DNA from: Planococcus sp. MSAK28401
Lineage (GTDB): Bacteria; Bacillota; Bacilli; Bacillales_A; Planococcaceae
Direction of reading: 5' to 3'
DNA: 64,000 bases
NCBI RefSeq assembly: GCF_018283455.1
Contig: NZ_JAAMTH010000001.1
Span: 2,027,501 to 2,091,500, forward strand
Part shown: one piece after another, positions 1-64,000 of the stretch
Layout of the letters: each line of letters begins with the position of its first letter
Position numbering within the stretch: the stretch's first letter is position 1
The notes under the pieces: generated by a model
What the model saw: the letters and a program-made list of their open reading frames with translations, nothing else
What the model was told of the DNA's origin: nothing
The model's database searches: none
Made by a program: the position numbers and the translations under genes

Positions 1-482
1 CCCTCTAACTTGCTGAAGCTCTTCGCGGCTGCAATGCCTGCCGACAAAGAAAACCCCGGATGCCCGCCTGTGCCAGACAGCACTGCGCAATCCACTTGAT
101 TGCCATATAATTGCAAATAACGCCTGGAGACAAACGAACCCATCGAATGCCCGATTAACGTAAATGGCAGTTTGCCTATCTTCTCTTGTGCATGGCGGAT
201 GGCCTCATGTGCATCCTCCACGACACGCAAGAACCCCTCAGACTCTGCAAAATATCCAGCCGTTCCATTGCGCTCGGCCGTTTTGCCGTGGCCTCTTTGG
301 TCATGGGCGGATACAGTAAATCCTTGTTGGTTAAGTGATTGGATAAAATCCTGATAGCGGCCGCTGTGTTCAGCCATGCCATGGATAATGTGCACATGGC
401 CTTTTGGATTGAGCACCTTGTGCAGACTGCAATAGAGTTCATGCCCATCTGACATCTGAACGAATGAACTTGTCATTTCCAT
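1..482 (-). CDS. alpha/beta hydrolase, lysophospholipase-like (3-prime end missing)
   Basis: Reads off the window edge, so only the first 160 residues are present. It begins MEMTSS and is recognisable as a Hydrolase_4 type alpha/beta hydrolase, similar to monoacylglycerol lipases and lysophospholipases. The strand-loop motif HGMAEHSGRY is at residues 34-43 and the nucleophile elbow GHSMGS at 111-116, making Ser113 the expected nucleophile. The catalytic Asp and His would lie beyond the window. I chose the start at 482 because AAAGGGTG sits 7 bases upstream; an in-frame ATG at 476 is the alternative. It follows mutL by 79 bases with no terminator between, so it may be co-transcribed. Its substrate cannot be told from sequence. 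Confidence 0.85.
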   Translation of the reverse strand, partial: MEMTSSFVQMSDGHELYCSLHKVLNPKGHVHIIHGMAEHSGRYQDFIQSLNQQGFTVSAHDQRGHGKTAERNGTAGYFAESEGFLRVVEDAHEAIRHAQEKIGKLPFTLIGHSMGSFVSRRYLQLYGNQVDCAVLSGTGGHPGFSLSAGIAAAKSFSKLE

Positions 483-561
483 TGGTTCACACCCTTTCTG
501 ATTTTTCATCATAAAACTTCTTCATTTCTTCCCTTAAGTACTTACCGCTCAGTATCGATAT

Positions 562-2406
562 TCAATTCATTACACGTTTAAACATTTTTTCGATATCGTA
601 GGTTTTGAAATGGATGATGACCGGGCGTCCGTGGGGGCAAGTAAACGGCTGTTCCGCCTTTTTCAAATCGGCCAATAAACGTTCCATATCATGCTTTTGC
701 AAAAAGTGGTTCGCTTTGATCGATCGCTTACAGCTCATCATGATGGCCGCATCTTCACGCAATTTCTTGATATCGACTTTGCGCTCGGCCAGCACTTGCT
801 CAATCAAGTCCTCAATGACTTCCTGTTCAAAGCCCTTCGGAAACCACGTTGGGTATTCCCTGACAATGAACGTCGTATCGCCGAATTCCTCAAGAAATAC
901 GCCACTTTCTTCCAGAGCATTCAATTGATCTTTCAAATGGAGCGCCTCATCGCGGCTGTAGTGGAAGGTTAACGGCAAAAGCAGCGACTGGCGTTCGTTT
1001 GAATCTGTATCGCCGACTTTTTCACGAAAAAACTCATACTTGATGCGTTCTTGAGCTGCATGTTGATCAATCAAATAAAAGCCGTCCGAACTTTGTGCCA
1101 CAATATAGGTCCCGTGAATCTGGCCTACCACTTCCAGTTCCGGAAATTGCGGACCGTCGTCAATCGCTTGACGGCTTTCGGGTTCATCAAATGGCCCCTG
1201 CACTTCTTCTACCGGTTCTCTAGCCGGTTCAATGATTGGTTCAAGCCTTGGCTCCAGATGGAATTCCTCGACACGTTCCTGCAGTTTGTCCTGTTTCCAA
1301 TCCATCGATGACAGGGGTTCCGGTTGACGGCGCACCGTTTCTTCCACTGGGCGCTTCCACAAGTCCAATTGCCGGCTCTGCGCCTGCTTGACCGGTTTTG
1401 GCTTTTCGATGACCGGCGCGCGTACGGCAGTCTGGATGGCACGTCGAATCGTGTCGTGGACCAGTTCGAGCAATTCCTTTTCTTTGCTTAGACGGATTTG
1501 CTGTTTCGAAGGATGTACGTTGACATCGGTCAAATACGGGTCCCCTTTGATGTTCAAGACGACAATCGGCTGGCGTTCAAGCGGCAGGAATGTGTGGTAC
1601 GCCTTATGCACCGTATTGGCGATGGCGTAATGCTTGACCCAGCGCCCATTGACGAACAGTGAAATGTAGTTTTTGTTGGCGCGTGTAATTTCAGGCAGTG
1701 AGGCAAATCCTTCGATTTGGTAATCATGCGATTCGCCTTCAAAAGCGATCATTTTCTTGGCGATGGCGACACCATATATATCCGCCAGCACACGGCGGAT
1801 CTCACCGCTACCCGCAGTCTGAAGCAATTGCTTTCCGTCATGGACCAAACGGAATGAAATTCCCGGGTAACTGAGCGCAAAGCGGTTCATCAAATCGATC
1901 GTATGCCCGAGTTCAGTCTGCAAGGTTTTCATATACTTCAATCTTGCCGGCGTATTGAAAAACAATTGGCCGATGCGGATATCCGTGCCTTGCCGCAGGG
2001 CCCCGGCGCGATGTTCTGTGGGCCGGCCACCTTCGATTTCCAGATAAGTGCCTGACTCACCGTCGGATGTCTGCAGTGTAACTTTCGAGACAGAAGCGAT
2101 ACTGGCGAGTGCTTCCCCACGGAATCCAAGTGTCCGGATGCGGAACAGATCGTGTTCATTTTCAATTTTACTTGTAGCATGGCGTGAAAAGGAGAGAACG
2201 GCATCTTCTTCATCCATGCCCGCTCCATTATCAATGATCTGTATCGATGTCAGCCCTGCTTCTTGCAAAAGCACTTCTATAGCCGTACTGCCGGCATCGA
2301 TCGCATTTTCCACCAATTCCTTGACCACTGAAGTCGGCCGTTCGACGACTTCCCCTGCCGCGATTTTATTGGACAGCGGTTCGTCCATTAACCGGATTTT
2401 GCCCAT
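562..2406 (-). CDS. mutL: DNA mismatch repair protein MutL
   Basis: 614 residues. GHKL ATPase and endonuclease that couples mismatch recognition by MutS to strand incision. The ATPase motifs are intact: E33 in ENAIDAGS, DNGAGM near residue 60 and GFRGEAL near 95. A long low-conservation linker follows. The C-terminal domain carries the metal-binding endonuclease motif DQHAAQERIKYE near residue 447 and CPHGRP near 590, as expected in bacteria lacking MutH. The start ATG lies 4 bases after the mutS stop, and its GGAGG ribosome site is formed by the last codons of mutS, implying translational coupling. The stop is a TGA after KRVMN. Confidence 0.98.
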   Translation of the reverse strand: MGKIRLMDEPLSNKIAAGEVVERPTSVVKELVENAIDAGSTAIEVLLQEAGLTSIQIIDNGAGMDEEDAVLSFSRHATSKIENEHDLFRIRTLGFRGEALASIASVSKVTLQTSDGESGTYLEIEGGRPTEHRAGALRQGTDIRIGQLFFNTPARLKYMKTLQTELGHTIDLMNRFALSYPGISFRLVHDGKQLLQTAGSGEIRRVLADIYGVAIAKKMIAFEGESHDYQIEGFASLPEITRANKNYISLFVNGRWVKHYAIANTVHKAYHTFLPLERQPIVVLNIKGDPYLTDVNVHPSKQQIRLSKEKELLELVHDTIRRAIQTAVRAPVIEKPKPVKQAQSRQLDLWKRPVEETVRRQPEPLSSMDWKQDKLQERVEEFHLEPRLEPIIEPAREPVEEVQGPFDEPESRQAIDDGPQFPELEVVGQIHGTYIVAQSSDGFYLIDQHAAQERIKYEFFREKVGDTDSNERQSLLLPLTFHYSRDEALHLKDQLNALEESGVFLEEFGDTTFIVREYPTWFPKGFEQEVIEDLIEQVLAERKVDIKKLREDAAIMMSCKRSIKANHFLQKHDMERLLADLKKAEQPFTCPHGRPVIIHFKTYDIEKMFKRVMN

Positions 2407-2410
2407 AGGA

Positions 2411-4936
2411 TCAGCCTCCTCCGCTTATTTTCTCCTGCAAATTGTTGATCAGCTGCAACGCTTCAAGCGGCGTCATACGTGAAATCGACGCATCTTTGAT
2501 GGATTGCAACACTTCTTCGTTCACCGTATCCCGTTCATCAAAAAACGATAATTGTTCTGCCTGCTGCTGTGTTTTGTGGTTATCTGCCTCGAAACTAAGC
2601 AATAATTCGCGTGCGCGGCGCAAAATCGCTTCCGGCAAATTGGCGAGTTCCGCCACGTGGACCCCGTAGCTCTTATCGGCCGGCCCGCGTTTCACTTTAT
2701 GCAAAAAGACGACTTTTCCCGATTGTTCCATTGCCGAGACATGGACATTGCTTAGCTTCGGCAGTGTTTCTTCCAATGCCGTCAACTCGTGGTAATGCGT
2801 TGAAAACAAAGTATTGGCGCCAATTTCTTCATGGATGTATTCAATCATCGACTGTGCCAGCGCCATGCCGTCGTAAGTCGATGTGCCGCGCCCTATTTCA
2901 TCGAACAGCAATAAACTGCGTTCTGTCGCATGGGTGATGGCGTATTGCGATTCCATCATCTCGACCATGAATGTACTTTGGCCCGACACGAGGTCATCCG
3001 CTGCGCCGATGCGCGTGAAGATCTGATCGACGATCGGCAATTCCGCAGAAGCTGCTGGGACGTAGCTGCCGATTTGTGCTAAGACGACCGTTAAAGCGAC
3101 TTGCCGCATATAAGTGCTTTTCCCCGACATGTTCGGGCCAGTAATCAATAGCATATTCCCGTCATCGCCAAGTTCACAGTCGTTCGGTACATAATGCTGT
3201 TTGTTAAGCATTTTCTCGACAACCGGATGGCGGCCTTCACGGATCGAAATTTTCCGGCCGTCGTTAAAAGCCGGTTTTGTGAAGCGGTATTTTTCCGCAA
3301 CTTCGGAAAAACTGATATAAACGTCGAGCGCGCTGACTTTTGAAGCCAATTGCTGGATGCGTGAAATGTATTCCTTCACTTGCTCGCGCACACTGACGAA
3401 TAATTCGTATTCGAGTGTCAAACTTTTCTCTTCCGCCGTTAAAATCAAGGTTTCTTTTTCTTTCAACTCCGGCGTGATATAGCGCTCAGCGTTGGCCAAG
3501 GTCTGTTTTCTTTCGTATCGATCAAGGTCTGCCAAATGCATATTGGCTTTTGAAATCTCAATATAATAGCCGAAAATACGATTATAGCCGATTTTCAAGG
3601 ACCGGATGCCCGTTTTCGCACGTTCTTTTTGCTCAAGTTCTGCAATCCAGTCCTTGCCGTTTCGAGAAGCGTCCCTGTATTCATCCAATTGCGCGTTGAA
3701 GCCGTCACGGATAATGCCGCCTTCTTTCGCCGATAACGGTGGATTATCGCTGATCGCTGCCAGCAACTCGCAAACTTCCGGGCAAGGGTCCAACCCGGCG
3801 CTGAATTGCTCGAGCGAGGCGTGGCCTGAATCCGCAAGCTCACGTACGAGTTCTGGAATCTTCTCCAAGGAATTGCGCAGCTGCGCCAAATCCCGCCCGC
3901 TCGCGCTGCCGAATGCCACCCGTCCAGATAAACGCTCCAAGTCATACACTTGTTTCAGTAATTGCTGCAATTCCACGCGCACGAAATAACGGTCCATCAA
4001 AGCTTCGACCATTTGCTGGCGTGCTTCGATCGCGAAGCGGTCCGCCAAGGGCTGATGCAGCCATTGTTTTAATTTGCGGCTGCCCATGGCCGTGACTGTT
4101 TCGTCCAATAGCCATAATAACGTGCCTTTATTATCTCCTCCTCGAATGGATTCGATTAATTCCAGATTGCGTTTTGAGTAATAATCAATTCCCAGGATGC
4201 GGGCATTTTCACGGAATGTGAAGGGCTGGATATGGCCGAGCGATTGCTTTTGGGTCGCTGAGATATAGGCAAGCAAGCGTTTGCCGCACATTTCGAGCTC
4301 GCTTGGGCATTCGGCGAATAAAGCCGGGTCCGCCGAAAAAGGCGCTTCCATATGCTCCACTGATAAAATTAGCTGCTGGTCTTCTTCTGCTAGTAATAAG
4401 CGCAATTGCTCGGAAACGACCAGTTCGCGGATGTGCAGTGCCTGTAGTTCGTTGAGCAATGCTTTTTCATTGCCTGCTATGTAGGTGGCAGTCGATTCGC
4501 CCGTTGAAATGTCTAGATACGCAAGGCCGAAACCGCCTGCCACTTCATCGGCCGCCGCAATAAAATTATTCGCTTTGGCGTCGACACTTTTGCCTTCGGT
4601 ATGGGTACCAGGCGTGATGAGCCGGACCACTTCGCGTTTGACCACACCTTTCGTCGTTTTTGGGTCTTCCACTTGTTCGCATACCGCGACTTTGTGGCCT
4701 TTTTGAATCAGCTGGTCAATATAGTTTTTCGCGGAATGATGCGGCACCCCGCACATTGGAATGCGGTCTTCCCCGTTGCCGCCGCGGCTCGTCAATGTGA
4801 TTTCCAGCAACTGCGACGCTTTGATGGCATCGTCGTAGAACATTTCATAAAAATCGCCCAAACGGAAAAACAGGAAGGCATCCTGATATTCGGATTTCAC
4901 TTGCAAATATTGTTGGATCATTGGTGTCGGTGCCAT
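2411..4936 (-). CDS. mutS: DNA mismatch repair protein MutS
   Basis: 841 residues, near the usual length of about 850. Recognises base mismatches and small loops as a dimer and recruits MutL. The mismatch-contacting FxE motif is seen as F29 and E31 in GDFYEMF. The C-terminal ABC-type ATPase has Walker A GPNMSGKST near residue 600 and Walker B LLFDEIGRGTST near 682. A ribosome site GAGGG precedes the ATG by 6 bases. It is first in a mutS-mutL pair. In Bacillus subtilis cotE lies just upstream; here the upstream gene is ricA, which ends in a strong terminator, so mutS needs its own promoter. Confidence 0.98.
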   Translation of the reverse strand: MAPTPMIQQYLQVKSEYQDAFLFFRLGDFYEMFYDDAIKASQLLEITLTSRGGNGEDRIPMCGVPHHSAKNYIDQLIQKGHKVAVCEQVEDPKTTKGVVKREVVRLITPGTHTEGKSVDAKANNFIAAADEVAGGFGLAYLDISTGESTATYIAGNEKALLNELQALHIRELVVSEQLRLLLAEEDQQLILSVEHMEAPFSADPALFAECPSELEMCGKRLLAYISATQKQSLGHIQPFTFRENARILGIDYYSKRNLELIESIRGGDNKGTLLWLLDETVTAMGSRKLKQWLHQPLADRFAIEARQQMVEALMDRYFVRVELQQLLKQVYDLERLSGRVAFGSASGRDLAQLRNSLEKIPELVRELADSGHASLEQFSAGLDPCPEVCELLAAISDNPPLSAKEGGIIRDGFNAQLDEYRDASRNGKDWIAELEQKERAKTGIRSLKIGYNRIFGYYIEISKANMHLADLDRYERKQTLANAERYITPELKEKETLILTAEEKSLTLEYELFVSVREQVKEYISRIQQLASKVSALDVYISFSEVAEKYRFTKPAFNDGRKISIREGRHPVVEKMLNKQHYVPNDCELGDDGNMLLITGPNMSGKSTYMRQVALTVVLAQIGSYVPAASAELPIVDQIFTRIGAADDLVSGQSTFMVEMMESQYAITHATERSLLLFDEIGRGTSTYDGMALAQSMIEYIHEEIGANTLFSTHYHELTALEETLPKLSNVHVSAMEQSGKVVFLHKVKRGPADKSYGVHVAELANLPEAILRRARELLLSFEADNHKTQQQAEQLSFFDERDTVNEEVLQSIKDASISRMTPLEALQLINNLQEKISGGG

Positions 4937-4975
4937 TGTCTACCCTCTCTCATTCAATCAATTGTTCGTTTCCCC

Positions 4976-4981
4976 ATTATA
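4976..4981 (-). promoter_or_regulatory. candidate -10 box for mutS-mutL
   Basis: A perfect TATAAT on the minus strand lies about 40 bases upstream of mutS and just after the ricA terminator. The hexamer 17 bases upstream (TTCGTT) is a poor -35 match, so this is a -10-driven promoter at best. No activator site was recognised. Confidence 0.4.
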
Positions 4982-5001
4982 ACAAACTCGCAGGCAGAAA
5001 C

Positions 5002-5036
5002 GAAAAAACTGAAAGAGCTGGGCTCTTTCAGTTTTT
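5002..5036 (-). terminator. ricA terminator
   Basis: Perfect 15-bp stem (5004-5018 pairing with 5022-5036) with a 3-base loop. On the minus strand the stem ends in a T-rich tail, giving a standard rho-independent terminator after ricA and before mutS. Confidence 0.9.
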
Positions 5037-5070
5037 ATGGATCACTGCGCCTTTTGTTTCGCGCTGTGGA

Positions 5071-5499
5071 TTATGAGCAGCCTCCGCCGCCATCGTTTCT
5101 TACTTTGGATCCTGTTTCGCCGCGCAGCAAGTCGCCGCCGGTATCTGTGATGATATTGTTCGTCACTTGATTGGCGATTGCCGTTGAAACCATCTGCAAC
5201 AGCGAGTTGACATCGCTTTGTGATTGCTTGAATTCCTGAACGATCGGCACAGCGTCGATTTCCTCTTCGATTTTCTGGATTTTCTTCTCGATCAATTCAA
5301 GCGCGCGTTCTTTTCCGTAATGCTGGAAATTGACCGCTTGTTTTTGAAGGCTTTTCAAGCTGGCGATTTTTTCGCGGATCTGCTGGTTTTCATTGATTTG
5401 CGCTTCCGCACGCTTAAAGAAATCCACTTCTTCTGTTTCGGCGATCATGTCCGCCACTTCACGCGCTTTATCGACGATTTGTTGTTTTGTGTAAGTCAT
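5071..5499 (-). CDS. ricA: RicA (YmcA), regulator of RNase Y, YlbF family
   Basis: 142 residues. Closely resembles Bacillus subtilis RicA/YmcA: EEVDFFKRAEAQINEN near the N-terminus, QKQAVN in the middle and GGDLLRGETGSK near the C-terminus. In B. subtilis RicA forms the Y-complex with RicF (YlbF) and RicT (YaaT), which binds iron-sulphur clusters and steers RNase Y maturation of polycistronic mRNAs. Only one cysteine is present, next to last in a GGGGCS tail, where the B. subtilis protein also has a cysteine. I take the ATG at 5499, which aligns with the B. subtilis start; a GTG at 5511 is possible. A promoter lies upstream and a terminator follows. Confidence 0.92.
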   Translation of the reverse strand: MTYTKQQIVDKAREVADMIAETEEVDFFKRAEAQINENQQIREKIASLKSLQKQAVNFQHYGKERALELIEKKIQKIEEEIDAVPIVQEFKQSQSDVNSLLQMVSTAIANQVTNNIITDTGGDLLRGETGSKVRNDGGGGCS

Positions 5500-5593
5500 T
5501 ACCGTAGACACCCATTTCCTGGTCCGGTGCCGGCAACCGGCATCAGACGCTGTATTTTGATTTTCTTTATCTGTCAGAACACTTTCGCTTACG

Positions 5594-5623
5594 ATTGTAC
5601 AGTGAATCCGCTAAGCTCGACAA
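5594..5623 (-). promoter_or_regulatory. ricA promoter (sigma-A type)
   Basis: Minus-strand TTGTCG (5618-5623) and TACAAT (5594-5599) separated by 18 bases, about 95 bases upstream of the ricA start. The 232-base gap between ymdB and ricA holds this promoter and no gene; miaB (ymcB), which precedes ricA in B. subtilis, is not here. Confidence 0.6.
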
Positions 5624-5731
5624 CAATTTCGTCTCAAGCCAGCCATTCGACGATCTCTACCCATTATACTGAACGAATGAGGCTCGATACAAGCTGTCCG
5701 GACAATTGTCGTTAATTCGACACCAGCTTAC

Positions 5732-6529
5732 TTATGCCTGGAAAGGGTAATCTTCGTTGATGTAGATTCTCTCGCAGCTCAAAGCTTTCCCTGTATTGTC
5801 GTCAATCTCCGTGAAAAATCCGCTGACGACCGAACGGCCCGATTTAGGCACTTCAAAGCGCGTCGGCATATTCGTCTTGAAACGGTACAAAACGGAATCC
5901 TTTTTCATGCCGAGGATTTCGTCGTATGGGCCGGTCATGCCGACATCCGAGATATAGGCTGTACCACCCGGGAGAACACGTGCATCCGCTGTCTGGACAT
6001 GGGTGTGCGTCCCGACGACAACTGAAGCACGGCCATCCAAATGCCAGCCCATCGCAATCTTCTCGCTTGTCGCCTCCGCATGGAAGTCGACGAAGACCAG
6101 TGGCGATACTTGCTTCGCTTCTTCGATCAATTCATCTGCCATCTTGAACGGATCATCATGCGCAGGAAGGAACACGCGGCCGTGTAAATTGATGACCGAC
6201 AAGGTTTTGCCGTTTTTCGTCACTGTCGCCATGCCGCGGCCAGGTGCCTCTTCTGAAAAATTCGCCGGGCGGATCAAGTAATCCACATCGTCGATAAAAT
6301 CGAAAATTTCTTTTTGGTCCCACGTATGGTTGCCCATCGTCACCATGTCGACTCCCATAAACAATAAATCCTGGTAGATCGATTTGGTGATGCCACGGCC
6401 TGCAGCGGCATTTTCACCGTTCGCAATGACAACATCCGGTGTATATTTGCGCTTCAATCTCGGTAAATACGATTCCAATGCCTCTCTTCCGATCGACCCA
6501 ACAATATCCCCAATAAATAAAATTTTCAT
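5732..6529 (-). CDS. ymdB: YmdB, metallophosphatase/2',3'-cyclic phosphodiesterase
   Basis: 265 residues, matching the 264-residue B. subtilis YmdB. The protein opens MKILFIGDIVGSIGR, carries NGENAAAGRG and GNHTWDQ metal-ligand motifs, and ends with VGTHTHVQTADAR. This family holds a two-metal centre and hydrolyses cyclic nucleotides; in B. subtilis loss of ymdB affects biofilm formation and many transcripts, and it interacts with RNase Y. The start at 6529 is chosen for AAAGGTG spaced 7 bases upstream; an earlier in-frame codon lacks a ribosome site. It follows rny, separated by a terminator that presumably allows some readthrough, as no separate promoter fits. Confidence 0.93.
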   Translation of the reverse strand: MKILFIGDIVGSIGREALESYLPRLKRKYTPDVVIANGENAAAGRGITKSIYQDLLFMGVDMVTMGNHTWDQKEIFDFIDDVDYLIRPANFSEEAPGRGMATVTKNGKTLSVINLHGRVFLPAHDDPFKMADELIEEAKQVSPLVFVDFHAEATSEKIAMGWHLDGRASVVVGTHTHVQTADARVLPGGTAYISDVGMTGPYDEILGMKKDSVLYRFKTNMPTRFEVPKSGRSVVSGFFTEIDDNTGKALSCERIYINEDYPFQA

Positions 6530-6550
6530 GCAATCACCTTTCTCCATAAG

Positions 6551-6590
6551 AAAAAGGCTTCTTTGAATGGATATTCAACGAGGCCTTTTT
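6551..6590 (-). terminator. terminator between rny and ymdB
   Basis: Inverted repeat with AAAAAGGC/GCCTTTTT outer arms and TTGAAT/ATTCAA inner arms around a short loop, with T-rich sequence on the minus-strand 3-prime side. It begins 6 bases after the rny stop. Confidence 0.8.
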
Positions 6591-6595
6591 CGTTT

Positions 6596-8155
6596 TTATT
6601 TTGCGTATTCAACGGCACGTGTTTCGCGGATGACCGTCACTTTGATATGTCCTGGATAATCCAGTTCTTCCTCGATGCGCTTGCGGATGTCGCGCGCAAG
6701 GCGGTGAGCTGTCATATCGTCGATCTGCTCCGGACGAACCATGATCCGGATTTCGCGGCCTGCTTGGATGGCGAACGATTTCTCGACGCCTTCGTAAGAC
6801 TCTGAAATCTCTTCCAGCTTTTCAAGCCGGCGGATGTAGTTCTCGAGCGTTTCGCTTCTGGCACCTGGGCGTGCAGCGGATAGTGCATCCGCTGCTGCGA
6901 CGATGACCGAAATGACCGACGTCGCTTCCGTGTCCCCGTGGTGGGAGGCGATGCTGTTGATGACGACTGGATGTTCCTTGTATTTCGTTCCGAGCTCGAC
7001 ACCGATTTCCACGTGGCTGCCTTCGACTTCGTGGTCGATGGCTTTGCCGATATCGTGGAGTAGACCGGCACGTCTTGCAAGTGTCACATCTTCTCCAAGC
7101 TCTGCTGCCATGAGGCCTGACAAGAACGCCACTTCCATTGAGTGTTTCAGGACATTCTGGCCATAGCTTGTGCGGTAGCGGAGTCGACCGAGTATTTTAA
7201 TCAAGTCTGGATGCAAGTTATGTACACCTACGTCAAATGTGGTTTGTTCCCCAATTTCACGAATTTGTTCATCGACTTCACGTCTTGACTTTTCAACCAT
7301 TTCCTCGATTCTCGCTGGATGGATGCGCCCGTCCGACACCAATTTCTCAAGTGCCAGACGTGCTGTTTCGCGGCGGATCGGGTCAAATCCAGAAAGAATG
7401 ACCGCTTCCGGCGTATCATCGATGATTAAATCGATGCCCGTCAAGGTTTCAAGCGTGCGGATATTGCGTCCTTCACGCCCAATGATGCGGCCTTTCATCT
7501 CATCGTTCGGCAAGTTGACCACGGAAACAGTCGTTTCCGCTACATGGTCTGCAGCAAAGCGCTGCATCGCGAGCGACAAGATGTTCTTCGCTTTTTTGTC
7601 CGATTCTTCTTTGGCACGGGCTTCCGATTCCTTGACCATAACTGCGATGTCTGTCGACAATTCATTTTCCACTTGCTCGAGAATGATGCTTTTCGCTTCC
7701 TCGCGTGTCAAAGATGAAATCCGTTCCATTTCGGTTTGTTGCTGCTGAACCAACTCTTCAGCTTTGCTCTCCATCTGTTCAATATGCTGTTGTTTTTCGG
7801 CAAGCGCCTGATCTTTGCGTTCAAGTCCGGCCTCGCGTTTGTTTAATGCATCATCCTTGCGATCCAAATTTTCTTCTCTTTGCAACAACCGATTTTCGTG
7901 TTTCTGCATTTCCGATCGGCGTTCGCGAATTTCAGATTCAGCTTCAGTACGCAATTTATGATTTTCGTCTTTCGCTTCCAACAAGGCTTCTTTTTTCAGC
8001 GCCTCTGCTTCCCGTTTTGCATCTTCGACGACTTGCTCTGCGGAATGTTTGGCGCCTGCCATTTTGGAATCGTTTGCCTTTTTCAATGCAAAATACCCAA
8101 CAACTACACCGACGATGATACCAAGCAAAGCGAAGATGAACTCAGTAATACCCAT
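6596..8155 (-). CDS. rny: Ribonuclease Y
   Basis: 519 residues, one fewer than B. subtilis RNase Y. Membrane-anchored endoribonuclease that initiates mRNA decay. An N-terminal transmembrane helix (about residues 4-25) is followed by a long charged coiled coil to about residue 200, a KH RNA-binding domain with [15 protein letters not shown], and an HD domain with [12 protein letters not shown] near residue 365, whose His-Asp pair is catalytic. AGGAGGTG lies 5 bases before the ATG. It sits between recA and ymdB; pbpX, found between recA and rny in B. subtilis, is absent. It has a near-consensus promoter of its own. Confidence 0.98.
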
Positions 8156-8248
8156 TCGGACACCTCCTCTTGCTATTGATTTTTACATTTTCAAAGGATG
8201 AATCAATAACTCTTTGTCTTTCATCAATCGTTTAAAAATTAGTAAATA

Positions 8249-8266
8249 ATACAATTTTAATTGTAT
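8249..8266. promoter_or_regulatory. 18-bp inverted repeat over the rny -10 box
   Basis: ATACAATT and AATTGTAT arms, 8 bp each, around a 2-base centre. One arm contains the whole -10 hexamer, and the other falls near the predicted transcription start. This is operator-like geometry, but AT-rich palindromes also occur by chance, and no known regulator site was recognised. Confidence 0.4.
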
Positions 8267-8288
8267 AGATGGACCTATGCCCTGTCAA
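8260..8288 (-). promoter_or_regulatory. rny promoter, near-consensus sigma-A
   Basis: Consensus TTGACA (8283-8288), a 17-base spacer and TACAAT (8260-8265) on the minus strand. This is the strongest promoter by eye in the window. The leader to the rny start is about 95 bases. Confidence 0.85.
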
Positions 8289-8316
8289 CCCTGCCAAGCC
8301 GGCGCCGCTTGCTTGT

Positions 8317-8350
8317 AAAAAGACTGCGAAGCAAATGCTTCGCAGTCTTT
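8317..8350 (-). terminator. recA terminator
   Basis: AAAGACTGCGAAGCA pairs with its complement across a very short loop and is followed by T residues on the minus strand. It lies 33 bases after the recA stop and isolates recA from rny. Confidence 0.92.
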
Positions 8351-8382
8351 ACGGCAAGCCTCTATAAAGTTTCAGACGGAGC

Positions 8383-9450
8383 CTATTCCTCTTCGTCGAC
8401 AAGCAAGTTAAAGTCTTCTGCTTCTTTCTTGTCATCTTTAGGGACGGACACTGAATAGGAAGCAGCTGTCATGCCGTAATGTTCACGGACTTTTCCTGCG
8501 ATTTCGTTGCGGATGTCTTCATGCTCTCGCATGAATTGCTTGGCGTTTTCACGGCCTTGCCCGACACGTTCGTTGTTGTAGGAGTACCATGAGCCGCTCT
8601 TTTGGACGATATCCAAATCAGCCGCCAGGTCAACGATCTCACCTTCACGCGAGATCCCCTGTCCATACATGATGTCCACTTCCGCTGTGCGGAACGGCGG
8701 AGCTACTTTGTTTTTGACGACTTTGATCTTCGTCCGGTTACCGATGATGTCGTTGCCGGATTTCAAAGCTTCGGCACGGCGTACTTCGAGGCGTACGGAT
8801 GAATAGAATTTCAACGCGCGTCCGCCAGGAGTGACTTCCGGGTTACCAAACATAACGCCGACTTTTTCTCGGATTTGGTTGATGAATACAGCAATGGTGT
8901 TCGATTTGTTGATAGCACCCGACAGTTTACGGAGAGCCTGTGACATGAGACGGGCTTGTAGGCCGACGTGTGAGTCGCCCATTTCGCCTTCGATTTCCGC
9001 TTTCGGCACAAGTGCCGCTACGGAGTCAATGACGACGATATCTACAGCACCGCTTCGTACGAGCGCTTCTGCGATTTCCAGTGCCTGCTCGCCTGTATCC
9101 GGCTGAGACAGCAATAGTTCATCCAAATTGACGCCAAGCGCTTTTGCATATACTGGGTCAAGGGCGTGCTCCGCATCGATAAATGCAGCCGTCCCGCCTG
9201 AAGCCTGTACTTCTGCAATCGCGTGAAGGGAAACCGTTGTCTTACCGGAACTTTCCGGCCCGTAGATCTCGATAACGCGCCCACGCGGATAGCCGCCTAT
9301 GCCGAGTGCGATGTCAAGAGACAACGAACCACTTGAGACTGTTGAGACATTATGGCCTGTGCTTTCACCCAATTTCATGACAGACCCTTTACCGAATTGC
9401 TTTTCTATTTGTTTTAGTGCCATATCCAGCGCTGCTTTACGATCGCTCAA
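8383..9450 (-). CDS. recA: Recombinase RecA
   Basis: 355 residues. DNA-strand exchange and SOS co-protease. Walker A GPESSGKT is at residues 64-71, the SGALVPKAE-type region and [15 protein letters not shown] loop 2 are intact, and the C-terminal tail is acidic (ends VDEEE). The start codon is TTG, with AGGAGG 7 bases upstream; no ATG fits the conserved [10 protein letters not shown]-terminus. It is transcribed alone: cinA upstream ends in a terminator, recA has a promoter with a LexA box, and a terminator follows. Known biology and the site both indicate SOS induction. Confidence 0.99.
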
Positions 9451-9495
9451 AAGAAATCCTCCTCTTATGTGAAAACCAATTTTCTAACTGATTTC

Positions 9496-9524
9496 AGTAT
9501 ACTAGTTTATTGAGAAATTTACAA
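9496..9524 (-). promoter_or_regulatory. recA promoter
   Basis: Minus-strand TTGTAA (9519-9524), 17-base spacer, TATACT (9496-9501). The LexA box ends 8 bases upstream of the -35. Confidence 0.8.
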
Positions 9525-9532
9525 GAAAAAAG

Positions 9533-9546
9533 CGAACGTTTATTCG
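9533..9546. promoter_or_regulatory. LexA (Cheo) box upstream of recA
   Basis: Minus-strand CGAATAAACGTTCG fits the Gram-positive SOS operator CGAAC-N4-GTTCG with one half-site change. It closely matches the operator I recall for B. subtilis recA, which has the same CGAAT left half. Placement just upstream of the -35 supports LexA repression. Confidence 0.8.
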
Positions 9547-9610
9547 TGTTCGTATAAATGTTTTCCGAATTTGATCGCCGCTATCCTATCATTCCCCCAA
9601 AATGGGCGTG

Positions 9611-9640
9611 AAAAAACACGCAAAATTAAATTTTGCGTGC
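9611..9640 (-). terminator. cinA terminator containing the cinA stop codon
   Basis: Stem CACGCAAAA/TTTTGCGTG with loop TTTAA-like sequence and a run of six T. The last cinA codons form the left arm and the TAA stop lies in the loop, so coding sequence and terminator overlap. Confidence 0.88.
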
Positions 9641-10879
9641 ATCTTCATCTGCTAGTGTTCGTATCAAGTAGTACAAGGCCAGTTTCACGGCACGGATGCG
9701 GTTTGTATTCCTCATCCCGGATAACTGAAGGCGATGGGCCGTGGTTCCTTCAGCGCTCGCAATGCCGATCCATACCGTGCCGGCTGGTTCCTCGCCGTGT
9801 GCATCGGGCCCAGCCGCCCCGGTTAAACTGACGCTGATATCGGTATTGAACTTCTCCCGGACAGCCGAAGCCATCGCTGTAGCCGTTTCTTCACTGACGA
9901 CAGAATGCTCTTCGAAAAATTTCTGTGTCATGCCGAGCTGCTGGATTTTCATTTGTTCGGTATAGGTGACGACGCCGCCATTCAAGACAGCACTCGCCCC
10001 TGCGACAGAAGCGAGCTCGGACTGGAACAGGCCAGCCGTCAAACTTTCTGCCGCCGAAACCGTTTTGCCTTGCTGTTTCAATAAATCGATGGCTTTCGAT
10101 GCCAAAGAATCATCATCATAGCCGTACAAATAATCGCCGACACGCTCCATGATTTCTTCTTTTGCGCCGTCGATCAATTTCCAGGCTTCATCCGTGGTAT
10201 CCGTTTTTGCCGTGATGCGCAGCGTGACTTCACCGGCGGATGCCAGCGGAGCAATTGTGGGGTTGGTCTGTTTGTCCAAGATATCCTGCAGGCGGTCTTC
10301 AAGTTCCGCTTCCCCGATGCCGTAAAAACGCAAGACATGCGACAGGATAATATTTTCTTCATTGAGCATGCGCACCAATTTCGGTTTCGCCTCAAACTGG
10401 AACATCGGCTCCAATTCATGTGGCGGCCCAGGCAGCAGCATATACATATGATCGCCGTTTTGATACATCATTCCCGGCGCCATGCCGTTCTCGTTGAACA
10501 GCACCTCGCTGCCTTCAAGTACGAGCGCCTGCTTTTTATTGTTGTCGGTCATCGGGCGGCCAGCACGTTCAAAGTAGGCAGCGATTGACACCATGGCTTC
10601 TTCGTCCATTGCCAAAGTCGTGCCTAGATGATTGGCGATGGTCTGCTTGGTCAAATCGTCTTTCGTCGGCCCGAGCCCTCCAGAGAAGATGATCAGGTCT
10701 GCACGGGATTCCGCGACAGCGATCGTTTCTTTCAGGCGCTCCGGGTTGTCGCCTACTACCGTATGGTAATAGACATTAATCCCGATTTCAGCGAGATGCC
10801 CCGAAATGAAACGGGCATTCGTATTGGTGATCTGGCCGAGCAGGAGCTCCGAGCCAACTGCGATAATTTCAGCGTTCAT
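9626..10879 (-). CDS. cinA: CinA, competence/damage-inducible protein
   Basis: 417 residues, the usual length. The N-terminal MoCF-biosynthesis-like domain has GSELLLGQITNTNA and FSGGLGPTKDD; the C-terminal CinA domain has AAESLTAG and SLTGAAGPD. Family members include ADP-ribose pyrophosphatase and NMN deamidase activities; the N-terminal domain favours the former and the C-terminal domain resembles PncC, but activity here is inferred. It lies downstream of pgsA with a 24-base gap, the last gene of the ymfF-to-cinA run. In B. subtilis and streptococci it is linked to recA and competence; here a terminator separates it from recA. Confidence 0.95.
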   Translation of the reverse strand: MNAEIIAVGSELLLGQITNTNARFISGHLAEIGINVYYHTVVGDNPERLKETIAVAESRADLIIFSGGLGPTKDDLTKQTIANHLGTTLAMDEEAMVSIAAYFERAGRPMTDNNKKQALVLEGSEVLFNENGMAPGMMYQNGDHMYMLLPGPPHELEPMFQFEAKPKLVRMLNEENIILSHVLRFYGIGEAELEDRLQDILDKQTNPTIAPLASAGEVTLRITAKTDTTDEAWKLIDGAKEEIMERVGDYLYGYDDDSLASKAIDLLKQQGKTVSAAESLTAGLFQSELASVAGASAVLNGGVVTYTEQMKIQQLGMTQKFFEEHSVVSEETATAMASAVREKFNTDISVSLTGAAGPDAHGEEPAGTVWIGIASAEGTTAHRLQLSGMRNTNRIRAVKLALYYLIRTLADEDARKI

Positions 10880-10903
10880 AGCGGTCTTCCTTTCATGTGG
10901 CGC

Positions 10904-11482
10904 TTATTTGGACGTCATAAGCCCTTTGCGGTTGGCATAGAAATAATCCCATCCAGACCATACCGTAAACAGCAAAGCGATATAAAGCATGATCTCGCCG
11001 AACGGAATGCCGACCAAGGCGAAGAGCATATTGTACAGCAAGAGCGAAATGATCGCGAAAAGTTGTGTGACGGTCTTGATTTTGCCCAAGTTGCCGGCTG
11101 CCACGACTTCCCCTTCGCCTGCCAGCACCAAGCGCAAGCCAGTGACGGCGAATTCGCGGCTGATGATGACGATAACGACCCACGCCGGCGCAAAGCCTAG
11201 CTCGACCAAGATGATCAATGCCGCAGAGACGAGGAGTTTATCGGCAAGGGGATCCAAGAACTTGCCGAAGGTCGTGACTAAATTGTATTTGCGCGCGTAA
11301 TAGCCGTCGACCCAGTCGGTGGCGGAGGCAAAAATGAAGATCAATGCGCCGATAAAGTGCGCGACCGGTAGCGTTGCCCCTAAAAGCGTCATCTCTCCCC
11401 AGCCGAAATCGATGAGCATGAAAGCCATGAAAATCGGGATGAGCAAGATTCGTGAAATTGTGATTTGGTTTGGAATATTCAT
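10904..11482 (-). CDS. pgsA: CDP-diacylglycerol-glycerol-3-phosphate 3-phosphatidyltransferase
   Basis: 192 residues. Makes phosphatidylglycerol phosphate, the committed step to phosphatidylglycerol, in the membrane. The CDP-alcohol phosphatidyltransferase signature is complete: DWVDGYYAR, eight residues, then GKFLDPLADK. Multiple hydrophobic helices are evident. The start at 11482 (MNIPNQIT) is set by AAGGAG 8 bases upstream and by family length; an in-frame extension of 40 codons upstream has no support. It lies between rodZ and cinA, the same order as in B. subtilis. Confidence 0.97.
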   Translation of the reverse strand: MNIPNQITISRILLIPIFMAFMLIDFGWGEMTLLGATLPVAHFIGALIFIFASATDWVDGYYARKYNLVTTFGKFLDPLADKLLVSAALIILVELGFAPAWVVIVIISREFAVTGLRLVLAGEGEVVAAGNLGKIKTVTQLFAIISLLLYNMLFALVGIPFGEIMLYIALLFTVWSGWDYFYANRKGLMTSK

Positions 11483-11510
11483 TTGTTTTTCTCCTTTCAA
11501 TCCTTGCAGA

Positions 11511-11534
11511 AAAATAGCCATCGGGTGATGGCTA
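11511..11534 (-). terminator. rodZ terminator containing the rodZ stop codon
   Basis: TAGCCATC/GATGGCTA stem, 4-base loop, then TTTTTC on the minus strand. The first TAG of the stem is the rodZ stop. It lies 30 bases upstream of pgsA, so pgsA would depend on readthrough or an unseen promoter. Confidence 0.7.
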
Positions 11535-12395
11535 CTCAGCATCATCAAAACGGATGATGATGTTTTGCGGTTTACGTTCTTGTTCATACGGCACTGTTTC
11601 ACCGTTCAGTTCAATGGAAAGCATCGCGTAATCCCCAACCCGCATGAAAACGTCCGTTTCCTCAGAGACATCAATAGCTTCTGTTTCTCCAGCCTCGAAC
11701 ACGCGAGCGAGGCTTAATAGTTCAGCTCCGTCATCATTTAAAACGGTCAGCCAGGATTCACCGTTTGCGGTAAATTCAAGCTGTTTATCAGCCGGGCCAG
11801 TGAACGTATAAGTCGTCGTTTCACCCGATACGCTCTCAAGTTCCAATTGGGCTTGTGGCTCTTCGGGTTCGGGTTGTTCTTCCGGTTCATCAGCGGGCGC
11901 TTGTTCTTCCTCGGCCGCTTCCGGCTGTTCTTCCGCTTGTTCAGCCGGCTCCTCGTATTCCACATCGCCGCCTTCTTGTTCCTGTTGGATATCGTTCCCC
12001 GATGTGCTGAGCAGATAGAAATACCAAATAACCAATAATATAAAAACGATAAATAATGCCACCAACACTTTCGGCATTGATTCTGCGACGGGGCCAGAGC
12101 TGCGTTTTTTCTTCTCGGGCCTGCGCGTTAAATGCTCAGCAGGAGCGGCATCTGGGGCATCTTCAGGCAACTCGCTTTTGTGCTCACTTAACAGGGCATC
12201 GCCGTCCATACCGACGGCTTGTGCATAGCGCTTGATAAATGCACGCACATAAAAGCTGCCAGGGATAGCCGAATAATCTCCTGTTTCGATGCCTTCCAAA
12301 TGATGCTTTTGGATTTTTGTCCGCTCATTGAGCTGTTCTAAGCTTAAGCCTTGTTCGAGCCTTGCCTGTTTCAGCTTCGTGCCCAATTGTCCCAT
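11532..12395 (-). CDS. rodZ: RodZ-like cell-shape protein (YmfM)
   Basis: 287 residues. Cytoplasmic Xre-like helix-turn-helix (GQLGTKLKQARLEQGLSLEQ onward, about residues 1-70), a single transmembrane helix near residues 107-126, a Glu/Pro-rich linker, and a C-terminal DUF4115 domain outside the cell. In other bacteria RodZ links MreB filaments to the elongasome through its helix-turn-helix. The start at 12395 is chosen because AGGTGA lies 5 bases upstream; GTG at 12404 is an alternative. The acidic linker is biased in composition, which is normal for the family. Confidence 0.92.
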   Translation of the reverse strand: MGQLGTKLKQARLEQGLSLEQLNERTKIQKHHLEGIETGDYSAIPGSFYVRAFIKRYAQAVGMDGDALLSEHKSELPEDAPDAAPAEHLTRRPEKKKRSSGPVAESMPKVLVALFIVFILLVIWYFYLLSTSGNDIQQEQEGGDVEYEEPAEQAEEQPEAAEEEQAPADEPEEQPEPEEPQAQLELESVSGETTTYTFTGPADKQLEFTANGESWLTVLNDDGAELLSLARVFEAGETEAIDVSEETDVFMRVGDYAMLSIELNGETVPYEQERKPQNIIIRFDDAE

Positions 12396-12412
12396 CGTCA
12401 TCACCTGCCTGG

Positions 12413-13213
12413 TTAAAAATTGAAACCGTCGCCGAACATATCCATTTGGTCTTTATTGTCCATAAACGTGTTTTTCTCCAATACTTCATACGTGATCTTT
12501 TCTTCCGGATGATGGCGCAATTCGATAATATAATCGAAATCGTCGATGCTGTACTCGGAATGCTCCACGAACTTATCGGGATGCTCAACCACTTTGATGG
12601 TTGGCATGCGCATCATCTCCCGTACGAGCTGAAGATGGCGTTCATCGGCTGAGCGCCTTGTGACGATGCCGTCCAAGATGAAAATATTATTGTCGTTGTG
12701 TTCATCGCCCATCAATTGGTTGCGGACGGTTTGCTTGATCATCGTAGACGACAGGAAAATCCATTTCTTGTTGGCACTGACGCTTGCCGCGACGATTGAC
12801 TCGGTCTTGCCGACACGCGGCATGCCCCGCAGTCCGACCAGCTTATGGCCTTCCTGTTTGAAGATTTCCGCCATGAAATCGACGAGCAGCCCGAGTTCAT
12901 CCCGCACAAAGCGGAAAGTTTTGCGGTCGTCTGCGTCGCGTTGGATATAACGGCCATGCCGCACCGCGAGAATATCCCGCAATTTCGGTTCGCGGAATTT
13001 CGTCACAGCGATCGTTTCAATCGTCGATAAAATCTGTTCGAAGCGTTCAATCTGAACATCATGCTCTGCACGCAACAGCATGCCGCGGCGTCCCTGGTCC
13101 ACACCGTTGATGGTAACGATATTGACACGCAGCATGCCGAGAAGCGATGCGATGTCCCCGAGCAGGCCCGGGCGGTTGACTTGGATTTCATACTCAAAAT
13201 ACCATTCTTTCAT
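12413..13213 (-). CDS. ymfK: YmfK, DUF3388 protein with ACT-like and P-loop regions
   Basis: 266 residues, conserved in Bacillales and of unknown function. The N-terminal ~75 residues look ACT-like (VNRPGLLGDIASLLGML, then NIVTINGVDQGRRG), a fold that usually binds amino acids. Residues 130-137 read GMPRVGKT, a Walker A pattern, followed by hydrophobic strands (KWIFLSS, NIFILDGI), suggesting a nucleotide-binding core. It lies between ymfI and rodZ in an otherwise envelope-related operon. B. subtilis ymfJ, normally just upstream, is missing: the gap to ymfI is only 90 bases. Confidence 0.85.
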   Translation of the reverse strand: MKEWYFEYEIQVNRPGLLGDIASLLGMLRVNIVTINGVDQGRRGMLLRAEHDVQIERFEQILSTIETIAVTKFREPKLRDILAVRHGRYIQRDADDRKTFRFVRDELGLLVDFMAEIFKQEGHKLVGLRGMPRVGKTESIVAASVSANKKWIFLSSTMIKQTVRNQLMGDEHNDNNIFILDGIVTRRSADERHLQLVREMMRMPTIKVVEHPDKFVEHSEYSIDDFDYIIELRHHPEEKITYEVLEKNTFMDNKDQMDMFGDGFNF

Positions 13214-13303
13214 GCTTCACTCTCCCTTCCCAGATATGTCTTATCCTATGGTCCATTGCCTTTATGATAGCCTACATCAACAATGAAGAAAAGCTTGCGT
13301 ACA

Positions 13304-14023
13304 CTAAATGAGCCAGCCGCCGTTCACACGAATCGTCTGCCCGGTAATATAATCCGCTTTGCCGCTGGCTAAAAACGCCACCGCGTGGGCGATATCTTCA
13401 GGAGACCCTGCCCCGAGCGGAATCTCTTCTTCGAGCGCCAGCCAGTCTTCATCTGTCAATCCGGCATTCATTTTCGTGCGGATCAATCCGGGCGATACCG
13501 CATTGACACGTGTGCCGGACGGCGCCATCTCTTTGGCATAAGCCTTCGTGAATGCGAGTTGTGCGCCTTTCACGGCTGAATATGCCGTTTCCATTGAAGC
13601 GCCGGTTTCACCCCAGATCGATGCAATGAAAATGACATAGGATTTGGCATGCCTCTTGAAATAAGGAGACAATAGCCGCACCGTCTCGATTGGATTCTTT
13701 ACATGGACACGCCATAAAGCGTCCTGCTCGGCGCTGCTGGTGTCCTGCAACAGTCCTGACAGCGCATGGCCGTTCGCACAAACGATGCACGAACAGTCGA
13801 ATACTTGGTTTGCGACTTGCTGGGCGCCGCCGTCATTCGTGAAATCGCCCTGTACCGAAATGAACTCCTGCTTTGGGTAATGCGCGCTGAGCTCCTCCGC
13901 AAATGCTTCAAGGGCGTTCGAATGATAATGAAGATAAAGCGACCAGCCCTCGTCCGCCATCTGTCTGGCAATAGCTCCGCCGATGTCTCCCGATGCCCCC
14001 AGAATCAGAGCGAATTGCTTCAC
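13304..14023 (-). CDS. ymfI: SDR family oxidoreductase YmfI
   Basis: 239 residues. Classical short-chain dehydrogenase/reductase: cofactor motif GASGDIGG at 9-16, catalytic S135, Y148 and K152 (YSAVK), and a C-terminal TGQTIRVNGG. FabG-like, but B. subtilis YmfI is a separate paralogue from FabG and its substrate is unknown. The start is GTG, overlapping the ymfH stop as GTGA, so translation is probably coupled. It belongs to the ymfF-ymfH-ymfI-ymfK-rodZ run. Confidence 0.93.
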   Translation of the reverse strand: MKQFALILGASGDIGGAIARQMADEGWSLYLHYHSNALEAFAEELSAHYPKQEFISVQGDFTNDGGAQQVANQVFDCSCIVCANGHALSGLLQDTSSAEQDALWRVHVKNPIETVRLLSPYFKRHAKSYVIFIASIWGETGASMETAYSAVKGAQLAFTKAYAKEMAPSGTRVNAVSPGLIRTKMNAGLTDEDWLALEEEIPLGAGSPEDIAHAVAFLASGKADYITGQTIRVNGGWLI

Positions 14024-15321
14024 GCCTGTTCCTTCTCCGGTGATTTGATCGTAAAGACCGATTGCTGGCTTTCTGCACTGACTAAAGCGAATGCGTTTTG
14101 CAAATCGGCCACTTCGATCTGTTCAAGCACCGGCACGACATCGAAAAGGTTCATGCCGTTGAACGCATATTGCGTAAATTGGTTGGCAATATATTCCGGT
14201 GAATTCAACGCGCGCATGAAAAAGCCGATTTTCTTGCGGCGCACGCGGTCCAGGTCTTCCTGACCGAACGGCCATTTTTCCACTGCCTGATGGATCGCTT
14301 TCTTAACCTCTTCTGCAAACTTTTCAGGATAGTTCGTATCCGTCCCGATCAGTGCATAGCCGAATCCGCTTTCCAACGAATAATCGAATGAATACGATTC
14401 ATCGATCCAGCCGTTCTCGTAAGCTTCATGGTAGAAGTTCGAAGTTCTGCCAAACAATAACTCGTACGCGAGCTGCGCGGATAATTCATGCTTGAGCATT
14501 TCCGGCCCGTGCAGATCAAGCCGCTCCGGTTTGACGCCGACAAAGACTTTCGGTTTTTGGACTGCCATTTCTAATGTCCGTTCTTTGACCGCCGCTTCCT
14601 TCGGCTCTTGCGGGAAAATGCGCTCGATCGGTGCCGGCGCATCGAATGTTTTCGCCGCCTGGTTGTCTTTGACGAATTGCATCATGCTGTCGGGCTCGAC
14701 GTTTCCGACGATGAACAAAGCCATATTCGACGGGTGGTAGAACGTATGGTAGCACGTATACAGATGCTCTGCTGTAATGTGCTGAATCGACTCGACGGTG
14801 CCCGCAATATCAATTTTCACCGGATGGTTCTTGTAAAGATTTTCGATCATGCCGAAATACAAACGCCAATCGGGCTGGTCGTCATACATGGTGATTTCCT
14901 GTGCAATGATGCCTTTTTCCTTTTCTACCGTCTGTTCAGTGAAGTACGGGCTTTGGACAAAATCCAGCAGGGTGGTGACATTTTCCTGGATGCGCCCTGT
15001 CGCGGAAAAGAGATAGGCCGTCCGCGTGAACGAAGTGAACGCATTGGCAGAAGCGCCATTTTTGCTGAACTCCTGAAAAATGTCGCCTTCTTCTTTTTCG
15101 AACATTTTATGCTCGAGAAAGTGGGCAATGCCATCCGGCACTTGAATCGCTTCTTTTTCACCGAGCGGTACGAAATGGTTATCGATCGAGCCATATTTCG
15201 TCGTGAACGTCGCATAGGTTTTCGAAAACCCGCGTTTCGGCAGGATGTAAACCGTCAAGCCGTTAGGCAATTGTTCGTGATAAAGTGTTTCTTCCAGTTG
15301 GTTGAATTCCATTTTATTCAT
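14020..15321 (-). CDS. ymfH: M16 zinc metalloprotease YmfH (catalytic subunit)
   Basis: 433 residues. Inverted zinc-binding motif HFLEH at 67-71 with a downstream acidic ligand region (EKEKGIIAQEI), the M16 hallmark. In this family active and inactive halves pair into a clam-shaped protease that degrades peptides; YmfF upstream appears to be the inactive partner. AGGAGG lies 9 bases before the ATG. It overlaps ymfI by 4 bases and ymfF by 8 bases, so the three are translated together. Substrate unknown. Confidence 0.95.
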   Translation of the reverse strand: MNKMEFNQLEETLYHEQLPNGLTVYILPKRGFSKTYATFTTKYGSIDNHFVPLGEKEAIQVPDGIAHFLEHKMFEKEEGDIFQEFSKNGASANAFTSFTRTAYLFSATGRIQENVTTLLDFVQSPYFTEQTVEKEKGIIAQEITMYDDQPDWRLYFGMIENLYKNHPVKIDIAGTVESIQHITAEHLYTCYHTFYHPSNMALFIVGNVEPDSMMQFVKDNQAAKTFDAPAPIERIFPQEPKEAAVKERTLEMAVQKPKVFVGVKPERLDLHGPEMLKHELSAQLAYELLFGRTSNFYHEAYENGWIDESYSFDYSLESGFGYALIGTDTNYPEKFAEEVKKAIHQAVEKWPFGQEDLDRVRRKKIGFFMRALNSPEYIANQFTQYAFNGMNLFDVVPVLEQIEVADLQNAFALVSAESQQSVFTIKSPEKEQA

Positions 15322-16588
15322 CTTTTGCTTCCTCCTTGCCAGACAAGAAATACGTCATTTGCAAACTCATATTGTTTGCTGCCTGCGCAATCTGCTCTTT
15401 TGTTACGCTTTCCCATCTTTCAATCAAATAGGCAGGTTCAAAGTCTTCCGAAAGCTCCATGTATTGATCGTAAATATCGATTTGGCCTCTTGCCGAATCG
15501 AGCGCTTCTTTTAATTGGTTGGTGAGCAGGGCTTTCGTCTGATCCAATTCGGTATCGGTAATATGCCCTTGCTTGATTTCATCCAATTGGCCAAGAATCA
15601 GCGAAACTGCTTTTTCTTCCAACTTGCGGTCAATCCCGGCAAGAACAAACATCAAGCCGAACTGCGAAGCGTAGGAACTCGAAACGTAATACGCCATGCT
15701 TTCCTTCTCACGGATATTGGCGAACAATTTTGAATGCGCGTATCCGCCAAAAATGCCGTTCATCAATTGCATGACCGGGAAATCCTCGTCGCGGAATGTG
15801 ACCGGTGTGAAGAACATCATATGCAATTTCCCTTGTTTCATGTCCTCGAATTCAAGCACCCGGGACTGCTCAGGCGGCTGCAATTGGCTTTCTGTTTTTT
15901 CAGGAAGCTCCTTGCGGTCGGCAAAGTGGAAATAATCGCGGATATGGGAAGTAATCAATTCCGGTGAAACGTCTCCCACCACGTAAATCTCCACTTCATT
16001 ATTTTCCAGCATACGGTGGTATGCAGCGACAAGCGACTCATTGGTCACTTGCTTGACTTGTTCGATTGAACCGTTCGAAGTGATCGACGCAGGATGGCCG
16101 GGAAGCCCGAGTTCCATCATGCGCTGCTGGGCGTAGCGGGTTTTATCGTCAAATACCGATTCGATACGCTGAACGATGGATTCCTGTTCCCGCTTGAAAA
16201 TGCTCTCCTTGAACAGCTCATTCTCGAAATTCGGCTTGAACAGGACGATATACATCAAATTCATCACTTTCTCAAGAACGCCTTCATCCGATAGATATTG
16301 GTCATTAACGGTTTCGACATTCAAATTGAGGATATGGTCGTCTCCGCGTTTGGTGGAATCTATGTATAAGGAGGTTCCGTATAAATCATCGAGCACCATG
16401 CGCAGTGCTGTATGGGATGGATACATTTCGTTGCTGTGCTGCAAGACATTTGCCAGAATCGCGCGTTCGGAAGCATTTTTCACGGTAAGACGGTCCTTGA
16501 AGCGGATCGAAAAATTAATCGTTTTGAATTGCGTCGTTTGGTGTACGTGAACATGGACGCCTTGTGCAATCTTATTGGTTTCAAACAT
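15314..16588 (-). CDS. ymfF: M16-like protein YmfF (inactive subunit)
   Basis: 424 residues. M16 fold by its overall pattern and C-terminal domain (KESMAYYVSSSYASQFG), but the HxxEH zinc motif is absent: the corresponding stretch reads LQHSNEMYPSH. It is therefore predicted to be catalytically dead and to partner YmfH, as known for two-subunit M16B proteases. GAGGGG precedes the ATG. It is the first gene of the run down to cinA and has a promoter just upstream. Confidence 0.92.
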   Translation of the reverse strand: MFETNKIAQGVHVHVHQTTQFKTINFSIRFKDRLTVKNASERAILANVLQHSNEMYPSHTALRMVLDDLYGTSLYIDSTKRGDDHILNLNVETVNDQYLSDEGVLEKVMNLMYIVLFKPNFENELFKESIFKREQESIVQRIESVFDDKTRYAQQRMMELGLPGHPASITSNGSIEQVKQVTNESLVAAYHRMLENNEVEIYVVGDVSPELITSHIRDYFHFADRKELPEKTESQLQPPEQSRVLEFEDMKQGKLHMMFFTPVTFRDEDFPVMQLMNGIFGGYAHSKLFANIREKESMAYYVSSSYASQFGLMFVLAGIDRKLEEKAVSLILGQLDEIKQGHITDTELDQTKALLTNQLKEALDSARGQIDIYDQYMELSEDFEPAYLIERWESVTKEQIAQAANNMSLQMTYFLSGKEEAKDE

Positions 16589-16618
16589 GTTGGATCCCCT
16601 CTCGTAATTCTTACACTA

Positions 16619-16648
16619 ACTATACCGGACTTTTTCCTTTAAATGCAA
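16619..16648 (-). promoter_or_regulatory. ymfF operon promoter
   Basis: Minus-strand TTGCAT (16643-16648), 18-base spacer, TATAGT (16619-16624), about 31 bases upstream of the ymfF ATG. The rest of the 265-base gap holds the nupQ terminator and a possible 28-codon ORF. Confidence 0.55.
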
Positions 16649-16725
16649 TGAAACCGGAGGAAACCACTGGAAAAAAGCAGGCGGATTTCAAGCGATTCCT
16701 CGATTATGCGAATTCCTTGCAACAT
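16639..16725 (-). CDS. possible 28-residue small protein
   Basis: Short ORF starting MLQGIRIIEESLE, ending in a hydrophobic stretch and TAA. Its ATG is preceded by GGAGG at 5-base spacing, better than many true genes. The stop overlaps the -35 of the ymfF promoter. There is no other evidence, and such ORFs arise by chance; treat as a candidate only. Confidence 0.18.
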   Translation of the reverse strand: MLQGIRIIEESLEIRLLFSSGFLRFHCI

Positions 16726-16794
16726 CTCAGCCTCCAGCACGCTATTTAATGAAGGTTTTTCCAACCGCCATACCCGCTGCTTGATTTTTTCCAT

Positions 16795-16828
16795 AAAAAA
16801 AACTGGCGGGGAACTCCCCGCCAGTTTT
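16795..16828 (-). terminator. nup operon terminator
   Basis: Perfect 13-bp stem AAAACTGGCGGGG with its complement, 4-base loop, then eight T residues on the minus strand, 26 bases after the nupQ stop. Confidence 0.95.
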
Positions 16829-16853
16829 CAGTCCGCTGATATGCGGCATCTGT

Positions 16854-17813
16854 TTAACGCTGTCCTTTAATATACGGTTTCCCGTTCGCTTTCGGAGCAT
16901 TGGCGCGGCCGATGAAGCCAGCCAGCGCGAAGATCGTCAAGACATACGGCAAAATCAACAGGAAGACGTTCGGAATTTCTTGGATATACGGAATCGAAGA
17001 ACCGACAATGCTCAAGGATTGCGCGAAGCCAAAGAATAAAGCCGCGCCCATAGCACCAAGCGGATGCCATTTTCCGAAGATCATTGCAGCAAGCGCCATA
17101 AAGCCTTGGCCGTTGATCGTCGCATGGCCGAAGTCTCCAGTAATCGTCTGCGCATAGATCGCGCCGCCGATTCCAGCGAGTGCGCCGGAAATCATGACTG
17201 CTACATAGCGCATTCTTGCGACGTTGATCCCCATTGTATCAGCTGCCATCGGATGCTCGCCGACTGCGCGCAAACGCAAGCCGAACGGCGTCTTGTAGAT
17301 GACGAACCATGCCAGGATCGCCACACCGATCGCAAAGAATGAGGTATTGTAAACCGATGTGAAGAATAATGGGCCGATGACAGGAATTTCAGATAACACC
17401 GGAACGTTATAACGTGCAAAACGTTCGGTGATGAAATCCGTCTGGCCTTTATCGAAAATGCTTTTCACCAAGTACAGTGCCAGTGCAATCGCCAATAAAT
17501 TGATGGCAACCCCTGAAACGACTTGGTCCGCGCGGAATGAAATCGATGCAACGGCGTGAAGCAGCGACAACAGCATCGCGGCAACCATCGCGGCGATCAA
17601 TGCCAGCCAAGGCGTCATTCCGCCGAAAGTATCGGCGAACAGCAAGTTGAACAAAATCCCGACAAATGCGCCGATGACCATCAAGCCCTCTAAGCCGATG
17701 TTGACAACGCCGGAACGTTCAGAGAACACGCCGCCGATTGCAACAAGAATAAGCGGTGCTGCATAAAAAATTGCCGAAGGGACGATGAAGTATAGGATTT
17801 CCAAAAAGCTCAT
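16854..17813 (-). CDS. nupQ: Nucleoside ABC transporter permease NupQ
   Basis: 319 residues, the same length as B. subtilis YufQ. BPD_transp_2 family permease with about eight or more hydrophobic segments and the motif GVNIGLEGLMV-like VVNIGLEGLMVIGAF near residue 36. It pairs with NupP to form the membrane channel for purine or pyrimidine nucleosides. It starts 1 base from the nupP stop and is the last gene before a strong terminator. Confidence 0.95.
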   Translation of the reverse strand: MSFLEILYFIVPSAIFYAAPLILVAIGGVFSERSGVVNIGLEGLMVIGAFVGILFNLLFADTFGGMTPWLALIAAMVAAMLLSLLHAVASISFRADQVVSGVAINLLAIALALYLVKSIFDKGQTDFITERFARYNVPVLSEIPVIGPLFFTSVYNTSFFAIGVAILAWFVIYKTPFGLRLRAVGEHPMAADTMGINVARMRYVAVMISGALAGIGGAIYAQTITGDFGHATINGQGFMALAAMIFGKWHPLGAMGAALFFGFAQSLSIVGSSIPYIQEIPNVFLLILPYVLTIFALAGFIGRANAPKANGKPYIKGQR

Positions 17814-17814
17814 A

Positions 17815-18864
17815 TCACTTCGCCTCCTTCTTTTTGCCGGCCGCTCGGAGCAGCAGCAAACGAATGATATAGCCAGATGCTACGAAGAAAATGATTACGG
17901 CGATGACAATTTCAACAATCTCGATCGGAATGCCTGCAGCATTCGGCATATTGAGAGCGCCGTATTTCAAGGAACCGAATAACGTAGCCCCGAAAATGAC
18001 ACCAAGCGGCGTATTCATTCCGAGAAGCGCGACGGCGATGCCGTCAAAGCCGATTCCGGTGAAACCACCTTTTGACGAAACGTACTCAAACGTCCCAAGT
18101 GCTTCCATCGCACCCGCAAGACCGGCAAATGCGCCGGAAATGACCATCGCCATGACGATGTTTTTGTTAACGTTCATCCCTGCATATTCAGAAGCATGCT
18201 GGTTGAAACCGACCGCTTTCAGCTCGAAGCCGAGCGTCGTCTTCTCCAGGATGAACCACATGACGGCGACCATGATCAGCGCCAGCAATAAGCCCAAGTG
18301 CAACCGGGAAAATTCTGTCAAGTTCTCCAGAAATTCAGAACGAAGGGAAGCACTGGCGAAAATCCGCTCCGTGCGGTCTCCTCCTTCGGATACCGTTCGG
18401 ATTAAGGCATTGGTAACATGAAGTGCAATATAGTTCATCATGATTGTGACAATAACTTCGTGTACGCGGAACTTGGCTTTCAATAGCCCCGGAACAAAGC
18501 CCCATAATGCACCTGCTACAGCCGCTGCCAAAATCGCTAGCGGCAAATGGATAATTTTCGGCAGTTCAACCGCTACGCCCACATAAGCTGCGGCGAACCA
18601 GCCGACGATCAATTGCCCTTCGACCCCGATATTGAAGAGCCCTGAGCGGAAAGCGAATGCAACGGCTAAACCAGCCAATAGATAAGGTGTAATTTGGCGA
18701 AGCGTTTCGCCGATTGTGTAAAGGTCCCCAAAAATACCGTTCCATAATGCAGCATAGCCTTCGATCGGGCTATAGCCGCTGACGAGCATGATGATCGCCC
18801 CAACGATCAGGCCAAGCACGACGGAAACGATCGGGACCAGCAAGTTTGTCGCTCTATTCGACAC
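17815..18864 (-). CDS. nupP: Nucleoside ABC transporter permease NupP
   Basis: 349 residues, close to B. subtilis YufP. BPD_transp_2 family; hydrophobic throughout, with LFNIGVEGQLIVGW and GFNQHASEYAGM as recognisable family motifs. I take a GTG start at 18864 (MSNRATNLLVPI), with AAAGGCGGG 8 bases upstream and overlap of 11 bases with nupO; a much longer in-frame reading runs deep into nupO and is not supported. Confidence 0.94.
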   Translation of the reverse strand: MSNRATNLLVPIVSVVLGLIVGAIIMLVSGYSPIEGYAALWNGIFGDLYTIGETLRQITPYLLAGLAVAFAFRSGLFNIGVEGQLIVGWFAAAYVGVAVELPKIIHLPLAILAAAVAGALWGFVPGLLKAKFRVHEVIVTIMMNYIALHVTNALIRTVSEGGDRTERIFASASLRSEFLENLTEFSRLHLGLLLALIMVAVMWFILEKTTLGFELKAVGFNQHASEYAGMNVNKNIVMAMVISGAFAGLAGAMEALGTFEYVSSKGGFTGIGFDGIAVALLGMNTPLGVIFGATLFGSLKYGALNMPNAAGIPIEIVEIVIAVIIFFVASGYIIRLLLLRAAGKKKEAK

Positions 18865-20395
18865 GGTGCTTCCCGCCTTTCTTGTCTTTGTCCGCATGTC
18901 CTGCCATGAGAAGACCCAGTTGTTGTTCAGTCGTTTCTTCAGGAATGACCACATCGACGATTTCACCGTCGTGAATAACGGCGATCCGGTCGGAGACATT
19001 CATGACTTCATCCAGTTCGAAAGAAATCAATAGAACCGCTTTGCCGTTATCGCGCTGTTCGATCAAACGGCTATGGATAAATTCGATAGCCCCTACATCC
19101 AAACCGCGCGTCGGAAGTGCGGCAATGAGCAGATCCGGATTGCGGTCGACTTCACGGCCAATGATCGCTTTTTGCTGGTTGCCCCCAGACAAAGCGCGGG
19201 CCGGTTCATGTGGCCCTTGCGTCCGGACATCGAAATCCTTGATGATTTGCTGGGCTTTTTCTGTAATCTTGTTATAGTCCATGATGCCGGACTTCGAGAT
19301 CGGCGCTGTATAGTAAGTTTGCAATGCAATATTGTGGCCGATCGGGAAATCAAGTACCAAGCCGTGCTTATGGCGATCTTGCGGGATATGGCCGACGCCG
19401 GATTCCGTCACTTTGCGCGGTTTCATCCCGGTAACGTCTTTGCCGTGGATTATAACTTTCCCGCTCTTGACTTTTCTAAGCCCGGTAATTGCTTCGATCA
19501 ATTCGGACTGCCCGTTGCCGTCGATTCCCGCAATTCCGACAATTTCACCTTTACGAACGGTCAAATTCAAGTTTTTCACCTTGGCGATGCCGCGGTAGTC
19601 CTCGACAACGAGATCTTTGACAGACAAGATCTCTTCCGTTGGGCTTGCCGGCCCTTTTTCGGTCTTGAATGTAACTTGGCGACCGACCATTAAGGCTGCC
19701 AAATCATTCGGGTTGGTTTCCGATGTCGTCACCGTCCCGATGCCTTGACCTTTACGTATTACAGTCACACGGTCTGAAACATCCATGATTTCTTTTAATT
19801 TGTGGGTGATCAAAATGATCGACTTGCCTTCTGCAATTAAACGCTTCATAATCTGGATCAATTCCGTGATCTCCTGAGGCGTCAGTGAAGCTGTCGGCTC
19901 ATCGAATATCAAAATTTCTGCGCCGCGGTAAAGTGTTTTCAAAATTTCCACGCGCTGCTGCATGCCGACTGAAATGTCTTCGATGATGGCATATGGATCG
20001 ACATTCAAGCCATATTGCTCAGATAATTTCGCCACTTTTTGTGCGGCATCTTTTTTGTTGGTGACGCCCATTTTAGTCGGCTCGCTGCCGAGTATAATGT
20101 TTTCGGTGACACTGAAATTCTCGACCAGCATAAAGTGTTGGTGCACCATGCCGATTCCGAGATCGTTCGCTACGTTCGGGTTGGAAATATCCACTTTCTT
20201 CCCTCTGACCCGGATTTCGCCGCCTTCCGGTTGATACAATCCAAACAAGACGTTCATCAAGGTGGATTTTCCTGCCCCGTTTTCACCGAGCAGTGCATGA
20301 ATTTCCCCTTTTTCAAGCTGCAAGGTGATATTGTCGTTGGCGACAAAGTTCCCGAACTCTTTGCGGATATTCAGCATTTCAATAACATATTCCAC
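18854..20395 (-). CDS. nupO: Nucleoside ABC transporter ATP-binding protein NupO
   Basis: 513 residues. Duplicated ABC ATPase: first Walker A GENGAGKST and Q-loop GMVHQHFML, signature ISVGMQQR; second half has GIDGNGQSE and the signature ALSGGNQQK. This layout is typical of sugar and nucleoside importers with BMP-type binding proteins. The start is GTG at 20395 with GAGGGAG 8 bases upstream, aligning with B. subtilis YufO (DYVIEMLNIRK); a longer in-frame start lacks a ribosome site. A strong terminator separates it from bmpA. Confidence 0.95.
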   Translation of the reverse strand: MEYVIEMLNIRKEFGNFVANDNITLQLEKGEIHALLGENGAGKSTLMNVLFGLYQPEGGEIRVRGKKVDISNPNVANDLGIGMVHQHFMLVENFSVTENIILGSEPTKMGVTNKKDAAQKVAKLSEQYGLNVDPYAIIEDISVGMQQRVEILKTLYRGAEILIFDEPTASLTPQEITELIQIMKRLIAEGKSIILITHKLKEIMDVSDRVTVIRKGQGIGTVTTSETNPNDLAALMVGRQVTFKTEKGPASPTEEILSVKDLVVEDYRGIAKVKNLNLTVRKGEIVGIAGIDGNGQSELIEAITGLRKVKSGKVIIHGKDVTGMKPRKVTESGVGHIPQDRHKHGLVLDFPIGHNIALQTYYTAPISKSGIMDYNKITEKAQQIIKDFDVRTQGPHEPARALSGGNQQKAIIGREVDRNPDLLIAALPTRGLDVGAIEFIHSRLIEQRDNGKAVLLISFELDEVMNVSDRIAVIHDGEIVDVVIPEETTEQQLGLLMAGHADKDKKGGKHRVE

Positions 20396-20502
20396 GGTTT
20401 TCACTCCCTCGGAGACTGGTTGTTTCTTAATGTAATGAATTAATACATGAAAGGCTTCTTTTAGCAGAAACCTTTCATCTATTAATCTTTCGAAAAATAG
20501 AC

Positions 20503-20542
20503 GAAAAAAAATCATAAAGACCGGATACCCGGTCTTTATGAT
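20503..20542 (-). terminator. terminator between bmpA and nupO
   Basis: Perfect 14-bp stem (20511-20524 with 20529-20542), 4-base loop, then eight T residues on the minus strand. Among the strongest hairpins in the window. It would make the binding protein mRNA more abundant than the transporter mRNA. Confidence 0.95.
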
Positions 20543-20561
20543 GACCGTATTTGACTACAGC

Positions 20562-21641
20562 TTATTCAGAGACTGTTTCAGGAACTTCGATTTCTCCTGA
20601 AATTACTTTCTCTTTGTACTCTTCAATCTGGCTCATGACATCTTCTGGAATCGCGCCGCGTGAATCCGCAAGGGCTACTCCATCGTCAGACAAACCATAA
20701 GTAACCGTTTCCCCACCTGGGAATTCGCCGTTCATCGCTTGTTCAGAAATGTTGATAACCGCTGTATCTACGCGTTTTAAAACTGAAGTCAATGTAACGT
20801 TTACATCGCCAGCTTGTCCTTCTTCGTATTGGTCAGCATCAACGCCGATAACCCATACTTTTTCATCAGGGTTAGCTTCGATGCGCTCTTTTGCTTCAGT
20901 GAATACACCGTTACCCGTTCCGCCTGCAGCGTGGAAAATGATATCTGCCCCAGCACTGTACATGCGGTTAGCAGTTGTTTTACCCAATTCTGCTTTATCA
21001 AAAGCACCTGTATATTGAACATCGACTTCGATTGAATCATCAACAGCTTTTACCCCTTCAAGGAAGCCGGATTCAAAGCGTTCGATAACTGGGATCTCCA
21101 TGCCGCCGACAAAACCGATTTTATCGGTTTCTGTCATTAATGCTGCAGCAACCCCTGCAAGGAATGCCCCTTCTTGCTCTTTGAACAAGACACTTGCAAC
21201 ATTCGGAGCATCAACTACCGCATCGATGATGGCGATTTGTGCATCCGGCTGCTGTTCAGCGATTTCTTTGACAGCGCCTTCCATCAAGAAGCCAATCCCG
21301 AAGACCACATCGAAATCACGGCGGATCAAGTTATTCAAGTTGGTGTTGTAATCAGCGTCAGAAGCAGACTGAAGGTAATCGAACCCGCCGTCGCCTTTTT
21401 CAAGGCCATTTTCTTCACCGAATTGCTGAACGCCTTCCCAGGCAGATTGGTTGAAGGATTTGTCATCGACGCCTCCGACATCCGTAACCATCGCTACAGA
21501 GAAATCGCTTGCTTCTTCAGTGCCTTCTCCGCCTTCAGCAGAGTCGCCGCCGTTCGAAGTATCTTCTTCGCTGCCGCATGCTGCAAGAACTCCAGCCGCC
21601 AGCATTAATGATAAGCCTACGCCAAATTTACGTTTAATCAA
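20562..21641 (-). CDS. bmpA: BMP-family nucleoside-binding lipoprotein
   Basis: 359 residues. Substrate-binding lipoprotein of the nucleoside ABC transporter, B. subtilis NupN/YufN counterpart. Signal peptide with lipobox LAAC followed by a Ser/Gly/Glu-rich linker; the mature part opens FSVAMVTDVGGVDDKSFNQ, a hallmark of the Bmp/PnrA family, and has GADIIFHAAGGTGNGVF. The start is TTG at 21641 with GGGGGT upstream; the in-frame TTG at 21656 is an alternative. It lies 46 bases after ymfC with no promoter between, so the regulator and transporter are probably one transcript. Confidence 0.93.
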   Translation of the reverse strand: MIKRKFGVGLSLMLAAGVLAACGSEEDTSNGGDSAEGGEGTEEASDFSVAMVTDVGGVDDKSFNQSAWEGVQQFGEENGLEKGDGGFDYLQSASDADYNTNLNNLIRRDFDVVFGIGFLMEGAVKEIAEQQPDAQIAIIDAVVDAPNVASVLFKEQEGAFLAGVAAALMTETDKIGFVGGMEIPVIERFESGFLEGVKAVDDSIEVDVQYTGAFDKAELGKTTANRMYSAGADIIFHAAGGTGNGVFTEAKERIEANPDEKVWVIGVDADQYEEGQAGDVNVTLTSVLKRVDTAVINISEQAMNGEFPGGETVTYGLSDDGVALADSRGAIPEDVMSQIEEYKEKVISGEIEVPETVSE

Positions 21642-21687
21642 TGTGATAACCCCCAAGGTTTTTTTGATAATAGCAGGAATCAGATGT

Positions 21688-22416
21688 TTACAGACGTTTG
21701 CGAACTACGTGGAAGCTGAACTTGTCAGCACGGAAGTAGTTCTTGGAATATAGCACCAAGCGATCGTTTTCATCATAATGATGCTGTTTTAAGACAAGTA
21801 ATGCAGTTTCCGGGTCGCATTCGAGAATCGGCGACGCTTCTTCGTGATACCCTGTCGGGTCGATGAAGGTGACCGCATAGGAAATGCGGATATCGCCGGA
21901 TTCTTCAAGCGCCGAGAAAATGGAGCTTTCTTTGCGTCCGAGAAAACCTTCGGGCATGTAGACGGAAGGCACTTTGTCGATGCAATAGACGACAGGCTCC
22001 CCGTTTGCCGTTCGGACGCGTTCAATGGAAATGACAGTATCATCCGGATTGCAATGAAAGCGGTTAACATCTTCTTCAGAACAAATGGACTCCGAAGTGC
22101 TCAGGTAGACCACTCCGGGTTCCATTCCCGCCTGCCGGATCATATCGGAGACGCTTGTCAATTCCTCGATGCCCGATGAAAATACCGGTTTCGAATTGAC
22201 AAACGTCCCGACACCGTGGCGCCTGACGATTACATTATCTTCTTCCAGGAGCCGCAGCGCCTCGCGTAGAGTCGCACGGCTCACTCCAAGTGATTTCGAT
22301 AATTCGAACTCGGATGGCAATTTCTCTTTCTCTTTATAGACACCCGAAGCAATATCCTGCTTCATTCGATCGATCACTTGGAGATACAATGCACGGTGAT
22401 CCGATTTGATTGTCAT
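21688..22416 (-). CDS. ymfC: GntR-family regulator YmfC (UTRA domain)
   Basis: 242 residues. N-terminal winged helix-turn-helix ([21 protein letters not shown], then GVGTFV) and a C-terminal UTRA effector domain, so HutC subfamily. It heads the transporter operon, which suggests it senses a nucleoside or derivative and controls itself plus bmpA-nupOPQ; this is inference from position. The start at 22416 ([13 protein letters not shown]) has GGGTGG upstream; a GTG at 22428 is an alternative. An inverted repeat lies in its leader. Confidence 0.92.
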
Positions 22417-22439
22417 ACGATTCACCACCCATGACAGAG

Positions 22440-22476
22440 ATCAGACATCTGATGTAAAACATTCCTACTAATCAGA
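22440..22476. promoter_or_regulatory. candidate YmfC operator: three ATCAGA half-sites
   Basis: ATCAGA-CA-TCTGAT (22440-22453) is a 14-bp inverted repeat, and a third half-site ATCAGA lies at 22471-22476 close to the predicted transcription start. Position between the -10 and the start codon suits repression by the winged-helix product. The match to a known GntR site has not been tested. Confidence 0.5.
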
Positions 22477-22479
22477 ATT

Positions 22480-22508
22480 ACTATACCATTTAATAGAAAT
22501 GAAATAAA
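22480..22508 (-). promoter_or_regulatory. ymfC-nup promoter
   Basis: Minus-strand TTTATT (22503-22508), 17-base spacer, TATAGT (22480-22485). The -35 is weak. It lies about 65 bases upstream of ymfC. Confidence 0.5.
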
Positions 22509-22592
22509 TAGCAATTTGTCGAATTCTGCGAATTTTCCTCCACAAGCTTTCTCAAATACTAAACATTTTGTCACAAATCAGCTATTGACCAA

Positions 22593-25022
22593 TCAGTATT
22601 CTTCCTGCTTAGGAACCAGTACATGGCGCGGCTTACTGCCTTCATATGGTCCGACGACCCCGCGCTGCTCCATTTGGTCTATGATTCGGGCGGCACGGGA
22701 ATAGCCAACACGGAACCTGCGCTGCAGCATCGATACGGATGCCGTCTGCATTTCTGTGACCAATTGCACCGCTTCCTCATAAAGTTCGTCTGTTTCCTGG
22801 TCGATGCTTACTTCTTCCACATCTGATGGGATCATGTCTTCCTGGTATTGCGCTTTTTGCTGTTCGATTGAAAAGTCGACGATTTTTTCTACTTCAGTAT
22901 CTGACAGGAACGCCCCTTGCACGCGCACCGGTTTTGATTGTCCGGCACCGAGGAACAGCATATCGCCACGGCCGAGCAATTTCTCTGCCCCGCCCATGTC
23001 GAGAATGGTGCGTGAGTCGATTGCGGATGACACCGCAAATGCGATGCGCGACGGGATGTTCGCCTTGATAACGCCGGTGATGACATTTACGCTCGGGCGC
23101 TGTGTGGCGATGATCAAATGGATGCCGGCAGCACGCGCCATTTGCGCAAGCCGCGTGATGGCATCTTCCACTTCGTTGGACGCGACCATCATCAAATCCG
23201 CCAATTCATCGACGATGACAACAATAAACGGCAGCTTCGGATGCTTTTCTTCGTTTTCTGCGTTGAATGTGTCGACATAATCGTTATAGCCTTCGATATT
23301 GCGTGTACCGGTATGGGAAAACAGCTCATAGCGCCGCTCCATTTCCGAGACGATTTTCTTTAATGCTTGTGCCGCTTTGCGTGGGTCTGTCACTACTGGT
23401 GCGAGTAGATGAGGAATGCCATTGTAGACATTCAGTTCGACCATTTTCGGGTCAATCATCATCATCTTCACTTCATGTGGCTTGGCGCGCATGATGATGC
23501 TCGTGATAATGCCGTTGATGCATACCGATTTCCCGCTGCCTGTAGAACCTGCCACGAGCAGATGGGGCATTTTATTGAGTTCGGTCATGACCGCTTGGCC
23601 CGTGACGTCGCGGCCGAGACCGAACAATAATTTCGAGTCGGGACGGTTGTTTTCTTCCGATTCTAGTACTTCCCGAAGGCTCACGACTGCGACTTCGGTA
23701 TTCGGCACTTCAATGCCGATCGCCGATTTTCCAGGAATCGGTGCTTCAATGCGGATATCGCGAGCGGCAAGCGCCAATGCCAAATCGTCGTGAAGGCTGA
23801 CGATTTTGCTGACTTTCACGCCGACATCCGGCAGCACTTCATATTTCGTCACGGCAGGCCCCAAATGGACTTGCGTCACTTTTGCGCGAACACCGAAGCT
23901 TTGGAAGGTTTTCTCGAGTTTTTTGGCGTTTTTTTGGATGCCTGAATATTCACCGCTTTGGTCGCTATGCGGCGGCAAGGTCAATAGATCGATCGGCGGC
24001 AAGGCATAATCTTCGTTTTCCGCTTCTTCTTTCATCGACATGACCGGCTCTTTCAAGATCTCTCCCGTTTCTGGGTCAACATGCCTGATTTCTTCGGAAG
24101 CCTCGGTTTTCGGTTTTTCCTTCTCTGCCTCCTGGCGCTTCGGCTTGACCTTTTCTGTAAATGCCGAAATGATCGGCTCTTTTTCCTCTTCCGGCTCACG
24201 CTCAGTCTCTTTATCAAAGACCAGCGTCGTCTCTGTCTCTGTCTCTGTTTCTTCCAGCGCATCGTCATAAGCCAATTGCTCATTCATTTCCAATACCTTT
24301 TCAGGGGCATTTTTTCTGCGCGGCTGCTTTTTCGCCGGTTTGCGTTCCGGCTTGAAGCGTTCTGCGAGTGACCGCATCGCTTCGCCGACGACCGGCAAGC
24401 GCTCTGCAATGACTGGCGCAGCCGTTTTGCCAGTTAAGATGATCGCCCCGATCGACAATAGGATGATGGCGATGACCCATGTGCCGGCTGTCGCAAATAG
24501 CACGTGAAGCAGCGCATACAGCACGGCGCCGAAAAACCCGCCGCCGGTCGCTTCGTAATTCCCCCAGATTGTGCCGGTCATTTGCGTCATTTTCGACGTT
24601 TCCGACAAGACATTTGCAGAAGTGATCGGCAAGATCGAACCTGCTGCCCAGATCAAATGGCTGATCAATAAAGCGCCAGCAAGGAGAAATATAGAGCCGG
24701 CTGCAATTTTCGCGCGGATTTTCGGCAAGCTACGTTTGACCATGATGTGAAGTGCGGCTGCGATCAATGCCAGTGGTGCGAGAAAGGCCAAATAACCGAG
24801 CAGATACTCAGCCATATTGTTGAACATGCGGCCGATCAAGCCGAGCCTAAAGACCATTAAGATCGCGATCCCGATCATGATGAGGCCAGTGACTTCATAG
24901 GCGATCATCGGAACCGGTTGGCGTTTTTTCTTCGCTTTCGCTTTCGGCTTCGGTTTCGTGCGCGGCTTAGTACGCGGCTTGGTGGTGGTGGTGGTTTTTT
25001 TGTTTGTGCGGCTTGGCGCCAT
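22593..25022 (-). CDS. ftsK: FtsK/SpoIIIE family DNA translocase
   Basis: 809 residues. Four hydrophobic segments lie near residues 40-190 after a Lys/Thr/Pro-rich N-terminus (MAPSRTNKK, then TKPRTKP repeats). A charged linker follows, then the ATPase motor with Walker [12 protein letters not shown] and Walker [11 protein letters not shown], and a C-terminal gamma winged helix ([20 protein letters not shown] region) that reads polar DNA motifs. It pumps chromosome DNA through the division septum. In a non-sporulator the role is vegetative, so I use ftsK rather than spoIIIE. The start at 25022 has AGAGGG 6 bases upstream; a 60-codon extension is not supported. Confidence 0.95.
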
Positions 25023-25047
25023 CGGATTCCCTCTTTTCTTACGTAAT

Positions 25048-25089
25048 GAAAAAGGATTCCTGCCGACAGAATCGGTATGGAATCCCTTT
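25048..25089 (-). terminator. rnjB terminator
   Basis: AAGGGATTCC pairs with GGAATCCTTTT, with an inner CCGA/TCGG arm and T-rich tail on the minus strand. It starts 11 bases after the rnjB stop. Confidence 0.85.
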
Positions 25090-25099
25090 ACTTGTATTC

Positions 25100-26767
25100 T
25101 TAGTATTCCATGATGATCGGAATGATCATCGGACGCCGCTTCGTCTGCTGGTACAGATACGAGTTGAGCGTATCGCGAATTTCCTGTTTGATGTTGTTCC
25201 ATTCGAATGCATCACGCGTCACATATTTATCGACGACTTTGCGTACCAATTGGCTCGACTCATCGAGCAATTGCTCCGATTCGCGGACATAGACAAAGCC
25301 TCTGGAAATGATTTCAGGCCCTGAAGCGATGCGTTTTTCTTTGCGGTTCAAGGTAACAACGATGATAAAGATCCCATCCTGCGACAAAAGCTTGCGGTCA
25401 CGGAGGACGATGTTGCCGACATCCCCGATGCCGATTCCATCGATCAAGACATTGCCTGTCGTGACACGGCCGCTCATGCGGACTTTTTCTTTTCTGTATT
25501 CGACGATATCGCCTTTATCGGCAATAAAGATATCCGATTTTGCGATGCCGACTTGCTGTGCGAGTTTTGAGTGGGCGATGAGCATTTTGTATTCCCCTTG
25601 GATCGGGACAAAATACTTCGGCTTCATCAAGTTCAGCATCATCTTCAAGTCTTCCTGGCTGCCGTGGCCGGAAACGTGGACTTTCTTGTTCGATGTCAGC
25701 ACTTTCGCGCCGGCTTTTGCCAATTTGTTCATTGTCTGGAACATCGGCACTTCCATGCCCGGCGACGGCGTAAAGGTGATCAATACCGTATCCGTCTCAT
25801 TGATGCGCACATCTTTATGCTGGCGTCTGACCATTTTGTCAAGCGCTTCAAGCGGTTCACCCTGGTTGCCGGTCACGATGATGACAACTTCATCGTCATT
25901 GTATTTCTCCAAGTCTTTCAAGGAAATAACCGTATCTTCATCGACTTCTAAATAGCCAAGGCGCAAGCCGACTTCATAGCTCTTCTCGAGGCTTTTACCA
26001 ATCACGGCGACTTTCTTGCCGGTTTGATGCGCGATGTCGAACACTTGCTGGATACGGATAAAGTTGGATGAATAAAGTGATACGAGAATACGTCCAGGCG
26101 CCTGATGGAATGCCGTCAGGATATGATCAGCAACGACCGTCTCAGATGTCGTATAGCCCGGGCGTTCGGCTTCGGTGGAATCTGACAACAGCATCAAGAC
26201 GCCGTCTTCGCCGAGCTTCGCCATTTTGGCATAATCCGGGCGGTAGCTGCCTTGCATTGACTGGTCGAATTTAAATTCACCGGTATGAACGATGGCGCCT
26301 TCCGATGTATGGAAGACAATGCCGAGTGCATCTGGAATGCTATGTGTCGTATGGAAAAAGGTGACGTGTGTCTTGTCGAAATTCATGCGGCTCTTATTCG
26401 TGACTTCAAAGAATTTATGGTGCTTGAGCGAGCCGAGCTCTTTTACATGCTCTTTGGCAAGCGCGATAGTCAGCTTCGAACCGTACACCGGTGCTTGGAC
26501 TTTCTTCAATAGATAAGCAATCGATCCGATCGCATCTTCATGGCCGTGCGTCAGGAAGATCCCTTTGACACGGTCTTTGTTTTCTTCGAGATAGGTGACA
26601 TCCGGAATGACGATATCGACGCCGAGCATCTCATCTTCCGGGAACATCAATCCGCTGTCGACGACGAACAGGTCATCGTCGATATCGATGACGTACATCG
26701 CTTTCCCGATCTCTCCTACTCCGCCAAGCGGAATGACTCTTATGACTTCATTTTTAATTTTACTCAA
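25100..26767 (-). CDS. rnjB: Ribonuclease J2
   Basis: 555 residues. Metallo-beta-lactamase and beta-CASP ribonuclease; J2 partners J1 in mRNA 5-prime decay. The position upstream of ftsK and the C-terminus PMIIPIIME match B. subtilis RNase J2. The catalytic HxHxDH motif is degenerate: H74-G-H76-E-D78-A79, with Ala in place of His, and the conserved GDFKFD reads GEFKFD (E164). B. subtilis J2 is degenerate at the same place in a different way. Weak or absent catalysis is therefore expected. The start is TTG with GGAGG 7 bases upstream. It has its own promoter. Confidence 0.92.
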
Positions 26768-26814
26768 TTGATTTCCTCCTAAAAATATTTCACCCGTACA
26801 GATCCATAGACTTC

Positions 26815-26844
26815 ATTATACGGTAATCACCGGTAACAGTCCAA
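26815..26844 (-). promoter_or_regulatory. rnjB promoter
   Basis: Minus-strand TTGGAC (26839-26844), 18-base spacer, TATAAT (26815-26820), about 48 bases upstream of the rnjB start. Confidence 0.7.
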
Positions 26845-26905
26845 AGAAAAAATATCTGCAGCCATTTGCCCCACGTGCCTGCCGAAAAAAATCCTTTTGC
26901 TAAAC

Positions 26906-26964
26906 AAAAAAAAGCCATCCGCACGCACAAGGAAGACACAACTTCCAAGCGGCACCGGATGGCC
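26906..26964 (-). terminator. asd terminator
   Basis: Long hairpin: GGCCATCCG pairs with CGGATGGC at the base, with an inner GGAAG/CTTCC arm, then eight T residues on the minus strand. It separates asd from rnjB. Confidence 0.88.
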
Positions 26965-27008
26965 AGAGATTTTACATGCGTCAGCCAATCAGATGGTGGG
27001 CCAACAAT

Positions 27009-28043
27009 TTACAGCAATTGTTCTTCGATGAGCGCTTCAGCGATTTGAACTGAGTTCAATGCCGCGCCTTTGATCAAATTATCGGAGACGACCCATAAAT
27101 GATAGCCATTCGGGTTGTCGAGGTCTTTGCGGATACGGCCGACGAACACCTCGTCTTTCCCTGCTGCCATCAAAGGCATCGGGTATTCCTGATTGGCGGG
27201 ATTGTCTTGCAGCACAACGCCTGGCGCGCCGCTCAGCGCCTCTCTCACTTGCTCGATGGACGGCGTGCCGCCCAGTTCCACATAGACGGATTCGGAGTGG
27301 CCAGTTACGACCGGCAAGCGCACACAAGTCGCCGCTACTGCCAAGCCTTGGTCGCTCATAATTTTCTTCGTTTCGTTGATCATTTTCATTTCTTCCAAGG
27401 TATAGCCGTTGTCAGCGAATTGGTCGATTTGCGGGACTGCATTGAAGGCAATCGGGTAATGGCGCTCAGCTGACTTCACAGGCAAAACTTTCGCTTCTGC
27501 GGTTGCTGCGTTATCGAAATCCGCTGATTGTTCTTTCAACTCATTGATCGCATCGATGCCAGCGCCCGAAACCGCTTGGTAAGTGGAAACAATGATTTTC
27601 TGCAAGCCGAATTGCTCTTTTAGCGGCTGCAATGCGCATACCATTTGGATCGTCGAGCAATTCGGGTTGGCGATCACGCCGGAATGGCCTTTTAGCGCCG
27701 ATTTATTCACTTCAGGAACCACGAGCGGTACATCTGCGTCCATGCGGAATGCGCTCGTATTGTCGACCACGACAGCGCCTCGCTTCACGGCTTCAGGGGC
27801 AAATTTCTCGGAGATGCTGCCGCCTGCGCTGAACAAAGCGATATCTACACCCTCAAATGATTCAGGCACCGCTTCTTCCACTGTATAGGATTGTCCGTTG
27901 AATTCGATTTCCTTGCCGGCAGAGCGGGCAGAAGACAGGAATTTGATGTCCCCGACAGGGAAATTGCGCTTCTCCAACTGGTCTTTCATTTGCTGACCGA
28001 CGGCACCAGTTGCGCCCATGATCGCTACATTATAGGTTTTCAC
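27009..28043 (-). CDS. asd: Aspartate-semialdehyde dehydrogenase
   Basis: 344 residues. NADPH-dependent reduction of aspartyl phosphate to the semialdehyde, feeding lysine, diaminopimelate, threonine and methionine. Dinucleotide motif [10 protein letters not shown] at 10-19, active Cys129 in NPNCST, and the histidine region VTGHSESV are present. The start is GTG with AGGAG 8 bases upstream. In B. subtilis asd is followed by dapG and dapA and preceded by spoVFAB; here it stands alone, with a terminator behind it and only an 83-base gap to the peptidase gene in front. Confidence 0.97.
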
Positions 28044-28100
28044 TCGACTCTCTCCTTCATGGCTAATTTGCGTTATTGTAACATAATTTATCGCATCAGC

Positions 28101-28115
28101 GCGACAAATTGTCGC
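28101..28115. promoter_or_regulatory. 15-bp inverted repeat upstream of asd
   Basis: GCGACAA-N-TTGTCGC, perfect 7-bp arms. It contains a TTGTCG that could serve as a -35 (16 bases before TATGTT on the minus strand). A TACAAT also lies further downstream. It has no T-tract, so it is not a terminator; it looks like an operator, but the regulator is unknown. Confidence 0.4.
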
Positions 28116-28125
28116 AATTCATTAT

Positions 28126-29337
28126 TCATTGGGAACGGATGATGGAGACGGCTGGTGAACCGGAAGTTAATTGTATCAAATCAAGTACATGTTCACGCTC
28201 GACTGCATCGATTAAGTGGATGATGTCATCGGCCGACTGGTGTTTGCCGTGAAGCAATTCATATTTTCCGTTGCGGCTCATGCGGGACCCCGTGCTTTCA
28301 AGCCCAAGCAGCAAATTGCCTTTCAACTGCTCGCGGGAATCGGAAATTTCTGCCTCGCTAATATCGCCTTGTTGCATCCGTTGAAGTGATGTGCGAATCA
28401 ATTCTTCCACTTCCCCGACTTGGTGGTCGGCAGTGCCCCCGTAGATGGCGAACGTGCCGTGATCTGAGTAAGCTGAATGGTAGGAATAGACCGAATAGGC
28501 AAGGCCGCGGTCTTCGCGGATTTCCTGGAACAGCCTGGACGACATCGAGCCGCCGATGATGTTGTTCAATACCGCCATCGTAAACAACTGATCGTCTTGC
28601 AGCGACAATCCCGGATATCCAAGACAGATATGGGCTTGTTCCGTTTCTTTATGCTTGATCGACTGCCCAGGCACAAAGGTCGGCATGACATGCGCGTTTT
28701 CGGGGCTTTTCCGTTCAAATGAACCGAATAAAGTTTCGATCTGGCTGAGCAATTTGCCATCGATGTGGCCAGCCACGGAAATGACTGTATTTGATGGCGT
28801 GTAATGGCGCTCCATATAATCCATGATCTGCTGTCTTGAGAAACGGTCCAGTGTTTCGGTAGTGCCCAAAATTGGAGCGCCGATTGAATTGTCAGGATAC
28901 ATGACCCGCCATAATTGCTCGTGGACATCGTCATCCGCCATGTCTTCAGTCATGCTGATTTCTTCTTTGACGACAAGGCGCTCTTTATCGATTTCCACCG
29001 GGTCCATCACCGAATTGAAAAACATATCCGCCAATACCTCGACTGCCAGCGGCGCATGATGGTCAAGCACTTTGGCGTAATAACAAGTGTATTCTTTTGA
29101 AGTATAGGCGTTCAAATCGCCGCCGATGCGGTCGAATTCACGTGCGATGTCTTTGGCGCTGCGTTTTTCGGTACCTTTGAACAAGAGATGTTCAATGAAA
29201 TGCGTGATGCCGTTTTCTTCTGTGCGCTCATCGCGCGAGCCTGTATTGACGAATACGCCGACCGCTACTGAGCGAAAGTGCGGGATATGTTCAGAGACAA
29301 TGCGCAAGCCATTTTGGCAAGTATACGTGGTAACCAT
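28126..29337 (-). CDS. mlpA: M16 family zinc peptidase (MlpA/YmxG type)
   Basis: 403 residues. M16B processing-type peptidase with the inverted zinc motif HFIEH at 46-50 and downstream EEISMTEDMADDD carrying the third ligand region. Similar to B. subtilis YmxG/MlpA, which lies at the same place after pnp. Unlike the ymfF-ymfH pair it stands alone and probably works as a homodimer. AGGAGG lies 7 bases before the ATG. The pnp terminator upstream separates it from pnp. Confidence 0.93.
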   Translation of the reverse strand: MVTTYTCQNGLRIVSEHIPHFRSVAVGVFVNTGSRDERTEENGITHFIEHLLFKGTEKRSAKDIAREFDRIGGDLNAYTSKEYTCYYAKVLDHHAPLAVEVLADMFFNSVMDPVEIDKERLVVKEEISMTEDMADDDVHEQLWRVMYPDNSIGAPILGTTETLDRFSRQQIMDYMERHYTPSNTVISVAGHIDGKLLSQIETLFGSFERKSPENAHVMPTFVPGQSIKHKETEQAHICLGYPGLSLQDDQLFTMAVLNNIIGGSMSSRLFQEIREDRGLAYSVYSYHSAYSDHGTFAIYGGTADHQVGEVEELIRTSLQRMQQGDISEAEISDSREQLKGNLLLGLESTGSRMSRNGKYELLHGKHQSADDIIHLIDAVEREHVLDLIQLTSGSPAVSIIRSQ

Positions 29338-29356
29338 TGAATGCCCTCCTGTATAT

Positions 29357-29392
29357 GAAAAAAATTGCCGGTGAATACCACCGGCAATTTTT
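29357..29392 (-). terminator. pnp terminator
   Basis: AAATTGCCGGTG pairs with CACCGGCAATTT across a 5-base loop, with a T-run on the minus strand. It begins 24 bases after the pnp stop. Confidence 0.95.
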
Positions 29393-29415
29393 CCACTTTG
29401 TTTTTATCTAGCGTT

Positions 29416-31524
29416 TCAAGCCTTTTCGGCTGCTTCTTTTTCTTCTTTCAAAACCGTTTTGCGGGACAAGTTGACGCGTCCTTGGCGGTCGATTTCGATG
29501 ACTTTCACTTTGACGATATCGCCCATTTTCAAGACGTCTTCCACTTCTTTCGTCCGTTCTTCCTGGATTTCAGAGATGTGAAGAAGGCCGTCTTTGCCCG
29601 GGAACAACTCGACGAATGCGCCGAATTTTTCGATGCGCTTAACTGCGCCTTCGTAATATTCGCCGACTTTCGCTTCACGTACGATGTTCTCGATCATCGC
29701 TTTCGCTTTGGCGTTCATTTCTTCATCAACAGAAGAGATGAAAATCGTGCCGTCTTGCTCGGTATCGATCTTGACGCCCGTTTCGTCGATGATTTTATTG
29801 ATGACTTTTCCGCCAGGCCCGATGACGTCGCGGATCTTGTCTGGATTGATTTTCACCATGATGATCTTCGGCGCAAATTTAGACAAAGTTGTACGCGGTG
29901 TGTTGATCGTGGCAATCATTGATTCCAGAATGTGCAAACGGCCGATTTTTGCTTGCGTCAAGGCTTCTTCCAGGATTTCGCGGGACAAGCCGTCGATTTT
30001 GATGTCCATTTGTAGCGCTGTAACGCCTTCAGCTGTTCCAGCTACTTTGAAGTCCATATCGCCGAGATGGTCTTCCATTCCTTGGATATCGGAGAGAACT
30101 GTGTAGTTCTCGCCTTTTTTCACAAGGCCCATCGCAATGCCGGCTACCGGTGCTTTAATAGGCACACCTGCATCCATCATCGCCAAAGTTGACGCACAGA
30201 TGCTTGCTTGTGATGTGGAACCGTTCGATTCCAATACTTCGGAAACGAGGCGGATCGTATATGGGAAATCTTTTTCATTTGGAATGACTGCTTCAAGCGC
30301 ACGTTCGCCTAGAGCGCCGTGGCCGATTTCGCGTCGGCCGGGGCCGCGCAAGAAGCCGGTTTCCCCAACAGAGAACAACGGGAAATTATAATGGTGCATG
30401 AAACGTTTTGTCTCTTCCAAGCCGAGGCCGTCGATGATTTGTACATCGCCGAGAGCGCCCAGTGTACAGATGCTCATCGCCTGCGTTTGGCCGCGCGTAA
30501 ATAGGCCGGAGCCGTGAGTGCGCGCAAGGACGCCAACTTCAGAAGAAAGCGCGCGGATTTCAGATGGGCCGCGGCCGTCCGGGCGGATCTTTTCATCCGT
30601 GATCAGGCGGCGCACTTCATCTTTGACCATTTTATCGAGCACTTGGCCCGCTTGTTTCTTGATATCGTCTTCTGAATCTGCATATGCTTCAAGCGCACGT
30701 TCGCGGACAGCCGCAATGGCTTCATTGCGGGCCTGCTTTTCGTTCACTTGAACTGCAGCGTTCATGTCTTCTTCAACGGCCATTTTCAATTCAGCCGTCA
30801 AGTCAGCATCCAATTCGTATAATTGGACAGCCGATTTCTCTTTGGCCACTTCCGCAGCAATTTCTTCCTGGAAAGCGATCAATTTCTTGATTTCTTCGTG
30901 GCCGAACATGATCGCTTCAAGAATCACTTCTTCAGACACTTCTTTCGCGCCGGCTTCTACCATATTGATGGCGTCTTTCGTGCCAGCAACCGTCAAGTTG
31001 ATCGAGCTTTTCTCCATTTGCTCGCCTGTTGGGTTGATGATGTACTCGCCATCAACCATCCCGACGATGACGCCCGCGATCGGCCCGTCAAATGGAATAT
31101 CTGAAATCATCAATGCTAAGGAAGACCCGAACATCGCTGCCATTTCAGATGGGCAATCCTGGTCGACTGACATGACCATTGAAATGACTTGCACCTCGTT
31201 GCGGAATCCGTCTGGGAACAACGGACGCAGCGGACGGTCGATCAAGCGGCTGATCAATGTCGCTTTCTCGGATGGGCGTCCTTCGCGTTTAATGAATCCG
31301 CCCGGGATTTTTCCGACAGCGTATTGGCGCTCTTCGTAGTTCACCGTCAGCGGGAAGAAATCCAAAGGCTTCGGTGATTTTGATGCGGTTGCAGTGGATA
31401 GCACTGCTGTATCGCCATAACGGATCAATGCCGCTCCGTTTGCTTGTTTCGCCAGTTGACCGACTTCGACCTTCAGTTCTCGGCCAGCCCAGTCAAATGT
31501 GTAAACCTTTTTTGTTTGCTCCAT
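29416..31524 (-). CDS. pnp: Polyribonucleotide nucleotidyltransferase (PNPase)
   Basis: 702 residues. Phosphorolytic 3-prime exoribonuclease, the main degradative exonuclease of Bacillales. Two RNase PH domains ([13 protein letters not shown] in the first, [13 protein letters not shown] in the second), a KH domain with [12 protein letters not shown] near residue 562, and a C-terminal S1 domain. The ribosome site GAGAGGAG precedes the ATG. It follows rpsO, as in most bacteria, with a terminator between them. Confidence 0.98.
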
Positions 31525-31626
31525 GGTCGAGCTCCTCTCTTACCGTGTTTCGTGTAGTATGTATCTTTAAATAGTGTATCAAAAAAGCACATCAAGTGCG
31601 ATTCAATGATAAGTTTTAAGCATAAA

Positions 31627-31653
31627 GAAAAAGCGGGACGAATCCCGCTTTCT
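31627..31653 (-). terminator. rpsO terminator
   Basis: AAAGCGGGA/TCCCGCTTT stem, 4-base loop and T-rich tail on the minus strand, 11 bases after the rpsO stop. Confidence 0.9.
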
Positions 31654-31663
31654 CTGCTTGCTA

Positions 31664-31933
31664 TTATCGGCGTAGGCCAAGTCTTCCGATTAACTCACGG
31701 TAGCGTTGTACATCGTTCTCGCGTAGGTATTTAAGCAAGTTACGACGGCGTCCAACCATTTTGAATAGACCACGACGTGAATGGTGATCTTTCTTGTGGG
31801 TACGCAAGTGCTCGTTCAAGTTGTTGATGTCTTCTGTAAGAATGGCGATCTGAATTTCTGGAGAACCAGTATCAGTGTCATGCACTTTGTATTCATTGAT
31901 CAATTCATTTTTACGTTCTTGAGTGATTGCCAT
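31664..31933 (-). CDS. rpsO: 30S ribosomal protein S15
   Basis: 89 residues, the standard length. Binds 16S rRNA early in small-subunit assembly. The conserved [14 protein letters not shown] and [18 protein letters not shown] segments are present. The ATG has GGAGGTGG upstream. It has its own promoter with a leader of about 90 bases, and a terminator before pnp. Confidence 0.99.
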
Positions 31934-32023
31934 GCTGTTCCACCTCCTAATCTCTGATAGCCCCTATTACCTAGCAAACGTTGGTGATTCGATGTGCCAA
32001 GCAACGGTTAGTACGTTCAGTAC
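31934..32023 (-). promoter_or_regulatory. rpsO mRNA leader, possible S15 autoregulatory element
   Basis: About 90 bases between the predicted transcription start and the S15 ATG. It contains an AGTAC/GTACT arm pair and a CGTTG/CAACG pair. S15 represses its own mRNA in several bacteria, including Geobacillus, but I cannot assign this sequence to a described structure. Confidence 0.3.
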
Positions 32024-32029
32024 TTTGAT

Positions 32030-32058
32030 ATCATAGCACAGGGATTTCCTGAAATCAA
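32030..32058 (-). promoter_or_regulatory. rpsO promoter
   Basis: Minus-strand TTGATT (32053-32058), 17-base spacer, TATGAT (32030-32035). It lies just after the end of ribF. Confidence 0.7.
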
Positions 32059-32067
32059 CTGTCCGCC

Positions 32068-33009
32068 TTACACTTCGAAATATTGCTTTGCAGTATCTTT
32101 ATCCTGCCCGATTTGGGCTTTCAATTCATCGATGCCGGAAAATTTCTGTTCATCGCGGATGCGCTTATGCCATTCAACGACGACTTTCTCACCGTAGATC
32201 GACTTATCGAAATCCAGGATATGGACTTCGATGACCAGATTTTTGACATCGGGATTATTGAATGTAGGTTTGTAGCCGACATTGCAGACGCCATCGAAAT
32301 AGGCGCCTTGCACTTCAATCCGCACAGCATAGACGCCGCGCTTCGGAACGAATGTGCCGAGTTCGGGTTCGACGTTCGCCGTCGGAAAGCCAATCGTCCG
32401 CCCGCGCTTGTCGCCATTGACGACGGTGCCGGAAATCCGGTAGGGCCTGCCGAGCAGATGATGGACAGGCTCAACTAGCCCATCTTTCAACAAGTGTCGG
32501 ATGCGGGTCGAACTGATCTTTTCATTTGCTTCTTCGATTTTGCCAACTGTAGTGACATTGTACCGGCCACTACCGTACGATTCCATCAACGCCATATCCC
32601 CGCCGCCTTTATAGCCGAACGAAAAATCAAAACCGGCAACGACTTCCTTGATACCTAAGCCGTCGATGAAGTGCTCGATGAAGTGCTCGGGGGAAAGTTT
32701 GGCAAACTCTGAAGTAAAACGGACGATATAGCAAATGTCGACGCCCATTTCCTGCAAGATTTCCATTTTCTGGCCGAGCGGTGTGATATAGAAAACTTCT
32801 TCTTTCCTGCCGCCAAGTACGAGCGATGGATGCGGGTCGAAGGTCATAACAGCGGATTTCATTCCGCCTGCCTGTGCTTTGTCAATTGCCGTGCCAATTA
32901 CTTTCTGGTGGCCGCGGTGAACGCCGTCAAAAAAGCCGATTGCCATCGACAGCGGGCCCTGTTCTTGTGCTTTCATCTCGTGAGGATAACTCAAGTGAAT
33001 GATTTTCAT
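32068..33009 (-). CDS. ribF: Bifunctional riboflavin kinase/FAD synthetase
   Basis: 313 residues. Phosphorylates riboflavin to FMN and adenylylates it to FAD. The N-terminal FAD synthetase domain has GFFDGVHRGHQ; the C-terminal kinase domain has GRPYRISGTV and TIGFPTAN. The start at 33009 (MKIIHLSYPHE) has GAGGTG upstream and lies 1 base from the truB stop, so translation is probably coupled; a 10-codon extension is not needed. Same place as in B. subtilis. Confidence 0.97.
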   Translation of the reverse strand: MKIIHLSYPHEMKAQEQGPLSMAIGFFDGVHRGHQKVIGTAIDKAQAGGMKSAVMTFDPHPSLVLGGRKEEVFYITPLGQKMEILQEMGVDICYIVRFTSEFAKLSPEHFIEHFIDGLGIKEVVAGFDFSFGYKGGGDMALMESYGSGRYNVTTVGKIEEANEKISSTRIRHLLKDGLVEPVHHLLGRPYRISGTVVNGDKRGRTIGFPTANVEPELGTFVPKRGVYAVRIEVQGAYFDGVCNVGYKPTFNNPDVKNLVIEVHILDFDKSIYGEKVVVEWHKRIRDEQKFSGIDELKAQIGQDKDTAKQYFEV

Positions 33010-33010
33010 A

Positions 33011-33940
33011 CTACACCTCGTCCGTTGGAGGAAATCCAAACATTTTTTCGGGTTTCATTTTGCCCGGCTTATCCGGATGCCTTTTGTATAACGCTGCCGG
33101 TTTGCCTTGATATGTGAAAACGACAAACGGTTCCGTTTTTAAGACCGGATGTTCCTCAAGTACTTGGCCATTTTTGATGCCAAACAGCAAATCCGCTGTG
33201 ATTTCTTCAAAAGGAAAAGAACTCAAGCCATAGGAAAGAGGCTGCAAAATAGAACCGATATCCCCATTTTGCGCAATTTCCTCCACTTCGGCAAGCGTCA
33301 CACATTGTTCTTTCGTAAAACTGCCGGATTGTGTGCGTGTCAGCTGTGACATATGAGCCGGATAGCCAAGCGCCTCGCCGATTTGAACAGCGAGTGTCCG
33401 GATATAAGTCCCTTTCCCGCAGCGGATGCGGATGCGGAAACGAATATTCTGCCCTTCCCAAATATCTCCGTCATCCAATAGTTCAATTGAGTCAATGTGT
33501 ACCGTCCGCACCGGGCGTTTCACTGTCTCCCCTTTACGCGCATATTCATAAAGCTTTCTGCCGTTCACTTTGACGGCAGAGTACATCGGCGGAATTTGTT
33601 CAATGTCGCCGGTCAGGCTTTGCAATGCATCTTCTAACTGCTTGCGGCTAATTGTTTTGTCGCTCGCATCTTGTTCTACTACTGCGCCTTCCGCATCTTC
33701 TGTTTCCGTTGAAAATCCGATCAATACTTCCGCTTCGTATGTTTTTCCTTGATCAGTAATATACTCCGCCACTTTGGTCGATCGCCCTAAACAAATCGGC
33801 AGAACGCCGTCCACTTGGGGATCGAGTGTCCCGGTATGCCCGACTTTTTTCGTTTTCAGGATTTTCCGCAAGCGAAAAACGCAATCGTGGGAGGTCATGC
33901 CCGGTTCTTTCCATAATGGAAGAATCCCATTCGGTTCCAT
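33011..33940 (-). CDS. truB: tRNA pseudouridine-55 synthase
   Basis: 309 residues, equal to B. subtilis TruB. Makes pseudouridine 55 in the T-loop of tRNAs. Catalytic Asp is in HTGTLDPQVDGVL near residue 40; the motif II region KVNGRKLYEYARKG and the RCGKGTYIRTL motif are present, with a PUA-like C-terminus. The start at 33940 (MEPNGILPLWKEPG) has GAGGGG 8-9 bases upstream. A long in-frame extension upstream crosses the rbfA terminator and is rejected. Confidence 0.97.
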   Translation of the reverse strand: MEPNGILPLWKEPGMTSHDCVFRLRKILKTKKVGHTGTLDPQVDGVLPICLGRSTKVAEYITDQGKTYEAEVLIGFSTETEDAEGAVVEQDASDKTISRKQLEDALQSLTGDIEQIPPMYSAVKVNGRKLYEYARKGETVKRPVRTVHIDSIELLDDGDIWEGQNIRFRIRIRCGKGTYIRTLAVQIGEALGYPAHMSQLTRTQSGSFTKEQCVTLAEVEEIAQNGDIGSILQPLSYGLSSFPFEEITADLLFGIKNGQVLEEHPVLKTEPFVVFTYQGKPAALYKRHPDKPGKMKPEKMFGFPPTDEV

Positions 33941-33992
33941 ATCGGAAGCCCCTCTCTTCATCGGTACTATGACCGAACTATATAGTATGTAG

Positions 33993-34030
33993 AAAAAAGC
34001 CTGCTGTCTAAAAATAGACTGGCAGGCTTT
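33993..34030 (-). terminator. terminator between rbfA and truB
   Basis: AAAGCCTGC pairs with GCAGGCTTT, inner GTCTA/TAGAC arm, 4-base loop, T-run on the minus strand. It cuts the infB operon before truB. No clear truB promoter follows, so partial readthrough is likely. Confidence 0.85.
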
Positions 34031-34034
34031 CGGT

Positions 34035-34388
34035 TTACTCTTCTGTTGGATCTTTGATATCCCGCAGCAATGATTCAATCCGATTGCCGTATGCGACAGA
34101 CGAATCGATTTCAAACGCCAATTCAGGAGTCTTGCGCAAACGGATCCGCTGCCCGATTTCCGAGCGGATGAATCCTTTGGACTTGGCAAGGCCGAGCAAA
34201 GTCTGCTCTTTCTCTTTATCGTCGCCCAATACGCTGATATAGACTGTTGCTTGCTGAAGGTCGCCCGTCACTTCGACATCCGTCACTGTGACAAAGCCGA
34301 TGCGTGGATCTTTCAATTTTCTGCCGATAATTTCGCCGAGCTCTTTTTTCATCTGCTCAGCTACACGATTCGAGCGCATTGATGACAT
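34035..34388 (-). CDS. rbfA: 30S ribosome-binding factor A
   Basis: 117 residues, equal to B. subtilis RbfA. KH-like protein that binds the pre-30S particle and helps 16S rRNA maturation and cold growth. Conserved [14 protein letters not shown] and [18 protein letters not shown] segments are present. It ends beside a terminator. Confidence 0.98.
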
Positions 34389-34406
34389 TTCGAATCCACT
34401 CCGTTC

Positions 34407-34685
34407 TTACAAATATTCTTTCTTTATTTCCATGCATTCCCACGACGGGTTGCTTTCTAGAAAGCGCAGCACATGTGCCATTTCACGCTCAGCTGCTTCT
34501 TTCGAAGAAGAGACCGTGACAAACGCAAGGCGCGTGCGCTGCCAAACTTCCTGATGCTCGACTTCCGCCGCCGACACATTGAACTTTTGTTTTGTGCGGG
34601 TCATCATGCTTTTGACGACTGCACGTTTATCTTTCAATGAATGCGCGGTAGGGATGAAAAATTCGCATTCCATCGAAAGGATCAT
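34407..34685 (-). CDS. ylxP: YlxP, DUF503 protein
   Basis: 92 residues, equal to B. subtilis YlxP. Small conserved protein of the infB operon, implicated in ribosome biology in some species but of uncertain biochemical function. It contains [14 protein letters not shown] and [12 protein letters not shown]. The ATG at 34685 overlaps the infB stop as ATGA, so coupling is expected; the longer in-frame reading lies inside infB and is rejected. Confidence 0.93.
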
Positions 34686-36976
34686 TTTCGTTCGATTTCT
34701 TCCATGATGTACGCTTCGATGATGTCGCCTTCTTTGACATCGTTGAAGTTTTTGATTGTCACACCACATTCGTAGCCTTTGGCAACTTCTTTCGCATCAT
34801 CCTTAAAGCGTTTCAAGGTATCGATTTCACCTTCAAAGACGACAATGCCGTCACGGATGACTCTCACGCCGCTATCGCGCGTGATCTTGCCTTCCGTTAC
34901 ATAGCTTCCGGCAATCGTTCCGACTTTGGACACTTTGAATGTGCTGCGGATTTCCGCTTGGCCGATGATTTTCTCTTCGAACTCTGGGTCCAAGAGGCCT
35001 TTCATCGCTGCTTCGATTTCTTCGATCACTTTGTAGATGATGCGGTGCAAGCGAATATCGACGCCTTCTGCATCCGCTGCGCGCTTGGCGTTGACATCCG
35101 GGCGTACGTTAAAGCCGATGATGATGGCATTAGAAGCTGCCGCTAGGGATACATCGGACTCTGTGATCGCTCCAGCACCCGTGTGGATGACTTTTACGTT
35201 GACGCCTTCTACATCGATTTTCAAGAGTGAAGCAGCCATGGCTTCGACTGTCCCTTGAACGTCTGCTTTAACGATCAAGTTCAATTCTTTCATTTCGCCT
35301 TGCTTCAATTGATCGAACAAGTTATCAAGTGTAACGCGGTTCTTTTCAGAACGCATTTCCTGCAAAGCAGTAGCCGAACGCGCTTCACCGATTTGGCGGG
35401 CTGTTTTCTCGTCTTCAAAGACGACAAAACGGTCGCCGGCTTGCGGCACGTCGCTAAGTCCAGTGATTTCAACTGGTGTCGAAGGCCCGGCTGTTTTCAC
35501 GCGGCGGCCAAGGTCGTTGACCATCGCACGGACGCGTCCGAACGTATTGCCGACAACGATTGGGTCGCCGACATGCAAAGTGCCATCTTGCACGAGCAAT
35601 GTCGCGACAGATCCACGGCCTTTGTCAAGTTCTGCTTCGATGACCGTACCGATTGCGCGGCGGCCAGGGTTCGCTTTTAGTTCTCCAACTTCAGAAACAA
35701 GCAGGATCATTTCAAGCAATGTATCGATACCTTCGCCGTTCAAAGCGGAAAGCGGAACGAAAATCGTCTCGCCTCCCCATGCTTCGGGTACCAAGCCATG
35801 CTCAGTCAATTCCTGCATGACGCGGTCCGGATTCGCGGAAGGTTTGTCCATTTTATTGACTGCGATGATGATCGGAACTTCTGCAGCTTTGGCATGGTTG
35901 ATCGCTTCCACTGTCTGTGGCATTACGCCATCATCAGCTGCAACGACAATAATCGCAATATCCGTTACTTTTGCACCGCGTGCGCGCATCGTCGTGAACG
36001 CTGCGTGGCCCGGTGTATCAAGGAACGTGATTTTTTTGCCATCTTCTTCGACCTGGTAAGCGCCGATATGCTGTGTGATTCCGCCTGCTTCTCCAGCAGT
36101 GACTTTCGTATGGCGGATTGAATCCAGCAATGTCGTTTTCCCGTGGTCAACGTGGCCCATGATCGTAACGACAGATGGGCGTTCTTCTTTTTTAGCTTCT
36201 TCTTCAGGCTCGAAATAGACTTCCAGATCGGTTTTGTCGACCAAGATCTCTTCTTCTACTTCTACATCGTATTCTGCACAGACGAGTTCAATGGCATCTT
36301 TATCCAACTCTTGGTTGATCGTTGCCATTACGCCGAGCATGAACAATTTTTTGATGATTTCTGAAGGCTCGCGCCCTAGTTTTTTCGCCAAATCGCCTAC
36401 AGTCAAAGATTCACTGAACGTGATTTTTGACGGCAATTCTTTTTCTCTTTTCGGCATTGGCGGCATCGGGTTTACCGGACGCTGCTGTTTGCCTTTACGG
36501 TTGCGGTTTTGCCCGCCGCGTCCCGGCCCATTCGAACGGCCGCGCTGTCCTGGCCCTGGAGCCGGTTTTGCAGCTTTTGGCGTAAAGTTGGAACCGCGGC
36601 CTGCTTGAGCATTCGCTGCTGCGCCTTGCTGAGACGATTGTGAACGGTTTTGTCCACCCTGTGTGCGGTTTTGGCCGCCCTGTCCACCTGTACGGTTCTG
36701 GCCTTGTCCGCCTTGAGGACGGTTTTGCCCGCCTTGGCTGCCTTGTCCGCTTTGTCCACGGCGCTGGTTTTGACCTTGCGGACGGGATTGTGAACCTTGA
36801 GCACGGTTTCCTTGTGCAGGTTTTTTATAAATGCCGTCCAATTTCGTCACAGCGTTATCTTCTAAAGTAGCCATATGATTATTGACCTTGATATTCATTT
36901 TTGACAATTCGTCGATGATGTCTTTGCTCGGTTTATTTACTTTTTTTGCGTATTCATGTACTCGAATTTTGGTCAT
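34682..36976 (-). CDS. infB: Translation initiation factor IF-2
   Basis: 764 residues. GTPase that delivers fMet-tRNA to the 30S subunit. N-terminal IF2_N domain ([15 protein letters not shown], then [12 protein letters not shown]), a low-complexity Gln/Gly/Asn/Arg-rich stretch at about 50-175 with repeated GGQNR-like units, a second IF2_N domain, and the G domain with [12 protein letters not shown] near 268, DTPGH and NKMD. C-terminal domains II-IV follow. It is the largest gene of the rimP-nusA-infB operon. The low-complexity region is longer and more repetitive than I expect for B. subtilis, which is an impression only. Confidence 0.98.
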
Positions 36977-36990
36977 CTGCTCACCCCCGG

Positions 36991-37299
36991 TTATTTTTCG
37001 TCAAACAAGCTCGTCATTTTCTTGGCAAAACCGTTATCGGTAATCGCTAGAACGACGCGTGCTTCTTTTCCTATCGCATGCCCAATTTCATAGCGGCTGG
37101 CGCCTATGCGCACTGGGACGTTATAGGAATTACATTTATCGTGCAGTTTTTTTCTCGTGTTTTCAGACGCATCTTCAGCCACAATGACTAATTTCGCGTT
37201 GCCGCGGCGCACTTCGCTGATTACCAGTTCTTCACCGGTTACCAGTTTGCGTGCACGCGTGGCAAGTCCTAAAAACTGCAGGATTTTTTCTTTATTCAT
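36991..37299 (-). CDS. ylxQ: YlxQ, L7Ae-family K-turn RNA-binding protein
   Basis: 102 residues. L7Ae/L30e/Gadd45 fold, with [28 protein letters not shown] and [15 protein letters not shown]. In B. subtilis YlxQ binds kink-turn RNA; its physiological target is not settled. It overlaps ylxR by 4 bases and precedes infB by 14 bases. Confidence 0.93.
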
Positions 37300-37577
37300 G
37301 ATTTCAGCTGCTCTCTGCGTACGGCATGGACGAGCTCTTCATAGATTTCGCCTGGAACTTTCACTTCAAGCTGCTTGTCCAAAACCTTCTTTTTGCGTGC
37401 CATTTCGATGGCATCTTCCGATTTGGAAACATAAGCGCCTCTTCCTGACTTTTTGCCTGTCAGGTCGACAAATACTTCTCCTTCTTTGGAGCGCACCACG
37501 CGGATCATGTCCTTTTTCGGAAGCATTTCACCAGTCGCGACGCATTTTCTCAACGGAATCTTCTTTTGCATAGCCAA
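37296..37577 (-). CDS. rnpM: YlxR/RnpM, RNase P modulator
   Basis: 93 residues. YlxR family; the B. subtilis protein was shown to bind and modulate the RNase P RNA. The motif IPLRKCVATGEM and the conserved GRGAYVS are present. The start is TTG at 37577, with AAGGTGA about 6 bases upstream and N-terminal length equal to the B. subtilis protein; an ATG two codons in is too far from the ribosome site. It sits between nusA and ylxQ. Confidence 0.93.
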   Translation of the reverse strand: MAMQKKIPLRKCVATGEMLPKKDMIRVVRSKEGEVFVDLTGKKSGRGAYVSKSEDAIEMARKKKVLDKQLEVKVPGEIYEELVHAVRREQLKS

Positions 37578-37596
37578 CGGATATCACCTTCTCAGC

Positions 37597-38724
37597 TTAT
37601 TCTTCTTCGTCGTAAAAATCAAAGCCATCCGCATCTTCATCTGCGCTTGTTTCGGCAGAAGCTGACTCTGCAGACGGATAAATTCCTAGTTCACGGGCAT
37701 CCGTTTCACTCTTGATATCGATTTTCCAGCCTGTTAATTTCGCAGCCAAACGAGCGTTTTGCCCGCGCTTGCCGATTGCAAGAGACAATTGGTAATCCGG
37801 TACGACAACTGTCGTGGATTTATCGTCTTCACTCACTTGCACATCCAAAACTTTGGATGGGCTAAGGGCGTTCGCTACGAATACGACCGGGTCTTCTGAC
37901 CATTCCACGATATCGATTTTCTCGCCGCCCAGTTCGTTGACGATGGTTTGCACTCGGCCGCCTCGTGATCCGACGCATGAACCGACTGGATCCACTTCTT
38001 CGTCGTTTGCGTGGACGGAGATTTTCGAACGGTCTCCCGCTTCACGCGCAATCGATTTGATCTCGACAATGCCGTCATAAATTTCCGGCACTTCGTTCTC
38101 AAACAAACGGCGCAACAGCCCTGGATGTGTACGTGAAACGAACACTTGCGGGCCGCGTGTGGTACGTTCGACTTTAGTGATATAGACTTTGATGCGGTCA
38201 TGCGGCTGGTAGCTTTCGTTCGGCATTTGTTCCGTCTGCGGCAATACCGCTTCGACTTTGCCTAAACCGACATACAGGTTGCGGGCGTCCATGCGTTCCA
38301 CGATACCGTTGACGATATCATCCGCGCGGTCTACATACTCTTCAAAGATCAAGCCACGCTCTGCTTCACGCACGCGCTGCGTAACGACTTGTTTCGCCGT
38401 TTGGGCAGCGATGCGGCCGAAGTTGCGCGGTGTGACTTCCTCTTCCACAATATCGCCGATTTCATAAACCGGGTTGAGTGCATGCGCATCCTCTAATGAG
38501 ATTTGCAGACGGTCATCCTCGACTTCCTCGACAACATCTTTGCGGGAGTAGACAAGCATCGTCCCGGTATCAAGGTTCAAATCGACGCGGACGTTCTGTG
38601 CTTGGTTAAAATTGCGCTTATAGGCTGTGACAAGCGCTGCTTCGATCGCTTCGATCAGCACGTCACGTGATATACCTTTTTGTTTCTCTAACACTTCTAA
38701 AGCATCCAATAGCTCACTGCTCAT
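37597..38724 (-). CDS. nusA: Transcription termination/antitermination factor NusA
   Basis: 375 residues. Binds RNA polymerase and promotes pausing and intrinsic termination. N-terminal domain ([21 protein letters not shown]), S1 domain, then two KH domains including [15 protein letters not shown] and [19 protein letters not shown], and a short acidic C-terminal tail. The ATG at 38724 has AGGAG 8 bases upstream; GTG at 38733 is less likely. The weak hairpin in the operon leader may be its own control point. Confidence 0.98.
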
Positions 38725-38749
38725 GTTTTTCACTCCTAAATTCTTCTAT

Positions 38750-39229
38750 TCAGCTTGCAGAAAAATCGATCGCCAGACGAATCAGGGCAATTTTATTTCT
38801 CGGGATGCTGATGGTTTTTCTACGAGTTTTGATTTTGACCTCAATCTCTACTTGTTCTTCATCATACGACTTCAAGTAACCTTCGAATTCTTTGGCATCT
38901 TCAATCGGTTCGTACGTTTTGATGTAGATGAAGTTTTCCAAAGCTTTTTCGAAATCCTTTTCCTTCTTCAATGGGCGCTCTGCTCCTGGTGAAGAGACTT
39001 CGAGGAAATAGTTCTGCTCGATCGGGTCGGTCGCATCCAACTCTTCACTTAAGCGTTCGCTGACGATTGCGCATTGATCGATGTCGATCGGCTCCTGTGG
39101 ATTGTCCACATAAACGCGCAAGAACCAGTTCTTGCCTTCTTTCACAAACTCGACATCGACTAGTTCAAGTTCCAGCTCATCGACGATTGGTTGTGCCATT
39201 GCTTCAATTTGTTCTGTAATTTTGCTCAT
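38750..39229 (-). CDS. rimP: Ribosome maturation factor RimP
   Basis: 159 residues. Needed for 30S maturation. The segments AMAQPIVDELELELVDVEF and YFLEVSSPGAERPLKKEKDF are diagnostic. The start at 39229 (MSKITEQIE) has AGGAGG upstream; a longer in-frame version is ruled out by the hairpin and ribosome site. It is the first gene of the rimP-nusA-ylxR-ylxQ-infB-ylxP-rbfA operon. Confidence 0.97.
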   Translation of the reverse strand: MSKITEQIEAMAQPIVDELELELVDVEFVKEGKNWFLRVYVDNPQEPIDIDQCAIVSERLSEELDATDPIEQNYFLEVSSPGAERPLKKEKDFEKALENFIYIKTYEPIEDAKEFEGYLKSYDEEQVEIEVKIKTRRKTISIPRNKIALIRLAIDFSAS

Positions 39230-39261
39230 AAAATGCCTCCTGCCAATAATATGCCATAACA

Positions 39262-39290
39262 AACAGAAAAGAGCGGGAGAACCCACTCTT
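39262..39290 (-). promoter_or_regulatory. hairpin in the rimP-nusA leader, polC terminator or NusA-dependent attenuator
   Basis: AAGAGTGGG pairs with CCCGCTCTT (one G-T pair) across a 4-base loop, followed on the minus strand by TTTTCTGTTTG, a short interrupted T-tract. It lies between the rimP promoter and the rimP start, so it is in the operon leader as well as downstream of polC. Weak T-tracts are the type NusA helps to terminate. Confidence 0.65.
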
Positions 39291-39322
39291 CTGCGACAGA
39301 GCTATCAGTAAATGTTATTACA

Positions 39323-39351
39323 ATAATACCATGCTTGGCGGTGCGGCGCAA
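39323..39351 (-). promoter_or_regulatory. rimP-nusA-infB operon promoter
   Basis: Minus-strand TTGCGC (39346-39351), 17-base spacer, TATTAT (39323-39328). The -35 begins a few bases after the polC stop. The leader to rimP is about 85 bases. Confidence 0.65.
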
Positions 39352-39355
39352 CTGA

Positions 39356-42300
39356 CTAGAACAAGGATAGCTGATTGGCATCAGGCATCCCTTCTAGGCA
39401 GCCATGATCATCCATGTACTCGATGATTGTTTTTGAAACGCGGCCGCGCTGCTGCAAATCTTCCTTCGACAGGAATTCGCCTTCCGCTCTCGCAGCAACG
39501 ATTGACTTCGCAGCATTCGTGCCGAGCCCTGGAATGGCATTGAACGGCGGGATCAATGTATTGCCTTCAATCAGGAATTGATCCGCGGACGATTTATACA
39601 AATCGACTTTCTGGAATGAATAGCCGCGTTCGACCATCTCAAGCGCCAGTTCCATGACCGTCAGTAAGTTCTTTTCTTTCGTCGAAGCTTCGAGTCCTCT
39701 TGAGTTGATTTCGTCCACTTTGGCACGGATTGACTGGGATCCTTTTGCCATGGCGTTGACATCGAAATCTTCTGCCCGCACCGTGAAGTACGCGGCGTAG
39801 TAAAGGACCGGGAAATGAACTTTGAAATAAGCGATGCGGACCGCCATCAAAACGTAAGCGGCGGCGTGCGCTTTCGGGAACATGTATTTGATCTTTTTGC
39901 ATGACTCGATATACCAGTTCGGGACGGCTTTCTCTTTCATTGCCGCTTCCATCTCCGGCGTCAAGCCTTTCCCTTTCCGTACCGATTCCATAATCTTAAA
40001 CGCCAAAGATGATTCAAGCCCTTGATAGATCAAGTAGACCATGATGTCATCCCGGCAGCCGATGACGTCGGACAGTTGGCAAGTGCCGTTGTGGATCAAT
40101 TCTTGGGCATTGCCGAGCCAAACATCCGTGCCATGCGACAATCCGGAAATTTGCACGAGTTCAGAGAACGTTGTCGGTTTCGTATCTTCAAGCATTTGGC
40201 GAACAAAGCGCGTCCCGAACTCCGGGATGCCGAGCGTTCCGGTTTTACAGCCGATCTGCTCTTTCGTGACGCCGAGCGATTCGGGACCTGCGAAAATCTT
40301 CATCACTTCCGGGTCATCTGTTGGGATCGTCTTCGGATCGATACCGGACAGATCCTGCAGCATACGGATCACTGTCGGGTCATCATGCCCGAGAATATCG
40401 AGCTTCAATAAATTATCGTGGATCGAGTGGAAGTCGAAATGAGTCGTCTTCCATTCGGAATCTTGCGCATCCGCCGGAAATTGGATTGGCGAGAAATCGT
40501 AGATGTCCATATAATCGGGCACAACGATGATGCCGCCTGGGTGCTGGCCTGTGCTGCGCTTGACGCCAGAACAGCCTTGCACCAAACGGTCGATCTCCGC
40601 GCCGCGCATCGTCATATCGCGGTCATTGGCATAGCCGCGCACATACCCGTAGGCTGTTTTTTCTGCTACCGTCCCGATCGTACCGGCCCGGAAGACATTG
40701 TCTTCACCGAACAGCACTTTCGTGTAATTATGTGCTTGCGGCTGATATTCGCCACTGAAGTTCAAATCGATATCGGGAACTTTGTCTCCTTTAAACCCAA
40801 GGAAGGTTTCAAAGGGGATATCCTGTCCATCTTTCTTATACGGAATCCCGCAATCCGGGCAATCCTTATCTTTCAAGTCAAAACCGGAACCGACAGAGCC
40901 ATCATCGAAGAACTCGGCTTTCTTGCATTTGCGGCAAACATAATGAGGCGGCAAGGGGTTGACTTCCGTGATTTCTGTCAGCGTCGCAACAAGCGACGAT
41001 CCGACAGAACCCCTGGAACCAACGAGATAGCCGTCATCAAGCGATTTTTTCACCAGTTTATGCGAAATCAAATAGATAACTGCAAAACCATGGCCGATGA
41101 TCGACTTCAATTCCTTCTCGATGCGCGCCTCGACGATTTCCGGCAAGTCATCTCCATAAATCGAGCGGGCCATCGTGTAGCTGAGCTCACGGACTTCTTC
41201 ATCTGCCCCTTCAATTTTAGGTGTGTACAATTCGTCTTTGATCGGTTTGACGACATCAATCATATCAGCGATCTTCAAGGAATTGTCGACCACAATTTCA
41301 CGCGCCGTCTCTTCTCCGAGAAAATCGAAGGCGTCGAGCATTTCATTTGTCGTCCGGAAATGCACTTTCGGCAATGTCGAACGGTTCAACGGATTCGCGC
41401 CGCCTTGTGAACCAATGAGCACTTGGCGGAAGATGGCGTCCGTTTCATCAAGATAATGGACATTGCCTGTCGCGACTAGCGGCTTATCGAGCTTACGGCT
41501 CACTTTGGCCAGCTTGCGGATGATGTCTTCTAGATTCCATTCGTCGCGAATCAATTCGCGATCGATCAATGGCTGATACACTTCTTTCGGATGCACTTCC
41601 AAATAATCATAGAACTGCGCCGTGCGTTCCACTTCTTCCATCGATTTCTGCATGACCGCTTCGAACACTTCGCCTTTATCGCAGCCCGAACCGACAAGCA
41701 AGCCTTTCCGGTGGCGCTGCAACAATGAGCGAGGTATGCGCGGGACGCGGTAGAAATAATTGATATGGGAAGCTGAAACGAGCTTGAACAGGTTTTTCAA
41801 GCCTTCCTGGTCTTTTGCCAGCAAAGTGCAATGCGTCGGCCGTGAGCGCTTATAGGAATCGCCCGTCCCGACATAATCATTCAATTGATCGTGGTAGAGG
41901 ATGCCTTTGTCGTCCGCTTCTTTCAATAGATGCGTCAACAAATAAGCGGTCGCCTCTGTATCGTAGATGGCGCGGTGATGCTGTGTCAGTTCAATATTGA
42001 ACTTTTTCGCCAGCGTGTTCAAACGGTGGTTTTTCATTTCCGGGTGAAGCATGCGGGCAAGTTCTAATGTATCAATCGTGGCATGTGTTTTATCGATGCC
42101 GTATTTCTTATAGGCAACATATAGGAAGCCCATATCGAACGAAGCATTATGCGCAACCATGATATGATCGCCTGCCCATTCGTGGTATTCGCGAATAACT
42201 TCTTCGACTTCCGGTGCGTTGCGGACCATATCATCCGTGATGCCGGTCAAGTCGATCGTCGTTGCCGACAAAGGATGGTGCGGATTGGCGAAACGCTCGA

Positions 42301-43663
42301 ATTTATCGATGATATTCCCGCCTTTGATCTTGACCGCTGCCAACTCGATGATCGTGTCATAGACAGCGGATAATCCGGTCGTCTCCAAGTCAAAGACGAC
42401 AAAGGTCTCTTCTTCGAGCAAAGCATGGCGTTCTTCATAGGCAATCGGGACGCCGTCATCGACCAAATTCGCTTCCAATCCGAATATCGCCTTGATGCCG
42501 TGCTTTTGGCTCGCGGCATAAGCGTCCGGAAATGCTTGGACTCCTGCATGGTCCGTGACTGCAATCGCCGGATGGCCCCATTTCGCCGCTTGGGCGACCA
42601 ATGATTCGATAGATGATACAGCGTCCATCTGGCTCATCGGTGAATGCAAGTGCAATTCCGCGCGTTTGACTTCGGCGGTGTCTTTACGGACGGATGGATT
42701 GATTTCGACCATATCGTTCGACATCATGACAAGATCCCTGACGAATGTATCGGTTTGGATGGAGCCTCTCGCTCTCAGCCACATGCCTTTTTTCGCTTGG
42801 GCCATGAGCTCCGCGTCTTCTTTATCACGCGAGAACATTTTGACGAGGATTGAATCCGTGTAATCGGTCATCTTGACGGTCAAAAGTGAACGGCCGCTGC
42901 GCAGTTCGCGGACTTCGACATCGAAAACGAAGCCTTCGATGGTGACGCGGCGTTCTTCGTCGACAATCGAACGGATCTCGACAATCGGCTCATCCGGTTT
43001 GATGGCAGAGCCCATTTGGAAAGGCCCTGATGGCACGCCATTCTCTTTGCGCTCGGTTTCTCGTTTCTTCATGTCTGCGACAGCTCTTTTGGCCATCGCT
43101 TCTTCTTCGGCTTTACGCTCTTCCATAAAGGCAGCACGCGCTTCCTGTTGGTCTTCTGCCGATAGCTGGAAGTCGATCGAAAATGCTGGAAATCCGAATT
43201 GCTGAAAAACCTGGCTTAGTTTTTCGGTGTATTTGGATTTCAATGCCATCATTTCATGTTCATGGCAGCAGTCGACGATCAATTTATTGCCATTCCATAC
43301 AGGCGCTTGCGACAGCAGGCGCTCGCGTAGAGGCGGTGCCATATCCGCCAATTCGTCGACGACATGCCGCCAGTAGGCGGAAACTTGCTCGCCGTCAGCT
43401 TGTTGCGTGGGTGTTTCTATATGCACTTGAACGCTTGCAATCGTTGAAAACTTGGCTTGCAGCCGCTCGCGGAAAATAATAAATAATTCAAGCGGCAGCA
43501 CTTGCTTGAGTTTGACGATAAAACGCCATGCCCGGTCTTTCTTATGAACGGTCATGCGTGTGAGTTCCGCCTCTTCAAAATATGGCATATGGACATCATC
43601 GGTTAACTCCAGATGCTGCAGCAGCAATTTAAATCTCATTTTGGCGTCTTGCTCATTTATCAT
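39356..43663 (-). CDS. polC: DNA polymerase III alpha subunit PolC
   Basis: 1435 residues. The replicative, Gram-positive-type polymerase with built-in proofreading. An OB-fold precedes a split PHP domain ([10 protein letters not shown] near 336), into which the DEDDh exonuclease is inserted (FDLETTGLS near 421). A four-Cys zinc motif begins CRKC near residue 906, and the polymerase catalytic [11 protein letters not shown] lies near 962. All key residues are present. The start at 43663 ([12 protein letters not shown]) has AAGGGG 7 bases upstream. It lies after proS, as in B. subtilis. Confidence 0.99.
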
Positions 43664-43690
43664 GATTATCCCCTTCGCCATTTATTTCAG

Positions 43691-43724
43691 AAAAAGAAAG
43701 GAAAGTACGTTTGTACTTTCCTTT
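43691..43724 (-). terminator. proS terminator
   Basis: Perfect 12-bp stem AAAGGAAAGTAC with its complement, 4-base loop, tail CTTTTTC on the minus strand. It lies between proS and polC. Confidence 0.88.
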
Positions 43725-43743
43725 TATCATATCAGATTATTAT

Positions 43744-45447
43744 TCATTTCTTAAAGAATTCGCGTACCTTGTCAGACACTTCATCTTTATGCCATTCGAC
43801 TGTCTCGTTGGTTTCGCGGATTTTCACTTCCAGAATTCCTTCAGCGGCACGTTTGCCGACAGTGATGCGGAGTGGCAAGCCGATCAAATCGGCATCGGCG
43901 AATTTCACGCCGGCGCGCTCTTTGCGGTCATCGAGCAGTACTTCGAATCCTTGTGTTTTCAATTGTTCATAAATTTCTTCCCCGGTTTCGCGTTGCACGT
44001 CGTCTTTGACGTTGACCGGCACGACGTGGATTTCATACGGTGCGACCGCATTCGGCCAAGTGAACCCGGAATCGTCCTGGAATTGTTCAGCGACAGCCGC
44101 GACAATGCGTGAAACGCCGATGCCGTAGCAGCCCATGATGTAAGGCATCGCTTTGCCTTGGTCATTGAGGAAGGTCGCTTTCATCGGTTCGCTATAAGTC
44201 GTGCCGAGCTTGAAGATGTGGCCGACTTCGATTCCTTTAGCGAATTGAATCGTGCCGTTTCCGTCAGGCGATGGGTCGCCTTCTTTTACAAAACGCAGAT
44301 CTCCGTAAGCTTCTACCGTGAAATCTTCGCCAGGTGTAACATTTTTGAAATGGACACCGTCTTCATTGGCGCCTGTCACGCTGTTCACAATCGATTTGAC
44401 GGCATTGTCTGCAAATACGCGGACGTTTTCAGGCAAGTTCACTGGACCGATCGATCCGATATCACAGGACAGCAACTCGCGTATATCTTCAGGTGATGCC
44501 AAGTCGATCAGCTTAGCTCCTGAAATGTGCTTGACTTTCACATCGTTTACTTCATGGTCGCCACGTGACAACACGACGATGAGGTCGTCGTCCGCTTTGA
44601 ACACAAGCGTTTTAATGCAGTTTTCAGGCGTCGTGTCGAGGAAATCCGCCACTTGTGCAATGGTCTTCTGGTCAGGTGTCGCAACTTTCTCGATTGGGTG
44701 CGTTTGTTCATCGGATTCAGGATAATCCACATTTACTGCGGCCATTTCAATATTCGCCGCGTATGGCGAACTGTCCGAATACGCAATCGTGTCTTCCCCA
44801 ATTTCCGACAGCACCATGAATTCGTGATTGTCCTTGCCACCGATTGCCCCTGAATCCGCGATGACGGCACGGAAATTCAATCCGAGGCGGCTGAAAATAT
44901 TGCTATAGGCTTGCATCATATCGTCGTAGGTTTTATCCAGGCTTTCCGGCGTCGCATGGAAAGAATACGCATCTTTCATGAGGAATTCGCGTCCGCGCAA
45001 CAATCCAAAGCGTGGGCGCTTTTCATCACGGAACTTTGACTGGATTTGATACAAAGTCAAAGGCAACTTCTTATAGGATTTGATTTCATCGCGCAATAGG
45101 CTTGTGATGATTTCTTCATGGGTTGCACCTAATGCAAACTCACGGTCGTTGCGGTCTTTCAAACGCATTAATTCGTCGCCGTAAGAATACCAACGTCCTG
45201 TCTCTTGCCAAAGTTCAGCTTGCTGAAGCGCAGGCATGAAGACTTCGACGCTATTGATTGCTTCCATTTCCTCACGGATGATTTTCTCGACTTTGTGCAG
45301 AACACGTTTACCGAGCGGCAGGAATGAATAGATTCCGCTTGTATTTTGGCGGATGAACCCTGCCCGCAACAATAATTGATGCGATTTTACTTCCGCATCA
45401 GCTGGAGTTTCCCTTAAAGTCGGGATAAAGCTTAACGTTTGTCTCAT
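43744..45447 (-). CDS. proS: Prolyl-tRNA synthetase
   Basis: 567 residues. Class II synthetase of the bacterial type with an inserted editing domain. Motif 2 region [21 protein letters not shown] (shown here only in part: [10 protein letters not shown]) and motif 3 [13 protein letters not shown] are seen; the insertion ([18 protein letters not shown]) removes misacylated Ala-tRNA(Pro). The ATG at 45447 has GAGGTG 9 bases upstream; GTG at 45459 overlaps that ribosome site. No T-box leader fits in the 86-base gap before it. Confidence 0.98.
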
Positions 45448-45499
45448 TTCCGAATACACCTCGACTGGTTATTGTATTTGTAAATCTCTATGTAGCAGA

Positions 45500-45528
45500 G
45501 AAAGGAAAGCGATAGACGCTTTCCTTTC
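45500..45528 (-). terminator. terminator-like hairpin between rseP and proS
   Basis: Perfect 12-bp stem GAAAGGAAAGCG with its complement and a 5-base loop. The tail on the minus strand is TCTGC, with no T-run beyond the T-rich arm, so it may act as a weak terminator or mRNA 3-prime barrier. Its stem shares GGAAAG with the proS terminator. Confidence 0.55.
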
Positions 45529-45533
45529 GTTCC

Positions 45534-46793
45534 TTAAAAGAAAAATCGTTGAATGTCATTCCATGTAACGACAATCATCAAGAGCATCAACAGCATGATC
45601 CCGACAAAATGGACCATTCCTTCTTTTTGCTTATCGACTGGCTTGCCTCTCAGCGCTTCAAGAACGAAGAACATGAGGCGCCCGCCATCAAGCGCAGGCA
45701 GCGGCAACAAGTTCATGATCCCCAAGTTGATGCTGAGCATGCCAGCCCAACTCATGAGTGTAAAGATACCGTACTGGGCGACTTCTTCAGTCGTTTTGTA
45801 AATACCGACAGGGCCGGACAGGGCATCGATTGTGAATTGGCCTGTCACAAGCATGCCAAGCAGGCGGAATATCTCTTTGAACCAAAAGACTGTTTGTTCA
45901 GCACCATAAGCGAATGAACCGAAAAAGTCTTTTTCCACCGGGCTTTGATACAAGACCCCGATGACGCCTACTTCTTCAGCTGCTTGCTCGGACAGTTCAG
46001 GCGTAATCGTGAAGTTCAAAGGCTCGCCGTCACGCTCTACTTGGAAATCAAGCGCTGTTCCTGCACTGTCTTGGACAGATTCCACCAGTTCGTCCCATGT
46101 AGTGATAGATTGGCCTTCGATCTCCGTCACTAAATCGCCATCCTGCATCCCTGCCTCTTCGGCAGGGCTGTCTTCTGTCACTTCGGTAATGACCGGCTCG
46201 AAAGTTGGCACACCTTGCATCATGCCGATCGCCGTGAAGATGAAAAATGCCAGGATAAAGTTAAAGAACGGTCCAGCAAAAATCGTCATGAAACGGTTCG
46301 GCAAATTTTTTGCGTCGAATGTGCGGTCATAAGGCGCCAAGATCGTTTCACGCCCGTTTTCTTCCACTACCGCATCTCGGGCGACTTTGATATTCACCAA
46401 TTGCTCGTCTTCGTCATAGCCTTTGATGTAAAGATCTTTTTCGAGGTCTGCTTGCTCCACTTCCAAAAACAGGATATCAGGATAGACATGCTTTTGGTTA
46501 AGGATGACTTTCTTTGCCTGCCCCTTTTCATCCAATAGCAATCCGATGCGATGGCCTGCCTGCAGATGGATGGCATCCATTTCTTCCCCCGCCATGCGGA
46601 CATATCCGCCAATCGGAAGCAATCTAATCGTATACAGCGTCTCGCCTCGTGTAATGCCTAAAATCTTGGGGCCCATTCCGATAGCGAATTCACGAACGAG
46701 GATTCCGGCCCGCTTAGCGAACAGGAAATGGCCCAGCTCGTGGAAAAACACTAACGCGCCGAAAATGATGATGAACGCTAATACTGTCTCCAT
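45534..46793 (-). CDS. rseP: Site-2 intramembrane protease RseP/RasP
   Basis: 419 residues, near the 420 of B. subtilis RasP. Membrane zinc protease with HELGH at 18-22 in the first transmembrane helix, a PDZ domain (EEAGMQDGDLVTEIEGQS region), and the NLLPLPALDGGRL motif in a C-terminal helix. In B. subtilis it cleaves anti-sigma factors such as RsiW and remnant signal peptides, and FtsL. It follows dxr and precedes proS. Confidence 0.97.
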   Translation of the reverse strand: METVLAFIIIFGALVFFHELGHFLFAKRAGILVREFAIGMGPKILGITRGETLYTIRLLPIGGYVRMAGEEMDAIHLQAGHRIGLLLDEKGQAKKVILNQKHVYPDILFLEVEQADLEKDLYIKGYDEDEQLVNIKVARDAVVEENGRETILAPYDRTFDAKNLPNRFMTIFAGPFFNFILAFFIFTAIGMMQGVPTFEPVITEVTEDSPAEEAGMQDGDLVTEIEGQSITTWDELVESVQDSAGTALDFQVERDGEPLNFTITPELSEQAAEEVGVIGVLYQSPVEKDFFGSFAYGAEQTVFWFKEIFRLLGMLVTGQFTIDALSGPVGIYKTTEEVAQYGIFTLMSWAGMLSINLGIMNLLPLPALDGGRLMFFVLEALRGKPVDKQKEGMVHFVGIMLLMLLMIVVTWNDIQRFFF

Positions 46794-46837
46794 ATTGAAC
46801 CCATCCTTAATAAACCTTATTCGGTTTTAATCTGTCG

Positions 46838-47980
46838 CTATTTTAGCATGTTTTCCACAGTTTTTCTCGTTTCAGAATCTGCCTCAAGGATCGTTTCGAG
46901 ATCCGGCGATGCAATCGCTTGGTGGTCAAGCATTGCCTGTTCGATGAATTCTTCGATTTGCAAAAAGCCGATTTGACGGTTCAAGAACATTGCGACCGCC
47001 TGCTCATTGGCGGCATTTAAAACAGTGGTCATCGTGCCGCCTTCCCGCCCAGCGTCGAATGCCAGCTTCAATGCACGGAACCGTTCGTAATCCATTGCCC
47101 GGAAATTCAGCTGGGCGATTTCCGCCAAGTCCAGCCGTTTGGCAGTTGGTCGCGGCAGGCGGTCTGGATAAGACAGTGCATACTGGATCGGCACTCTCAT
47201 ATCAGGCGTCCCGAGCTGCGCCATGACGCTCGTATCTTGAAATTCAACCATGGAGTGGATGATGCTCTCCCGGTGCAACAGCACATCAATATCATCATAG
47301 GCAAAATCGAACAGCACATGCGCTTCGATCACTTCCAAGCCTTTATTCAACATCGTCGCGGAATCGATCGTGATCTTGGATCCCATCGACCAATTCGGGT
47401 GATTGAGCGCATCTTCAACTGTGACATTTGCAAGTTCATCGCGCGTTTTATCACGGAAGCTGCCGCCTGAAGCCGTCAGGATCAATCGGCTTGCCTGCTC
47501 AAGCTTTTCTCCGTTGAGCGCTTGGAACAAGGCTGAATGTTCACTATCCACAGGCAAGATATCAGCTCCGTACTTTTTGGCGCTTTGCATGACGAGATGC
47601 CCCGCTGTCACAAGTGTTTCTTTATTGGCGATGGCAATCGTGCGGCCGAGTTTAATTGCTTCCAAAGTCGGCTCAAGCCCGACACTGCCGATTACTGCAT
47701 TGACCAAGACATCAGCCTCGTATGTCGAAGCATCAATCAAGCCTTTACTGCCATGGGCAAAATGAATGCCCTTGAATTCCTGTTGTAATTGTCGCGCGTC
47801 CTCAGCAAGCTGGACGCAGACGATTTCTGGCTGGAACTCTTGAATTAGCTCGCGTGTTTTTTCAATGTTTTTACCGGCAGATAATCCGACCAGCGAAAAT
47901 TCTTCGGGATGTTCCCGAATGATATCCGCTGTCTGGATGCCGATCGAGCCGGTCGCGCCAAGCAATATGATTTTTTTCAT
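46838..47980 (-). CDS. dxr: 1-deoxy-D-xylulose 5-phosphate reductoisomerase
   Basis: 380 residues. NADPH-dependent step of the non-mevalonate (MEP) isoprenoid pathway. The N-terminal [10 protein letters not shown] motif, IANKETLV, the metal site [11 protein letters not shown], and [10 protein letters not shown] are all present. It lies between cdsA and rseP. Together with uppS it marks local supply of undecaprenyl precursors. Confidence 0.98.
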
Positions 47981-47998
47981 CTATTAAACAACCCTCTC

Positions 47999-48796
47999 TT
48001 AAATAAAATGCAGGAAATGCAATAGTGGCATAACAAAAAGAATACTGTCGAACCGGTCTAAAATGCCCCCATGCCCCGGCAGCATTTTTCCGGAATCCTT
48101 TACATTGAAATGGCGTTTTAAGGCCGATTCCACCAAATCGCCCATTTGACCGAAAATCGAAGCGACGATCGCCACAATGATGACCAATAGCAGTGGTTGT
48201 TCCATGCCGGCAAAATACGCGAAAATCAAGGCGATGCCGATTGCCCAAATAATGCCGCCGACAAACCCTTCAATGGTCTTATTCGGCGAAATCTCAGGCC
48301 ATAATTTCCGTTTGCCGATTTTACGTCCCGTAAAATAAGCGCCGGAATCGGTAAACCAGACGACAAGAAGCGCAAAGATTAACACAGTGAGGCCTGCTTC
48401 TGATTCCCGTGTTTCGATTAAGTAGTAAAACCCTAAGCCCACATAAAGCGTACCAAGGATAGCGAACGCGGCATCGTCAAAAGTAAAGCTGTTTTTGACG
48501 ATGACCGTATGTATTAGCAATAAAATGACCGCCATGAAAACAAATTCGACTTTCAAATAGCCGGTCCATTCGTACACCTGCTGCGACCAATCACCAGGCA
48601 GCATAAATGCGTACAAAGCCACAAGAGAAATAAGGCCGGGCACACTCATGAGACTCCGGCCTTTCATTTTAAGTAATTCTTGAAAACCAATTGTTGCAAG
48701 GACGTATACCAAAAGAATAAACGGAATCCCGCCGATAATAACAAATGGAATAAATAGAGCAGCTGCTACGGCTCCCGTAATAATACGTTGCTTCAA
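47999..48796 (-). CDS. cdsA: Phosphatidate cytidylyltransferase
   Basis: 265 residues, with many hydrophobic helices. Makes CDP-diacylglycerol from phosphatidate and CTP. The CdsA signature near the C-terminus is present: QMGDLVESALKRHFNVKDSG (about 218-237), followed by LPGHGGILDRFDS. The start is TTG, overlapping the uppS stop as TTGA with AAGGGGG upstream, so expression is coupled to uppS. pgsA elsewhere in the window uses its product. Confidence 0.97.
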   Translation of the reverse strand: MKQRIITGAVAAALFIPFVIIGGIPFILLVYVLATIGFQELLKMKGRSLMSVPGLISLVALYAFMLPGDWSQQVYEWTGYLKVEFVFMAVILLLIHTVIVKNSFTFDDAAFAILGTLYVGLGFYYLIETRESEAGLTVLIFALLVVWFTDSGAYFTGRKIGKRKLWPEISPNKTIEGFVGGIIWAIGIALIFAYFAGMEQPLLLVIIVAIVASIFGQMGDLVESALKRHFNVKDSGKMLPGHGGILDRFDSILFVMPLLHFLHFI

Positions 48797-49587
48797 TTTG
48801 CTTCTTCCCCCTTCAAGCCACCAAAACGCCGATTTCGTTTCTGATAAACCTCAAATGCTTCAAGCAAGCAGTCTTCACCGAAATCCGGCCACAGCGTGTC
48901 AGTAAACCAAAACTCCGTATAAGCCAATTGCCATAGCATGAAGTTGCTCAAACGAACCTCCCCGCTCGTTCGGATCAATAGATCAGGTTCCGGTAAACCG
49001 CTCGTCATGAGGCGGCTCGTGATCATTTCTTCTGAAATTTCGGACGGGTCCAGTTCACCCGCCTGTACGAGTGCTGCTATGTTTTTGACAGCGTCGACAA
49101 TTTCGGCGCGACTCCCGTAATTCAATGCAAAATTCAACACCAAACCATCGTTATGCTTGGTTGCTTCTTTCGCTTTTTGGATCGCTTGGATCGTATGGGC
49201 AGGCAAATCATCCACATAGCCCATCATTTCCACGCGAACGTTCTCTTCAATCAGCTCCGGCAAGAAACTGGACAGAAACTCTTCCGGCAAACGCATCAGA
49301 AAGTCCACTTCCATTTTCGGGCGCTTCCAGTTTTCCGTCGAAAAGGCATATAAAGTCAATACATCGACGCCAAGATGGCTCGAGAGCTTCGTGATTTTGC
49401 GGACTGTTTTCATTCCTTCGTGATGGCCTGCGACTCTCGGCATGGACCGCTTTTTCGCCCAGCGCCCGTTGCCATCCATGATGATCGCTACATGCGACGG
49501 TACGCCTGCACCAGCTACAGCCATAGCACGTTCGCCATATTCCACCACTACCGGCTCTATATTTCTCTTTAATAGTTTATTGAACAT
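48793..49587 (-). CDS. uppS: Undecaprenyl pyrophosphate synthase
   Basis: 264 residues. Cis-prenyltransferase that makes the C55 lipid carrier for peptidoglycan. The motif IIMDGNGRWAKKR, which holds the catalytic Asp, is followed by GHHEGMK, TLYAFSTENW and RTSGEVRLSNF. The start at 49587 (MFNKLL) has GGAGG upstream. A TATGAT lies about 70 bases before it without a clear -35. The frr terminator lies just upstream. Confidence 0.98.
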   Translation of the reverse strand: MFNKLLKRNIEPVVVEYGERAMAVAGAGVPSHVAIIMDGNGRWAKKRSMPRVAGHHEGMKTVRKITKLSSHLGVDVLTLYAFSTENWKRPKMEVDFLMRLPEEFLSSFLPELIEENVRVEMMGYVDDLPAHTIQAIQKAKEATKHNDGLVLNFALNYGSRAEIVDAVKNIAALVQAGELDPSEISEEMITSRLMTSGLPEPDLLIRTSGEVRLSNFMLWQLAYTEFWFTDTLWPDFGEDCLLEAFEVYQKRNRRFGGLKGEEAN

Positions 49588-49690
49588 AATTAATCCTCCA
49601 CTTGTAACCAATCGGAATGTCTATTGCTTATCATATCAAAAAAATGTACGTTGTGCGTGAACTTTCAAGGCACTTCCGAAATTTTGGCAT

Positions 49691-49718
49691 GAAAAAAGCG
49701 TCCTGTTATACAGGACGC
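49691..49718 (-). terminator. frr terminator
   Basis: GCGTCCTG/CAGGACGC stem, 5-base loop and TTTTTTC on the minus strand, 21 bases after the frr stop. Confidence 0.93.
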
Positions 49719-49739
49719 CCGGAAACAGATGAAGTTCGC

Positions 49740-50297
49740 TTAAACTGCCATGATTTCAGTTTCTTTGTCTTTGGCCATGTCGTCGATCTTGGCGATATGC
49801 GTGTTCGTCATATCTTGCACATCATCCGAGTAGCCGCGCAAATCGTCGGCTGTAATTTCGCTCTTTTTCTCCAACTTTTTCAAATCGTCATTGGCATCGC
49901 GGCGAATATTGCGGATAACGACTTTTGCCTCTTCCGCCTCTTTTTTCACTTGTTTGACCAAATCTTTGCGGCGCTCTTCAGTAAGGGCCGGAACCGCAAG
50001 ACGAATGACGTTGCCGTCGTTTGAAGGGCTGAGTCCAAGATCTGATTTCATGATGGCTTTTTCGATTTCAGGCAATACGGTTTTGTCGTAAGGCTGGATC
50101 ATGATCAAGCGAGCTTCCGGTACGGAAATACCCGCAACTTGGTTGATCGGTGTAGGAGCCCCGTAATATTCGACCGTGATCTTATCGAGCAATGAAGGCG
50201 TCGCACGCCCCGCGCGGATAGAAGCCAAATCACGCGAAAAAGCTTGAATGGCATTGCTCATTTTCGTTTTCGTATCGTTCATGATTGTTTTCGGCAT
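49740..50297 (-). CDS. frr: Ribosome recycling factor
   Basis: 185 residues, the standard length. Splits the post-termination ribosome together with EF-G. Segments [21 protein letters not shown] and [13 protein letters not shown] are characteristic (the first given only in its core, [10 protein letters not shown]). The first base of its ATG is the last base of the pyrH stop, so the two genes overlap by one base; GAGGAG lies 9 bases upstream. Confidence 0.99.
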
Positions 50298-51022
50298 TAT
50301 AATGATCTCCTCACTACTGTCCCGATCTTTTCACCCAGAACAGCTCGTTTTATGTTTCCTTTTTCCATTATAGAGAATACTACGAGTGGAATATCATTGT
50401 CCATACATAATGTGGAAGCTGTCGAGTCCATCACTTGAAGACCTTGCTGAATCACATCGAAATACGATAGTTCATCGTACTTGACTGCTTCAACATCGGT
50501 TTTTGGATCAGCAGAATACACGCCATCCACGTTGTTTTTCGCCATCAAGATGACATCAGCCTCGATTTCTGCCGCACGCAAGGCAGCTGTCGTATCTGTT
50601 GAGAAGTAAGGATTTCCAGTTCCGGCCGAGAAAATGACCACACGCTTTTTCTCGAGGTGGCGAATCGCTCTTCTGCGGATATACGGTTCAGCGACTTGGC
50701 GCATTTCAATCGAAGACAATACGCGCGTTTCTACGTCTTGCTTCTCGAGCGAATCCTGCAAGGCTAGTGAGTTCATGACGGTTGCCAGCATCCCCATATA
50801 GTCTGCAGTCGCACGGTCCATGCCCATTTCCGAACCTACTTTGCCGCGCCAGATATTTCCTCCGCCGACCACTACTGCTACTTCAACACCGAGGTCTACG
50901 ATTTCTTTCACTTGCGCTGCGACAGATTTAATGATTTCAGGGGAAAGACCGAAACCTTGTCCGCCTGCCATCGCTTCTCCACTTAATTTCAGTACAATGC
51001 GTTTGTATTTTGGAACACTCAT
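50297..51022 (-). CDS. pyrH: UMP kinase
   Basis: 241 residues. Bacterial amino-acid-kinase-type UMP kinase, making UDP. It opens with [20 protein letters not shown] and has [10 protein letters not shown] and [12 protein letters not shown]. It lies between tsf and frr, as in most bacteria. The gap to tsf contains a terminator, yet no distinct promoter was seen before pyrH. Confidence 0.98.
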
Positions 51023-51046
51023 CGGTACCCTCCGTTACACGTTTAT

Positions 51047-51078
51047 TGAAAAACAGGGAACACAACATTGTGCTCCCC
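51047..51078 (-). terminator. tsf terminator
   Basis: GGGGAGCACAA pairs with TTGTGTTCCCT (including a G-T pair), with TTTTTC downstream on the minus strand. It lies between tsf and pyrH. Confidence 0.82.
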
Positions 51079-51101
51079 GGATAACTCTTATAAAAGTTGG
51101 A

Positions 51102-51986
51102 TTATTTTTTGTTAACTTGGCTCATAACTTCGTCAGCGAAGTTGTCTTCGCGTTTTTCGATGCCTTCGCCCACTTCGTAACGGATGAACTCTTTTACCGT
51201 GCCGCCAACAGATGCTGCGAAATCGCGGACTTTCTGGTCAGAGTTTTTGACGAATGCTTGGTCAAGCAAGCAGATGTCTTCGAAGTATTTTCCAAGGCGG
51301 CCTTCAACCATTTTTTCAACGATTTTTTCTGGCTTGCCTTCGTTCAATGCTTGTTCAGTCAATACACTGCGCTCGCGTTCTACTTCATCAGCAGAGACTT
51401 CGTCACGTGAAATGTATTTCGGGTTAAGTGCAGCGATGTGCATTGCGATATCGCGTGCAGCTTGTGAATCGGATGAACCTTCCAATACAACTAGAACGCC
51501 GATACGGCCGCCCATGTGCAAGTAAGGGCCAAAAGCGTCGTTGTCCGATTTTGTGCGGACTTCAAAGCGGCGCAATGTAATTTTTTCGCCAATTTTAGCG
51601 ATAGCGTTCGAGATGTGGTCTGCTACTGACAAGCCGTTAGACATTGTCGAAGCGTTCGCTTCATCGATTGTTGCCGGTTTAGTTGCAAGCAAATGCTCGC
51701 CGATTTCTTTGACCAAAGTCTGGAAGCCTTCGTTTTTCGCTACGAAATCAGTTTCTGCGTTGACTTCATAGATGACTGCTTCGTTTCCTTCTTCAAGGAT
51801 TGACGTGATCCCTTCAGCTGCGATGCGATCTGCTTTTTTAGAAGCGCTTGACAATCCTTTTTCGCGAAGGAAATCTTGAGCTGCTTCAATGTCACCGTCA
51901 GTTTGTACCAATGCTTTTTTGCAATCCATCATACCTGCGCCTGTTTTTTCGCGCAATTCTTTAACCATTTGAGCTGTAACTGCCAT
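51102..51986 (-). CDS. tsf: Elongation factor Ts
   Basis: 294 residues. Nucleotide-exchange factor for EF-Tu. It opens [19 protein letters not shown] and has [21 protein letters not shown] and [10 protein letters not shown] (core motifs quoted). AAGGAGG precedes the ATG. It lies downstream of rpsB, from which a strong terminator separates it. Confidence 0.98.
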
Positions 51987-52022
51987 GATTAAATTCCTCC
52001 TTCAACTTGTCTGTGTTTTCTC

Positions 52023-52060
52023 AAAAAAAGGTGATAAGTGGGGTTGGCCGCTTATCACCT
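52023..52060 (-). terminator. terminator between rpsB and tsf
   Basis: 10-bp stem AGGTGATAAG with its complement, 12-base loop, then seven T residues on the minus strand. It lies 15 bases after the rpsB stop and would lower tsf mRNA relative to rpsB. Confidence 0.92.
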
Positions 52061-52074
52061 GTAAACATTGCGAA

Positions 52075-52791
52075 TTACTCAGCAGTTTCCGCTGATGCTT
52101 CTTCGTCTTCTTCTGGCTTAGACTCAAGAAGAGCGTCAGCCATTTTGCCAGTCAATAGTTTGACCGCACGGATAGCATCATCGTTTGCAGGGATTACGTA
52201 ATCGATTTCGTCCGGGTCGCAGTTTGTATCAACGATACCTACGATTGGAATGTTCAATTTCATAGCTTCTGCTACTGCGATGCGTTCTTTACGTGGGTCT
52301 ACGACGAACATTACGTCTGGAAGACCGTTCATGTCACGGATACCGCCTAGGAATTTCTCCAAGCGTTCGTGTTGTTTTTTCAATTGGACTACTTCTTTTT
52401 TCGGAAGGACATCGAAAGTGCCGTCTTCTTCCATGCGCTCGATCTGTTTCATGCGGTTAACACGTTTTTGGATCGTGCCGAAGTTAGTCAAAGTACCACC
52501 CAACCAGCGTTGGTTGATGTAGTAGTTGCCAGAACGTTCTGCTTCTTCTTTGATAGCGTCCTGAGCTTGTTTTTTTGTTCCTACGAACAAGACTTTACCG
52601 CCTTCTTCGCCCACTTGCTTCATGAAGTTATAAGCTTCCTCAAGTTTGCGGACCGTCTTTTGAAGGTCGATGATGTAGATGCCGTTACGTTCCACGAAGA
52701 TGTATTTTTTCATTTTCGGGTTCCAGCGGCGCGTCTGGTGGCCAAAGTGAACACCAGCTTCAAGCAATTGTTTCATTGAAATTACTGCCAT
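52075..52791 (-). CDS. rpsB: 30S ribosomal protein S2
   Basis: 238 residues. The segment [20 protein letters not shown] (residues about 12-31, shown in part) and NRMKQIERM are characteristic, with [14 protein letters not shown] near residue 185. The C-terminus is acidic ([11 protein letters not shown]). AGGAGG precedes the ATG. It has a promoter and a leader of about 110 bases. In B. subtilis the fla/che genes lie between codY and rpsB; here there is a hairpin-rich gap. Confidence 0.99.
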
Positions 52792-52903
52792 GATGTGTTT
52801 CCTCCTAATAGGTTTTTGTTTGCCTCCGCACTCTTCGCTTCTGAACCGTTACCCATACAGGCACCTGCGGAACAGATCGGAATGCGTGTGTATTTAACAC
52901 CAT
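52792..52903 (-). promoter_or_regulatory. rpsB mRNA leader
   Basis: About 110 bases from the predicted start to the S2 ATG. An arm TCCGCA (minus strand 52866-52871) can pair with TGCGGA (52825-52830), closing a loop of about 35 bases just before the ribosome site. S2 autoregulates in some bacteria, so an RNA control element is plausible; I cannot match it to a named family. Confidence 0.35.
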
Positions 52904-52908
52904 TTGAA

Positions 52909-52938
52909 ATTATACCACGCAGTTGCTGGTGCCTGCAA
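52909..52938 (-). promoter_or_regulatory. rpsB promoter
   Basis: Minus-strand TTGCAG (52933-52938), 18-base spacer, TATAAT (52909-52914). Confidence 0.75.
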
Positions 52939-52999
52939 CTGATATTTATAAAAGCTTGGAAAAGGTATAGGGGCTTTTGAGAAACCTCGGCTATTTTTT

Positions 53000-53222
53000 C
53001 GTTCCGCTCCAGCCGGACGCTTTCGGGCCCACAGGATGTGGGTCATGCAGCTGGCGCGACAGGAGATCGCGTTGCCAGCTGCCTGGGCACGATTCGTCGA
53101 GTAAGCCCCGCATAGAAAGCCGCTGCTCCCACATCTGCTAGCAGATGCGTCGCAAATGAACATACTCAGCAAGGCTTCGCATATTCATTAGTCGCCGGCT
53201 TCCGCTACACTAGCGCCGGAGA
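53000..53222. repeat. hairpin-rich intergenic element, repeat-like
   Basis: GC-richer than its surroundings and non-coding. It holds three hairpins: CCCAC/GTGGG (53028-53042), a nested GCAGCTGGC/GCCAGCTGC stem with inner GCGA/TCGC (53047-53082), and the perfect 16-bp palindrome CATCTGCTAGCAGATG (53132-53147). The first two loops both carry AGGA. CGCCGG recurs at its right end. It looks like an interspersed intergenic repeat, but a single window cannot show copy number. The remaining 53223-53333 shows nothing I recognise. Confidence 0.5.
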
Positions 53223-53333
53223 ATTATTTCTTCAACACCCTTTTAAATTCGCTTGATTATAAACAGGAGATGAAACAGAAAATTTGTAATGAAAAGCTGT
53301 AACTTCTTTATCATTCCGAGGTAGTACAAAACG

Positions 53334-53371
53334 CAAAAACCGCCCCGGAACTATTGGATAGTCCGGGGCGG
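53334..53371 (-). terminator. codY terminator
   Basis: About 14-bp GC-rich stem CCGCCCCGGA with its complement plus inner ACTAT/ATAGT, loop of 3 bases, then TTTTTG on the minus strand. It lies 10 bases after the codY stop. Confidence 0.95.
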
Positions 53372-53380
53372 CGTGTGAAA

Positions 53381-54160
53381 TTAATTCATTTTTAATTGCT
53401 CGAGCTCTGCAAGGAATTTCGTATTCAATACTTTGATATACGTTCCTTTCATGCCGAGTGAACGTGATTCGATAACGCCAGCACTCTCAAGTTTGCGGAG
53501 TGCGTTGACGATAACCGAACGCGTGATGCCGACGCGGTCAGCAATTTTAGATGCCACAAGCAATCCTTCGTTGCCATCGAGTTCTTCAAAGATATGCTCG
53601 ATTGCTTCAAGTTCGCTGTATGAAAGCGAGCTGATCGCCATTTGGACAACAGCTTTGCTGCGGGCTTCTTCTTCGATGCGGTCACCTTTTTCACGGAGGA
53701 TCTCCATGCCGACAACTGTTGCGCCGTATTCACCAAGGATCAAATCGTCGTCGCCGAACTGGTCGTTAACACGGCCAAGCAACAATGTGCCAAGGCGCTC
53801 ACCGCCGCCGATGATTGGAACGATTGTGGTCAAGCCGTTTTTGAATAGTTCGCGCTCTTCGACAGGGAAGATTGTGTGCTCACTGTTCACATCCATGTTA
53901 GCGGATGTTTCTGTAACGTTCGAAAGGTTTTGTGTGTATTCGACCGGGAATTGGCGTTCTTCCAACATGTTCTTCATACGGTCGTTTTCGATCTGCTGGT
54001 TGACAGCGTAGCCAAGAACCTTCCCTTTGCGGCTGACGACGAAGACATTTGCCTCGATGACTTCGCTCAATGTTTCAGCCATGTCCTTAAAGTTTACCGG
54101 CTTGCCGGCTGCTGCTTGCAACATAGAGTTAATGCGTCTTGTTTTTCCCAATAAATTCAT
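53381..54160 (-). CDS. codY: GTP- and branched-chain-amino-acid-sensing repressor CodY
   Basis: 259 residues, the standard length. N-terminal GAF domain binding isoleucine, leucine and valine ([15 protein letters not shown], then [16 protein letters not shown]), linker, and a C-terminal winged helix with the recognition helix in [21 protein letters not shown] (about 203-223). Global regulator of nutrient adaptation; in B. subtilis it also controls the nup genes. The start at 54160 has AGGAGG about 10 bases upstream. It is last in xerC-hslV-hslU-codY. Confidence 0.98.
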
Positions 54161-54255
54161 AATTATGAACCTCCTACATGATTCGTACGTATTTCGCACC
54201 GTTTATTCAATATTCTAAAGGTTTTTACACTTTAATGAAACCAATACGCCTTGTT

Positions 54256-55653
54256 CTACAAGATAAATTGTGACAAATCTTTGTTTTTCGCCACATTTTC
54301 AAGTTTTTCATTAACGTATTGAGGAGTGATATCGATTTGAGCAGGTGAAATCTCAGATGCCTCAAATGACAGGTCTTCCAATAAGCGTTCCAATATTGTA
54401 TGAAGTCGGCGAGCGCCGATATTATCCGTCTGTTGATTTACTTCATAAGCAATTTCCGCAAGTCTGACGATTGACGCATCAGTAAAGTGTACCATAACTC
54501 CCTCGGTTTCGAGAAGGGCTTTATACTGATTGAGCAAGGAATGTTTTGGTTCCGTCAAAATTTTCACGAAATCATCGACTTCCAGCTTGGTCAATTCGAC
54601 GCGGATCGGGAAACGGCCCTGCAATTCCGGGATCAAGTCGGAAGGCTTTGACATATGGAAAGCACCGGCTGCGACAAACAGTACATAATCGGTTTTCACC
54701 GCGCCATATTTTGTCGATACAGTCGAGCCTTCGACGATCGGCAGGATGTCGCGCTGTACCCCTTCTCTTGAAACATCTGCAGAAGAACTGGAACTTTTGC
54801 TGGCGATTTTGTCCATTTCGTCGATGAAGATGATGCCATGCTGCTCAGCGCGGCGAATCGCCTCAGACGAGATTTCCTCACTGTCGACCAGTTTTTCCGA
54901 TTCCTCGGCCGTCAGTACGCGCCGGGCGTCTTTCACTTGCATGCGGCGCTTTTTCTTTTTCTTTGGCATCAAGGAAGATAAGGCATCCTGCATATTTTCG
55001 CCCATCTGCTCCATTCCCGAGCCTTGGAAAGCGTCAAACATGGAAGCCGTGTTTTCCGTCACTTCCACTGTCACCCACTCGTCTTCCAACTTGCCGGCTT
55101 TCAGGTCAGCGGCAATTTCGCGGCGCTTGACGCGCACTTCCACTTCAGCTTCCGGATCTTCCTCTTCCTGTTCTTGTTTTTGGCCAAAGAACATTTCAAG
55201 CGGGTTTTGCGCCGTCTGTTTTTTCTTCATTGACGGCGCCAGCAATTTCACGAGTCGGTCATTGGCAGAGGATTCTGCACGCTCTTTCACAGCTTCGTAT
55301 TTTTCTTCTTTGACGATGCGCACCGATGCTTCCACTAAATCACGAACCATCGACTCCACATCGCGACCGACATATCCGACTTCCGTAAACTTCGTCGCTT
55401 CGACTTTGATGAACGGCGCGCCAGTCAGTTTTGCGATGCGGCGCGCGATTTCCGTTTTCCCGACGCCTGTCGGACCGATCATTAAAATATTCTTCGGGAT
55501 AACTTCATCTTGCATTTCTTCATCGAGACGGCTGCGGCGGTAGCGGTTGCGCAGCGCAATCGCGATTGAGCGCTTGGCGTCTTTTTGCCCGACGATGAAG
55601 CGGTCCAAGTGATCGGTAATCTGCCGGGGAGTTAAATCGGTTTGTGTTTTCAT
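54256..55653 (-). CDS. hslU: ATP-dependent protease ATPase subunit HslU (ClpY)
   Basis: 465 residues. AAA+ unfoldase that feeds HslV. Walker [10 protein letters not shown] at 60-67, pore-loop region [10 protein letters not shown], Walker [12 protein letters not shown] and sensor RFPIRVEL are seen. The I-domain between them is Glu/Lys-rich. The ATG overlaps the hslV stop (ATGA). It precedes codY by 95 bases, the order codV-clpQ-clpY-codY of B. subtilis. Confidence 0.98.
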
Positions 55654-56198
55654 TCTGACAACTCCTCCATGATGATTTGGTGGTTGGTATAGACGCAAAT
55701 ATCTGCAGCCGTTTCAAGCGCGGATTGGGCAATTTCGCCTGCCGTCAGCTGGTCGCCTGCATATTTTTTCAATGCCCGGCCAGCCGCAAGCGCATAATTG
55801 CCGCCTGAGCCGATTGCCAAGATCCCGTCATCAGGTTCGATGACTTCACCAGTGCCTGAGACAAGCAATAGTTCATCTTTGTTCATGACAATGAGCATCG
55901 CTTCCAGCTGCCGCAGCATTTTATCGCCGCGCCATTGCTTCGCAAGTTCGACGGCAGCGCGCTGAAGATTGCCGTTGTATTCAGTAAGCTTGCCTTCAAA
56001 CATTTCAAACAGCGTAAAGGCATCTGCCACAGAACCGGCAAATCCAGTCAGCACTTCGTTGTTATAGAGCCTGCGGACTTTTTTCGCGGTATGTTTCATG
56101 ACGACGGCATTGCCGAATGTCACTTGCCCATCGCCTGCCATAGCCGATTTGCCTTTATGCTTTACGGCAAAGATCGTGGTTGCATGAAATTCCTGCAT
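55650..56198 (-). CDS. hslV: ATP-dependent protease peptidase subunit HslV (ClpQ)
   Basis: 182 residues. Proteasome-like threonine peptidase. It begins [20 protein letters not shown], with [22 protein letters not shown] downstream (core). B. subtilis ClpQ starts MSSFHATTIF and uses its N-terminal Ser; here residue 2 is Gln, so the nucleophile is expected to be Thr7 or Thr8 after removal of a short propeptide. The gene is otherwise typical. It is 16 bases from xerC and coupled to hslU. Confidence 0.96.
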
Positions 56199-56214
56199 GT
56201 TAAGGTTCTCCTCC

Positions 56215-57108
56215 TTATGCCCTTGGATGGGCTTTTAAATACGTATTGCGCAAATGGTCTTTTGTCACGTGCGTATAGACTTGCGTGGAACTGAGATGCG
56301 CATGGCCCAATAATTCCTGGACCGTGCGCATATCCGCCCCGTTGTTCAAAAGATGGGTAGCGAATGTATGGCGGATCATATGGGGGTAGATCGATGAATT
56401 GAGCGATGCCTTTTTCATGCATTCGTTCAAAATATGGCGGATCCCGCGGTCCGTCACCCCATCCCCCCGGCTATTGACGAATAGCATGTCGTGCTCTTTC
56501 GACTTCATCAACCTTGGACGGGCCGAGTCGATATAAAGTTCCAATGCGTCGTGGGCAAACTGGCCGTAAGGGATGTAACGCTCTTTTCTGCCCTTGCCGA
56601 GCACTTTGACAATATGCATATGGCGGTCCAAATCTTTCATCTTGATCGATACGCATTCACTGACGCGCATGCCGGTTGCATAAAGCAGCTCCAGCAAAGC
56701 ACGGTTCCTAAGCGACAGCGCATCTTCCCCCGTGAGTGACGCGAACAGCTGCTCAAGCTCTTCTTCGTAGAAAAATTGCGGCAGCCGCTCTTCTTTCTTC
56801 GGATGGAACAGCGAACGAAATGCTGCTTCACTGAGCCCGAATTCGCGGTTGCCATAGCGGAAAAACGAGCGGATAGCAGAGATTTTCCGAGAGATTGACG
56901 TTCTGGATAATTCGGCTTCATATAGTTTCGTTACATAATTTCGCGCATGAAGGTATTCGACTTCGTGCAGATCGCTCACGCCTTCTTGTTCCAAAAACAG
57001 AAAAAAACCCTCCAGATCCTGTAGGTACTGGTGGACAGTGTGGGCAGAGTAATTCTTTTCCAATTGGATATAGCTCATGAACGATTCGAGCATCTGTTCT
57101 TTCGTCAT
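56215..57108 (-). CDS. xerC: Tyrosine recombinase XerC (CodV)
   Basis: 297 residues. Resolves chromosome dimers at dif with XerD. All catalytic residues are seen: R148 (TGMRVSE), K172 (GKGRKER), H243 and R246 (HMIRHTF), H269 (LLGHAH) and nucleophile Y278 (VYTHV). The N-terminal SAM-like core-binding domain is at about 5-90. Position between trmFO and hslV marks it as the housekeeping CodV rather than a phage integrase. Confidence 0.97.
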
Positions 57109-57131
57109 CTGGCACGCCGCCTTTCAGGCAA

Positions 57132-57172
57132 TTAAAAAAGCCTCTAAAGTATACCAATACTTAGAGGCTTTT
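57132..57172 (-). terminator. trmFO terminator
   Basis: Long inverted repeat AAAAAAGCCTCTAA with its complement and an inner AGTAT/ATACT arm; T-runs on both strands, so it could act in both directions. It lies 6 bases after the trmFO stop. Confidence 0.93.
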
Positions 57173-57177
57173 TTCAA

Positions 57178-58488
57178 TTAAATCGTCACTGAATTCATAT
57201 AATTTTGAATTGATTCCAAAGCGCGGTTGGCGTGGCGTTCAGCGCGTTCCTGCTTGGACTTGATGCGTTCCCCAAGATCCGGGAACAATCCGAAATTGAT
57301 GTTCATCGGCTGGAAGTTCTTCGAATCCGCTTCAGTAATATAACGCGCCATGCTGCCAAGTGCAGTTTCTGCAGGCAATACGACCGGCTCTTCGCCAAGT
57401 GCCAGTTTCGCCGCGTTGATGCCTGCGAGCAATCCGCTTCCCGCAGATTCCACATAGCCTTCGACGCCTGTCATTTGGCCGGCGAAGAAGATATTCGGAT
57501 CGGCTTTCAACTGATAGGTCGGCTTCAAGACATTCGGTGAGTTAATGAATGTATTGCGGTGCATGACGCCGTAGCGGACGATCTCGACATTCTCTAGCCC
57601 CGGAATCATGCGCAGGATTTCTTTTTGCGCTCCCCATTTCAAATGGGTCTGGAATCCGACGATATTGTACAGCGTGCCGGCTGCATCGTCCTGGCGCAAT
57701 TGCACGACTGCGTAAGGCCGCTTGCCAGTTTTCGGATCTTCGAGCCCGACAGGTTTCATCGGCCCAAAGGTTAAGGTCTTATCGCCTCTGGCAGCCATCA
57801 CTTCGACCGGCATACAGCCTTCGAAATAGATTTCTTTTTCGAATTCCTTAAGCGGTACGACTTCCGCTTCGACCAAAGCCGTATGGAAGCGGCGGAACTC
57901 TTCTTCGGTCATCGGGCAATTCAGATAAGCGGCTTCGCCTTTATCGTAGCGCGATTTCAAATAGACTTTGTCCATATCGATGCTGTCTTTTTCGACGATC
58001 GGTGCTGCCGCGTCGTAGAAATAGAGATATTCTTCGCCAGTCAGCTTGCGGACTTTTTCGGCAAGCGCGGGCGAAGTCAATGGGCCAGTTGCGATGATGG
58101 TGATGCCTTCCGGGATTTCTGTCACTTCTTCATTGATCACTTCGACGAGTGGGTGATTGCGGACATTTTCCGTGACCATTCCTGCAAACTCGTGACGGTC
58201 GACTGCAAGCGCGCCGCCAGCAGGCACTGATGCTTTATCGGCTGCATCAATGATGACTGAATCCAACTTGCGCATTTCTTCTTTGATGACGCCGACCGCA
58301 TTGGTCAATGAATTGGCGCGCAGCGAGTTGCTGCAGACCAATTCCGCAAATTTATCCGTATGGTGTGCCGGCGTTTGTTTGACCGGGCGCATTTCATAAA
58401 GCCTGACATTGACGCCGCGTTTGGCGATTTGCCATGCCGCTTCGCTTCCTGCAAGTCCGGCACCGATTACATTTACAATTTTCGTCAT
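57178..58488 (-). CDS. trmFO: Methylenetetrahydrofolate-tRNA-(uracil-54-C5)-methyltransferase
   Basis: 436 residues. FAD enzyme that makes ribothymidine 54 in tRNA using methylenetetrahydrofolate, formerly called Gid. FAD motif [13 protein letters not shown] at the N-terminus, [18 protein letters not shown] downstream (core SNSLRANS) and [20 protein letters not shown] near the C-terminus (core [10 protein letters not shown]). It lies 21 bases from topA, probably co-transcribed with it. Confidence 0.97.
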
Positions 58489-58508
58489 GATAAAACACCT
58501 CTATATAA

Positions 58509-60578
58509 TTATTGAACTTCTTCTTTATAGTCGCATGCTGTGCAATTGATCTGCACGCCTTTTTTCACTTTCTTTTCCACCATCAAGCTGCTGCATTTCG
58601 GGCAAGGGCGTTCGATCGGCTTGTCCCAAGACACGAATTCACATTCCGGATAGCGTTCGCAGCCGTAGAATACGCGGCGCTTCTTGCTTTTCCGTTCGAC
58701 GATCTCGCCTTCTTTACAAGTCGGGCACTTGACGCCGATATGTTTGACGATCGCTTTCGTGTTGCGGCATTCCGGGAAATTGCTGCAGGCCATGAACTTG
58801 CCGTAGCGCCCAAGCTTGAACACCATCGGCGAACCGCACTCCTCGCAATCTTCTCCAGCGGGCTCGTCTTTGATCTGGACTTTCTCCATTTCATTTTCCG
58901 CCACTTCGAGATCTTTGGCGAACTCTTTGTAAAAGACATCGATGATCGCGCGCCAGTCGACTTCACTTTCTTCGATGCTGTCCAAATCGTTTTCCATTTT
59001 CGCGGTAAACTCGATATTCAAAATATCCGGGAAGAAATCACGCACCAATTGATGGACGATTTCTCCAAGTTCGGTCGGGATGAAACGCTTCGCATCGAGT
59101 GCCACATAGCCGCGTTTTTGGATGGTATCCAAAGTCGGCGCATAGGTTGACGGTCGGCCTATCCCAAGTTCTTCCAAAGTGCGTACCAATCGCGCTTCCG
59201 TATAGCGCGGAGGCGGCTGGGTGAAATGCTGGTTCGGCGTGATTTCAGTCGCTTTGACTTTGTCGCCTTCCTTCATTTCCGGGAGGATGTTGTCTTTTTC
59301 TTCTTTTTTATCATCGGTCCCTTCAATATAAAGCTTCATGAAACCAGGAAACTTCACTTGAGAACCATTGGCACGGAAAATCGCTTCGCCGTTTTGCAGC
59401 TCTGCCATTACCGTATCAAGGACAGCCGGTGACATCTGGCTCGCCACAAAACGGTCCCAGATCAGCTTGTACAAGCGGTAAAGGTCGCGGGATAAAATGC
59501 TCTTCAACGATTCCGGCGTACGGTGGACGCTAGTCGGTCGGACAGCTTCATGGGCATCTTGCGATTTTTGAGATTGTTTTGCTGCAGGCTTCTGCGTCAA
59601 ATATTCCTCTCCGTATTTGTCGAGGATAAACCCGATCGTATCTTGCTTGGCCGATTCGGAGATCCTGGTGGAATCCGTACGCATATACGTGATCAAACCG
59701 GTTACGCCTTCTTTTCCGACCGAGATCCCTTCATAGAGCTGCTGGGCGAGCATCATCGTTTTCTTGGCACGGAAGTTCAACTTGCGCGCTGCTTCCTGCT
59801 GGAGAGAGGATGTGGTGAAAGATGGGGAAGGATTTCGTTTGCGTTCTTTTTTGACAACGCTCTTCACTAAGAAATCCTTGCCTTTCATCGTAGCCAGCAC
59901 GGCTTTGACCTCTTCTTCATTCGAGAGCTTCAGTTTCTTTTCGGGAGTTCCGTAAAACTGTGCCTCGAAAGTTTTTTTCGCTTTTTCGAACTCACCGGTA
60001 ATCGACCAATACTCTTCCGGTTCGAAATTCTTGATTTCGTTCTCGCGGTCGATGATCAGGCCCAACGCAACCGATTGCACACGGCCAGCCGACAAGCCTT
60101 TTTTCACTTTTTTCCATAGAATCGGGCTAATGCTATAGCCGACGAGGCGGTCAAGGATGCGTCGCGCTTGTTGGGCATCGACTAAATCCATATCCAATTT
60201 GCGCGGTTGCTTAAACGCATCTTTTACTGCGTCTTTCGTAATTTCGTTGAATACGACGCGGCAATCCGAATCGACGTCCACTCCGAGCGCGTTCGCCAAA
60301 TGCCAGGCGATCGCTTCACCTTCTCTGTCGGGGTCAGCCGCGAGAAAGACTTTTTTCGCTTTTTTCGCTTCTTTTTTTAGATCCTGTAAGATCGGGCCTT
60401 TTCCGCGAATCGTAATATAGCGGGGTTCGTAATTATTTTCAACATCTACCCCCATCTGGCTGCGCGGCAAATCGCGCAAATGGCCGAGTGAGGCTTTCAC
60501 TTTATACTTTTTTCCCAAATACCGTTCAATTGTCTTCGCTTTTGCAGGCGATTCGACAATCACCAAATAATCTGCCAT
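58509..60578 (-). CDS. topA: DNA topoisomerase I
   Basis: 689 residues, near the 691 of B. subtilis TopA. Type IA enzyme that relaxes negative supercoils. TOPRIM domain with [11 protein letters not shown] at the start and [12 protein letters not shown], catalytic Tyr in [11 protein letters not shown] near 297, and three C-terminal four-Cys zinc motifs starting near 575 (CEEC), 617 (CPTC) and 659 (CPKC). It has a plausible promoter in the 109-base gap after dprA. Confidence 0.98.
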
Positions 60579-60634
60579 TCATACTCCTCCTCATAGAGGT
60601 CTCTTCAAATTGTGTAAAGAATCACCTGATGCAA

Positions 60635-60663
60635 AATGTATAACAGTTTTTGGCTGATTGCAA
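60635..60663 (-). promoter_or_regulatory. candidate topA promoter
   Basis: Minus-strand TTGCAA (60658-60663), 17-base spacer, TACATT (60635-60640). Moderate matches; a TATACA overlapping the -10 gives a 15-base spacing instead. Confidence 0.5.
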
Positions 60664-60687
60664 GGCTTTTCGTCGAACCGCCAGTTT

Positions 60688-61575
60688 TCAGCTTCTCAAT
60701 TGTCGGTATTCTTCCAGCACTTGAGCCCCATTCCAGATGGGTTTTGCGCCTTCTGCAATTAATTTATGCGGACCGGCCGAAAGAGGGGAAAAGATATTCC
60801 CGGGAACGGCGAAGATATCTTTTCCATGATCCAATGCATGCTCAATCGTGCTCAAAGTGCCGCTTTTCACTTCTGCCTGAGTAACGATGACCCCTTTCGA
60901 CAAACCGCTGATGATACGGTTGCGCATCGGGAAATTCCACTTTCTAGGGGGCATATACGGTGGGTACTCTGTGATCAGCAATTGAGTTTCTTCTATTATA
61001 AAGGACAATTCACCGTTCACTTTCGGGTAGCGATGCAAAAATCCACTCCCGATGACAGCAATGGTTTTACCGCCGAAATCAATGGCGCATTGATGCGCCA
61101 TCGCATCGGCTCCTTTCGCTAATCCACTGACGATGACGAAGCCTTCTGCCAGTAAGGGTGGAAGCAAATGCTGAATAACCGATTTCGAATAGCTTTCAGC
61201 TTTTCGCGAACCGATGACCGCTATTTTTTCTGGTGCATCCAGTAAAGTGGAATCGCCTTTCAAATAAAGTACAGCGGGTGGATCAATCAAATCGTGCAAA
61301 GAAGATGGATAAAGGGGGTCACGGAAAGTAAGGGGATTGATTCGCTGTTGGTTGTAGATTTTCAGAAAAGGGGTATTTGCGTAATTCAGGTAGGAGCGCT
61401 TCAAGGCACTCGCTTTCTCCAAGGGGATTTGCATCGTTTCTGCAAGGTCGCCAGGGCTTCGAACATGCAAATATTCGAGGTTCGGGTCATCTTTCATCAG
61501 CCTGGATAATCGGTTCAAAGGCTTTGGATACACATAATGCAGGGCAAGCAAACGTTGAGTGAATTCATCGTTCAT
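60688..61575 (-). CDS. dprA: DNA processing protein DprA/Smf
   Basis: 295 residues. Loads RecA on incoming single-stranded DNA in natural transformation. Rossmann-like DprA fold: VIGSRKAESYS, SGLAKGADAMAHQCAI, AVIGSGF and FPMRNRIISGLSKGVIV, ending near AVPGNIFSPLSAG. It lacks the DML1 C-terminal winged helix found in some relatives, as expected at this length. AGGAGG lies before the ATG. It lies between the orphan gene and topA, the usual place beside sucD and topA. Confidence 0.96.
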   Translation of the reverse strand: MNDEFTQRLLALHYVYPKPLNRLSRLMKDDPNLEYLHVRSPGDLAETMQIPLEKASALKRSYLNYANTPFLKIYNQQRINPLTFRDPLYPSSLHDLIDPPAVLYLKGDSTLLDAPEKIAVIGSRKAESYSKSVIQHLLPPLLAEGFVIVSGLAKGADAMAHQCAIDFGGKTIAVIGSGFLHRYPKVNGELSFIIEETQLLITEYPPYMPPRKWNFPMRNRIISGLSKGVIVTQAEVKSGTLSTIEHALDHGKDIFAVPGNIFSPLSAGPHKLIAEGAKPIWNGAQVLEEYRQLRS

Positions 61576-61624
61576 GACAGTCCTCCTCCGGTAAAGTCAG
61601 CGCAAAAAAGCTGTGCCTAAACTT

Positions 61625-61653
61625 ATCATAGAGCTTCAGGTACAATTCGTAAA
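61625..61653 (-). promoter_or_regulatory. candidate dprA promoter
   Basis: Minus-strand TTTACG (61648-61653), 17-base spacer, TATGAT (61625-61630). It lies in the 83-base gap after the orphan gene. Confidence 0.45.
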
Positions 61654-61658
61654 TATTT

Positions 61659-62402
61659 TTAAAAATGGATTTTCGCTTTATTGCGATGTGTATACCGTTT
61701 ATTGTAATGGTCATGGAATTGTTCGACTGCTTTCAACTCCGATTCCCCTTGCGCTTCCTTTTCAAATGCCTGGAAAATGATGCGAACGAAATTTCCTCGG
61801 CGCTCATCGCGCAGTTCATCATCTGCCATCATTTCACGGAAAACCCCAACTTCAATTTCTTTCAATACATCAGCAAAATACGAACTGTGGTGAATTAATT
61901 CAGGAACGCTGGCGGGTGCATCGGCCTGTAATTCCTCATGGCAAATACACCACACCGCCAATTGTTTCTCAAGCAGCCTGGCTTCACGCAACAACGGATT
62001 CGATGGAGGCAGTACATCCTTTATTATCCCGTTCGAAAAATCAAGATACCAAAACAAGAACTTGAGCAGATCGTGTTGGCTGTTTTGTGCACCTTGTGCC
62101 AAACTCTGTAAGCGGCTCAGCGCTTCATGGCGGTCAAAGCGCCGATATTCCTCGGTGAGGCACTGCTGAAAAATCCCGTTCACCAGCTTTTCGTTGTCTA
62201 TAGCTGAAAGCGGATCTTTTCCCAACACTTCCAAATGGTAAAACCCCATCACGCCTGGCAGGAATGGCACAACGAATTCATCCATAATGGTCTGTTCTGC
62301 GAGTTCCTGCTTTTTGCTTTTCGTCCTATCGTTCGCCATCTTCACCCCAGAAGCTGCAGCGATTGCCCCTGCCGCTATCCCTAAGACCCATTCTGCTTCC
62401 AT
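61659..62402 (-). CDS. hypothetical protein with N-terminal membrane segment
   Basis: 247 residues; I do not recognise the family. One hydrophobic stretch rich in Ala and Gly (WVLGIAAGAIAAASG, residues 5-19) could be an anchor or signal, followed by a basic segment (NDRTKSKK). The rest looks alpha-helical and acidic, with two Cys in VWCICHEEL and a basic C-terminus (NKRYTHRNKAKIHF). No catalytic motif is visible. GTAGGAGGG precedes the ATG. It stands alone between sucD (terminator) and dprA, a place where B. subtilis has no such gene. A TATAAT lies at 62441-62446 without a well-spaced -35. The gene is real by ribosome site and length, but its role is unknown. Confidence 0.8.
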   Translation of the reverse strand: MEAEWVLGIAAGAIAAASGVKMANDRTKSKKQELAEQTIMDEFVVPFLPGVMGFYHLEVLGKDPLSAIDNEKLVNGIFQQCLTEEYRRFDRHEALSRLQSLAQGAQNSQHDLLKFLFWYLDFSNGIIKDVLPPSNPLLREARLLEKQLAVWCICHEELQADAPASVPELIHHSSYFADVLKEIEVGVFREMMADDELRDERRGNFVRIIFQAFEKEAQGESELKAVEQFHDHYNKRYTHRNKAKIHF

Positions 62403-62504
62403 TCCGTGCCCTCCTACTTACGCATCATGCTATTCATTCCATTATAGATGACAATGAGTCAAAACCGCCGGAAATTGGCTTGAATTCTTTTTTGATTGCC
62501 AAAA

Positions 62505-62545
62505 GAAAAAATCCCCGAAGCATCAGTAAAGATGCTTCGGGGATT
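62505..62545 (-). terminator. sucCD terminator
   Basis: Perfect 15-bp stem AATCCCCGAAGCATC with its complement, 6-base loop, T-run on the minus strand, 7 bases after the sucD stop. Confidence 0.96.
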
Positions 62546-62551
62546 CGTTTA

Positions 62552-63454
62552 TTAATGCGTCTTACAAGCGTCGTAAAGGCCTTTTTCCTTGATCACGTTG
62601 ATCAAGGTTTCGCCGATGACGGAAGGAGTATCTGCAACTTCGATTCCAGCAGCGTTCATTGCTTTGATCTTGTCTGCAGCTGTCCCTTTGCCTCCAGAAA
62701 TGATCGCACCAGCGTGGCCCATGCGTTTTCCTTCTGGAGCCGTTTGGCCGCCGATAAAGCCGACAACAGGTTTAGTCATGTTTGCCTTAACCCATTCTGC
62801 AGCTTCTTCTTCAGCTGTTCCGCCGATTTCACCGATCATGACAACCGCATACGTATCTTCATCTTCATTGAATTCTTTCAATACATCGATAAAGTTCGTT
62901 CCGTTGACCGGGTCTCCGCCGATACCAACAGCCGTTGATTGGCCGATACCTTCTTCAGACAATTGGTGAGTCGCTTCATACGTCAATGTACCAGAGCGAG
63001 AAACAACGCCGACATGTCCTTTTTTGTGAATGTAACCAGGCATAATGCCGATCTTACACTCGTCCGGAGTGATGACACCCGGGCAGTTCGGGCCGACAAG
63101 ACGTGTTTTCTTGCCTTCCATATAACGCTTCACTTTGACCATATCCAGTACCGGAATATGCTCAGTGATGCAGATTGCCATATCCAACTCAGCTTCTGTT
63201 GCTTCAAGAATTGCGTCAGCAGCAAAAGGAGCCGGCACATAAATTACAGATACATTGGCGCCTGTTGCTTCAACGGCGTCTTGAACTGTGTTGAATACAG
63301 GTACGCCTTCCACTTCAGTTCCGCCTTTGCCTGGTGTTACGCCCGCAACGATTTTCGTTCCGTATTCAAGCATTTGCTTTGTATGGAAAAGGGCAGTTGA
63401 CCCTGTAATTCCCTGTACAAGCACTTTTGTGTCTTTATTAATGTATACGCTCAT
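62552..63454 (-). CDS. sucD: Succinyl-CoA synthetase alpha subunit
   Basis: 300 residues. With SucC it converts succinyl-CoA, ADP and phosphate to succinate, CoA and ATP in the TCA cycle. CoA-binding Rossmann domain ([13 protein letters not shown]), [10 protein letters not shown], and the phosphorylated His247 in [10 protein letters not shown]. It starts 18 bases after sucC and is followed by a strong terminator. Confidence 0.99.
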
Positions 63455-63472
63455 TTTTGTCCCTGCCCTTCT

Positions 63473-64000
63473 TTAGCCTACAAGTTCTACGATCTGTTTC
63501 GCGCCATCTGCCATAGTGCCAGCAGCTACGATGTTCAGACCTGATTCGTTCAGCAGTTTTTTACCGATTTCTACGTTTGTGCCTTCAAGACGGACGACAA
63601 GTGGCACTTCCAGGCTAACTTCTTTAGCCGCTTGGATAACGCCTTCCGCAATGATGTCACACTTCATGATCCCGCCGAAAATGTTAACGAAGATTCCTTT
63701 GACATTCTTATCGGAAAGAATGATCTTGAATGCTTCCGTTACTTTCTCAGCAGTGGCACCGCCCCCAACGTCAAGGAAGTTAGCGGGTGAGCCGCCGTAA
63801 TAGTTAATCGTATCCATTGTTGCCATAGCAAGGCCGGCACCGTTAACCATACAGCCGATGTTTCCGTCCAAAGAGATGTAGCTCAAGTCATACTTGGAAG
63901 CTTCGATTTCTTTAGCATCTTCTTCGTCGTAATCGCGCATTTCCATAATGTCCTGGTGACGGTAAAGAGCGTTTGCATCGAAGTTGAACTTCGCATCCAA
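63473..64000 (-). CDS. sucC: Succinyl-CoA synthetase beta subunit (5-prime end missing)
   Basis: Only the last 175 codons lie in the window; the gene continues past 64000, where the codon is an internal TTG (Leu), not a start. It shows the C-terminal part of the ATP-grasp domain and the CoA ligase domain ([42 protein letters not shown] and [14 protein letters not shown]). No frame breaks. Confidence 0.98.

Follow-up and report, generated by a model that had tools for sequence, protein, structure and literature searches.

Between polC and rimP, on the minus strand of the 64,000-nt stretch of Planococcus sp. MSAK28401 DNA that was analysed (the window), lies what is very probably the promoter of the rimP-nusA-infB operon together with a 5'-leader attenuator under NusA feedback, a reading drawn by analogy to which we assign a probability of about 0.8. 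Feedback by NusA is the best explanation of the arrangement by analogy with Bacillus subtilis; we infer the start site, termination itself and, from B. subtilis, the effect of NusA. The promoter, the leader terminator and its interrupted T-tract are conserved in a manner that fits control of the nusA operon.

Genes around the leader were assigned from open reading frames and Pfam domains. The upstream gene, polC (39356..43681, minus strand; DNA_pol3_alpha, PHP, RNase_T and PolC N-terminal domains), ends at a stop codon read directly from the sequence at 39358-39356. The leader stands directly in front of rimP (38750..39229, minus strand; ATG at 39229-39227; RimP_N and RimP C-terminal domains), which is the first gene of the operon and is followed by nusA (37597..38733, minus strand; NusA_N, S1 and KH_5), the presumed feedback regulator. 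The remaining operon genes occupy 34035..37577 on the same strand, so that the Pfam order downstream of the leader is rimP, nusA, ylxR, an L7Ae-family gene, infB, a DUF503 gene and rbfA; beyond the Pfam labels, we take these to include ylxR/rnpM, ylxQ (the L7Ae-family gene) and ylxP (the DUF503 gene). Promoter, hairpin and interrupted T-tract stand alone on the minus strand between polC and the run from rimP and nusA through infB to rbfA. Elsewhere in the window, a 12-bp hairpin with a T-rich tail (43697-43724, minus strand) lies about 15 nt ahead of the polC start, between polC and an open reading frame at 43744-45459 that is proS judging by its sequence; it may be a terminator or a polC leader element.

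The preliminary description had placed a TTGCGC-17-TATTAT promoter after the polC stop, and this was confirmed at 39351-39323 (minus strand), with an extended -10 that it had overlooked. The -35 element TTGCGC (39346..39351) begins 4 nt past the polC stop and is separated by a 17-nt spacer from the hexamer TATTAT (39328-39323), which forms part of the extended -10, TGG-TATTAT (39323..39331). A conserved segment of 34 nt (39289..39322), containing the initially transcribed region, leads from the -10 to the stem, and transcription is predicted to start within it near A39316, about 28 nt upstream of the stem. The stem-loop core GAGTGGG-TTCT-CCCGCTC (39271..39288), which carries the rimP-leader motif and was recognised from sequence, fold and relatives, sits within a full hairpin AGAAGAGTGGG-TTCT-CCCGCTCTTTT (39292-39267) that is followed by CTGTTTG; the interrupted T-tract TTTTCTGTTTG (39260..39270) was likewise read directly. 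The claim of a hairpin with an interrupted tract in the leader before rimP thus holds at 39288-39260, and a terminated leader would measure about 52-59 nt. Downstream of the hairpin, a Shine-Dalgarno-like AGGAGG of rimP is found at 39236..39241, and 41 nt separate the end of the stem core from the rimP ATG.

Neither the terminator nor the promoter is far above chance in this single sequence, and their significance comes from conservation. A simple scan of the window listed the terminator and not the promoter, the -35 of which matches TTGACA at 3 of 6 positions; the promoter is credible despite this poor -35 because the extended -10 is present. Terminator-like sites in a 14-kb region numbered 22, compared with 17.7 expected (sd 4.6), and the leader fold had a z-score of -1.78, with 6 of 200 shuffles equally good.

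To assess conservation among relatives, rimP loci were collected through one scan of genome contigs and the best 80 of 204 candidate loci were taken (L002-L048, by their titles Planococcaceae and allies; L049-L081, mostly other Bacillales). The hairpin core, the extended -10, a TTGC -35 and the interrupted tract were present in all 80 of these best loci. The alignment of the leader across Planococcaceae that had been proposed at the outset bore the description out, with hairpin core, extended -10 and TTGC kept throughout L002-L048; TTGC was also kept in all 31 Planococcus-group loci compared. In the same best 80 of 204 loci, the predicted start-to-stem distance was 25-32 nt (sd 1.4), and the stem-to-rimP distance 39-305 nt (sd 52.7). 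Mean pairwise identity across the 31 Planococcus-group loci was 0.967 for the stem-loop, 0.961 for the 34-nt segment leading to the stem (30 loci, after omission of one that has an extra base), 0.452 for the promoter spacer, 0.587 for the 15 nt beginning 10 nt past the stem and 0.520 for third positions of the last 60 polC codons. Within the genus, the region from the -10 to the stem is therefore as conserved as the hairpin; from family to family, the 5' part of the leader differs.

Two further features of these intervals were recorded. An element of about 130 nt with covarying helices follows the hairpin and precedes rimP in L012, L019, L026, L027, L029, L030 and L031; as a new leader RNA it was rejected, because it looks like a dispersed repeat: of 46 genomes of the genus Planococcus, 28 contain matches, one genome having as many as 23, and the same search gave none in the genome of the window. 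By eye, a second hairpin followed by T-runs was noted between the first terminator and rimP in L036, L051, L065, L071 and L080, which makes a tandem attenuator possible there.

Conservation beyond these relatives was assessed across Bacillota, where all 121 Bacilli genomes searched yielded a rimP locus, as did 114 of 119 genomes sampled phylum-wide. We collected 100 upstream regions from 98 further families: 40 from 38 Bacilli families (f2-f39, two sampled twice) and 60 from 60 other families (drawn from f40-f110; f48 had no rimP match, and f79 and f102-f110 were left out). The stem core was found in 91 of the 100 regions by a pattern that allows loops of 3-9 nt, two of the misses (L160 and L161) being cores with longer loops. 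A GGG/CCC hairpin with a T-tail was present in 85 of the 100 regions, compared with 0 of 300 dinucleotide shuffles. Among the nine regions without the core, six (L086, L098, L108, L116, L147 and L179) have an altered stem that is still paired, and these offer natural material on stem sequence versus structure. A covariance model built on 104 leaders was searched against the 121 Bacilli genomes with stricter filters, and its best match lay just upstream of rimP on the same strand in at least 103 of 121 (a lower bound); 17 of the 121 had no model match at rimP among the matches listed.

Spacing was examined with a promoter search that kept the hexamer with the highest score between 22 and 74 nt upstream of the stem, a score of 9 being reached by 86 of the 91 core-bearing family regions (35 of 35 from Bacilli, 51 of 56 others). 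The start-to-stem distance was 19-37 nt (sd 3.8) in the 35 regions of other Bacilli families and 10-51 nt (sd 9.2) in the 51 regions of other classes, where this search leaves the spacing unsure. Promoter-to-stem spacing is narrow only in Bacilli, and stem-to-gene spacing is free.

The terminator was compared with 129 terminator-like hairpins after open reading frames in the same genome. To obtain this set, 1172 ORF ends across 464 kb were considered, some of them belonging to spurious ORFs, and at least 4 T in 8 nt were required. The GC-trimmed leader hairpin has an energy of -11.0 kcal/mol against a median of -16.1, with 31 of the 129 ordinary terminators as weak or weaker, and its first T-run is 4 against a median of 5, a run no longer than this being found in 50 of the 129. 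Its T content over 10 nt is 8, which is not low, as 118 of the 129 have no more. The terminator had been described as weak; this stands for the interrupted tract and the moderately weak stem, yet the tract is not T-poor. The interruption itself is a conserved property of rimP leaders, because the first non-T falls at or before position 5 in every one of the best 80 of 204 loci and in all 91 core-bearing family regions, that is in all 171 core-bearing leaders, compared with 50 of the 129 ordinary terminators. Across the 91 core-bearing regions, T frequencies were 0.95, 0.93 and 0.90 at positions 1-3, 0.21 and 0.27 at positions 4-5 and 0.70, 0.55, 0.77 and 0.82 at positions 6-9; ordinary terminators carry T at positions 4-5 with frequencies of 0.87 and 0.82. 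None of the 47 loci L002-L048 has T at position 5 or at position 7.

Because the leader has its own promoter, a terminator ahead of the gene and, in Planococcaceae, no antiterminator or Shine-Dalgarno-pairing signal above shuffles, control of termination by a factor is suggested. Under NusA feedback, RNA polymerase starting about 28 nt before the stem would meet an intrinsic terminator with an interrupted U-tract ahead of rimP. Plentiful free NusA would join the early elongation complex, prolong the pause and aid formation of the hairpin, raising the share of transcripts that stop; under NusA shortage, polymerase would read through and yield more NusA, together with RimP, IF2 and RbfA. Transcripts reading through from polC would meet the same hairpin. 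That this hairpin also ends polC transcripts, as first proposed, is plausible because no other minus-strand terminator-like site was listed from the polC stop to rimP.

Conservation of the stem letters exceeds what a terminator needs, and generic stimulation by NusA does not explain it. The stem could instead be recognised in a sequence-specific way, by the RNA-binding domains of NusA or by another protein, so as to switch termination, as suggested by Naville and Gautheret (PMC2965389); judged from sequence, we consider this possible, at well under even odds, and it can be compatible with NusA feedback. The core GAGTGGG/CCC(A/G)CTC is present in 171 of 180 loci (80 of them the best 80 of 204), and in these 171, at stem pairs left free by the search, pair 1 is G-C in 164, pair 2 A-T in 170 and pair 4 T-A in 108 or T-G in 63; pairs 3, 5, 6 and 7 are set by the search pattern and are uninformative on conservation. 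Against a requirement for these letters, the six altered stems described above keep their pairing. Covariance-model matches away from rimP (20 among the matches listed) bear on recognition in both directions: of the 12 inspected, 10 are situated where an upstream ORF ends and 8 carry different stem letters, which favours specific recognition, whereas four terminators (L217, L218, L220 and L224) fit the core pattern.

The conserved start-site region may carry a signal of its own in part of the Bacilli. A box of the form TGG-NN-ATACT (or A-N-ACT), 5-6 nt after the -10, was found in 17 of 35 Bacilli regions versus 0 of 51 other-class regions, where 100 shuffled sets gave a mean of 0.16 and at most 2 for the Bacilli, and the start-site box TGGNNATACT is accordingly common to about half of the Bacilli regions. 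The pattern TATGNTATANT-N5..8-GGNNATACT gave 39 matches in the 121 Bacilli genomes and 0 with a reversed control; rimP follows downstream in 32 cases and a tig-like ORF in 5, and the other 2 are elsewhere. A relaxed start-site pattern is less specific, with 26 matches (19 rimP, 5 tig, 2 elsewhere) versus 5 for its reversed control. The name tig was given from ORF sequence, and the places in G086, G099, G109, G126 and G161 agree with Trigger_N matches. A related box, TATAAT-N4-TGGTTATAAT or similar (regions L184-L188, L214 and L249-L268), was present in 13 of 20 Bacilli tig upstream regions (L249-L268) versus 4 of 600 shuffles, by a pattern set after viewing those same regions. Inspection of the tig promoters L184-L188 by eye for a leader terminator revealed none, and pattern searches found neither the rimP start-site box nor the tig box in the genome of the window. 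No published account of the box was found in titles and abstracts, within a limited literature made up mostly of papers outside subscription.

In Escherichia coli, according to the available text of PMC7876045, -10-like hexamers are linked to sigma-dependent promoter-proximal pauses, and the sites of sigma and NusA on RNA polymerase overlap. Many Bacilli rimP leaders share with these sigma70-dependent pauses a -10-like hexamer soon after the promoter -10: 23 of 35 Bacilli regions have it at offsets 14-16, as do 11 of 12 hand-picked Bacillaceae. Planococcaceae, the family of the window, differ in lacking the hexamer at that position (1 of 14 hand-picked loci, against 6 of 51 other-class regions), and 7 of the same 14 carry a -10-like site at offset 11 or 12. 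By position, a sigma pause is favoured in Bacilli but not in the family of the window. We regard it as improbable that the leader gauges the exchange of sigma for NusA: the conserved start-site region (TGGNNATACT in many Bacilli, -10-like) would briefly hold sigma or polymerase near the promoter, and the nearby terminator, at 25-32 nt in the best 80 of 204 loci or 19-37 nt in the 35 Bacilli regions, would read the replacement by NusA. Against a true -10 element, the second hexamer position is G in several of the tig boxes. If the gauge were true, the related tig box, with no leader terminator seen, would mean that the box is an independent module.

Narrow spacing and a shared stem core also bear on a simpler account, in which the hairpin is a mere 3' terminator insulating polC, the rimP promoter lies upstream of it by chance and read-through is constitutive and unregulated. 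An insulator would be in keeping with a hairpin strength inside the ordinary range (31 of 129 as weak or weaker) and with the scan of the minus strand, which lists a single terminator-like site from polC to rimP. It needs, in contrast, neither the contrast in spacing seen in the best 80 of 204 loci (sd 1.4 from start to stem versus 52.7 from stem to rimP), although spacing is looser outside Bacilli (10-51 nt), nor a core common to 91 of 100 regions from 98 families, and we consider it quite unlikely. Slightly less likely still, judging from sequence, is that the terminated leader (about 52-59 nt) acts as a small RNA or NusA decoy, which would explain the conserved 5' part: the 34 nt before the stem match the stem in conservation within the genus, and a short leader RNA form has been reported in Streptococcus agalactiae (accessible text of PMC4448216), but the 5' part of the leader varies between families.

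Least likely, and very improbable, is classical attenuation or translational control through alternative pairing, in which the initially transcribed GCTCT would form an antiterminator with the 5' arm AGAGT or would pair with the Shine-Dalgarno and start region. Planococcus and several Bacillaceae do show GCTCT/ACTCT complementarity, and the minimum-energy fold of the leader in the window joins GCUCUGUC to GGCA/GAGC around the Shine-Dalgarno and start codon. Complementarity nevertheless barely departs from dinucleotide shuffles for the 5' arm (Bacilli 9.03 versus 9.09; other classes 9.21 versus 9.36; Planococcaceae 9.57 versus 9.62; selected Bacillaceae 10.0 versus 9.28) or for the Shine-Dalgarno and start region (Planococcaceae 12.29 versus 12.38; selected Bacillaceae 12.08 versus 10.76). 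The representative groups (12 Bacillaceae, 14 Planococcaceae) were hand-picked, and the selected Bacillaceae show a slight excess over shuffles in both tests alike. The antiterminator was rejected on the absence of any excess apart from this slight one, and the Shine-Dalgarno/start pairing on the absence of an excess in Planococcaceae.

NusA feedback was then set against known systems. Rfam 15 gave no family at gathering score within the window, and matches at the leader were at chance level only; a gammaproteobacterial rimP family exists in Rfam. In its accessible text, the study of Naville and Gautheret (2010; PMC2965389) describes the rimP-leader as the most ubiquitous transcription attenuator, with a GGG...CCC stem, in the majority of species studied, including Firmicutes and Gammaproteobacteria; its authors looked for the motif in other terminators without finding it, proposed NusA as effector and likewise considered RimP. 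The preliminary description had taken this to be control conserved outside Bacillus as something new, a view overtaken by PMC2965389 for Firmicutes and Gammaproteobacteria and by PMC4448216 for S. agalactiae. As far as that text goes, the window shares with the rimP-leader a terminator with GGG...CCC stem and T-stretch before rimP, the rimP-nusA-infB operon, a terminator-to-gene distance (41 nt) within the 4-130 nt given and no visible antiterminator or larger structured element; nothing of substance differs, and the less conserved c/g beside GGG and CCC is absent from the window.

B. subtilis NusA is autoregulated through NusA-stimulated termination in its leader (review PMC12288461, citing Mondal 2016, in the text available), and the window shares with it an intrinsic terminator in the leader of a NusA-encoding operon, with its own promoter upstream as a sequence feature. 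Distal U-tract interruptions are said, in the accessible part of PMC8060035, to mark NusA-dependent terminators in B. subtilis, and interrupted tracts are reported there for NusG-dependent terminators too. The weak T-tract earlier called a hallmark of NusA control is borne out as a conserved interruption; the suboptimal hairpin (here only moderately weak) with a distal interruption is found in the window and fits NusG-dependent terminators as well. For S. agalactiae gbs0413-gbs0418, leader termination is reported and NusA feedback proposed (PMC4448216, accessible text); a leader terminator near the start and before rimP-nusA is common to both, and termination is reported there 31 nt after the start, compared with the 52-59 nt predicted here.

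The leader in the window is a further member of the known rimP-leader attenuator kind, not a new one. As a means of controlling a core transcription factor, the element is real and very widespread, and it was soundly called from raw sequence. Additional to what is in print, it seems, are the T-tract break by position 5, the conserved region before the stem, the narrow spacing in Bacilli and the start-site box with its relative at tig. These measurements make it testable why the stem letters persist throughout Bacillota although structure alone ought to suffice, and whether the distance from the promoter lets the leader measure free NusA.
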